From contig JACQFP010000011.1 in NCBI GenBank assembly GCA_016200005.1, positions 1-37,155 on the forward strand: a stretch of DNA of 37,155 nt, given 5' to 3'. Each line of letters starts with the position of its first letter. The stretch's first letter is position 1. Below are positions 1 through 37,155 of this stretch, one piece after another. The notes below the pieces were generated by a model that saw only the letters and a program-made list of their open reading frames with translations, ran no database searches and had not been told where the DNA came from. The position numbers were made by a program, and so were the translations under genes. The DNA comes from Verrucomicrobiota bacterium. GTDB lineage: Bacteria > Verrucomicrobiota > Verrucomicrobiia > Limisphaerales > PALSA-1396.

Positions 1-117
1 CGCAGCCAACAACCCAAAGCACAATACAAAACCACCACCGACTTCCAAGCTGCCATGGGAGAAAACAACCTCGCCAAAGCCATGCGATTCGTCACACGCA
101 AACGTCCATGCCTCTAA
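1..117 (+). CDS. 3' tail of an unidentified gene, entering from the left edge
   Basis: An open frame enters from outside the window and ends at a TAA. The last residues are basic (AKAMRFVTRKRPCL) and resemble nothing I can name. It lies directly beside the point where the opposite-strand hydrolase loses homology, so it could be the 3' end of a transposase or another inserted gene, but no terminal inverted repeat or DDE motif is visible. With fewer than 40 codons present, the frame could also be open by chance. Confidence 0.3.
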   Translation, partial: RSQQPKAQYKTTTDFQAAMGENNLAKAMRFVTRKRPCL

Positions 118-138
118 AAACACGCTCATGCATACGCG

Positions 139-1014
139 CTGGAGAATAATCAATCCGGCGATCTTTGAATCGACTTGGCCGATCCGTGGCGCGATGTTGC
201 CGCCCAGACTGTGCCCCGCCACGAAAATGCGATTCGCGTCGATGCCCTCCGTTATGCGCAAACGCGCAACGGCGTTGAGCGCATCATCAACTGTTTCCTC
301 TTTCACGGTCAGGCCGCGCATGGAAAGGAATCGGTTCGGAAAGACTTTGGTCGCCTTGTCGTATCGCAAGACAGCAACACCCTGCGCGGCGAGTCCCCAA
401 GCCAGGTCTCGGAACGGTTTGTTCAGGCCGACGGTTTCGTCTCGATCATGTGGGCCCGAGCCATGAACCAACACAACCGCCGGACAAAATCCGGCGCGCT
501 TCGCAGGCAGCGTGAGAGTGCCCGGCAAAGCCCATTCACCGTCGCCCACCTTGATTTCTGTTTCACGAACCGCGTTTGGTGCAACAGCGGCGGCGGCATC
601 GGGCGCGGGCCGCTGGCCGGGAGAAAACCAAAGGCCGGTGACCTGATGGTCGCGATTGAAGACGACCTTGATGTCGAGAACGGCCCGCTCAAATTCGCAG
701 GTGACGAAAACCATCTCGAAACCGGCCTGCTGCGTCGTGCGCGTGCCGAGTGTTTTCTTGAACGATCCGGCTTGCTCCGTCACCGAGCGCCACGTTTCGC
801 GCATCTTTGGTTCGGGCATGGCGTTCTTCATGGTCGCGTCAAAGCACGCAACGGCGCCGGCGAAATCGTCGTTCGCCAGCAGGTCCACAAATTTTTCCGC
901 GATGACTGGCAAGCCGGTTTGAGCTGAAGCTGGCTGGCTCTTCTCGTCGGAGCATCCCGATCCGGTGATGAGTACCAAACCGAATAATGCGGCTGTGATG
1001 GCTGGTATTTTCAT
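139..1014 (-). pseudogene. Truncated DUF3887 / alpha-beta hydrolase lipoprotein
   Basis: Translation from the ATG gives a lipoprotein-like signal (LVLITGSGC), a DUF3887-like domain at about residues 30-130, and the first half of a dienelactone-type alpha/beta hydrolase: oxyanion motif VLVHGSGPHDRDE and nucleophile elbow GHSLGG. After about residue 291 (KIAGLIIL) the family pattern stops and the frame runs on into unrelated sequence up to the window edge. The catalytic Asp and His normally found in the last third are absent, so the protein is probably inactive. A good ribosome site (AAGGGA) precedes the start. The gene is 27 bp behind the YbjQ-like gene and is probably the last gene of the sigma-factor operon. 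The truncation could be real or an assembly junction. Confidence 0.7.
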
Positions 1015-1041
1015 GGCTTTCCCTTTCTCCCACTCCCATGT

Positions 1042-1377
1042 TTAGTTTGTTTTTCCCGGGTCATCCTCGATGACGACGGCCGTGCCGTAGGCGAGGATTT
1101 CCGCCGCCGCGCCCATGATCTGGCTCGTGCCGAAGCGAACGTCCACGACGGCGTTGGCGCCGAGGGCCGCCGCGCGAGCAGTCATCCGGTCGAGCGATTG
1201 TTCCCGCGATTCCGCCAGCAGTTTCGTGTATTCCTCGATCTCGCCGCCGACGATGTTCTTGCACACGGCGAGAATGTCCTTGCCGATGTGCCGCGCACGG
1301 ACGGTGTTGCCCGTGACCATGCCGAGCGTCTTGACAACGCGTTTCCCGGCAATCGTGCTCGAAGTGGTCGTGATCAT
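1042..1377 (-). CDS. YbjQ/UPF0145 family protein
   Basis: The 111-aa product is a full-length YbjQ family protein (Pfam YbjQ_1, once called putative heavy-metal-binding). Family hallmarks are the N-terminal GMVTGNTVRARHIGKDI stretch, a central conserved EIEEYTKLLAESREQSLDRM helix, and the C-terminal glycine/alanine-rich ANAVVDVRFG and YGTAVVI strands. The family forms pentamers; its role is not established. The start is fixed by a perfect AGGAGGTT ribosome site a few bases upstream and by a 4-base ATGA overlap with the stop of the anti-sigma gene. It therefore looks translationally coupled to the sigma/anti-sigma pair. Longer open frame exists upstream but has no family similarity. Confidence 0.9.
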   Translation of the reverse strand: MITTTSSTIAGKRVVKTLGMVTGNTVRARHIGKDILAVCKNIVGGEIEEYTKLLAESREQSLDRMTARAAALGANAVVDVRFGTSQIMGAAAEILAYGTAVVIEDDPGKTN

Positions 1378-1844
1378 CGTTGAACCTCCTTGTATTTGTC
1401 CGTTTTTCTGGTGAACAGTTTCTCCCGCAAAACCGAAACAAAAAGAATCACGCCGCCGGCCAGCAACGCGAGGATGCCGCCTTTGACCAGCCACGGCATC
1501 TGTGCATCGGCCAGCAGCGATTCCACGGCCTTGAACCCGGCAAAAAACAACACGACCATCGCGCCGAGCGAAACGAGAATCCACGCGGCGCGGCGCTCAA
1601 TGCGATTATAGACGTTGATCCAGTAACGGTCCCAGACTTCCTCCGGCGGATTGGCGAATTTGAGTTGCATGGTGACTTCCTTCAATTTTCGATGTTCATT
1701 CCATTCGGTTTGTCGCTCCGGCGAAGCGGCAAGCATCTGCTGGAACTCGGCTTGTTCGTCCGCGGAAAGCTCGCCGTCCAACGCGCCGGTCATCAGCCGG
1801 CGAAAGCCGTCCAGCTCGTGGTTGGTTGGCGAGTCATGTGTCAT
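1374..1844 (-). CDS. Putative membrane anti-sigma factor
   Basis: This 156-aa protein begins inside the stop of the ECF sigma gene (ATGA overlap), the usual place for a cognate anti-sigma factor. The first 70 residues contain a RsiW-like helical pattern (GALDGELSADEQAEFQQMLAASPE) found in anti-sigma N-termini, but the zinc-binding HxxxCxxC is not present. Two hydrophobic segments follow, near residues 87-107 (AAWILVSLGAMVVLFFAGF) and 119-140 (LVKGGILALLAGGVILFV), so it is probably an inner-membrane protein with its N-terminus holding the sigma factor in the cytoplasm. The role is inferred from position and layout; no homologue was identified by name. Confidence 0.75.
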   Translation of the reverse strand: MTHDSPTNHELDGFRRLMTGALDGELSADEQAEFQQMLAASPERQTEWNEHRKLKEVTMQLKFANPPEEVWDRYWINVYNRIERRAAWILVSLGAMVVLFFAGFKAVESLLADAQMPWLVKGGILALLAGGVILFVSVLREKLFTRKTDKYKEVQR

Positions 1845-2455
1845 AGCAACCGATTCAACGTGTCCTTCAAATGTTGCCGTGCGTAAAAGAGCCGCGACAT
1901 GACCGTGCCTTGGGGAATCTCCAGGCGCTCGGCGATTTCGGCGTACGAACAATCCTCGACCTCCCGGAGGATGAACACCTCGCGCTCCTCCGGCTTGAGC
2001 CGCGCGACGGTGCTCCACACGTGTTGCGCCAGGTCGCTGCGTTCGGCCAGCACCGCCGGATCGGCCTGGTCGCGGAGAGCCGCAGCCTGAACATCTTCAG
2101 CAGCCAAGGACTCAGTGGCCCGGTCAAGTTCACGAAAGCGGGATCGTTGCCGCAGATGGTTCAGGCACAGGTTGCGGAGAATCCGGTAATACCACGTGAA
2201 GAATCGCTGTTGCAGGTTGAAGCGCGGCATGGCCCGGTACGCCCGGACAAAGGCCTCCTGCGAAAGGTCCAGCGCGTCCTCGTGGTTGCCCACCAGTCCC
2301 AAGGCCGTGAAGTATGCCCGTTTCATATTCTTGCTGACCACGACGCCGAACGCCTGTGCGTCTCCGCGCCGGCACCGCTCCAAGGCCGCCCGTTCTTCCA
2401 CTTCCAACGGCCCTTTCAGGTCGGTGTCTGCCAGTTGCATAGTTCGTCCCGTCAC
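1841..2455 (-). CDS. ECF-type RNA polymerase sigma factor
   Basis: The protein has sigma region 2 (DALDLSQEAFVRAYRAMPRF, then FFTWYYRILRNLCLNHLRQRSR) and region 4 (LKPEEREVFILREVEDCSYAEIAERLEIPQGTVMSRLFYARQHLK) with the helix-turn-helix that reads the -35 element. The length of about 200 aa and the GTVMSRL signature fit RpoE/SigW-type ECF factors. The outermost start is GTG; an ATG five codons in (base 2440) is equally possible since neither has a strong ribosome site. It heads a four-gene operon with the membrane anti-sigma protein, a YbjQ-like protein and the truncated hydrolase, which suggests a stress or envelope regulon that autoregulates. Confidence 0.93.
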   Translation of the reverse strand: MTGRTMQLADTDLKGPLEVEERAALERCRRGDAQAFGVVVSKNMKRAYFTALGLVGNHEDALDLSQEAFVRAYRAMPRFNLQQRFFTWYYRILRNLCLNHLRQRSRFRELDRATESLAAEDVQAAALRDQADPAVLAERSDLAQHVWSTVARLKPEEREVFILREVEDCSYAEIAERLEIPQGTVMSRLFYARQHLKDTLNRLL

Positions 2456-2643
2456 GAGTGATACACCCGGCGGGCGGATTTATTCAGCAAAAACGTGGGA
2501 GTCTCCCAGCCCAAACGCGGTGCGTCATATCGCACCGGCTGAATCCCGTCGAAGTCGTCTCCAGCGAGGCCGCGTGTGTGGAAGTGCTCACTAGCGCGAG
2601 CGTAACGCCGCAAACCGAAAACGCAAGCCGGCGACAGCCAGTC

Positions 2644-5600
2644 TCATCGCACCTTCACCAACTTGTAACGGATGCCCACGCCGCGTCTGGTGCTGTTGTC
2701 CACCCCCTCGAACTGGTAAACACCCATCGTATTTCCGCGTGTCCTGAAGGCGTTGAAGGAGCCGAACCCATCGCGATAGCTGTGTCCAAAGTTGGAAGCT
2801 GGCGCTTCATCTCTGACCGCATGATTAGCGTCCTTCTTGGCGAACACCTCAACGACTTTTTCGGGCGAGATCGTTTCCCACTCCTGGAGCTGACCGCCGA
2901 ACTCTTCTTGCGTCTCGATCGTCATCATATCCCAATTCTTCTTGCCAAGATGCAACAGGACATCCAAGTCGCGAGCCTTGATCCATTGCTTCAGTTCGGG
3001 TGTGAGTTCCACAAAGGCGGGACCTTGATTCGGATGGAACTCCAGCGGGAAAGGCGGTTTGAAGGACTTCCCGGTTTCCAGGTCGAAGAACACCCAGCCT
3101 TGGTCATCGGCGTCTGGCGTCGCGAGCACCCGCTCGATCACCGGACCAAAGACGATGGGGCGCGATGTTCTGACCGCCTGCCTCACCTGCGTTGGTTGCG
3201 ATGAGGGATTGATGAATTGAACGGCCACCGCGACGATCAGCCAGATTGCCGTATTGACGCCGCCAACAGCAATCGCCTGTTTCCCGAGCCGCGTCTCTCT
3301 CGACGGGATTCCAAGAGCGATGCCGAGCAATGCCGCCGCCAAGATCGACCAGACCAGAAACTCCGGCGGATGGGGAAAGAAACAAAAAGTTGTGATTCCC
3401 AAAACTCCACTCAAGCCGGAGAAAAACAGGGCAATGCCAGCAAGCTGTGAGTTGGCTGAATATCCCACCGGGCGTTTGCCCGTTTCGGCAGGCGGGACGC
3501 TCGCGTTCACCGCACGCCAGACCCGGCGGATTATCCAGAGGTTGAGCGGAATAATTGTCGCTACCGCCAGGAAAAACGCGAAGAGCGCACCGTTGCGAAC
3601 CAGCATGTCGTCGAACGGGCGATTTACGTTGGCCGGGTTGGCGTGGAAATCGGCGTAAAACCTGAAAACAAACAGCCAGGCTCCGCCAACAAACGCATCC
3701 AACGCCAGCAGCGGGAACAGCAGCCCATCGAACAACGCGAGGCCAAGGCCACTCAATTTGCCGCGCGAATTGCGGATTTTATGAACCGCCAGCCAGCCGC
3801 ATACCGTTGAAACAACTGCGGCAACAAAACCGAACTGCAGAATCGGAATCTCCCTTAGCGTTGATTTCAAATCGTTGCCGAGAAACGTCGAAACGCCGAA
3901 CCAACCGAGGATTGAAAATATCAAGACGATCCAGGCGAAACCTACTTTGGCGGCGATTGGGACGGCCTTGGCACGGTCACCGGTTGGCGCCGCGGATCTG
4001 GCCGCACCCGACGACGAAGGCGCCCTGGCCGACCCGGCCAGCAAGCCAAGCACAACCAGCACCACGCTCAGTATCAGCACCAACACGGCGCCGAATAAGA
4101 GCTCATGAGGTCGCAGTTCCAACGTGCCTAGTTTGCGGAGGCCAATGATCAGGATGACCAGCGCGGCACCAAAACATGCGAGTTGCGCGAGACGGGCGGC
4201 GGTGTCATCGGGCATCAGATGTCGCCGCCACCAACCGGAGCGTTGCGGGGTTGCCGACGACGATGCAGGGAAGTTTTGGCTTTCTCCAACACCCGCAGAT
4301 TCAGTTTGAGGCTCCTCACGTCGTCTCCTACTGGGATCAGGTGTTCCCGCGATCGTTTCCACCGCCGGCTTCAACTGCCCCTTTTCATCCAGGGTGGCAA
4401 GCCGATCCAAAGGCGCATTCCAGCCCCGGAACATGCCTCGAATCAGAATCACTGCCAGAAATGTCACGGCGCCTCCGATCAAGGAGCCCACCGAGGGCAT
4501 CCCGAAGTGCGGTGCCACCAATGCCGCACACCCAACCCACGCAACGCCATAAATGCCGGCCAGCATGAACGAATCCCGCACAACGCCGGGCCGGTAAATG
4601 ACGCGCTGACCGTTCCGGACGACCACCACTGGAGCGAACCATCGGTATCTTGTGGCGGCGGACGGCTGCGTTTTGCCTTGTGGCGACGCCGTCGCGGAGG
4701 TTGTCGGCTCATGGGTGATTTCCTCCACCGCTGTCTTCACCTGGCTGGCCTGCTGGTAGCGCAGTTCCGGTTTCTTTTCCAACGCACGCAACACTACTTC
4801 GTCAAGACGCACATCAATCTGAACTTTCCTGGACGGCGGTTCGATCGGTTTGCCGGGCAGTTCTCCGGTAAGCAATTCGTAGAAGACAACGCCGAGCGAA
4901 TAAATGTCCGCGCGACTGTCCACCCGCTGCGGATCGGTTTTCTGTTCGGGCGCACTGTAACCGGGCGTGCCGACGGTCTGCTCGCCGGTGAGCGTGGTTT
5001 GGAGTTCCGGCTTTAGCCGGTCCGAGCCGCCTGAAGACGGGACTCCAAACGAAACGTCCGCGCTTGCACCCAGCATTTTGGCGATGCCAAAATCGGCGAC
5101 CTTCACGCGTCCGTCTTTGTCGAGCAGCAGGTTCTCCGGCTTGATGTCGCGGTGGATGATGCCGCGGTCGTGGGCGAATTGCAGCGCATCGCACAACGGC
5201 GGCACGATGGCCAGCGCCTCCTCCGGCGTGAACTTCCGCGCGCGCAAAAGCAGCCGGAGGTTCACGCCGTCCACAAATTCCATGAGCAGGAAATAGAATC
5301 CGCCTGCCTGCCCGAAGTCATAAATGGTGACGATGTTCGGGTGATTCAACGCAGCGAGCGCCTGCGCCTCGCGCGTGAAGCGTTCGGCGAATTTCGCGTC
5401 GCCCACGCGCTCCGGCGCGAGGAGTTTCAACGCCACGAGCCGGTTCAGAGTCTTCTGCCGCGCTTTATAGACCACCCCCATGCCGCCACGTCCCAGACAT
5501 TCGAGGATTTTCAGTTGCGGAAAATGCGGGGCGATTTGTTCTGGCGGCAGTGGCGGTTGCGCGGCGGGAAGGTCGTCGGTGAAAACGGTTTCCGTTTTCA

Positions 5601-5700
5601 GGTTCAACGCCATGAGACAATTCGGGCAAAGCCCAGCAGGCGCGTTCTCCTTGAGGGGCGCGCCGCACTGCGGGCAGATTGGCAATGATTCGTTGCTCAT
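2644..5700 (-). CDS. Membrane-bound PknB-type Ser/Thr protein kinase with N-terminal zinc ribbon
   Basis: A 1018-aa eukaryotic-like kinase. Residues 9-28 form a CxxC...CxxC zinc ribbon (C9, C12, C25, C28). The kinase domain spans about 60-330: glycine loop GRGGMGVVY near 70-78, catalytic lysine K92, helix-C glutamate E111, HRDIKPEN with D185, DFG at 203-205 and APE at 250-252, so all catalytic residues are present. Between DFG and APE an 18-residue peptide (218-235) is encoded by a DNA palindrome, an unusual insertion in the activation segment. After the kinase come about ten hydrophobic segments in several clusters (about residues 370-820), then a soluble C-terminal domain with no recognised motif. 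It lies 48 bp behind an ECF sigma gene. Kinase/ECF pairing of this kind is common in planctomycetes and Verrucomicrobiota and suggests phosphorylation-controlled transcription. Substrates are unknown. Confidence 0.95.
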   Translation of the reverse strand: MSNESLPICPQCGAPLKENAPAGLCPNCLMALNLKTETVFTDDLPAAQPPLPPEQIAPHFPQLKILECLGRGGMGVVYKARQKTLNRLVALKLLAPERVGDAKFAERFTREAQALAALNHPNIVTIYDFGQAGGFYFLLMEFVDGVNLRLLLRARKFTPEEALAIVPPLCDALQFAHDRGIIHRDIKPENLLLDKDGRVKVADFGIAKMLGASADVSFGVPSSGGSDRLKPELQTTLTGEQTVGTPGYSAPEQKTDPQRVDSRADIYSLGVVFYELLTGELPGKPIEPPSRKVQIDVRLDEVVLRALEKKPELRYQQASQVKTAVEEITHEPTTSATASPQGKTQPSAATRYRWFAPVVVVRNGQRVIYRPGVVRDSFMLAGIYGVAWVGCAALVAPHFGMPSVGSLIGGAVTFLAVILIRGMFRGWNAPLDRLATLDEKGQLKPAVETIAGTPDPSRRRREEPQTESAGVGESQNFPASSSATPQRSGWWRRHLMPDDTAARLAQLACFGAALVILIIGLRKLGTLELRPHELLFGAVLVLILSVVLVVLGLLAGSARAPSSSGAARSAAPTGDRAKAVPIAAKVGFAWIVLIFSILGWFGVSTFLGNDLKSTLREIPILQFGFVAAVVSTVCGWLAVHKIRNSRGKLSGLGLALFDGLLFPLLALDAFVGGAWLFVFRFYADFHANPANVNRPFDDMLVRNGALFAFFLAVATIIPLNLWIIRRVWRAVNASVPPAETGKRPVGYSANSQLAGIALFFSGLSGVLGITTFCFFPHPPEFLVWSILAAALLGIALGIPSRETRLGKQAIAVGGVNTAIWLIVAVAVQFINPSSQPTQVRQAVRTSRPIVFGPVIERVLATPDADDQGWVFFDLETGKSFKPPFPLEFHPNQGPAFVELTPELKQWIKARDLDVLLHLGKKNWDMMTIETQEEFGGQLQEWETISPEKVVEVFAKKDANHAVRDEAPASNFGHSYRDGFGSFNAFRTRGNTMGVYQFEGVDNSTRRGVGIRYKLVKVR
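4305..4331. repeat. Half copy of the GTAGC-ended palindromic repeat inside the kinase gene
   Basis: These 27 bases match the right arm of the palindromic element beside thiE (9211-9237) at 24 of 27 positions. They lie within the kinase linker between membrane segments and encode nine residues around RRRREEPQ, so reading frame is kept. No matching left arm is seen nearby, so this is a solitary arm or a relic. Confidence 0.55.
4997..5050. repeat. 54-bp REP-like palindrome in frame in the kinase gene
   Basis: The element begins GTTTGGAGT and ends with the perfect complement ACTCCAAAC, and holds two inner hairpins (CCGGCT...AGCCGG and CCG-CCTGAAGA-CGG). It is 18 codons long and frame-neutral. 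It encodes kinase residues 218-235 (FGVPSSGGSDRLKPELQT), just between DFG and APE. Peptides of this FGVPxSGGxDRLKPELQT kind are a known footprint of dispersed palindromes in Pedosphaera-type genomes; that statement is from memory and was not searched here. Confidence 0.75.
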
Positions 5701-5748
5701 GCCCGTTACTTACCGACTGGCGGGAGATTGTTACACGGTGGGTTCATC

Positions 5749-6489
5749 TTATTTTCGGGCCAGTGCGGCGGCCAGATGGCGCAATTCTCCGTCCAAGTCT
5801 GCGCCGTCGGAGAGCGTTTGCGAGATTTCCTCCCGATAGACTTCGCGAAAACGCTTCCGCAGCCGATGCACCGCCACCCGCGCCGCGCCTGCGTTCACGC
5901 CAAGCCGTTTGGCCACCGCCGCGTAATCAATCGCCCCGCGCTCCGCCATGAGACAGGTTTTGAGGGCCTCAAAATCACCGGCCTTTCCTGCCACCGCGAA
6001 TTCCTCACGCAATCGGCTCACCGTCAAATCCAGCAACGTCAGCGCCCACTGCTGATCGAAGGTTTCGTCCGCCGCGAGCGAAGGGGTGTCAAAGGCGTAT
6101 CGGCTCTCGGCGAAGGCTGTGTCGAATTGAACCTGCGATTGGTCACCGCCGCGACGTTGCGCGGAGGCCCGCCGCCATTCCTTGCTCATGAAGTGTTTCA
6201 GCGCGACGATGAGAAACGTCCGCAGTTTGCCCTTGTCTGGATTGGCAGAATCAAGCCACCGCTTTTGGAGCAGCCGCCAAAAGAACTCTTGCGTGAGGTC
6301 TTGCGCATCATGGGGTGATTGACCACAACGGCGGACGTACGCGTAGAGCGGATACCAGTAGGCGCGGCAGATGTCTTCCAGCGCCGCCGCCGATTCGGGC
6401 GAAGGCCGTTGGGTTGCCGCCAGCACCACCGACCAGCGCGTGTTAGGAAAGACCCGCGGTGAAAGGTTGGATGACACCTGGCTCGTCAT
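5749..6489 (-). CDS. ECF sigma factor partnered with the Ser/Thr kinase
   Basis: The 246-aa protein has region 2 (WYPLYAYVRRCGQSPHDAQDLTQEFFWRLLQ) and region 4 (DYAAVAKRLGVNAGAARVAVHRLRKRFREVYREEI). The opening FPNTRWSVVLAA and the long spacer between the two regions are typical of the ECF subfamily found beside Ser/Thr kinases in Verrucomicrobiota and planctomycetes. There is no anti-sigma gene; the following gene, 48 bp on, is the membrane kinase, so control is probably through phosphorylation. The ATG was chosen because it starts the conserved N-terminal motif; no strong ribosome site is present. Confidence 0.93.
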   Translation of the reverse strand: MTSQVSSNLSPRVFPNTRWSVVLAATQRPSPESAAALEDICRAYWYPLYAYVRRCGQSPHDAQDLTQEFFWRLLQKRWLDSANPDKGKLRTFLIVALKHFMSKEWRRASAQRRGGDQSQVQFDTAFAESRYAFDTPSLAADETFDQQWALTLLDLTVSRLREEFAVAGKAGDFEALKTCLMAERGAIDYAAVAKRLGVNAGAARVAVHRLRKRFREVYREEISQTLSDGADLDGELRHLAAALARK

Positions 6490-6793
6490 GCGGACATTCT
6501 ATCCAAGTGAATTACCGGAAACGAGGCGGATGTTACAGGGGAGGTGCTGAAGCGACTCCGCTTTTCGGAACGGAGGGCATGCTACTCTTGGCCAGACTTC
6601 CCCCAGCGTCGCTTGTGCAATCCGTCAATAGTTCGGAAGTCAGCGCTATTGAGCCGGTACTGACACTGGTTTCGCGCCACGGCCGCCGTTACCGGGGCCC
6701 AATTCCAGGGTACGCCCTTCGTGCGTGGTTTCTGGCCGAGCGAAGCGGCCCACTTCAGCCGGGCAGAGCGTGTGCACGAGCAGGGACGAAAAC
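6490..6793. other. Intergenic stretch without a recognisable gene
   Basis: About 300 bases between the start of the ECF sigma gene and the end of the DUF1080 gene. It should hold the promoter of the sigma/kinase pair, but I see no convincing -35/-10 pair, no long hairpin and no coding frame with family similarity. The open frames here lack a ribosome site and have no recognisable domains. Confidence 0.5.
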
Positions 6794-7408
6794 CTATTTG
6801 CTCAAATCCATATAATACAAATCCTTGGCCTCTATCTTCATCCCGGGATTATGGCCCTGGATGGCAAAGTGACCGGATTTGAATTCGGCATCGTCATAGG
6901 TCATCACCAGCTTGTCATTGATCCAGAATTGAATGTGCGCGCCTACAGCCCGGATGCGGTAGCTAAACCATTCGCCGTCCTTGGTGAGTAGTTCGGTGGC
7001 TTTTCCGGTCGGCTTGCCCGGTTTCCACAACCAGCCGGTATAGGCATCCCCGCTGTTGCAAATCTGGGCTTCGTAGCCGCGCGGGAAACCATCCACATTG
7101 TCGGCCGGCGGGTTGGCGCGAAAATACAACCCGCTGTTGGCCTTGGCCCCTTGTTCGGAGATCCGGAACATGCCATTCACTTCCAGATCGGAGCAGGTGG
7201 CGTCGGTGTAAATGTGCCCCATTCCGCCAACGCCCACCAGCACGCCATCCTGGACTGACCAGGTTGCTTTGCCGTGGACAGTCCAACCAGTGAGGTCTTT
7301 GCCGTTGAACAAAGAAATCCATTTCGATTTGACTTCGCTGCGGGCCGCGCAGCCAATCATCATCACACCAACCAGTATGGTAAGAATTCTTTTCATGGTG
7401 ATCACCAT
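6794..7408 (-). CDS. DUF1080 (3-keto-disaccharide hydrolase-like) lipoprotein
   Basis: The protein has a short signal with a lipobox-like end (VGVMMIGC) and one DUF1080 / 3-keto-disaccharide hydrolase domain (PF06439), a concanavalin-like beta-sandwich: WISLFNGKDLTGWTVHG at the start, NSGLYFRA, GYEAQICNSG and the closing GHFAIQGHNPGMKIEAKDLYYMDL. Members are secreted sugar-acting or sugar-binding proteins, very abundant in Verrucomicrobiota and planctomycetes. The start MVITMKRIL was chosen because AAGAAG lies upstream; the ATG four codons later is also possible. It stands alone, with no linked transporter or sugar dehydrogenase, so the substrate cannot be inferred. Confidence 0.88.
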   Translation of the reverse strand: MVITMKRILTILVGVMMIGCAARSEVKSKWISLFNGKDLTGWTVHGKATWSVQDGVLVGVGGMGHIYTDATCSDLEVNGMFRISEQGAKANSGLYFRANPPADNVDGFPRGYEAQICNSGDAYTGWLWKPGKPTGKATELLTKDGEWFSYRIRAVGAHIQFWINDKLVMTYDDAEFKSGHFAIQGHNPGMKIEAKDLYYMDLSK

Positions 7409-7669
7409 TCGTTTCACTTCTTTGCAATTGACCAAGTTCAGGCACTCGGTACTCCCCCAAGAGAACACGCACGAACCCACCGATCAATAACAAATCACTG
7501 CCAGAGAAATGAAATACCTGGGAAGCGATGGACGTCGAGCATGATCATTGAGCCGCAGCTTCACACGCCTGCGGGATGTGGGATGGGACCTTTCCGCGCC
7601 ACGATGGTCTGCCACGATGGTCTGCTGCCGAGATACAGCGATTGCACCGTTCGAAGGAATAGGCTAACC

Positions 7670-7840
7670 ATGCCGATGACAGCGGCTCAAACCATCACTC
7701 ACATTGTGCGCGACGAACGGGGCACGGCGGAGTTCGACGCGCAAATCGCCCGGCAGGAGGAAGCAGCGAAAGCATTCCACGCCGCTAGCGGAGAAACTCC
7801 CCTGCAAAAGCGTTTGCAAAGTTCGACTCAATCGCGCTGA
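7670..7840 (+). pseudogene. DUF433 antitoxin with internal deletion
   Basis: The 56-codon frame starts TAAQTITHIVRDERGTA, the N-terminal signature of DUF433 antitoxins, then jumps straight to EFDAQIARQEEAAKAFHAAS and SPLQKRL-like ETPLQKRL, the family's C-terminus. The central part, normally about 40 residues with the helix-turn-helix (IDDTNVKVIEVALDKLA type), is missing between GTA and EFD. The reading frame survived the deletion. An AAGGA lies 12 bp before the ATG. The toxin gene follows immediately. Without the DNA-binding core it is probably non-functional. Confidence 0.7.
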
Positions 7841-8185
7841 GTCTCCCGCTCCACCGGGACTTGCATGTGCCGCTGGCCATCACGCGCGGGTCGGGGTTGC
7901 GAGGCGTGGATGCGCTGACCTCACAAGAAAAGGACCCGACGAGAATGTTCGACGATCAACTGTTGCAAAGCGCCACCCAGCTTGGCCGCATTCTGTTCAC
8001 GCGCGATCCGGACTTATCGGCGGGAGCCGCAAAAGCGATTGCGCAGAGGCAGAAACTTCTCGACGGTGACATTCGCCCGACAGACGAATGTTTCCAATGG
8101 CAGATGCGTTACGGACCTGGAAATCATCGCCAACTCGGCAACCTCTGAGGCAACCATGAACCAAGTGGTGTACTTGCCGCTCTAA
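7837..8185 (+). pseudogene. DUF5615 PIN-like toxin, frameshifted
   Basis: One frame reads LHVPLAITRG, LRGVDALTSQEKD, DDQLLQSATQLGRILFTRDPDL, which is the first two thirds of a DUF5615 PIN-like toxin. The last third (FSTVTFARQTNV, GRCVTDLEIIANSAT, NQVVYLPL) is in the next frame, ending at the TAA. The shift falls at or near the AAAA run at 8031-8034. The first part carries substitutions relative to the usual pattern (for example GSGLRG) and lacks a clear start codon. Position right after a DUF433 relic fits the standard antitoxin-toxin order, so this is a decayed toxin-antitoxin pair. Its stop overlaps the end of the convergent sugar kinase gene. Confidence 0.7.
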
Positions 8186-9081
8186 AACGTCGTCAGCCTC
8201 CCCAATTCTCTGACGCGCTGCTCGATGTGCGCACGTCGGAGCTTCGTCGTGCGATTCAAGCCGAACCCTTCGCAGCAGAACGACGCCACGACGGTGCCAT
8301 AGACGACGGCGCGGCGCAGGTTGGCGTCAATCGAACCGCGCCCCGTCGCCAGATAGCCCATCATGCCGCCGACGAATGAATCGCCCGCCCCCGTCGGATC
8401 GATCACGCGCGGCAGCGGAAACGCCGGCGCGATGAAGACACCTTTTGGCCCGGAAACAATCGCGCCATGCTCGCCCTTCTTGATGATCACGTACTTCGGG
8501 CCAAGCTGGTGAAGTTTTTTGATGGCGGTCACGACGTTGTCAGCCTTGGTGAGTTGATAAGCCTCACTGTCGTTGAGCACGAAGCAATCAATCCGTTTCA
8601 GCAATTTGAGCAAATCTTTGAGCGCGATGTTCAGCCACAAATCCATCGTGTCGGCGGCGATGAATTTTGGCCGGCGCATCTGGTCGAGCACATGAAGTTG
8701 CAGCGCCGGAGCGATGTTCGCCAGCAGCACGAAGGGCGAAGCCTGATACGCCTGGGGCAACGTGGGGGTGAACGTTTCGAAGACCCCCAGTTCCGTCAGC
8801 AGCGTCCGGCGATTGTTCATGTTGGTTTCGTATTCGCCCGACCAGTGAAAGGTCTTGCCGGGCAGCCTCTGCAAACCTTCGAGATCAATACCGTGCCGGC
8901 GGTAAAGCTGGACGTAACGCTTTGGAAAATCATGCCCAACCACGCCGACGAGTTTGACCGGCCCAAAGAAACTGGCCGCCACCGCCGCGTGACTGGCGGA
9001 GCCGCCCAACAGGCGCGGATTTTCGGCCTTTGGAGTTTTGATGGAATCGAGGGCTGTCGAGCCGACAACAAGAACGCTCAT
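8182..9081 (-). CDS. PfkB-family carbohydrate kinase
   Basis: A 299-aa ribokinase-like sugar kinase. Visible hallmarks: N-terminal VGSTALDSI, the glycine-rich LLGGSASHAAVAASFFG substrate region, the NDSEAYQLT motif and the C-terminal DPTGAGDSFVGG signature with the catalytic aspartate and anion hole. The enzyme should phosphorylate a sugar or nucleoside with ATP; the subgroup cannot be named, but the opening residues resemble adenosine-kinase-like PfkB proteins of Verrucomicrobiota. The gene stands alone on its strand, followed convergently by the toxin relic. The ATG begins the first beta strand, so the start is secure. Confidence 0.92.
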   Translation of the reverse strand: MSVLVVGSTALDSIKTPKAENPRLLGGSASHAAVAASFFGPVKLVGVVGHDFPKRYVQLYRRHGIDLEGLQRLPGKTFHWSGEYETNMNNRRTLLTELGVFETFTPTLPQAYQASPFVLLANIAPALQLHVLDQMRRPKFIAADTMDLWLNIALKDLLKLLKRIDCFVLNDSEAYQLTKADNVVTAIKKLHQLGPKYVIIKKGEHGAIVSGPKGVFIAPAFPLPRVIDPTGAGDSFVGGMMGYLATGRGSIDANLRRAVVYGTVVASFCCEGFGLNRTTKLRRAHIEQRVRELGRLTTF

Positions 9082-9153
9082 ACAAATTTCAAATTGCGAG
9101 TTTTCTAAAAGCGAAGATTACGCTGCCAGCCAAACGCGGGCAAGCCCTTGCTC

Positions 9154-9237
9154 GTGGCAGCCCATGTGAGGAGGCTCTAACTGATTCGTCATGCTCAGTT
9201 CAGGATTTGATTTGAGCCTCCTCACGTCGGCTGCTAC
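9154..9237. repeat. Palindromic repeat (GTAGC family), variant copy at the thiE 3' end
   Basis: A left arm at 9154-9177 (GTGGCAGCCCATGTGAGGAG...) and a right arm at 9214-9237 (...CTCCTCACGTCGGCTGCTAC) are imperfect inverted repeats around a loop of about 36 bases. The outer end on the minus strand reads GTAGCAGCC, and its TAG is the stop codon of thiE. It could form a stable hairpin in thiE mRNA and act as a terminator or an RNA-stability element. Confidence 0.75.
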
Positions 9238-9872
9238 GCCAACCTCCGCCGAAACTCAGCGCATGTTTTCGTTACGTCGGGTGCATTCAAAATGGCAGAG
9301 ACGACGCATACGCGTTTCGCGCCTGCGGCCAGAACGTCGTCGAGATTCGACAGCTTGATCCCACCGATGGCGAACCAGGGAATCTGCACGTTGGCCGCCG
9401 CCCAACGAACGTATTTGAGCGTGACCGCTCTCGCCGTCGGCTTTGTGCCCGTGGCAAAGACCGGCCCGATAGCAAGATAATCAGCGCCCGCGGCAAGGGC
9501 GCGCCTGGCCTGTTCCGGCGCATGAGTGCTCAAGCCTACTCGAAGTTGAGAGTTGGAGGTTGAGAGTTGAGAGACGTTCGTGAAGCCGGCGTCAAAAAAA
9601 TCCTCCTGACCCAAATGACAAAGCTCCGCGCCAACTTCGCGCGCAATCTCCAAATGATCATTGATGACCAAACCAACACCGGCGGCCCGAGTGACCGGCA
9701 GGATTGCCTCGGCCATGTGCCGGATTTCGTCGAGCGAAGATTGTTTGGCGCGAAGCTGAATGAGGTCCGCACCGCCTTCACAAAGTTCCCGCGCCACGAG
9801 TTCCGGCGACCGCCCGCGCAGATAAGCGGTATCGACAAACGCATAGAGCCGGCAGTCAGAGAGTGGTTTCAT
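9234..9872 (-). CDS. thiE: Thiamine-phosphate synthase
   Basis: This enzyme joins HMP-PP and HET-P (thiazole phosphate) to give thiamine phosphate. The TIM-barrel motifs are all present: DLIQLRAKQ (diphosphate side), VINDHLEIA, LCHLGQEDF, GLSTHAPEQ, YLAIGPVFATGTK and FAIGGI. The internal sequence NVSQLSTSNSQLR, between the HLGQED strand and GLSTH, is longer than usual and is encoded by a heptanucleotide repeat tract. The start MKPLSDCRLYAF is preferred because the longer frame upstream approaches a palindromic repeat. The stop TAG belongs to another copy of that repeat. No other thiamine gene is nearby, so it is a stand-alone locus. Confidence 0.93.
   Translation of the reverse strand: MKPLSDCRLYAFVDTAYLRGRSPELVARELCEGGADLIQLRAKQSSLDEIRHMAEAILPVTRAAGVGLVINDHLEIAREVGAELCHLGQEDFFDAGFTNVSQLSTSNSQLRVGLSTHAPEQARRALAAGADYLAIGPVFATGTKPTARAVTLKYVRWAAANVQIPWFAIGGIKLSNLDDVLAAGAKRVCVVSAILNAPDVTKTCAEFRRRLA
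9546..9573. repeat. Heptanucleotide tandem tract (TTGAGAG) inside thiE
   Basis: Four consecutive 7-base units: TTGAGAG, TTGGAGG, TTGAGAG, TTGAGAG. It encodes the extra SQLSTSNSQL loop of ThiE. The tract is identical at 27 of 28 bases to one in the DCC/lipase-maturation gene (25524-25551), although the two are read in different frames. Confidence 0.85.
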
Positions 9873-9894
9873 TTCAATATCATCGAACCGCGAC

Positions 9895-9969
9895 GTAGCC
9901 GCCGACATGAGGAGGCGGATTCCATGTCAAATCACAGCCTTCTGTCCGCCTCGTTACCTCGGCGGCTAC
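9895..9969. repeat. Palindromic repeat (GTAGC family), thiE upstream copy
   Basis: Left arm 9895-9919 starts GTAGCCGCCGACATGAGG; right arm 9945-9969 ends TTACCTCGGCGGCTAC. The arms are 25 bases each, pair almost fully and enclose a 25-base loop. It sits between the ends of thiE (5' side) and the FAD oxidoreductase gene (3' side), so it is also placed to act as a terminator for the polyketide cluster. Confidence 0.8.
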
Positions 9970-9984
9970 TTCTTGATTGGGCTG

Positions 9985-11028
9985 CTACCGCGTCTTTGCA
10001 AACATGACCCGCCACAACCATGACCAGCGCGGCGCCAGAAACACCAGTGCGTTTTGCAGTCCCGGCGCGAACATCATCCGCTGAAGCCACGTCGCCCACA
10101 CGAGCCGTCGCGTAAATGCTTCGTCGCAACGGCGCGCGATGGTTTGTTGCGCTTCTGACCACGAAATTTCACCCTGACTGTAAGCCGCCAACGGTTTAAT
10201 GGCGATTTCCGCCGACTCGAAGGCCATCGACATGCCGTTGCCCGTCACCGGCGGGATCATGGTCAGTGCGTCGCCAACACAACACTCCGTTCGGTTGGTC
10301 GCGTGTTGGGCCGTCAACAGCAATCCCGCGACGGAACAAAACGAGTCCAAGTCAAATTCCGCTGACGCCAACCGGCGTTGCAGGAGTGAATCCGCCGGGC
10401 CACGCAATTGCTCCTGCCACTGCGCCGGTAAATCCGCGGCGTTCGTGTGCCGACGGAACAAACCGCACACGTTGACCTCCGTCTCGTTCAACCGGCAGAT
10501 CCCGACGTAGCCGTTGGGTGAGACGTGCATTTCCAGGTCCGCTTTGATTTGGACATTTCGCGCGTGAGCTTTCAACCCAAACCAGCGCCAGCCGTTGACG
10601 ACTGGCTGAAGCCGTCGCCCGCTCGCGCGCACGACGCCGTCGGCGGATTGATCGTCGCGCCACCGGTGGTTTTCCCTCAACTCACCACCAAGTTCATGGA
10701 ATTGTTCCGCCAGCAAACTGTCCACGGTGTAACGCGACAAACAAAGGGCAGGTTGCGGCAGGTGGCGAGGTGGCGATTCAACTTTGGACGCGAAGAAGGC
10801 CGCAGTTCGCGCCGGTTGCGCGCCAGCTCGAAGAAAAAGTTCGCGCAAACCCAGCCGCGCGAGCGTTGCCTGCCCCCGCCCGCTGATGAATTCGCCGCAA
10901 ACGCGATGGCGCGGATAGCGCCCCGCTTCCCATACCGTCGCCGGCACGCCGCGTAGGCGCAGACCAATGCCCAACGTTAAACCGGCCAGCCCGCCGCCGA
11001 CAATCGTGATGGGTTTGGAAGCGCTCAT
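9985..11028 (-). CDS. FAD-dependent oxidoreductase of the polyketide cluster
   Basis: About 347 aa. The N-terminal FAD-binding fold is clear (ITIVGGGLAGLTLGIGLRLRG, then the ribose-binding glutamate in VWEAGRYPR), as is the second FAD motif GDALTMIPPVTGNGMSMAFESAEIA. This layout is that of the geranylgeranyl-reductase / aromatic hydroxylase group. The gene begins 12 bp after the methyltransferase gene and is third in a PKS-methyltransferase-oxidoreductase operon, so it probably hydroxylates or otherwise oxidises the polyketide ring, as SrsC does in Streptomyces griseus; that role is inferred from context. ATG at the MSASKP start was preferred over an upstream TTG. Confidence 0.88.
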   Translation of the reverse strand: MSASKPITIVGGGLAGLTLGIGLRLRGVPATVWEAGRYPRHRVCGEFISGRGQATLARLGLRELFLRAGAQPARTAAFFASKVESPPRHLPQPALCLSRYTVDSLLAEQFHELGGELRENHRWRDDQSADGVVRASGRRLQPVVNGWRWFGLKAHARNVQIKADLEMHVSPNGYVGICRLNETEVNVCGLFRRHTNAADLPAQWQEQLRGPADSLLQRRLASAEFDLDSFCSVAGLLLTAQHATNRTECCVGDALTMIPPVTGNGMSMAFESAEIAIKPLAAYSQGEISWSEAQQTIARRCDEAFTRRLVWATWLQRMMFAPGLQNALVFLAPRWSWLWRVMFAKTR

Positions 11029-11040
11029 GACCAAACAACT

Positions 11041-11736
11041 TCATTCATTTCGCGACGCAGCGAACAAGTGGCTAAACAATCCAGTTGCTCCCTCACTCAG
11101 CTTCCATTTGGCTTCGTCTGGCCACAGGGTCGAAAGCTCATTGCCTGTGAAACCCGCGCGCACGCTGATCACCGCGTCGTGCCGGGTGACCGCGTTGCAC
11201 CCAATCAAACCCAGCAAATGGCTCACCGTCCACGGCAGCAAGGTGCGACGCGGCTCGCACGCCACAAACAATTTAGTGTTCGCCGCGGCGCGACGCAACA
11301 GCTCGGACAATTGTTTGTCGGAGAAATGGTGCAGAAACAAATTGGCGACGATCGCTTCATGTCGGTCCGAGGTCCCGGAACGCAGCCAGTCGAACACGTC
11401 CGCCTTCACCACCTCGAGTTCCCAGTCCAAAGCATGAAAAGCGTCGCGAGTCTCCTTGCCGACCAGGCTCTGCTGGTCCACAAGAATCACATCCGCGCGC
11501 GGCCGATGCGGTGACAGTCGTTGCGCCACGCTCAGCAACAGCGTTCCGTCGCCCGCGCCCAGTTCCACGAGTCGTCCACAGTTCGCGTTCGCTTCAGTAT
11601 TGAGAAGTTGTTGCGCGATGATCTCCGCGTGGCGCATCAAGCGGTTGACCCGCTGCAAATCCTTCCGCGACCTCACCGCCCGTGGATCGTCCGGCGGCAA
11701 TTCATCCAGCAATTCCGGTTCAACGATGCGTTTCAT
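11041..11736 (-). CDS. SAM-dependent methyltransferase of the polyketide cluster
   Basis: A class I methyltransferase of about 231 aa. SAM-binding motif I is LVELGAGDGTLLL, followed by an acidic motif II region (DVILVDQQ), VVKADVFDWL and VANLFLHHFSDKQL. The C-terminal half has hydrophobic stretches that could contact a lipid substrate. It lies between the type III polyketide synthase and the FAD oxidoreductase in the same direction, so O- or C-methylation of an alkylresorcinol or alkylpyrone product is the likely role. The frame is open upstream to a GTG at 11787, but that extra 17-residue part is made of heptanucleotide repeats, so the ATG (MKRIVEPEL) is the better start. Confidence 0.88.
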   Translation of the reverse strand: MKRIVEPELLDELPPDDPRAVRSRKDLQRVNRLMRHAEIIAQQLLNTEANANCGRLVELGAGDGTLLLSVAQRLSPHRPRADVILVDQQSLVGKETRDAFHALDWELEVVKADVFDWLRSGTSDRHEAIVANLFLHHFSDKQLSELLRRAAANTKLFVACEPRRTLLPWTVSHLLGLIGCNAVTRHDAVISVRAGFTGNELSTLWPDEAKWKLSEGATGLFSHLFAASRNE

Positions 11737-11739
11737 TCT

Positions 11740-11810
11740 GTGATCCGTAATGGGTGATATGTAATTCGTCCCTTCGCTTTTGCTCACGCATCACGCATCA
11801 CGTATCACTG
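11740..11810. repeat. Heptanucleotide repeat tracts between PKS and methyltransferase genes
   Basis: Two runs with 7-base spacing: 11740-11767 (GTGATCC, GTAATGG, GTGATAT, GTAATTC) and 11783-11810 (TCACGCA, TCACGCA, TCACGTA, TCACTGT). They fill nearly the whole gap between the polyketide synthase stop and the methyltransferase ATG. Confidence 0.75.
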
Positions 11811-11811
11811 T

Positions 11812-12870
11812 TTATTCCACCTCCAGCAACGCTCCGTGGCAACTGAATCCCGCGCCGAACGACGACAGCCACCAGAGTCCGTCCGGCACGTTGTCCGCCA
11901 AGGTCGCCTGCAAAACAAAATAGACACACGGGCTGCTGATGTTGCCAAACTCGCGCAACACCGCCGCGCTGTGACGAACGTCGGCTTCGGACAATTTCAG
12001 TTTCTTACGCAACGCGACCAGCACTTCGCGGCCACCGGCGTGCCAGACCCAGGCGCGAATCTGATCGCGACTGACTTCGGCTGACGCGAGCACATCATGC
12101 AACACGTGCTCCGCGGCCTGGGCGGCCGCCGCCGGTACTTGCGGCGTGAGAATGTTGCGCAGCATTCCGCCGCGTTGCTCGAAGCGCAACAGGTCGCGAT
12201 CGGAGGGGGAAAGCATGGTGCTCGAAGTTTTCCATTTTACTTGGCGGCGTTTGGGATTGGGCTGGCTGCTCAACACCGCTGCGCCCGCGCCATCGCCAAA
12301 CAGACACGCGCTGACGAGCACGCCTGGATCATTGTCGAGATAGAACGCCGCGCTGCACACTTCCACGCAAATTGACAACACTCGTTGACAGCGACCCGAG
12401 GCGAGCAAGGCTTCCCCGGTGCGAAGGTTTGGAATTGCCGCGCCGCAACCTTGCCCGACCAAATCCAGACACAGCGCATCGGCGCGCAACCCCAGACGCT
12501 CGCTCACATAACTCGTGAGACCCGGACACAAATAGCCGGTGCAAGTGCTGATGATGACAGCGTCGATCTCTTTCGCCGACAGACCAGCCTCTTGCAATGC
12601 GCGTTCAGCAGCTTGCGTAGCCAGTGCCGGGGCATTTTTAGTGAAGCGAGTGTGGAGCGCATCGGGCGTCAGATCGAACACTTCGGTCAGCGAATCGAGC
12701 GCGAGGCGGCGGGAGTCAATGCCGTTGTTGCTGCAGAGGACTTTCTTGATGATGGCCCGCGACCGGAGGTTGAGCCGCGAAAACTGCGGCGCATATTGAG
12801 CCGCCTCCCAACATTCAATCTGGGTGTAACGTTTCGGCGGTGTGGCCGTTCCCAATCCGGTAATGAACAT
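11812..12870 (-). CDS. Type III polyketide synthase
   Basis: A 352-aa chalcone-synthase-like enzyme. The catalytic triad is visible: Cys142 in LDLVGQGCGAAIPNL, His277 in AWVWHAGGREVL and Asn310 in EFGNISSPCVYFVL, plus the thiolase-fold GFGAGFSC-like ending SSFGAGFSCHG. It condenses a CoA or ACP starter with malonyl-CoA units. In bacteria with this neighbourhood the products are usually alkylresorcinols or alkylpyrones made from fatty acyl starters (SrsA, BpsA, ArsB/C). It is first in an operon with a methyltransferase and an FAD oxidoreductase. The start MFITGLGTATPP fits the family; an upstream TTG would add 18 unrelated residues. Confidence 0.93.
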   Translation of the reverse strand: MFITGLGTATPPKRYTQIECWEAAQYAPQFSRLNLRSRAIIKKVLCSNNGIDSRRLALDSLTEVFDLTPDALHTRFTKNAPALATQAAERALQEAGLSAKEIDAVIISTCTGYLCPGLTSYVSERLGLRADALCLDLVGQGCGAAIPNLRTGEALLASGRCQRVLSICVEVCSAAFYLDNDPGVLVSACLFGDGAGAAVLSSQPNPKRRQVKWKTSSTMLSPSDRDLLRFEQRGGMLRNILTPQVPAAAAQAAEHVLHDVLASAEVSRDQIRAWVWHAGGREVLVALRKKLKLSEADVRHSAAVLREFGNISSPCVYFVLQATLADNVPDGLWWLSSFGAGFSCHGALLEVE

Positions 12871-12961
12871 GACGAATTGTAACGCAGAGCCGCCGTCGTG
12901 CAAATCGGGAAGCGAATCCGCCAACGCAATCGCAGATCGCCGGCAAGTATTGCTTCGTTGT

Positions 12962-13951
12962 TTACATGGGCAACAAATCCGCCACCAACGTCTTTTCCTC
13001 CTTCAACTCGTTGACCGAGGCGTCGATCTTCGCGCGACTGAACTCGTTCAGCGGCACGCCTTGAACGATCTCCAATTTCTTCCCGTTGCTGCGGACCGGG
13101 AAGGAACAGATGAGTCCCTGCTCGATGCCATAGCTGCCGTCGGAACAAACACAGACGCTGTGCCTGTCGCCGGCGGGCGTCGGGTTGAAAATGGATGCGA
13201 CGCTGTCCACGATGGCGTTCGCAGCGCTGGCCGCGCTGGACAGGCCGCGAGCTTTGAGGACGGCTGCGCCGCGTTGTTGCACAGTGGCGATGAAATCGCC
13301 TTTGAGCCAGGCCTCATCTTTGATGAGTTCGGTTGCAGGTTTGCCGTTGACCTTCGCGTTGTAGAAGTCTGGGTACTGCGTGGAGGAATGGTTGCCCCAG
13401 ATGGCGACGTTGGAAACCGCAGTGATATCGACGCCGGCCTTTCTAGCAAGCTGCGATTTGGCGCGGTTCTCGTCGAGCCGGGTCATGGCAAAGAAATGAT
13501 CGCGTGGAATGTCCTCGGCATTGTTCATGGCGATCAGACAATTTGTGTTGCAGGGATTGCCGACGACATGAACCCGCACGTCGCTGGCCGCGTTTTTCTG
13601 AATCGCCTGGCCTTGCCCGATAAAAATCTTACCATTGATGCCGAGCAGGTCCTTTCGCTCCATTCCCTGTTTGCGCGGCACGCTGCCGACCAACAGCGCC
13701 CAGTTCACGCCGCGAAAGCCCTCGTCCAAATTGGCAGTGGGCACGATACCTTTCAGCAACGGAAACGCGCAGTCGTCCAGTTCCATGACCACGCCGTTGA
13801 GCGCGGGCAATACCGGCTCGATTTCGATGAGGTGAAGTATGATGGGCTGATTCGGGCCGAACATCGCGCCCGAAGCAATACGGAATAACAGCGAGTAACC
13901 GATCTGACCGGCAGCGCCCGTGACAGCGACGCGAATGGGAGTAGTGCTCAT
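12962..13951 (-). CDS. mdh: Malate dehydrogenase
   Basis: The 329-aa enzyme converts malate to oxaloacetate with NAD+ in the TCA cycle. It is of the cytosolic-type MDH subgroup: [25 protein letters not shown] at the nucleotide fold, [28 protein letters not shown], the substrate motif [14 protein letters not shown], and the catalytic histidine in [13 protein letters not shown]. Length is normal for this type. The ATG of [12 protein letters not shown] is the natural start; the longer open frame adds a hydrophobic leader not expected in this enzyme. It is monocistronic, 91 bp before the start of the polyketide operon on the same strand. Confidence 0.96.
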
Positions 13952-14090
13952 AATGTATTCATCAATCGTGCGGAGTATGGGAAGCAGACAGAACAGAATC
14001 AAGCGGGAAGGATTTCGAAATATCACCAGCCTTCACCTCTCCGGAGCGAAGCTGCCCCAGGTAGCCGGTTCAAAATCGGTGATCTACGAC

Positions 14091-14181
14091 GTAGCCGCCG
14101 ACGTAACGAGGCGGCCAACAGACTGCGAGACTCCAATGAATCCGCCTCGTTACCTCGGCTACCTCGTGAACGGGCGGCTAC
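14091..14181. repeat. Palindromic repeat (GTAGC family) at the 3' end of the Tat-protein gene
   Basis: Left arm at 14091-14115 (GTAGCCGCCGACGTAACGAGG...); right half at 14141-14181 begins with the matching CCTCGTTACCTCGGC and then contains a second partial arm ending GGGCGGCTAC, as if rearranged. The GTAG end on the minus strand supplies the TAG stop of the neighbouring gene. It may also terminate that transcript ahead of mdh. Confidence 0.75.
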
Positions 14182-15695
14182 GCGCCCAGAGCAGCACGGG
14201 TGCGTTTCACCAAATCGTTGTCCGCCCCACCTGAGCCGCGCAAGTTGAACACGCTGGCCGCGAGATAGCGGTCGCGCCACGCCGGCGACACGTTCTGGTA
14301 ATCTTCCAAAACCGCCGAGCTGAACTTGTAGTCGTGCGCATTGTTGCCTTTCAAAAAAATCAGACGGCGGGCGGCAGCAATGAACTCCTTCGCCTGCGGG
14401 TTTTCCTTTAGATAGGCCAACACTTTTCGCGCGGCCAGCATCCGCTCACCGCTCACGTCGGCAAAAATCTCCTCGATACCTTTGGCGCCGGATGCTTTGA
14501 GCGCAGCGGGTTCGAGTTGGTCAATTCGCAAACCTCTTCCGCGAATGGCATCGCCGCGGAACAGGGTTGAAAAAGCAGCCGCCTGCAACAAGAGAAGTCG
14601 GCGACTGAGATCGTCACGACTAGTTTCAAATGCGAAATGAAGCGCATTGGCCGAAGTGACCGCGTGCAAAGAAACAATTCCGGGCCGGCGCATCAGCCAC
14701 TCGCCGCCAGCGTCGAAGAAGGCGTCCCAAAGTGATTGAGGCGCGTTACCACGATTGAGCAATTCCACTACTTTGTCGCACGCTTCGTCGGGCGAAGCGT
14801 CACGCAGGGTCGCCAGCATTTCGGTCGTCGCATCGGGGTCGGCTTTGCCTTGGAGCCAGTCGCCACGAATTTTGGCGGCCAGGGTTTGGTTCCGTCGCCA
14901 CGGACGATCGGGCGCAGCGTTTCGTTTGGCCGGATTCTCTCCATCATGGTCCAACAATGCGTAAGCGAGCGAGCGCAAGACGGGCTCGGCATGTTGCCAG
15001 CCGATGAACTGCAACGTGCGCCAACTGTTGGCCACATAAATCGCCTTGTGACCGATCTCTCGAAAATCGCGCGCGCCGTAGCGGCAGAAAATCTCGAACA
15101 CCTCGCGCGGTTCGGCGGCGCGAGCCAGGCCGACAACCGCCGCGTCTGCGCCCGCCTCGTCCCAGTTGTCCATTGCTTCAGCGAATGCGTGCCGGGCCTT
15201 GTCGGCCGGCGGCACTTTGGATTCCTCCACCGGCCCCATCGTCCAATTGCCTTCGCGCACGTCCTGCGCCTGCGAGCTTTTGAACTGGTCCAGCGCCCAG
15301 AAGATCGGCAGCCAGCGGTCGGAATCGGGCGAACTGATGCTGGCCAGATGCGCCGAGTTGACTACGAGCACCGCGTGAAACTTGAAACCGACGGGTCGCG
15401 GTTGAATATTCCGCACGCCTGCCAGCAACAGCCCAGCCAGCACATCGCGATACGCCAGACCTCTCTGGATTCGTGCGCCGACTTCCTCCAACAACTTTTC
15501 CCGTGGCGTGTCTTCGAGCAGGCGAACCAGCGGCTCAATTCCCGAATCGAAGCGAACAATCTTTGGATCGAGCTTCGCCTCCGCCGCAGAAACCGACGGT
15601 AGCCGCGACAGGAATGAGAAGTCGCCCAAGCCCAGCGCGGCGCCAGTGGCGCCTGTCGCCTTCAAGAATCTTCTGCGTGTGACTGATAGTCTCAT
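14178..15695 (-). CDS. Tat-exported protein of unknown function
   Basis: About 505 aa. A twin-arginine signal is clear: SVTRRRFLKATGATGAALGLG, with cleavage likely near SVSA-AEA. The mature part is mostly alpha-helical, rich in Trp and His (FHAVLVVNSAHLASI, RTLQFIGWQHAEPVLRSLAYALLDHDG, SLHAVTSANALHFAF) and ends in a DYKFSSAVLEDYQN segment. Twin-arginine export and the regularly placed histidines suggest a folded, possibly cofactor-bearing periplasmic protein. I do not recognise a named domain; similar Tat proteins of unknown role are, in my experience, found in Verrucomicrobiota and planctomycetes. The stop codon lies inside a palindromic repeat, so the natural C-terminus may have been altered by repeat insertion. 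Confidence 0.8.
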   Translation of the reverse strand: MRLSVTRRRFLKATGATGAALGLGDFSFLSRLPSVSAAEAKLDPKIVRFDSGIEPLVRLLEDTPREKLLEEVGARIQRGLAYRDVLAGLLLAGVRNIQPRPVGFKFHAVLVVNSAHLASISSPDSDRWLPIFWALDQFKSSQAQDVREGNWTMGPVEESKVPPADKARHAFAEAMDNWDEAGADAAVVGLARAAEPREVFEIFCRYGARDFREIGHKAIYVANSWRTLQFIGWQHAEPVLRSLAYALLDHDGENPAKRNAAPDRPWRRNQTLAAKIRGDWLQGKADPDATTEMLATLRDASPDEACDKVVELLNRGNAPQSLWDAFFDAGGEWLMRRPGIVSLHAVTSANALHFAFETSRDDLSRRLLLLQAAAFSTLFRGDAIRGRGLRIDQLEPAALKASGAKGIEEIFADVSGERMLAARKVLAYLKENPQAKEFIAAARRLIFLKGNNAHDYKFSSAVLEDYQNVSPAWRDRYLAASVFNLRGSGGADNDLVKRTRAALGA

Positions 15696-15847
15696 GGCTT
15701 GGTTCACGACAAAAAGCGAAACGACTTTGGAATCCTTTGGAGTATTGCGCGCCGGTCTCGTAACAGCAAGCAAAGGTTGGTTGTGGTTGAGGCCTTATTG
15801 AGGGAGTGCTTGGTAAGAGAAACACCGCGGGCCGCACTTCCACGCCG

Positions 15848-17044
15848 TCAAATAAGGCGTCCGTTGCAATTCTGGCGCCGTAGTAACGATACTTTGCCCG
15901 TCCGCCACAAGCCGTCACCAATTCGTTTCACCTTTTTTTTCAGGTGAATGCTGCCGCCGCTGGTACGTAAGCATACAACCGGTCCGCCGCCGTTGATCTT
16001 GCCATGCAACTCGCTGGATTTGTGTTCACCCGCGACGGTAACAGGCAATTCGGTGACGACCCGGCCGCCGCTGGTTTTTGCGTCGAGATCCACCGCCACA
16101 TTTTCCGCGCAGTCCAATCGGATGCTGCCACCGGACGTTTCCAGATGACAATCTGCTTTTGGCTGGCCCGTCAAGTGGACGGAAACCGAACCGCCTGTCG
16201 TTTTGGCGACAACGTCGCCGTGAACTTCGCCCGCTTCAATGTTGCCCCCGGAAGTTTTGGCCGTCACTTTGCCGTGAGATTTCTTGATGCTGATGTTGCC
16301 GCCGGAAGTTTTGGCCTCGGCGCTGCCCTCGGCCTCACCGATCTCGATGTTTCCGCCCGACGTCTCCGCGACAACCGCGCCTTTGGCTTTATCCAGCCGG
16401 ACTGAACCGCCGGAGGTGCGCGCGAATACATTATCGCCCACTTCGCCAATCTGAATGCTGCCGCCGGATGTACGCACTTCCACTTCGCCGGAAGCACTCG
16501 TCAACGAAATACTACCGCCCGAGGTCTTGCCCCACACCGGCCCGTCGATTCTTGCCAGTTTCAAGCTGCCGCCGGAGGTTTGAGCGCGAACGGTGCCCGT
16601 CAGATCGGCTTGTGTGATGCCGCCGCCGGCGGTCTTGAGGTCCACGTTGAACTTTTTGGGAATGGAAATTTGATAGCGCACCTGCAGACCGGAGCCGCCA
16701 CGATTAAACAATCCGCCTGTGGCCCCTTGGAATTTTGCGCTGACCGTCACCAGATCTGCCTGCTGTTCAAAAGTCATCTCGTGTGCCTTGAAAATCTCGT
16801 CGGCTCGTGACTGACTCAGGCCGCGCAGCTTGCGAAACACCTGCACTTCGACTTTGTCCGTCTCGCCGGTGGTCACGTCGATCGCGCCGCGGTCGGCGTC
16901 CACAACCAATTTGCCACCGGGGCTGGCCGGAAACGATTTCTTGAGGTTGTTGTCGTATTCGCCAAGGGCAAATGCAGTCGCTGCGGTGAACAAAGCTCCC
17001 ACCAACAGCCCGGCCCGTGTGATTTTAAAAACATTTGTTTTCAT
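15848..17044 (-). CDS. DUF4097-type beta-solenoid secreted protein
   Basis: A 398-aa protein with a signal peptide (ITRAGLLVGALFTAATAFA). After an N-terminal module (residues about 30-140) the chain becomes a ladder of about a dozen short repeats each marked by [KREQ]T[SAT]GG[SNGR][ILV], spaced mostly 17-20 residues apart. This is the pattern of DUF4097 (putative adhesin), a right-handed beta-helix fold. The C-terminal tail (KKKVKRIGDGLWRTG...) is basic. It probably acts in the periplasm or at the cell surface; the function of the family is not established. It lies 79 bp behind the M28 peptidase gene on the same strand. Confidence 0.88.
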   Translation of the reverse strand: MKTNVFKITRAGLLVGALFTAATAFALGEYDNNLKKSFPASPGGKLVVDADRGAIDVTTGETDKVEVQVFRKLRGLSQSRADEIFKAHEMTFEQQADLVTVSAKFQGATGGLFNRGGSGLQVRYQISIPKKFNVDLKTAGGGITQADLTGTVRAQTSGGSLKLARIDGPVWGKTSGGSISLTSASGEVEVRTSGGSIQIGEVGDNVFARTSGGSVRLDKAKGAVVAETSGGNIEIGEAEGSAEAKTSGGNISIKKSHGKVTAKTSGGNIEAGEVHGDVVAKTTGGSVSVHLTGQPKADCHLETSGGSIRLDCAENVAVDLDAKTSGGRVVTELPVTVAGEHKSSELHGKINGGGPVVCLRTSGGSIHLKKKVKRIGDGLWRTGKVSLLRRQNCNGRLI

Positions 17045-17123
17045 ATTTAATTCTAAACGGTTTGTTCGATGCTCTACCAAAAGACACAGATTCGGCGCAG
17101 TTTGTTGCAGGAAACTTTCCGCC

Positions 17124-20087
17124 TTACTTTCTCGCTTCAGGAATCACATTCAGCGTGACCCGCTTGCCGTCGCGGAGAACAACGATGTTGAGTGGCTGGC
17201 CGATTTTGGCGGCGTCCAGTGCGTAGGTGTAATCGTAGATGTTGGCGATCTTCTGGCCGGCAAATTCCACAATCACGTCGCCGCCCTTCAGCCCACCCTT
17301 GTCCGCCGGGCTGCCGCCGCGAACGCCGGAGAGTTTCACCCCGGCGACCTCGGCGGTGTAGTCGGGAATCGTGCCGAGATAAACGCGCAAATTATCTCGC
17401 CCGCCGCCGGCGCTTTCAGCGCGCTGAACGCTCAGGTAGTCTGGTCGCGCGGACTCTTTTGCGAGATCGGAAATGATGCCCTCGGCAAAACGCGTGATGC
17501 GCTCCAGCCCGGCGTAATTCAACGTGTCAGCCCGGTCGGTTGGGCGATGATAATTCTCGTGACTGCCAGTGAAACAATTCAAGACCGGCACGTGCTTGGG
17601 ATAAAACGCCGTCACGTCCGTCGGCAGATACGGGTCTTCCTGCACGATGAGGTTGAAACCGGCAGCGACGTTGCGCTTTTCAAGCAGTCGCCGCCAGACG
17701 GACGACGAACCCGCGCCTTGCACAACGAGTTTGTTTTCACGAAGTCGTCCCACCATGTCAAAGTTCAAACACGCGACGATGTTCGACAATGCCACCTCGG
17801 GATGCTCGGCAAAGTATGACGAACCGACCAAACCCATCTCTTCACCAGACCAGAGCGCGAGGATGACACCGCGCCCGAAATTTTCCGGCTTTTGCTTTCG
17901 CTCGGCAGCGAGGGCGGCGGACAATTCCAAGACCGCGGCGACGCCTGATGCGTTGTCGTCCGCGCCGTTGTGAATCTGGCCTTCCTCCTCTTTTCGTTCC
18001 AGCGAACCGGACTCACCACGTCCCAGATGATCGTAATGCGCGCCGACTAAAATGTAATCCGTCACGCCTTTGGCCGGCGGCAGAACGGCAATCACATTGC
18101 GGTCGGTTTTCTTGAGGTGCTCCACCGACGCGGCGACTTTGACTTTGACGCCAGGGACGAGAAAACCACCTTCGGCGTGGGGGTTTTCTGTGTCGAGCGC
18201 CGATTGTAATGATTTCAACTCCTTCCCTGAACCGGCGAGAATGGCGTCAGCGACATTGGTGCCGATGGATGCGCCCACGATGCCGGAGCCTGCCAAACTA
18301 CTGTCAAAAGAAAGTGGCGCCAGCGCACCGGCATTGGGCGAGGTGTGACCAGTCACGACCAGCACTGCTTTCGCGCCGTGCTCGCGGGCAATCATCGCTT
18401 TGTAGCGCAAGGCGGCGTAACGATTCAGTTCCTGCCGGCGCTTCGGCTCAACACCTTCCGGCACGTAGCGCAGCACCATCACGATTTTGTTGGTCACGTC
18501 GAGACCGGTGTAAGAATTGTAGCCTTCGCCCGCTTTGCCGGGCACCGACAAACCATAACCGGCGAACACCACCTCGGCCTCAACTTCGCCGTTGTCCGTG
18601 AACGAAAGTGGACGAAAATCCTTTTCGATGACGAATGTCTTTGGAGTCGATGGAACCGAAGCTTGGACCACCGCAAACGTGTTTTCGTTGGTGACGATCC
18701 GGACGCCGGAGTTGAAACTAAAACTTTGGAAAAAAGTGTTGTTGTCGCCGAACGGTTTCAGTCCCGACTGGCGCAGCGTTTCGGCAATAAACTCAGCCGC
18801 CAATTGACTGCCGCGCGTGCCGGTCATTCGGCCCTCGAGCGCATCCGACGCCAGATAACCAACCTCGGCCCGCAAATCCGGAACAGTGATGTCCGGAGAG
18901 AGTTTTGTCGCTTTGGATTCCGCGCGTGTAACTGTCGGTGTCTGACTCGCTGTTTGAAGCTTTGTTGGACTGCTGCGCATTGGCGCCGCGCCGAGTGATG
19001 CCAAGGCGTGTTCATGATTCCAGTAGGCCAGGAAAAGTTGGGACTTGCCGTCCGGCGTGCGGCCGGATGTCCAGCAAAGTTGCTTGCCATCCGGCGAGAA
19101 CACCGGCAATCCGTCAAAGCCATCCGTGAACGTGACGCGGACAGGTTCGTGTTTGCCGGCGGCATCGACGAGAAACAGTTCGAAATTCGAAAAGCCGAGT
19201 TTGTTCGCCGTGAAGATGACGTATTTGCCCGACGGATGAAAATACGGCGCCCACGACATGCAACCAAAGTCCGTCAACCGCCGCTCATCCGAGCCATCCA
19301 GCTTCATCGTATAAACGTCCGCGATGGTGCCGGTCTCGTTGAACCGCCGCCAAATGATGCGCTTTCCGTCCGGCGAAAAGAACGGGCCGCCATCGTAGCC
19401 CGGTGTATGCGTCAGGCGGCGCTGGTTCGAGCCATCGGCCTTCATGATGTAGATTTCGCCGAAGTAGGATGGATCGGTTTCGAGATGTTTGCGCTCGGCA
19501 GCGGAGAGTTTGTTCGTCGGGTAAGCGTCGCGCAGCGAGGTGAACACAATCTTTTTGCCATCGGGCGAATAACTCGCTTCGGCATCGTAACCGAAGGCGT
19601 CAGTCAGTCGCCGCAGATGGCTGCCGTCGCGATGCGCGGAAAAAATGTCCATCTGCTCGTCGTAGTCCCAGGAGTAGCGGCGTTCCTTGCCCGACGCGCG
19701 GAAATCGAGTTCGGTTTTTTGTTTGGCCTTGGCTTGCGGGTCGAGATGAGTGGAGGCGAAGAGAACTTCGTCCGAGCGCGGACGGAAAAAACCGCAGGTT
19801 GTTTTGCCGACACCGGGCGAAACGCGGTGGCTCTCGCCGGTTGCCAGGTCGAGAATGTAAATCTGGTAAAAGGGATTGTCCGCTTCGCGTTCGCTTTGAA
19901 AGATCAACGCCTTGCCATCGGGCGAAAAATAACCTTCGCCGCTGCGGCGGCCTTCGTAAATCAACTGGCGGGTGTTCGACAGAAACGATCCTTCATTGTT
20001 CAGATTGGTCTCCGCTGCGTTCGCAGTCGCGCAGAGCGACAGGAGGAAACAAATGTTGGCGGCGATTGGGAAATGAGTCAGCTTCAT
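17124..20087 (-). CDS. Secreted TolB-like propeller / M28 aminopeptidase / PDZ fusion
   Basis: A 987-aa exported protein (signal ICFLLSLCATANA). Order: WD40-like PD40 beta-propeller repeats at about residues 40-360 (recurring YFSPDGK, YSPDGKKI, FFSPDGKRI, VFSPDGKQL); an M28 zinc aminopeptidase at about 400-880 with an inserted PA domain; a PDZ domain at about 895-985. The zinc ligands of M28 are present: VGAHYDHLG, NGADDNASGV, LWSGEEMGLVG, NFDMVGR and SHENYHRPTD. It should remove N-terminal residues from peptides in the periplasm or outside the cell, with the propeller and PDZ choosing or holding substrates. No partner gene is evident. Confidence 0.92.
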   Translation of the reverse strand: MKLTHFPIAANICFLLSLCATANAAETNLNNEGSFLSNTRQLIYEGRRSGEGYFSPDGKALIFQSEREADNPFYQIYILDLATGESHRVSPGVGKTTCGFFRPRSDEVLFASTHLDPQAKAKQKTELDFRASGKERRYSWDYDEQMDIFSAHRDGSHLRRLTDAFGYDAEASYSPDGKKIVFTSLRDAYPTNKLSAAERKHLETDPSYFGEIYIMKADGSNQRRLTHTPGYDGGPFFSPDGKRIIWRRFNETGTIADVYTMKLDGSDERRLTDFGCMSWAPYFHPSGKYVIFTANKLGFSNFELFLVDAAGKHEPVRVTFTDGFDGLPVFSPDGKQLCWTSGRTPDGKSQLFLAYWNHEHALASLGAAPMRSSPTKLQTASQTPTVTRAESKATKLSPDITVPDLRAEVGYLASDALEGRMTGTRGSQLAAEFIAETLRQSGLKPFGDNNTFFQSFSFNSGVRIVTNENTFAVVQASVPSTPKTFVIEKDFRPLSFTDNGEVEAEVVFAGYGLSVPGKAGEGYNSYTGLDVTNKIVMVLRYVPEGVEPKRRQELNRYAALRYKAMIAREHGAKAVLVVTGHTSPNAGALAPLSFDSSLAGSGIVGASIGTNVADAILAGSGKELKSLQSALDTENPHAEGGFLVPGVKVKVAASVEHLKKTDRNVIAVLPPAKGVTDYILVGAHYDHLGRGESGSLERKEEEGQIHNGADDNASGVAAVLELSAALAAERKQKPENFGRGVILALWSGEEMGLVGSSYFAEHPEVALSNIVACLNFDMVGRLRENKLVVQGAGSSSVWRRLLEKRNVAAGFNLIVQEDPYLPTDVTAFYPKHVPVLNCFTGSHENYHRPTDRADTLNYAGLERITRFAEGIISDLAKESARPDYLSVQRAESAGGGRDNLRVYLGTIPDYTAEVAGVKLSGVRGGSPADKGGLKGGDVIVEFAGQKIANIYDYTYALDAAKIGQPLNIVVLRDGKRVTLNVIPEARK

Positions 20088-20130
20088 CAGGAAAAAGTCG
20101 TCTGGCGGTGAACCACGCCCGGCAAACCGA

Positions 20131-21468
20131 TCAAAGCGTCCAGCCCTTGCGATATTGACGATGGATGATGCGGTCGGCTTCGGGACAGTTCTTCGCCTTG
20201 AGTTTGACGGGGTCCCAAATCAATTTCTTGCCGACGCGGTAAGCCACGTTCCCAAGGTGATTCGCTTCGGTCAACCAGCCGGAATACTCGAAGTTTGCGC
20301 TGCAGGATTTGCCAGTGCGGCAGGCTTGCAACCATTCGTTGTGATGGCCGGACACGCGGGGGATCGTCGATGCGGGGCGTTGGAAACCGGCGAAATCCTT
20401 TTCCGGCAGCAAGGTGTGCTTTCCGTAATCGGCGAGGATCATTCCTTTGCTGCCGATGAACAGGCAGCCGCTGTCCCACTGCGGGATGCCGCCGCTCTTC
20501 CAGATTTCCGGTTTGTTTTCGCCTTGATGCCAGGTGAGTTTCACCGGCGGCAACTCGCCGCGCGCGCCGTATTCGTAGGTGGCGCTCATCGAGGCGGGCG
20601 CGATTTCCGGATGCGGCGGCGGACCGCTCGCTTCGATGGTGAGCGGGGCTTGCAACTTGAGCGCCCAAAACGGGAGATCGTTCCAATGGCTGCCGAGATC
20701 GCTCATCGTGCCGTTGCCGAAGTCCCACCAGCGATACCACTTCGGGCCGGGGAAATAGACCGCGTTGAACGGCCGAAACGGCGCCGGGCCGAGCCACAAG
20801 TCCCAATCCAATCCTTACGGCACGGGGTGCGATTCCGTGGGCCGCTCGACGACCCAGACGATGTCGTTGTGTCGCTTGGCGTCCGCCTCGCTCTGCCAAC
20901 CCCACGCGCGGCCCACCCACACATGCGCCTCGCGCACCGGGCCGATGATGCCGCTCTGCACGAGTTCCACCACCTGCCGGTAATTCTCCGTGGCGTGAAT
21001 CTGGATGCCCATCTGCGTGGCGACCTTGGCCTTCGCTGCCGCCTCGCGAATCTTGCGCGCCTCCCAGATGTTGTGCGTGAGCGGCTTCTCACAATAGACG
21101 TGCTTGCCGTGCTTGAGCGCGAGCATCGTTGCGAAGGCGTGGGTGTGTTCGCACGTGCTGACCACGACGGCGTCGAACTCGTTAGCGTGATCAAACACCT
21201 TCCGGAAATCGGCAAACTTGCGCGCTTTGGGAAACTTCGCCGCGGCCCGGTCCAGGTTCTTGCCGTTCACGTCGCACAGCGCGACGATGTTTTCGGAAGC
21301 CACGGATTCGAGATTGCTGCCGCCGCGTCCGCCCGCAGCGATGACGGCGATGTTGAGTTTGTTGTTCAGGTTTTGCCCGCGCAGGAACGCCGGCGCGACG
21401 CCAGTGGCGACGGCGGTGGCGAGAATGGTGCGGGTGAATTGTCGGCGCGTGAGGAGGTTGGGTTTCAT
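20131..21468 (-). pseudogene. Tat-exported Gfo/Idh/MocA oxidoreductase interrupted by one in-frame stop
   Basis: Two halves in the same frame add up to a full Gfo/Idh/MocA protein (about 445 codons). N-terminal half: Tat signal ([25 protein letters not shown]), NAD(P) fold [14 protein letters not shown], and the EKPLTHN motif with the catalytic lysine. C-terminal half: [17 protein letters not shown] through QYRKGWTL, the usual C-terminal domain of these Verrucomicrobial proteins. They are separated by a single TAA at 20815-20817 in the context HPVP-stop-GLDW, where related proteins normally carry a lysine or another charged residue; AAA to TAA is one substitution. No frameshift is needed. It may be a recent nonsense mutation or a base-call error. 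Confidence 0.85.
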
Positions 21469-21502
21469 AAATTGGTTTGGATTCGGCGGTGCAGCGCTAT
21501 GG

Positions 21503-22228
21503 TTAGGCATTCGGTGAAAAGTCATCGCCGCCACTTTCAAGAATCCAGAAATCAAATTCCAGCAAGTCCCGCGATGCACCTCGTGTGTCATCTTCAATCT
21601 TCACAATCCTTGCGGCAGCATAGCGAGAGGCGTGATTCTCGAACACGACAATCTGCCCAATTCGTGGAGTGCGGACGCGGGACGTAAAATCAAGCAGGCT
21701 GGCATCTGAAATGGCCGAAAGCTCGGTGCCCATCGGTGCAACCGCGAGGACAAGATTGGTGCTGTCCGAATAGCAGTGAACCGAAGTGTTGCCCGCCTTC
21801 GACCAATGAGTCAGAAACTCGCAATTGCCACTACCAAGACGGAAGAAACCGTTATGGCTTGAGTAGTCGAGTGCGGCTCTGCCTGACATCGCTGGGTTCG
21901 ACGGGTATTGGGCAGTCGCTCGATGTAAATGGGTCGATAAATCATGCGATCGGCGCGCGACAACTGCATACCAGTCATCACGCCGCTGGATCAGCTCCTC
22001 TCTGTGATATGGAGTGCTTCCAGATGGATGCCGTGGATTGAACGCCATCACTTCAGCGTGGCAGTCGGGACACAATGGAATGCAGTTCTCGAACGTATCG
22101 GGACCGCCATCTGCTTCAGGCAGAATGTGGTGGCACTGAAGTCGGGTGTGCTTTCGCTCATGGCATAAGCAGCAGTGTCGCTGACAGGCGACCAGGGCTC
22201 GCAGACGCACATCGAGTGGAAAGGGCAT
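21503..22228 (-). CDS. HNH endonuclease in a cassette-like context
   Basis: A 241-aa protein with an N-terminal HNH nuclease: zinc cysteines in CCLCHERK and CPDCHAEV, catalytic histidines in [23 protein letters not shown]. This is the McrA-like HNH fold, a metal-dependent nuclease. The remaining 170 residues have no recognised domain. The gene lies between two damaged Gfo/Idh/MocA genes. Its TAA stop lies within GCCTAAC, and its start codon is preceded by the complementary GTTAGGC, which is the boundary pattern of an integron gene cassette. Function may be defence-related or selfish; the sequence alone does not say. Confidence 0.88.
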
Positions 22229-22238
22229 GTCAGTCTTT

Positions 22239-22326
22239 GCCTAACGTCCAACTCAGGCACGCGGGGCTGATGACGTAATCCGCGATAGCGGAACTGGAGA
22301 GGCCATCCCGCGTTGCCTGCAGCCAT
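22239..22326 (-). other. Candidate attC-like recombination site
   Basis: Read on the minus strand between the two cassette-like genes, this stretch holds an imperfect stem (AGGCAACGCGGG pairing with CCCCGCGTGCCT, one unpaired base) and ends GAGTTGGACGTTAGGC. The terminal GTTAGGC fits the integron consensus GTTRRRY. The expected left box RYYYAAC next to the upstream gene's stop codon is not convincing (ATGTAAA). Length is within the attC range. Without a covariance search it remains a candidate. Confidence 0.4.
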
Positions 22327-22749
22327 TTACATGCTTTCATCTCGCTTCAAGTGACTCAAATGCGAATCATAAAATACCCACCGCCCACCAGGGCAGCACT
22401 CCGCAAAATATGACCAGATGAGGTCTGTATAATCAGGTGCTCCTTCGATGAATGCAACGGCAGTCTCAAAACAAGGGCGCTCCGCGAAAACCTGCCAACC
22501 TTGCCCAAACTCAACTCGATAAATTACCTCCCCACCTTGACTTGCAGCTTGGCGAGTAGCGAAGTCAAAGAATGTCTGAAGTTCCCGCTTAGCCAACTGG
22601 AAGTCGCAAGCTCGAAGCTTCACTCTCCAATCCTCAGGTATATCTATCCGAACGGACGATGGCGCGGCTGGGATTTGGCGAAGCTCCTTCATCCAATCTT
22701 CAGGATCTGTGCTTGCTGGCGGATGACTTTTTTTCTTGAAGGGCCACAT
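22327..22749 (-). CDS. Hypothetical protein, cassette-like gene
   Basis: A 140-aa soluble protein with no motif I can name: a lysine-rich start (MWPFKKKS), a helical middle (LAKRELQTFFDFATRQAA) and a C-terminal half with aromatic residues (YTDLIWSYFAECCPGGRWVFYDSHLSH). The start codon is 6 bases after GTTAGGT, which fits the 5' edge of an integron cassette. It follows the same direction as the HNH gene and lies between it and the truncated Gfo/Idh/MocA relic. Possibly an immunity or adaptor protein, but that is guesswork. Confidence 0.7.
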   Translation of the reverse strand: MWPFKKKSHPPASTDPEDWMKELRQIPAAPSSVRIDIPEDWRVKLRACDFQLAKRELQTFFDFATRQAASQGGEVIYRVEFGQGWQVFAERPCFETAVAFIEGAPDYTDLIWSYFAECCPGGRWVFYDSHLSHLKRDESM

Positions 22750-22764
22750 ATAGCACCTAACTAT

Positions 22765-23007
22765 TCATGTACGACTGGTTGTTCGTGTATTGGAGTTGGC
22801 GGAATGAACACCAACTCCGGGCAGCGTATCCTTCAGGCCGCCGCGTCCGCCCGCGCCAATGATCGCGATATTGAGTTTTTCGTTGAGCGATTTTCCACGC
22901 AGCAAAGCGGGACTGGCGAAAGTGGCGACGCCGGCAACAAGTGCAGTCGAACGCAAGAATTGACGACGAGTGAGGTAGTTGGGCGAAGCGAACCGTGTTG
23001 TGGTCAT
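22765..23007 (-). pseudogene. 5' remnant of a second Gfo/Idh/MocA oxidoreductase
   Basis: Residues 1-57 match the N-terminus of these oxidoreductases closely: twin-arginine signal (YLTRRQFLRSTALVAGVATFASPALL), RGKSLNEKLNIAIIGAGGRGG. They also resemble the intact-length paralogue at 20131-21468. Right after the nucleotide-binding GGRGG the sequence changes (to about base 2837 of the 22 kb region, i.e. 22837) and the frame ends with 23 unrelated residues. The missing 350 or more residues were lost when the HNH-containing block came in. A hairpin (GGAGTTGG / CCAACTCC) lies at the junction. Confidence 0.85.
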
Positions 23008-23082
23008 GCCTGTTCCCTACGCTTTACGCCTGCCCTTCACAAGGAGATTTTGTCACCACACACGAGCAGCCGCGCCGTGCGT

Positions 23083-23925
23083 TCAGTTGTTCACTCTGGC
23101 GCCAGTCTTCTTCAATGCGGAGACCTGCCCGCCCTTCGGTGAGTTCCCCTTCAAATAAATATTGATGAATGGTGCGAAGCGCTTCGGACCATCGTTGTCT
23201 TTCTTCACCATGTTCACCAGTGGAGTGAAATCGCGGATCTTGTTGTTTTCCAAAAACAGATAGTAGAGGCCCATCAAACCGTCGAGCGGAGCGATGTCGG
23301 AAATGGAATTGTTGTTCAGGGACAGCGAGGTCAGGCTCGTCAAGCCGTTGATGCCTTGAATGCTCTTGATCTGGTTGTGGTCGAGATACAGAGAGGCAAG
23401 CTTGGGAAACTTGACGACCGGCGAGATGTCGCTGATCTGGTTTTGAGAAAGATAAAGGGAGGCCATGTTGGTGAGTGCGCTCAACGGCCGCAAATCCTTC
23501 ACGCGATTGCGCGACAGCTCGATGTATTGCAGGGCCATGACACTGCTCAAGGGCGAGATGTCCTCGATCTGGTTGTCCGCGAGGTTCAAGTATTGAATCT
23601 TCGTCAATGTTTTGAGCGGCTGCAGGTCGGTGATTTTGTTTTTCGCCAGGTCGAGTGAGGCGAGGTTCTGGCATTTTTCCAAACCGGTGAGGTTCGTGAT
23701 GCCCATGCCGTTGCCTTGAATGGTGGAGAGGTTGACGAGGTCGGCTTCGACTAACGGCTTGTCGTTGTCGCGTTTCTCAAAGACAAATTTGCGCACGGCT
23801 TTCTCCAGATTGGCGTCGGAAAAAATCGGCGCGTTCGTGTCGGCGGATTGAGCAGGCGAACAGATGCTGCCCAGCAGAACGGCAGCGAGGGAGATTCGAC
23901 TGAGTTTTCCAACGATGTTTTTCAT
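23083..23925 (-). CDS. Secreted leucine-rich repeat protein
   Basis: A 280-aa exported protein (signal LSRISLAAVLLGSICSPAQSA) with about eight leucine-rich repeats of 22 residues in the internalin/SDS22 pattern (LASLDLAKNKITDLQPLKTL, then six or seven more LxxLxLxxNxIxDIxPL units). An N-terminal cap begins DANLEKAVRKFVFEK. The C-terminus has no LPXTG or membrane anchor, which fits a Gram-negative cell. LRR proteins bind other proteins; the partner is unknown. The start ATG at MKNIVGKL gives the signal peptide; the longer frame upstream runs antisense into lepB. It diverges from lepB across a 67-bp gap. Confidence 0.9.
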   Translation of the reverse strand: MKNIVGKLSRISLAAVLLGSICSPAQSADTNAPIFSDANLEKAVRKFVFEKRDNDKPLVEADLVNLSTIQGNGMGITNLTGLEKCQNLASLDLAKNKITDLQPLKTLTKIQYLNLADNQIEDISPLSSVMALQYIELSRNRVKDLRPLSALTNMASLYLSQNQISDISPVVKFPKLASLYLDHNQIKSIQGINGLTSLTSLSLNNNSISDIAPLDGLMGLYYLFLENNKIRDFTPLVNMVKKDNDGPKRFAPFINIYLKGNSPKGGQVSALKKTGARVNN

Positions 23926-23992
23926 AACCAGTATCGTGATTGAGAGCCGTGTTGTTTGCCTATGGTTGTAATTTGAAGAATTCGTGGTAGAA
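23926..23992. promoter_or_regulatory. Divergent intergenic region with promoters of the LRR gene and lepB
   Basis: Both genes start outward from these 67 bases, so both 5' regions lie here or reach into the opposite gene. A weak candidate for lepB is TTGAGA followed 15 bases later by TATGGT. That spacing is short, so the promoter call rests mostly on gene layout. Confidence 0.35.
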
Positions 23993-24787
23993 ATGTTCAA
24001 GAAAAATATGGATACGACAGAATTGGTTAGTGCAGACGGCTCTTCGAGTTTGAACGAAACCAGCCCCCACGGCCTCAAACCCCCAATGAAACAGGGCCAA
24101 TGGAAGCAACGCTCTTTGAAATGGTGGCGCGAGTCCATCAAGCCCATGCTCATTATCGTGCTGGTCATGTTCGCGTTCCGCTCCGCGATCGCGGACTGGA
24201 ACGATGTGCCAACCGGCTCCATGAACCCGACCATCATCGAAGGCGACCGCGTGTTCGTGAACAAGCTCGCTTACGATCTGAAGATTCCGTTCACCCGTTT
24301 GCGCGTGACGCAATGGGGAAATCCGAAGCGGGGCGACGTCGTGGTTTTCTTCTCGCCCGTGGATGAGATCCGGCTCGTCAAACGCGTCGTTGGTTTGCCG
24401 GGCGATCGCATTGAGCTGGCGAACAACCAACTTTTGGTCAACGGCGAACCGGTCAAATACGAACCGCTCGATCAAAAAATCATCAACGAAATTCCAGCGA
24501 ACCAACAATCGCAACATCAGTTCGCCACCGAACTTCTGGCGAAACATCCGCACCCGGTGATGGCGACGCCCTTGCGTCCGTCCGCTCGTTCGTTCGGGCC
24601 GATCACCGTTCCCGCCGGCCAGTTCTTCATGATGGGGGACAATCGCGACAACAGTTTTGATTCCCGATTTTACGGTTGCGTGGAACGGAAACGGATTGTC
24701 GGTCGCGCTTCCGCCGTGGTGATTTCACTCGACCACGAAGACTACTACCTGCCGCGCTGGCATCGATTTTTCACCGGCCTGCCTTGA
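23993..24787 (+). CDS. lepB: Signal peptidase I
   Basis: This membrane serine protease cuts signal peptides from exported proteins. The N-terminal anchor is IKPMLIIVLVMFAFRSAIA (about residues 49-67). Box B has catalytic Ser76 (VPTGSMNPTI), box D has catalytic Lys130 (IRLVKRVVGLPGDRI), and box E is MGDNRDNSFDSRFYG. At 264 aa it fits the LepB size with an insert of about 40 residues (LDQKIINEIPANQQ...) before box E. The ATG MFKKNMD was chosen; a GTG three codons earlier is in frame. It converges with the DCC/LMF gene, with a palindrome between them. Confidence 0.95.
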   Translation: MFKKNMDTTELVSADGSSSLNETSPHGLKPPMKQGQWKQRSLKWWRESIKPMLIIVLVMFAFRSAIADWNDVPTGSMNPTIIEGDRVFVNKLAYDLKIPFTRLRVTQWGNPKRGDVVVFFSPVDEIRLVKRVVGLPGDRIELANNQLLVNGEPVKYEPLDQKIINEIPANQQSQHQFATELLAKHPHPVMATPLRPSARSFGPITVPAGQFFMMGDNRDNSFDSRFYGCVERKRIVGRASAVVISLDHEDYYLPRWHRFFTGLP

Positions 24788-24827
24788 GGATGGGATTGGT
24801 TACTTCAACACGATTCCGAAAAGCCGA

Positions 24828-24899
24828 ACCCACCCCCAACCCCTCCCAGGAGGGGAGCGACGCACGATGTGATGTTCCTCTCCTGGGTTAGGGGTGGGT
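24828..24899. terminator. Palindrome between convergent genes; probable bidirectional terminator
   Basis: Left arm ACCCACCCCCAACCCCTCCC and the right arm ending TTAGGGGTGGGT pair over roughly 25 bases with one short bulge. It fills the gap between the stops of lepB and the DCC/LMF gene, which run towards each other. There is no U-tract, so Rho-independent termination is not certain. It is built like the CCCCTCACCC family at 29705 and 37069 and may be a divergent member. Confidence 0.55.
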
Positions 24900-24928
24900 A
24901 CCTTCCAGGAAAGTATTCTGACGTCGCT

Positions 24929-26842
24929 CTACCTCCGCAGGTCCTCTTCTCTCAGCGAGATCGCGGGAAAATATTCCCCTTTCCGTTCGCGCTTCCACCA
25001 AAGCCCGGTCGCTTGGCGCGTCGCAAAGTCCGTGAAGCGATAATCATAAAACTCAGCGCGGATGAAACGCGGCGGCGCATTGGGAAACGGATTCTTTTCG
25101 AGCAACGCCAGCACGTTGGGCGAACCTTCCAACAAACGCAAACAGAGATTGATGAACCACGGATTGTCGCGATACCGGCTCAGCGCGGCAAACCACATCT
25201 GCCAGTCCAACCGCGGTTGATGCGGGGCAACAAACACGGGCCGCCGTTTCGGGTCGCCCGGTTTGTATTTGAATTCGTAGGGCAGCCAGTTCTTTCCGTC
25301 ATTGCTGCCTTCGATTACGATTTCCAATCGCGACCCCGTCATGATGGCGAACAACCCATAAGTATTCACACTGCGAAAGGGCGCAAGCCAGTTGGCGACG
25401 TACGCGATGGGCGACGGCCAAGCCATCTTCGGGCGCAACATTGAAAGCAATTGCATCAGCGTGATGAGCAGTATGACCGCCGCCAGTGGCGCGACCACCC
25501 AGCGTGGCCAACGGAGGAAGGAGTTGAGAGTTGAAGGTTGAGAGTTGAGAGCTGAAAACCTCGGTCGCCATCTCCTCGGCGTCATTCTCCGCAAGGCGAC
25601 ATCGTCAAGCAACAACAGACACAACGCAATGGTCAGCAGATTGAAGAATGTGTAATTGCCCGTGGCAGCGATGAGCAGTTGAAAGCCGATCAGCACCACG
25701 CAACCGAACAGCCGCAGCCGGCGCGGCGCAAAGATCAGGAAAGGCACGGCTAGTTCGATCACGAACATGATGACAGCGGAAGATTTTTGCGCCCAGAGGG
25801 GCAGTTGATGCGCGTACCAGCCAATCCATGTCGGCAACGGCTGGGTTTCGTAGTGCACCGTGAGCGCGGTCAGATTTCGCCACAGCACATCGCCGCTGAA
25901 CAGCTTCACGCAACCCGACTCGAACATCAGCCGAAACAACAACCACCGCAACAACCACAAAACGATTCGACTCTGTGGCGCCTCGCGTTTCAAACCTGGC
26001 CACAGTTGGAGCGGCGCGCAGAAGATGGCGAGGAAACCAGTTTCCAAAAGGAGTATGTCCCACTGAAATCCGAGGAAGTCACGACAGACGACGCTCAATG
26101 ACAGATAAACGAGCCACAGCAAAAACAAACAGGGCGCCGGAGCAATGCCGATGATCAATACGACTGCGAGCACGGTTCCGGTGGCGCAAAGGAAATGCAG
26201 AAAGCCATCGCTGGCACTCATCCAACACAGAGTGGGCAGCAAATGGAAACGATTCAGGCCCACGTCCTGCTGATCGAAGTATTTTTCCGCGGCCTCCATC
26301 ATTTGTGCGGCGGGCAGGATGCCCTGATGACCGATCAAGCCGCTGATCTGCGTCCAGAGCGAAACGAATGCGATCAAGTAAATGACGCCGAGCAATCGCA
26401 GAAAGACCCAGCGGACCAGCCGGTGCGTTGGGAGTTCGATTTCATTTCCCCAAGCAAGTCGGGTCAACGCCGAGAACACGGTGCGATGCTTCGCTACGAA
26501 GCGATAGGAGCACTCCGTGATTGGCGCGACGCCGGGAATTTTCTGAAACAACCACAGCGGCCAGCGCGTGCACAAATTGTAAGCCAGCGAGCGAAACACC
26601 GCGTCGGCGCCGCCATAAACGCGTCCGTCGGTCTCGATGAGTTGCACTGCCTCCTCAAATTGTTCGCGCGCCAGTTCTGGAAACCGCGCCGGGACTTGTG
26701 GGTCTTGAAAGGGAAGGTAGTCAACTCGATCTCCGGTAGTTTGCCGCCAGCGATTGATCCAGAAGCGGCAAAACCTGCAGTCGCCGTCGAAGATCATCAG
26801 CGGCTTTGCCGGCGCTGTGGCGACTTGTGGTGCGGGAGTCAC
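24929..26842 (-). CDS. DCC-domain / lipase maturation factor-like membrane fusion
   Basis: A 637-aa fusion. Residues 14-130 are a DCC1-like thiol-disulfide oxidoreductase domain (DUF393) with MIFDGDCRFCRFW, where C22 and C25 form the CxxC. Residues about 150-630 match the lipase maturation factor (LMF1) family: repeated membrane helices, GHQGILPAAQM, SLSVVCRDFLGFQWDILLLETGFLAIF, NLTALTVHYETQPLPTWIGWYA and the soluble end YEFKYKPGDPKRRPVFVAPHQPRLDWQMWFAAL. The CxxC may supply redox activity for folding disulfide-bonded exported proteins; that is inference. A loop (SALNSQPSTLNSF) is encoded by heptanucleotide repeats. The start is GTG. Confidence 0.88.
   Translation of the reverse strand: MTPAPQVATAPAKPLMIFDGDCRFCRFWINRWRQTTGDRVDYLPFQDPQVPARFPELAREQFEEAVQLIETDGRVYGGADAVFRSLAYNLCTRWPLWLFQKIPGVAPITECSYRFVAKHRTVFSALTRLAWGNEIELPTHRLVRWVFLRLLGVIYLIAFVSLWTQISGLIGHQGILPAAQMMEAAEKYFDQQDVGLNRFHLLPTLCWMSASDGFLHFLCATGTVLAVVLIIGIAPAPCLFLLWLVYLSLSVVCRDFLGFQWDILLLETGFLAIFCAPLQLWPGLKREAPQSRIVLWLLRWLLFRLMFESGCVKLFSGDVLWRNLTALTVHYETQPLPTWIGWYAHQLPLWAQKSSAVIMFVIELAVPFLIFAPRRLRLFGCVVLIGFQLLIAATGNYTFFNLLTIALCLLLLDDVALRRMTPRRWRPRFSALNSQPSTLNSFLRWPRWVVAPLAAVILLITLMQLLSMLRPKMAWPSPIAYVANWLAPFRSVNTYGLFAIMTGSRLEIVIEGSNDGKNWLPYEFKYKPGDPKRRPVFVAPHQPRLDWQMWFAALSRYRDNPWFINLCLRLLEGSPNVLALLEKNPFPNAPPRFIRAEFYDYRFTDFATRQATGLWWKRERKGEYFPAISLREEDLRR
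25524..25558. repeat. Heptanucleotide tandem tract (TTGAGAG) in the DCC/LMF gene
   Basis: Units TTGAGAG, TTGAAGG, TTGAGAG, TTGAGAG and a degenerate CTGAAAA. It lies in a loop between membrane helices. The first 28 bases match the thiE tract at all but one position. Confidence 0.85.
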
Positions 26843-26930
26843 GGCAAAGTTTTAGCCTGATTTGAGCGTCCTTGCCAACTTCTGCAAAACATTATTTTGA
26901 TTGGGCAGCGCAAGCGGTGCTGCACTTTGG

Positions 26931-28145
26931 CTACCTTAACAAACTCAACACCGCCTCCGCCGCGCGGCGACTCGCGCCCGGCTCGCCGAGCGATTTCACG
27001 ACCGTCGCCAGTTTCGATTTCACCGCGCGAACGCGCTCGGCGTTGCTCAACAAGTCAAGAGCTTCACGGGCGATGTTCTCCGGTGTGGCTGCGCCTTGAA
27101 TCAATTCGGGATAAATAGTTTCGTTCGCCAGCAGGTTAGGCATGGCGAGATGTTTCACCGTGACGATTTGTTTGGCGATGAAGTAATCGCTCCACGCGGC
27201 CTTGTAGATCGCCACCGTCGGCACGCCGAAGCAAGCGCACTCCAACGTGACCGTGCCGGTGGAGGCGATGGCGAGGTCGGCTTCGCTGAGCGCTTGTCCA
27301 ACATCGCCAACTCTACACTTGATAAACGGATGAGCGTTCAAGTCTAGAACTGGTTCAGCCAGTTCACGTCTCACTTTTATTCCCGCCATTCCTTGCGCCA
27401 TCGCGCACAACTCGAAGTTCGGCAAGATCAAGCGGAAATTAGTGTGATGACGGGCTTTAATAATTCGTGCTGCCTCGATCATCACGGGCAAATGCCTTTG
27501 CAATTCGCTTTTGCGACTGCCGGGCAAAAGCAACACCACGGGGGCGACTTTTGCATTTTGCATTTTGCATTTTGCATTTTGCATTCTTTCCACCATCGGA
27601 TGCCCGACAAATTCCACGCGCAGCTTTGGCACGCGCCCGGCATACCAGTCTTTCTCAAACGGAATAATGCTCAAGAGCAGATGCACATCCTCAGCGAGTT
27701 GGCGGGCGCGGCCGGGACGTGAGGCCCAGACTTGCGGCGAAACGTATTGAATGATCTTCGGATTCCAATTGTTGAAGGTGGCTTGCCGGGCGCGGAGGTA
27801 TTTCCTGACCGCATGAGCAAAGCGGCGATTGAACGCTTGGAAGTCCACGCAGATGATGACGTCCGGTTTGCGCTCAATGGCGAGATGGACAAGCCGGTCG
27901 AAGAACCGCTTGAACTCCCAATATTTCTTCACCACATCCGAAATGCCGATGACTGAATGTTGGGTCAGGTCGAATGCCAGTTCCACGCCCGCCGCGGCCA
28001 ACTGTGACCCCCCCGCGCCGAAAAACTCCGACGGAAACGGCATGGCCTGCAATTGCGGCGATTGCTTCAGCGCGCGCACCAGTTCTGCCGCGAGCAAGTC
28101 ACCGCTGGTTTCACCGGCGATGAGCATGAATTGATTCGGCTTCAC
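26931..28145 (-). CDS. lpxB: Lipid-A-disaccharide synthase
   Basis: LpxB joins lipid X and UDP-diacylglucosamine to form the lipid A disaccharide, so the organism should make lipopolysaccharide. Visible motifs: LIAGETSGDLLAAEL at the N-terminus, SPQVWASRPGRAR, VEFVGHPMVERM, VVLLLPGSRKSEL, and the donor site STGTVTLECACFGVPTVAIYKAAWSDYF. A MQNAKCKMQNAK insertion before the LLLPGSR strand comes from a 7-base tandem repeat. The start is a GTG six codons before the ATG of MLIAGETSGD; either could be used. It is in the same direction as a small membrane protein and a GnnA-like dehydrogenase upstream. Confidence 0.95.
   Translation of the reverse strand: MKPNQFMLIAGETSGDLLAAELVRALKQSPQLQAMPFPSEFFGAGGSQLAAAGVELAFDLTQHSVIGISDVVKKYWEFKRFFDRLVHLAIERKPDVIICVDFQAFNRRFAHAVRKYLRARQATFNNWNPKIIQYVSPQVWASRPGRARQLAEDVHLLLSIIPFEKDWYAGRVPKLRVEFVGHPMVERMQNAKCKMQNAKVAPVVLLLPGSRKSELQRHLPVMIEAARIIKARHHTNFRLILPNFELCAMAQGMAGIKVRRELAEPVLDLNAHPFIKCRVGDVGQALSEADLAIASTGTVTLECACFGVPTVAIYKAAWSDYFIAKQIVTVKHLAMPNLLANETIYPELIQGAATPENIAREALDLLSNAERVRAVKSKLATVVKSLGEPGASRRAAEAVLSLLR
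27549..27583. repeat. Five perfect copies of TTTTGCA inside lpxB
   Basis: Five uninterrupted 7-base units, 35 bases in all, encoding the MQNAKCKMQNAK stretch of LpxB. A gain or loss of a single unit would shift the frame, so this is a possible contingency tract as well as a mutation hotspot. Confidence 0.9.
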
Positions 28146-28188
28146 GATTAAGTTTTCAATGGCGAGGTTCTGTGGGTCGGATAATACT

Positions 28189-28569
28189 TCAGGGGGAATT
28201 CAATTGCGGGGCGGGCATGGCTAAAACTTTCTGAACGGCTGCATCCACTTCTTTTGATTCAGTCTTGTGAGGATGCGTTTGCCGGTAGGTTGCAATTCTT
28301 GAAATGATTCTGAACTGCATTGGATCAATTCTGGGTTGATTCTTGTCATAGTTGAAGAAATGAAGGAGTTCTCCATCTAACTCACTCTCCAGTGAATCGA
28401 TTGCGTCGTTGGTTTTCCCTTCCCGAGTATATGCGAGAATGCGGTGATAAGCTGCTGCATGAGCCGCTGCACTATTATAGATGCTCGGTAAAAGAACTTT
28501 CTTTTCAATGACCAAATACACCAAGGCTCCGCCTACTAACATGCCACCGAGGAAACAAATGATTTTCAT
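28189..28569 (-). CDS. Small single-pass membrane protein of unknown function
   Basis: A 126-aa protein with one N-terminal membrane segment (IICFLGGMLVGGALVYLVI) and a helical, exposed remainder (AYHRILAYTREGKTNDAIDSLESELDGELLHFF). I do not recognise the family. It starts 4 bp after the stop of the GnnA-like gene and precedes lpxB by 43 bp, so it is probably co-transcribed with lipid A genes, though its composition and AT content are less biased than theirs. A role in envelope assembly is only a guess from position. Confidence 0.75.
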   Translation of the reverse strand: MKIICFLGGMLVGGALVYLVIEKKVLLPSIYNSAAAHAAAYHRILAYTREGKTNDAIDSLESELDGELLHFFNYDKNQPRIDPMQFRIISRIATYRQTHPHKTESKEVDAAVQKVLAMPAPQLNSP

Positions 28570-28573
28570 GGTT

Positions 28574-29614
28574 TCAGTTGGGTTTGAGAATCTGCCGCGT
28601 AATCTCCAGCGCCAAATCCAGCGCGCGCTTGGCCGATTCGCCGCTGACCAGCGGCGTTTGGTGGGCGCGAACACAGTCCACGAAATCTTGCAGCTCCAAT
28701 TTGAGCGGTTCATCTTTTTCGATGGGCACCGGCTGGCGCACGATGCGTTTGCCGCCAAATTCGCTCACGATCGTGGAGTCTTTGCCGACGCCGAGTTTCG
28801 CGGCCATGATTTTTTTCAGCAGCGAGCTTTTCTCCTCGTCGTCGCGGGCGATGCGGTAGATGAAACCCTCCTGCGCGCGGTAATCGAGCGAGACGTAACT
28901 GGTCATCGCGCCGCCACTGAAGACGCGGATCTTGCGCATCTTATCCGGGCTGACGCGGCTGGCGGTGAGGTTGGCAACGCAGCCATTGGCGAAACGCAAT
29001 CGCGCGTTGGCGATGTCCTCGGTCGCGCTGAGCACCGGAATGCCCACGGCATCGACGCTCGTCACGGGCGATTTCACAAAGGCGAGGACGACGTCGAGGT
29101 CGTGGATCATCAAGTCGAGCACCACGCCGATGTCGATGCTGCGTGCGGGATAGGGCGATAGCCGATGCGTTTCAATGAAACGCGGCTCCGTGGCGACGGT
29201 TTGGAGATATTTGAAAACCGGATTGAACCGTTCGACGTGACCGACCTGGAGCACGCAATTCTTCTGTTGGGCGAGTTGAACCAGTTCCGCCGCCTGCGTG
29301 GTGTTGTCGGTCATCGGTTTTTCGACGAGGACATGCTTGCCTTGCTGAAGAATCGTTTTTGCCAGTTCGAAGTGAGTGGGTGTGGGCGTGACCACGCTGA
29401 GCGCGTCGCTGGATGAGGCGGCCTCGGCGACGGAACTGAATGTGCGCACGGAATATTTTCTGGCGATCCTGGAGGCGGCTTCAGGGTTCGTATCAAAGGC
29501 GCCGGTGAATTCCACCTCGCCGGCAGCCGCCAGGTCCGCGTAGAGGCGGGCGTGTTCTTTGCCAAGCGAACCGACACCCAGCACGGCGACTTTGATTTTC
29601 TGAGTTGTGGCCAC
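28574..29614 (-). CDS. Gfo/Idh/MocA oxidoreductase, GnnA-like (UDP-sugar 3-dehydrogenase)
   Basis: A 346-aa cytoplasmic NAD(P)-dependent sugar dehydrogenase: Rossmann start KVAVLGVGSLGKEHARLY, SVVTPTPTHFELAKTIL, HVLVEKPMTDN with the catalytic lysine, and LDLMIHDLDVVLAF with the conserved histidine. Gfo/Idh genes beside lpx genes resemble GnnA, which oxidises UDP-GlcNAc at C3 for diamino-sugar lipid A. The matching transaminase GnnB is not in the window, so the reaction is inferred. Unlike the other Gfo/Idh proteins here it has no Tat signal. The GTG of MATTQKIKVAVLG was chosen, because the longer frame begins inside a palindromic repeat. Confidence 0.85.
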   Translation of the reverse strand: MATTQKIKVAVLGVGSLGKEHARLYADLAAAGEVEFTGAFDTNPEAASRIARKYSVRTFSSVAEAASSSDALSVVTPTPTHFELAKTILQQGKHVLVEKPMTDNTTQAAELVQLAQQKNCVLQVGHVERFNPVFKYLQTVATEPRFIETHRLSPYPARSIDIGVVLDLMIHDLDVVLAFVKSPVTSVDAVGIPVLSATEDIANARLRFANGCVANLTASRVSPDKMRKIRVFSGGAMTSYVSLDYRAQEGFIYRIARDDEEKSSLLKKIMAAKLGVGKDSTIVSEFGGKRIVRQPVPIEKDEPLKLELQDFVDCVRAHQTPLVSGESAKRALDLALEITRQILKPN

Positions 29615-29657
29615 GACCAGAGTTTGCCACTGAAGAGGGAGGACTGACAAGGGTGGC

Positions 29658-29919
29658 GTAGCCACCGAGGTCACGAGGCGGAGTCATCGTTGCGCTAAGC
29701 CATCACGATGCAGACCGACGAACCCCTCACCCTCACCTCTCCCCATCGGATGGGGAGAGGGAACATTTTCGCGCGTATGGACGACACTCACGGTTCGGTG
29801 TTTTGCCGCAACGTGGCCGGAGTTTCACCCTCTCCCCGTCGGACGGGGAGAGGGACGGGGTGAGGGGCGGGTTCAACTGCATCGTTACTAAGTGTCCGCC
29901 TCGTTACCTCGGCGGCTAC
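29658..29919. repeat. GTAGC-family palindrome split by an inner element
   Basis: Left arm 29658-29682 (GTAGCCACCGAGGTCACGAGG...) and right arm 29895-29919 (...CGTTACCTCGGCGGCTAC) are near-perfect complements, but the loop is over 210 bases instead of about 25. The extra DNA is a second palindromic element, so one repeat appears to have landed in another. It fills the region between the starts of the GnnA-like gene and plsY. Confidence 0.75.
29705..29885. mobile_element. MITE-like palindromic element (CCCCTCACCC family)
   Basis: The element has perfect 9-base ends, ACGATGCAG and CTGCATCGT. Inside are ACCCCTCACC, the hairpin CTCTCCCC-ATCGGA-TGGGGAGAGG, a central non-repeated stretch of about 65 bases, a second hairpin (CTCTCCCC-GTCGGAC-GGGGAGAG) and GGTGAGGGG. 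It encodes nothing. It shares its core with the element at the right edge of the window, which argues for dispersal. A transposase could act in trans; none is present here. Confidence 0.65.
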
Positions 29920-29923
29920 AGGC

Positions 29924-29958
29924 AACTTTGAACTTTGAACTTTGAACCGCGAACTTGT
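29924..29958. repeat. Heptanucleotide tract (AACTTTG) before plsY
   Basis: Three perfect AACTTTG units then AACCGCG and AACTTGT keep the 7-base spacing. It ends 11 bases before the GTG start of plsY, so it covers the place where a promoter or ribosome site would be expected. Confidence 0.8.
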
Positions 29959-29969
29959 AACGTCAGCGG

Positions 29970-30614
29970 GTGGATTTTGTCGCCTACATTGTCGTGGCCG
30001 TCGCTGCGTATTTGCTCGGCTCGATTCCGACGGGTTATCTCATGGGTTGTGCCAAGGGCATTGACATTCGCACGGTCGGCAGTGGCAACATCGGCGCGAC
30101 GAATGTGTTCCGGTTTCTCGGCAAGCCGGCGGGAGTGTTTGTTTTGGTGGCGGACGGATTAAAAGGGTTTGCCGCCTCCGCGTGGCTTTGTGATGTGTTG
30201 CTGAGATGGTTGAGCGTGCCGGATTCCGAAGCTGAAACGCATCGCATCATTGCGGGCATCGCGGCGGTGCTCGGTCACAACTACACCTGCTGGCTGAAGT
30301 TCAAAGGCGGCAAAGGCATCGCCACGAGTGGGGGTGTTTACTTTGCGCTCGCGCCGCTGGCGGCAGGCATTGCGCTGGGCGCATGGATTATTCTCTTTGC
30401 ACTGACACGTTACGTCTCGATCGCGTCCATCGCCTCAGCGGTGGCGTTGCCCACGGCGGTCTGGTTCACGAAGGACAGTGTCACCTTGGGAATCGTCACC
30501 ACGGCGATTGGTTTGCTCGCCATCGTGAAGCACAGGGAAAACATTAAAAGGTTGCTCAATGGCACCGAGCGACGCTTCGGCAAAAAACCGCCGGCATCGG
30601 GGGCTGCGAAATGA
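29970..30614 (+). CDS. plsY: Acyl-phosphate:glycerol-3-phosphate acyltransferase
   Basis: PlsY moves an acyl group from acyl-phosphate to glycerol-3-phosphate at the inner membrane, the first step of phospholipid synthesis. The 214-aa protein has about six membrane segments and all three active-site loops: LLGSIPTGYLMG, TVGSGNIGATNVFRFLG and LGHNYTCWLKFKGGKGIATSGGV. The start is GTG, preceded by the AACTTTG repeat tract instead of a clear ribosome site. Its TGA overlaps the ATG of gpsA (ATGA), so the two are translationally coupled and work in sequence: GpsA makes the glycerol-3-phosphate that PlsY uses. Confidence 0.95.
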   Translation: MDFVAYIVVAVAAYLLGSIPTGYLMGCAKGIDIRTVGSGNIGATNVFRFLGKPAGVFVLVADGLKGFAASAWLCDVLLRWLSVPDSEAETHRIIAGIAAVLGHNYTCWLKFKGGKGIATSGGVYFALAPLAAGIALGAWIILFALTRYVSIASIASAVALPTAVWFTKDSVTLGIVTTAIGLLAIVKHRENIKRLLNGTERRFGKKPPASGAAK

Positions 30615-31591
30615 AGGTCACGGTACTCGGCGCGGGCGCGTGGGGAACAGCACTCGCCCGGCTTCTCCATCAAGGCGATCATGCAATCACCCTTTGGGGA
30701 CACGACCCGGAGCATCTGGAGGATTTGCGAAAGACCGGGCGCAACGAGCGTTATCTTCCTGGCATTGATTTGCCGAAGGACTGGAGATTGGAAGCTGACC
30801 TGACCCGCGTCATCGAACAGACCGAATGCATCGTCGTCGCCGTTCCCTCGAAGGCGTTCCGCGAAGTGACCCGCGCGCTGTCGGGTTTTCGCGGCGTGGT
30901 AGTGAGCGTGACCAAAGGCATCGAGCATCAGACGGGACTGACGATGTGCGGTGTGCTTCGAGCAAATGCGCCACGCGCGAAAGTCGCCGCGCTTTCCGGG
31001 CCGACGTTTGCTTTGGAAGTCGCTCGTGGGATGCCGACGGCGATTGTTGCGGCGAGCGACGATGCGGCCACCGCGTTGCTCGCACAGGAACTGTTTCACC
31101 GCCCGGCGTTTCGCGTTTACACGAGCAGCGATCTGCTGGGTGTTGAACTGGGCGGCGCGTTGAAAAATGTCATTGCCATCGCCGCGGGAGTTTCCGACGG
31201 GTTGGGGTTTGGCGACAATTCCAAAGCGGCGCTGCTGACGCGCGGCATCGTGGAGATGCGCCGGCTGGGTGTCGCTTGTGGCGCGCAGGCGGAAACGTTT
31301 GCAGGCCTTAGTGGGTTGGGTGACTTGACCGTGACTTGCTTCTCCCGGCTCAGTCGCAATCGCGGATTTGGCGAGCGGCTTGGCAAAGGTGAAAAACCGG
31401 CGGACATTCTGAACAGTGTGATCACCGTGGCGGAAGGTTATCCAACGGCGCGGTCGGCGTTTGAACTGGCGCGGAGACTTCGCATCAGCACGCCGATCAT
31501 CGACGAAGTCTATGCGGTCCTGTATGAAGACAAGAATGCCGGTCAGGCCTTGCGCGATTTGACGGCGCGGGAGTCGAAGGCGGAGGACTGA
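30611..31591 (+). CDS. gpsA: NAD(P)-dependent glycerol-3-phosphate dehydrogenase
   Basis: GpsA reduces dihydroxyacetone phosphate to sn-glycerol-3-phosphate for phospholipids. The 326-aa protein shows VTVLGAGAWGTALARLL at the nucleotide fold, VAVPSKAFREV, VSVTKGIE with the active lysine, SGPTFALEVARGMPTAIV, GALKNVIAIAAGVSDGLGFGDNSKAALLTRGIVEM and LSGLGDLTVTCFS with SRNRGFGERLG. Length and motif order are normal. It is coupled to plsY. Its stop lies 6 bp from the edge of a cassette-like insertion on the opposite strand. Confidence 0.97.
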   Translation: MKVTVLGAGAWGTALARLLHQGDHAITLWGHDPEHLEDLRKTGRNERYLPGIDLPKDWRLEADLTRVIEQTECIVVAVPSKAFREVTRALSGFRGVVVSVTKGIEHQTGLTMCGVLRANAPRAKVAALSGPTFALEVARGMPTAIVAASDDAATALLAQELFHRPAFRVYTSSDLLGVELGGALKNVIAIAAGVSDGLGFGDNSKAALLTRGIVEMRRLGVACGAQAETFAGLSGLGDLTVTCFSRLSRNRGFGERLGKGEKPADILNSVITVAEGYPTARSAFELARRLRISTPIIDEVYAVLYEDKNAGQALRDLTARESKAED

Positions 31592-31597
31592 GCGAAA

Positions 31598-31652
31598 CGT
31601 TCAGTTGCGGGATGGCGAAGGGAACCGACTTCCGCCGATCCTCAAGTTAGAC
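31598..31652 (-). other. Candidate attC site at the 3' end of the small membrane gene
   Basis: On the minus strand the site starts GTCTAAC (RYYYAAC), whose TAA is the stop codon of the small membrane gene. An imperfect stem follows (GATCGGCGGAAG with CTTCGCC-ATC, leaving unpaired bases), then CAACTGAACG joined to TTTCGC. An integrated attC ends in G, with the following TTRRRY belonging to the next DNA; here that next DNA is the 3' flank of gpsA. Length of about 55 bases is near the attC minimum. Confidence 0.5.
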
Positions 31653-31958
31653 GTCCGGCGTTCCATAGTTACGCTTCCAGATTAAGAGTCCCACCAGATA
31701 GAGCAGGAAAAGCAGAAACAGATTTGTGCACAGAATAGAAACAAAAAATGTAGTCCAAGTCTGTTCCAACACCTCGGGCCACTGAGTTGCCAGATAAATA
31801 CCCGGAAAGTGGCCCAACGAAAAAACCAGCCTCCCGACTCCGGCTTTGCTGATGCACAATGATCCGCAGACCAGCAACTCCGTCACTGCTGAGGCAATCA
31901 GCGCGGTCTTGATTAATTTGCGAGTGCTCAAGTTCACAATCGAGTCAATGCCGCCCAA
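31647..31958 (-). CDS. Small three-helix membrane protein, cassette-like gene
   Basis: A protein of up to 103 aa with hydrophobic segments at about residues 14-38 (LIKTALIASAVTELLVCGSLCIS), 42-58 (GRLVFSLGHFPGIYLA) and 68-92 (TFFVSILCTNLFLLFLLYLVGLLIW), ending in a short charged tail. No family recognised. No ATG is available; TTG at the position given, or GTG seven codons in (31937), are the choices, and neither has a good ribosome site. The TAA stop is inside GTCTAAC and the unit is bounded upstream by the complementary GTTAGAC, as in integron cassettes. Base composition is richer in A/T than gpsA. Confidence 0.6.
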   Translation of the reverse strand: MGGIDSIVNLSTRKLIKTALIASAVTELLVCGSLCISKAGVGRLVFSLGHFPGIYLATQWPEVLEQTWTTFFVSILCTNLFLLFLLYLVGLLIWKRNYGTPDV

Positions 31959-32094
31959 AAGTGAACAGACGGCGAGTTCTTCCGCGCATCCGTTTTCACA
32001 GACCGAGATTATTCTCGGCGCAATCGGTTGTCTAACACCGTTCTCAACTATTATGGCCGGCGACCGTCTTCAAGCAAAGGTGGAAGCCACACCT

Positions 32095-32187
32095 TCAGCC
32101 GACCATCGCCTTCTTGATTTCCTTCAACAACTCCGCGTGTGATTCCACGGGTTTGAATTGCGGAAATTGTTGCTTCACGTTCTCCGG
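32095..32187 (-). pseudogene. Duplicated 3' end of thrH
   Basis: These bases encode PENVKQQFPQFKPVESHAELLKEIKKAMVG plus stop, nearly the same as the C-terminus of the intact ThrH about 900 bp away (ends KEIKAAIAG). Upstream of PENV similarity stops abruptly. DNA identity is high but not perfect, so the copy has aged. The block between the two copies carries three small genes on the opposite strand. Confidence 0.85.
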
Positions 32188-32248
32188 AAAGGGGCTGGAG
32201 CGGCAAACCTTCGCTTGAAAACAACCAGACACGTGGGATAATCCGAAC

Positions 32249-32512
32249 ATGAAAGTAACAACGGACGAAGAAGGGCGCATGGTTTGCGAGGAACTATTTC
32301 CACCACGTTCCACGTTCGACTCCCGGCGCATGCCGGACGGCACGGTGCGGGTCGTGAAATTGGAGAATGGCGACGTGCCGGTGGTGAAATCCGTGCTCGC
32401 GAAGGACGGCCTGATGGTTTCGCCGGTGAGAGTCAGCCGCGAAACGATTCGTCCGCCATCCGTGCAGACCGTGCTTGAATTACCGCATTGCAATCGGAAG
32501 ACGAAAGGGTAA
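32249..32512 (+). CDS. Hypothetical small protein
   Basis: An 87-aa protein, charged and beta-rich (DGTVRVVKLENGDVPVVKSVLAKDGLMVSPVRVSRETI), with no signal peptide or membrane segment and no domain I can name. It is the first of three small genes in the same direction between two copies of the thrH 3' end. Absence of a strong ribosome site lowers confidence, but the codon choice is like that of its neighbours and the frame is not a shadow of a real gene. Confidence 0.55.
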   Translation: MKVTTDEEGRMVCEELFPPRSTFDSRRMPDGTVRVVKLENGDVPVVKSVLAKDGLMVSPVRVSRETIRPPSVQTVLELPHCNRKTKG

Positions 32513-32521
32513 ACTTTGGCC

Positions 32522-32728
32522 ATGGCAACGAAAGCAGCATCGGCCAACGGCACGAGGGCGCAGGACGCGAAATTCGCCGAAGCCATCGAAGAGTGCGTTG
32601 GCGAGATGAAGGAAATCCGCAAGAGCATGAAAAAGACAGATGCGGAAATCCGCCGCTTGCAGATTTCCACCCGCCAAAATCTTGACCAGACTTGGGAAAT
32701 CCTGCGCGATGTTAAAGCCAGCCATTGA
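32522..32728 (+). CDS. Small coiled-coil protein A
   Basis: A 68-aa, almost wholly helical protein with heptad-spaced hydrophobics (FAEAIEECVGEMKEIRKSMKKTDAEIRRLQISTRQNLDQTWEILRDV). No enzyme motif. The last 20 bases overlap the next frame, so the two products are likely made together and may pair. Start ATG at MATKAAS; an in-frame TTG lies two codons earlier. Confidence 0.55.
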   Translation: MATKAASANGTRAQDAKFAEAIEECVGEMKEIRKSMKKTDAEIRRLQISTRQNLDQTWEILRDVKASH

Positions 32729-32969
32729 ATTGCTTTACCAGGTTGTCTTTCTGCTCCGCGACGTGCAACAGAACAAGGAAGACATCGCTGCGCTTCGGAA
32801 AGAACTCCACGAAACCAGCGACGCGGTTCGCGAATTGGCCGTCGAGTTGCGCAGCCTACGCGAAGAAGAACGGCATGAACGCGAGAAGCTCGTGCTCCGT
32901 TTAGAAAACGCCCTGCTGAAATTCGAGCGCCAGCTTCCACTGGCGAAAGAATCGAAGAAACTGAAATAA
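32709..32969 (+). CDS. Small coiled-coil protein B
   Basis: An 86-aa helical protein: LLYQVVFLLRDVQQNKEDIAALRKELHETSDAVRELAVELRSLREEERHEREKLVLRLENALLKFERQ. The hydrophobic spacing predicts a long coiled coil. It starts inside the end of the preceding gene, in another frame, at ATG TTA AAG. No known family. It ends 27 bp before the convergent thrH stop. Confidence 0.55.
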   Translation: MLKPAIELLYQVVFLLRDVQQNKEDIAALRKELHETSDAVRELAVELRSLREEERHEREKLVLRLENALLKFERQLPLAKESKKLK

Positions 32970-32996
32970 CGGTAGAGGAGGCGATTTGCAGGGCCC

Positions 32997-33605
32997 TCAG
33001 CCGGCGATCGCCGCTTTGATTTCCTTCAACAACTCCGCGTGCGATTCCACGGGTTTGAATTGCGGGAATTGTTGCTTCACGTTTTCCGGCGCGTGGATCA
33101 GGAATCCCATGTTGGCCTCGGCGAGCATGGCGGTGTCGTTGTAGGAATCGCCTGCGCTGATGACGTGGTAATTCATCCGCCGGAAGGCCGCCACCGCTTC
33201 GCGCTTCTGCTCGCGGATGCGCAACTGGTAATTCACGATGCGGTCGTTCTCCACGACCAACCGGTGGCAAAGCAGCGTGGGCCAGCCAAGTTTCTGGAGC
33301 AGTGGTGTGGCGAACTGCTCGAACGTGTCCGAGAGAATGATGACCTGCACGATGCAACGCAGTTCATCGAGAAATTCCTTCCCGCCCGGCAGCGGTTGGA
33401 GCGCGCCAATGACGCGCTGAATGTCCGAGAGCTTCAATCCATGCTGATCGAGAATGGCGAGCCGGCCGCGCATGAGCTTGTCGTAATCCGGTTCATCGCG
33501 CGTGGTGCGACGCAACTCCGGAATCTTGGTTTTCTCGGCAACGGCAATCCAGATTTCCGGAGTGAGCACTCCCTCCATGTCCAGAGTGACGATGGATTGT
33601 TTCAC
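32997..33605 (-). CDS. thrH: ThrH-like phosphoserine phosphatase / homoserine phosphotransferase
   Basis: A 202-aa HAD-family enzyme very like Pseudomonas ThrH, which dephosphorylates phosphoserine and can pass phosphate to homoserine. Motif I is TLDMEGVLTPEIWIAVAEKT, with LRRTTRDEPDYDKLMRGRL, motif II VIILSDTFEQFATPLLQKLGWPTLLCHRL, and motif III/IV ISAGDSYNDTAMLAEANMGFLIHAPENV. The GTG before KQSIVTLDMEG gives the usual length; the much longer open frame upstream lacks similarity. The last 29 codons are also present as a separate copy at 32095-32187. Confidence 0.93.
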   Translation of the reverse strand: MKQSIVTLDMEGVLTPEIWIAVAEKTKIPELRRTTRDEPDYDKLMRGRLAILDQHGLKLSDIQRVIGALQPLPGGKEFLDELRCIVQVIILSDTFEQFATPLLQKLGWPTLLCHRLVVENDRIVNYQLRIREQKREAVAAFRRMNYHVISAGDSYNDTAMLAEANMGFLIHAPENVKQQFPQFKPVESHAELLKEIKAAIAG

Positions 33606-33705
33606 GGCGGGGATACTTCCAGTACTGACCGACGTTGTCGAGCGGCTTGCTCTCAATCCAGACTGCAACAATTTGTGGCGGGGAAGATTAGTTTGCAAGT
33701 TGCGC

Positions 33706-33942
33706 TTAGCGCGTCTGTTTGCGTTTGTGGCGGCCATTCTTCCGGGCACGGATGTCTTCGAGGCCAACAATGTGAAGCGGATCAATGATGACGGCATCCC
33801 CGCGCTGGGTGGCGACGACCACCGTACGCGTCGTAAAAAAAATGAAATCCGGATGAGGAACCGGATACTTGTTCCCACTCGACGTGACCAATGTGAAAGG
33901 ACGAAACTCCTTAACGCGCTCTCGGACACTTTCAAGATTCAT
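33706..33942 (-). CDS. Small conserved protein of unknown function
   Basis: A 78-aa protein: MNLESVRERVKEFRPFTLVTSSG, YPVPHPDFIFFTTRTVVVAT, DAVIIDPLHIVGLEDI, then a basic tail (RARKNGRHKRKQTR). Short proteins of this exact build (RPF, PVPHPDF, DPLHIVxLE) occur in many copies in Verrucomicrobiota; function unknown. The small beta-rich fold and basic end would suit nucleic-acid binding, but this is not shown. It stands 100 bp before thrH on the same strand. Confidence 0.75.
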   Translation of the reverse strand: MNLESVRERVKEFRPFTLVTSSGNKYPVPHPDFIFFTTRTVVVATQRGDAVIIDPLHIVGLEDIRARKNGRHKRKQTR

Positions 33943-34102
33943 GGAGGAACATTCGTCAATTTGCGTTCACTCGTCAAGGGCTGCTCCCGGCGGGGCAATG
34001 TCGGGACGCCGTGCGCTCAACAGCCAGCGACCGAGGGTCTGAAGATTCACAACCCGATGTTGTAACTTGCCGGCGATATGCTATTGGTTTCGGAGATTTT
34101 TT

Positions 34103-36307
34103 ATGCGAACGAACAAACTGGTCCTGCTTGCTGCTGTTTCCATCTGCGGATGGATATCGTCTGGGCTCCAGGCGCAAATCTATACGAACACCGTTGTGAG
34201 GTTCCACCTCACGGCAGGCATCGCTGTCATTGGTGATATCGACGTGGAACTGTTCGATTCCGAAAAGCCGGTGACTGTGCGGAATTTTCTGCTGTACGTG
34301 GAGTCGGGCGCGTATCAAAGCATGTTTCTGCATCGGTGCGAGCCGGGGTTCATCGTGCAGGGCGGCGGATTTCAAATTTTTAATCCGCTCGACTCAAGCC
34401 CATTTGTAACGGCTTACTCCGTGTCGAGTTTTGGGAAAATCACCAACGAGTTCGGCGTCGGGCCACTGCGTTCAAATACCTATGGCACCATCGCCATGGC
34501 GAAAGTGGCGGGCGATCCCAACTCCGCCACCTCACACTTCTTTTTTAATCTCGCGAATAATTCCAGCATCTTGGACGGCCAAAACGGCGGATTTACCGTG
34601 TTCGGCCGGGTGATCGGCGACACGAACGTATTGAACTTGTTCAACCCGCCACGCGCCCTGACCAACGGCGTGGTGGATATGAGCTGGTTTTACACCAACC
34701 AGTTTGGCCAAACGTTCAGAGAATTACCTGTAAATTACAGCGGCGCCACGGCGCCGCGGTACATCGATTTGTTCACGGTCCAGATCACTTCGACGAATGC
34801 GCCGGATGTCTTGCCGCCGGTGGTGAGCATCACGTCCCCTGGCTCCAATGCTCGGCTGACCACCAACACCGTCACGGCGACGGGCAAAGCGAGCGACAAC
34901 ATCGGCGTGCAATTGGTGACGTATCGGTTGAACAGCAACACCACGATGGTGGCGACCGGCACGACGAACTGGTCCGCCGACCTGGTCCTGGTGCCCGGCC
35001 CGAACACGTTGGAGGTGGAAAGCATCGATGCGGCCGGCAATCATTCCACGACGGTCAGCCGAACGATTACCTACGTGGTGCCTTCGACCTTGACGTTGCA
35101 GATCGTCGGCAACGGCACCGTTACGGGAATTGCCGACGGACAGATCTTGGAGATCGGCAAGAGCTACAAAGCGACGGCGAAGCCGGCCGCGGGGCAATTG
35201 TTTGATGGCTGGAGCGGCGGTGTGACTTCAAGCGCACCGGCTTTGACGTTTGTCATGCAATCGAACCTGACGTTGATCGCCACTTTCTTCTCAAACCCGT
35301 TTGGTCCATTGAGTGGAAACTATAACGGGTTGTTCAGCGAGACGAATGTGCAGCACCAAAGCTCCGGTTATTTTTCGCTGAAACTGACCGGACTCGGAAC
35401 GTACACCGGCAGCTTGTTGATGCAGGGCAGCCGCTACTCGGTCAGCGGCCACTTCAATTCCCAGGGCAAAGCGATGAATACCATCGCGCGGGCCGGTCTG
35501 AGTCCATTGGCCGTGGAATGGCAATTGGACCTCACGAATGGCACAGACCACATCACGGGTCAGGTCAGTGATGGGGTCTGGGTGTCGCCATTGTCAGGCA
35601 ATCGGGCGGTGTTTAACGTCACGACCAATCCGTGTCCTTTCCTCGGCAAATACACGATGATTATTCCCGGCAGCACGAACGGAGCTGTCAGTCCTGCGGG
35701 AGACGGCTTCGGCACGGTGACAGTGGATGGCAACGGCTTGATCTCGTTGAAAGGTGCGCTGGCGGACGGGACAAAGATCGCCCAGAAAAAGGTATCGTTG
35801 TCGAAGAATGGCGAATGGCCATTTTACGTTTCGCTTTACCGCGGCAAAGGGTCGATGCTGAGTTGGATCGCGTTTACCAATCGGGCAAGCGACAGTTTGA
35901 ACGGAGAAAGCCATTGGATCAAAACCAGTGCCGCCGTGACGTCGTTGTATCCGGCCGGCTTCACGAACCTGCCGATGATTCAAGGTTCGCTTTACACTGT
36001 GCCCGTCGGCGCGCGCGTCCTGAATTTCACCGACGGATTGGTGGTGTTGAGCGGCGGCAACCTGACGCAAAGCTGGACGAACACCGTGACCTTGGGCGCG
36101 GACAACAAGGTGTTGAACACCAGCAGCAACACATTGACTTTGTCGATCGCGTTGACTTCGGGAGCGTTCAAGGGAAGTTTTGTCGAGCCGGGCACAGGTC
36201 GGAAGGTTTCGTTCATCGGCGCGTTGCAACAGAAACAAAATGCCGGCTTTGGTTATTTTCTGGGAACGACGGAGAGTGGCGAAGTCCGCTTTGAAGCGGC
36301 GCCCTGA
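34103..36307 (+). CDS. Exported cyclophilin-type prolyl isomerase fused to Ig and InlB-like domains
   Basis: A 734-aa exported protein (signal KLVLLAAVSICGWISSGLQAQ). Residues about 25-230 are a cyclophilin: IDVELFDSEKPVTVRNFLLYVESG, FLHRCEPGFIVQGGGF with the catalytic arginine, and GTIAMAKVAGDPNSATSHFFFNLANNS, VFGRVIGDTNVL. Next an Ig-like domain (PPVVSITSPGSNARLTTNTVTATGKASDNIGVQ, up to SIDAAGNHSTTVSRTI), an InlB B-type repeat (KATAKPAAGQLFDGWSGG, LTLIATFF), and two beta-rich modules opening GPLSGNYNGLFSE and CPFLGKYTMIIPG. The isomerase would work in the periplasm or at the surface. A GGAG site lies 8 bp before the ATG. Confidence 0.92.
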   Translation: MRTNKLVLLAAVSICGWISSGLQAQIYTNTVVRFHLTAGIAVIGDIDVELFDSEKPVTVRNFLLYVESGAYQSMFLHRCEPGFIVQGGGFQIFNPLDSSPFVTAYSVSSFGKITNEFGVGPLRSNTYGTIAMAKVAGDPNSATSHFFFNLANNSSILDGQNGGFTVFGRVIGDTNVLNLFNPPRALTNGVVDMSWFYTNQFGQTFRELPVNYSGATAPRYIDLFTVQITSTNAPDVLPPVVSITSPGSNARLTTNTVTATGKASDNIGVQLVTYRLNSNTTMVATGTTNWSADLVLVPGPNTLEVESIDAAGNHSTTVSRTITYVVPSTLTLQIVGNGTVTGIADGQILEIGKSYKATAKPAAGQLFDGWSGGVTSSAPALTFVMQSNLTLIATFFSNPFGPLSGNYNGLFSETNVQHQSSGYFSLKLTGLGTYTGSLLMQGSRYSVSGHFNSQGKAMNTIARAGLSPLAVEWQLDLTNGTDHITGQVSDGVWVSPLSGNRAVFNVTTNPCPFLGKYTMIIPGSTNGAVSPAGDGFGTVTVDGNGLISLKGALADGTKIAQKKVSLSKNGEWPFYVSLYRGKGSMLSWIAFTNRASDSLNGESHWIKTSAAVTSLYPAGFTNLPMIQGSLYTVPVGARVLNFTDGLVVLSGGNLTQSWTNTVTLGADNKVLNTSSNTLTLSIALTSGAFKGSFVEPGTGRKVSFIGALQQKQNAGFGYFLGTTESGEVRFEAAP

Positions 36308-36323
36308 GGCGTTGTGATCCTTT

Positions 36324-37031
36324 ATGCGCGTAACAAGAAAACTGCTGATTGTGGTCGCGGTGTTGCTCGTCGCCTTGTTGGTGGGCGCCGTCGTGGGTTG
36401 GTTTGCAGCCGGACCGTCATCCGTTCCGATCGAGGACGGGGTTTCCTCGACGAGCGATACGAAAATACCTCCGGTCACAAATGTTGTCGCCGCCGCGCCG
36501 CGCCCAACTCTGCTCGCGACCAATCGCACCCGCTGGACGCCCCGCCGAACCCGCCCTTCCCGCTCATCCACCAAGACGAATCAGGTCGCGGTGGCGGGCG
36601 CGCCGTCGCCCGCATCCAACTCGGAGGAATGGGAGAATAAAATCGACACCATCCTGACGGACAACTCCGACGATGCACAGAAAGCGAAAAAGATGCTGGA
36701 GCTGCTGCCACAATTGCCGGAGGACGGACAGGAGGAAGCCGCCGAGCACATCGCCAATCTTTTGCCCGACGATCAGTATGCCGCGGCGCGCCAGTTGTTG
36801 ACGAATGCCAAAACCACCGAAGGAGTGCGTGACGCATTGATGAGTGACCTGTTGAATCGACCCAACGAACTGAAACTGCCGACGTTGCTGGAGATCGCCC
36901 GCACCCCGGAACATCCGGGCGCGGAGGAGGCCAAGGATTTCCTGGAGCTATACCTCGAGAAAGATTACGGCACGGATTGGGCCCAGTGGGAACAGGCGAT
37001 GCAAGTCTGGCTCAAAGACAATCCCGAATAG
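36324..37031 (+). CDS. Membrane-anchored helical protein
   Basis: A 235-aa protein with an N-terminal membrane anchor (LLIVVAVLLVALLVGAVVGWFAA), a Pro/Thr/Arg-rich linker (about residues 45-95) and a C-terminal helical domain (about 100-235) with TPR- or HEAT-like hydrophobic pattern: AKKMLELLPQLPEDGQEEAAEHIANLLPDDQYAAARQLLTNAK, LPTLLEIARTPEHPGAEEAKDFLELYLEKDYG. It starts 16 bp after the cyclophilin fusion on the same strand, so they are probably co-transcribed and both face the periplasm. Function unknown. Confidence 0.82.
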   Translation: MRVTRKLLIVVAVLLVALLVGAVVGWFAAGPSSVPIEDGVSSTSDTKIPPVTNVVAAAPRPTLLATNRTRWTPRRTRPSRSSTKTNQVAVAGAPSPASNSEEWENKIDTILTDNSDDAQKAKKMLELLPQLPEDGQEEAAEHIANLLPDDQYAAARQLLTNAKTTEGVRDALMSDLLNRPNELKLPTLLEIARTPEHPGAEEAKDFLELYLEKDYGTDWAQWEQAMQVWLKDNPE

Positions 37032-37038
37032 AGCGGTT

Positions 37039-37155
37039 GCCAAAATAAACTTCCGGATGGAAACATGCAGACCCCTCACCCGGTCTTCGACCACCCTCTC
37101 CCCATCGGATGGGGAGAGGGAAGGGGTGAGGGGCAATCCGGAAATTAATTTTGGC
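37039..37155. mobile_element. MITE-like element with 20-bp terminal inverted repeats
   Basis: Ends are GCCAAAATAAACTTCCGGAT (37039-37058) and ATCCGGAAATTAATTTTGGC (37136-37155), complementary at 18 of 20 positions. Between them: ACCCCTCACCC, the hairpin CCCTCTCCCC-ATCGGA-TGGGGAGAGG and GGGTGAGGGG. It carries no gene. The window ends on the last base of the repeat. The hairpin could terminate the cyclophilin operon. The core matches the element at 29705-29885 but the ends differ. Confidence 0.7.

Follow-up and report, generated by a model that had tools for sequence, protein, structure and literature searches.

The window, by which we mean the whole stretch of DNA that was analysed (37,155 nucleotides, on contig C11 of its genome), contains two small minus-strand genes between two Gfo/Idh genes. 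The named relatives and the gene content point to Verrucomicrobiota as the source. The remnant of the first Gfo/Idh gene is followed by the block with the two small genes, then by the second Gfo/Idh gene, and then by a gene for a protein of 987 residues (17124-20087). Both Gfo/Idh genes are broken, in agreement with the initial annotation of this DNA. Of the first gene (22839-23007, minus strand), about 56 codons are left, which by direct reading encode a TAT-like signal and, after it, the glycine-rich motif at the start of the NAD-binding fold. The second gene (20131-21468, minus strand) is interrupted by an in-frame TAA at 20815-20817, with the Pfam families PF01408 and PF19051 on its two pieces. 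Homologues of it without interruption are present in genomes G001 and G003, and among the loci fetched it is nearest to G020 (79-81% amino-acid identity).

G001, the sole genome of the same genus in our set, shows the site with a single intact gene. The stretch 22839-23850, which includes the remnant of the first Gfo/Idh gene, is 81% identical to contig C335 of G001, where this gene is intact, and the homology to the intact gene stops at 22839. The block replaces most of a Gfo/Idh gene, as had been proposed. The order in G001 is an LRR gene, the intact Gfo/Idh gene of 437 codons, and a homologue of window positions 16006-17088, and our attC model R1, described below, found no match on this contig. 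The second Gfo/Idh gene and the 987-residue gene are also absent from the G001 locus, so that the small genes are not the sole difference between the two genomes, a point against the explanation favoured below. The second Gfo/Idh gene, being nearest to G020, may be an extra paralogue that was lost in G001 or gained in the genome of the window. Outside the block, a short repeat at 24826-24899 occurs at several further places in the same genome with 74-87% identity.

The two small genes are separated by a stretch in which an imperfect stem had been noticed. This stretch (22239-22330, minus strand) is identified here as an attC site, a structure defined by pairing R''/R' and L''/L' arms, unpaired spacers, and extrahelical bases (attC architecture as in PMC11641012), on the basis of two covariance models that were built in this analysis and used in place of those of IntegronFinder or HattCI, which the initial annotation had named for this check. 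Model R1, applied with cmsearch, gave the stretch as its sole match in the window at E values up to 5 (45.7 bits, E 3.9e-11) and recovered it also in an unfiltered search. The R1 seed consists of 16 attC sites of other loci and none from the window, but it includes sites that were first found by similarity to the window. Model R2 was therefore built from nine sites obtained from a box-and-stem scan or by a left-arm motif, and it likewise had this stretch as its sole window match, though at only 22.8 bits (E 1.9e-4). The L arms pair and leave the same two bases unpaired as in the model. The R' box GTTAGGC lies at 22239-22245, and the R'' arm is degenerate, with 5 unpaired positions in the R1 alignment. 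In the R1 seed alignment, 90.4% of the cells pair, changes on both sides occur in 11 of 21 pairs, and the covariation score was reached by none of 500 shuffles, a result favoured by the fact that the structure was drawn from the seed sequences themselves. A blastn search of the same genome for a second copy of the window attC returned only a 22-base match (E 0.63).

Further sites of the same attC family occur in relatives. The DNA search covered 39 genomes including the window's own, and window positions 22241-22328 matched three spots on a single 4-kb contig (G011:C146), spaced at 1.1-1.7 kb, as well as spots on G011:C147 and G011:C128 and in G038, G006, and G009, all with 78-90% identity. 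For the three sites on G011:C146 and one on G011:C147, the blastn identity is 80-90%. G011:C146 carries a fourth spot that is 74% identical to the window attC. The matching spots mostly finish with GTTAGGC or a variant of it, with the spot in G009 as an exception. The box-and-stem scan covered contigs that had been selected because they carry an integrase. Sites of this type turned up in a row next to the integron integrase of G004:C66, and also next to integrases or fragments of them in G008, G018, G024, and G029. With R1 at E<=0.01, sites were found in 31 of the 39 genomes, some of which had supplied seed sites; with 109 candidates scored per genome, the counts are lower bounds, and at that depth the other eight genomes gave none. 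In a side observation, G006 contains at least 87 attC matches (for example at C220:31776-37627), and no IntI match was obtained in that draft at E<=1e-40, so that it looks like a large store of cassettes.

The gene upstream of the attC (22327-22749, minus strand) encodes an orphan protein of 140 residues. No Pfam family scored above its cut-off, neither PADLOC nor NCBIfam gave a match, of the 293 genomes of the order that were searched only its own one had the gene, the remaining 292 being without a homologue, and plasmids gave no match. As previously noted, a GTTRRRY box, GTTAGGT at 22761-22755 (minus strand), precedes the gene. The weak point that had been named here is real, since this box is not complementary to the degenerate 3' box of the gene around 22334-22327. 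The unmatched 5' box and the degenerate R'' arm make its status less sure, and with the attC directly downstream we regard the orphan gene as probably the first cassette gene of the block.

A leader of 77 bases (22762-22838, minus strand), for which the explanation favoured below does not account, intervenes between the remnant of the first Gfo/Idh gene and the first box. It contains a perfect 8-base inverted repeat (22792-22799 and 22811-22818) and gave no blastn alignment with the intact G001 gene. We also considered the leader as a third attC and rejected this, as the unfiltered R1 search missed it and the next best match in 21300-23100 reached only 8.4 bits (E 0.15). The leader finishes in CATGAATAGTTAGGT, which loosely resembles attI ends of the clade such as CAGTTATAGTTAGGC.

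The HNH gene (21503-22228, minus strand, 241 codons) carries matched cassette boundaries. Its TAA stop codon lies in the R'' box GCCTAAC at 21502-21508, and GTTAGGC (minus strand, 22245-22239) lies 10 bases upstream of its ATG. One box is the exact complement of the other, just as the initial annotation had claimed. The rule that the TTRRRY of an inserted cassette is complementary to its own RYYYAA thus holds for the HNH gene and not for the orphan gene. The sequence after the HNH stop, GCCTAACCATAGCGCTGCACCGCC, equals the left end of the clade attC (GCCTAACCATGCGCTGCA, or with GGCTGCACCG) and provides the left arm (R'' and L'') of the attC of the HNH cassette at 21485-21508 (minus strand). 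The right arm is absent, which bears out the earlier remark that this attC has lost its right half, and the second Gfo/Idh gene begins 16 bases beyond the half site. Thus, the orphan gene has a whole attC downstream and the HNH gene a left arm only. The fetched loci contain 23 distinct left-arm motifs, and for 19 of these a right arm that pairs and carries GTT is present, a ratio that is not a genome average because most of these loci were fetched for attC or intI. The four motifs without a right arm are the one of the HNH gene, one in G008, and two that resemble coding coincidences.

The search for relatives of the HNH protein, in which 34 stretches matched the patterns, yielded two close ones. 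The homologue in a Rubritalea MAG (L047) is 50% identical over the full length. It is preceded by GTTATGC and has GCATAAC at its stop, again exact complements, although this stop box deviates from RYYYAAC at one position, and its locus has four R1 matches on 4.9 kb, among them a seed site and a weak match (18.8 bits, E 0.003). The relative in a Candidatus Didemnitutus MAG (L048) is 90% identical over HNH residues 125-241 and lies at a contig edge, with the stop box GCCTAAC, the gene start past the contig end, and no R1 match. The pattern that the initial annotation had named as a refutation, no attC match together with relatives that carry the HNH gene but lack such boxes, was not observed, since both close relatives have a box of the RYYYAAC type at the stop. 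Over the 351 nucleotides compared with L048, 42 changes are synonymous and 13 non-synonymous (dN/dS 0.06), which indicates purifying selection on the C-terminal half of the protein. Among 384 genomes of the class, the HNH protein was matched in eight: over its full length in its own genome and over at most one half in the other seven. Proteins that share a single half of it (the seven half-matching loci L099-L105, and L080) have no R1 match at E<=0.01 nearby. Based on the complementary boxes, the attC left end after the stop, and the L047 homologue with its surrounding attC sites, the HNH gene is identified as a cassette gene.

It was in principle conceivable that the boxes are there by chance, the HNH and orphan genes having come by a transposon, a phage, or homologous recombination and lying beside a terminator-like hairpin. 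We therefore counted boxes for 785 ORFs of at least 80 codons in the window and 13 other loci. Stops inside RYYYAAC do occur (7 of 785), and the two boxes of the orphan gene are unmatched, which leaves some room for chance. GTTRRRY lies within 30 bases before a possible start in 77 of 785. An exactly complementary pair was present for only two ORFs, of which one is the HNH gene and the other lies on C26, a contig of the same genome that had been fetched for its integrase fragment and is therefore not a random sample; as only the last upstream box per ORF was kept, further pairs may have been missed. Beyond the matched boxes of the HNH gene, this explanation would have to account for two covariance models that match the attC, for the members of this attC family that stand in tandem in G011, and for the homologue among attC sites, and none of the genes of the block is a transposase or a known phage gene according to Pfam. 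The attC models and the context of the homologue led us to reject acquisition by another route with chance boxes, which we consider highly improbable. In our reading, the block is very probably what decay has left of an integron cassette array with two or more cassettes that became stranded from its integrase.

No integrase had been seen in the window, and a search with TIGR02249 confirmed this for the entire contig C11, without any match or intI remnant. With the attI resemblance of the leader being weak as well, the locus does not contain a complete integron with intI and attI beside an array. Elsewhere in the same genome, where a search for IntI had been advised, two or three broken integron-integrase fragments are recognisable. 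Contigs C68 and C56 both begin within the C-terminus of IntI with the same in-frame TAA, and as 258 of their first 300 bases are identical, the shared start may reflect the assembly. The two fragments share 65-75% identity with IntI from 12 relatives and 55-57% with that of G013, compared to 29-56% with other tyrosine recombinases of the same genome. Contig C26 carries a stub of 37 residues that is 81-89% identical to these fragments. TIGR02249 at E<=0.001 also matches all 14 of 14 control genomes, none of them over the cut-off, a point against the favoured explanation, and the identification of the fragments therefore depends on score and similarity. IntI over the cut-off was found in 12 of the 39 genomes; one of these, G031, had no R1 match, which we count against the favoured explanation. 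R1 at E<5e-5 gave seven sites in the genome of the window: the window attC, a seed site on C35, single sites on C53, C4, and C32, and two on C6. The search for an empty site of the C6 pair gave no clean answer, as 17 kb separate the flanking genes in G001. The seed site on C35 (78 bits; L022, 169-2263) lies beside a tyrosine recombinase ORF and an ORF that by sequence reading is an IS91-like transposase.

There are two versions of the explanation by a stranded array, and they differ in whether an integron ever existed at this locus. An IntI from elsewhere could have put the cassettes straight into the Gfo/Idh gene by an attG-type event, and we give this version an even chance. It fits the integrase fragments on other contigs and the window contig free of TIGR02249 matches, the further attC matches on C53, C4, C32, and C35 and the pair on C6, and the sister genome without an attC match at the locus; attG sites and off-target events are also named as a source of CALIN (clusters of attC sites lacking integron integrases) in the literature, where PMC8618304 lists off-target insertion, intI loss, or rearrangement as their origins. 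Direct insertion would, however, predict host sequence up to the G of GTT, where the 77-base leader intervenes, and a whole attC at the right end, which is missing. The loosely attI-like leader end CATGAATAGTTAGGT is what the second version would draw on, in which intI, attI, and cassettes once stood here and intI was deleted. The intI fragments of the genome, all broken or cut by contig ends, agree with such decay, and on C26 a distance of about 2.5 kb separates the stub from a gene flanked by boxes. As the attI resemblance comprises few bases beyond GTTAGG and no intI remnant is left on the window contig, we regard this second version as possible rather than probable.

In both versions of the stranded array, IntI, acting in trans or from an integron formerly at the locus, would have inserted first the orphan gene together with its attC and next the HNH cassette, in the orientation of the host Gfo/Idh gene. 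A later loss would have taken the rest of the first Gfo/Idh gene and the right arm of the last attC. With this arm gone, normal excision of the HNH cassette is probably no longer possible.

The HNH protein has an N-terminal HNH nuclease domain at residues ~15-60 (PF01844, 36.8 bits, cut-off 21.4). The motif is intact, with C..C/HH/N/C..CH in order, which upholds the original naming of the gene as an endonuclease gene. NCBIfam gave a partial IscB match far below its cut-off (34.5 versus 175 bits), and the predicted structure, based on three sequences, reached a pLDDT of only 50.5 and was set aside. The C-terminal domain (residues ~102-238) had no Pfam family above the cut-off in any protein scanned, yet it recurs behind other heads. 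It is joined to TIR_2 or SEFIR in L099 (1483-2340), L104 (1474-2391), and L115 (1033-1917), and to a head in L116 (955-1944) that is PIN-like by reading, without a Pfam match. Like the TIR/SEFIR proteins WP_232469087.1, L099, and L104, with which it shares 32-44% identity over its C-terminal ~135 residues, the window protein (21503-22228) carries this shared domain; unlike them, it has an HNH nuclease head. The HNH head, in turn, has different tails in L100-L103, L117, and L080. In a tblastn search against plasmids, 12 records matched, five of them by similarity of the C-terminal part to TIR-annotated proteins and three by the HNH head.

Killing heads swapped on a shared tail are typical of anti-phage effectors. 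The swapping of the C-terminal domain onto TIR, SEFIR, and PIN-like heads in relatives therefore suggests that the HNH protein is probably an anti-phage effector, in which a DNA-cutting head would sit on a shared C-terminal sensing or adaptor domain. The three PADLOC matches all fall in residues 19-60 (the best, 8e-7, in residues 24-60), and no PADLOC system matched most of the protein. A wider reading, which we offer tentatively and hold to be rather unlikely, is that the protein belongs to an unnamed effector-swapping immune family whose domain would ride on Verrucomicrobiota cassettes that become locked in the chromosome when the right arm of the attC is lost.

Integrons are on record in Verrucomicrobiota (PMC8618304), and cassettes outside integrons have been described before, so that the block adds a member to a familiar group. 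What is new is the HNH protein with a swapped C-terminal domain that lacks a Pfam match. The block resembles a CALIN in that it has an attC and cassette genes with no integrase nearby, but it differs from a CALIN as IntegronFinder reports it in keeping one whole and one half attC. As IntegronFinder 2.0, according to PMC9024848, reports CALIN by default from two attC sites up, it would skip this block. The block also resembles the attG insertions into genomes of Loot et al. 2024 (as cited in PMC12901181 and PMC12444791), in which cassettes lie outside an integron in a host gene; unlike those, it has the intervening 77-base leader and a lost right end. With the integron cassettes carrying anti-phage genes in three 2025 papers, as cited in PMC12444791, it shares a small defence-like gene as cargo, but the HNH protein fits no named defence system, the PADLOC matches being confined to the region around the HNH motif. 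Among the literature matches listed, none dealt, by title and abstract opening, with this HNH family or with lone cassettes in the order. A clade-specific model can recognise cassettes that retain no more than one and a half attC sites and are skipped under standard settings, and such cassettes can disrupt metabolic genes on the chromosome of an environmental bacterium. Moreover, an unnamed domain is common to a nuclease and TIR-type proteins, and its putative defence role is directly testable.

We also examined GATATGGCTTAAATCTGTCAAGCGCAC as a general insertion hot spot and rejected this idea. With up to 3 mismatches, only four copies exist in three of the 39 genomes, three of them with an attC match and one, at G001:C140, without. 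All of them directly follow GTT and attC-like bases, and the sequence therefore looks like an array end. A conserved sequence of ~50 bases starting with GTTGATATGGCTTAAATCTGTCAAG, which stands directly after attC-like bases in three genomes (L108 ~1990-2045, L022 ~124-175, L124 737-790, and L125 854-919), looks like an array end, and a diverged form of it is present in L028 (G006).

The box-flanked gene on C26 (L021) deserves separate mention. It occupies 10897-11451 (minus strand), with GTTAGGC before its GTG start and GCCTAACCAAGATTGTTCGAGCGAAC after the gene, one base before the next ATG, and R1 did not match there. The gene with its boxes and half attC (10877-11461) and the intI stub (8291-8401) lie on the same contig, and nearby, by reading, a VapC-like (PIN) gene has a truncated copy of a ceramidase-like gene on one side and a full one on the other. 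Such a second case of boxes and a half attC around a gene in the same genome hints that the proposed locking of cassettes may recur.
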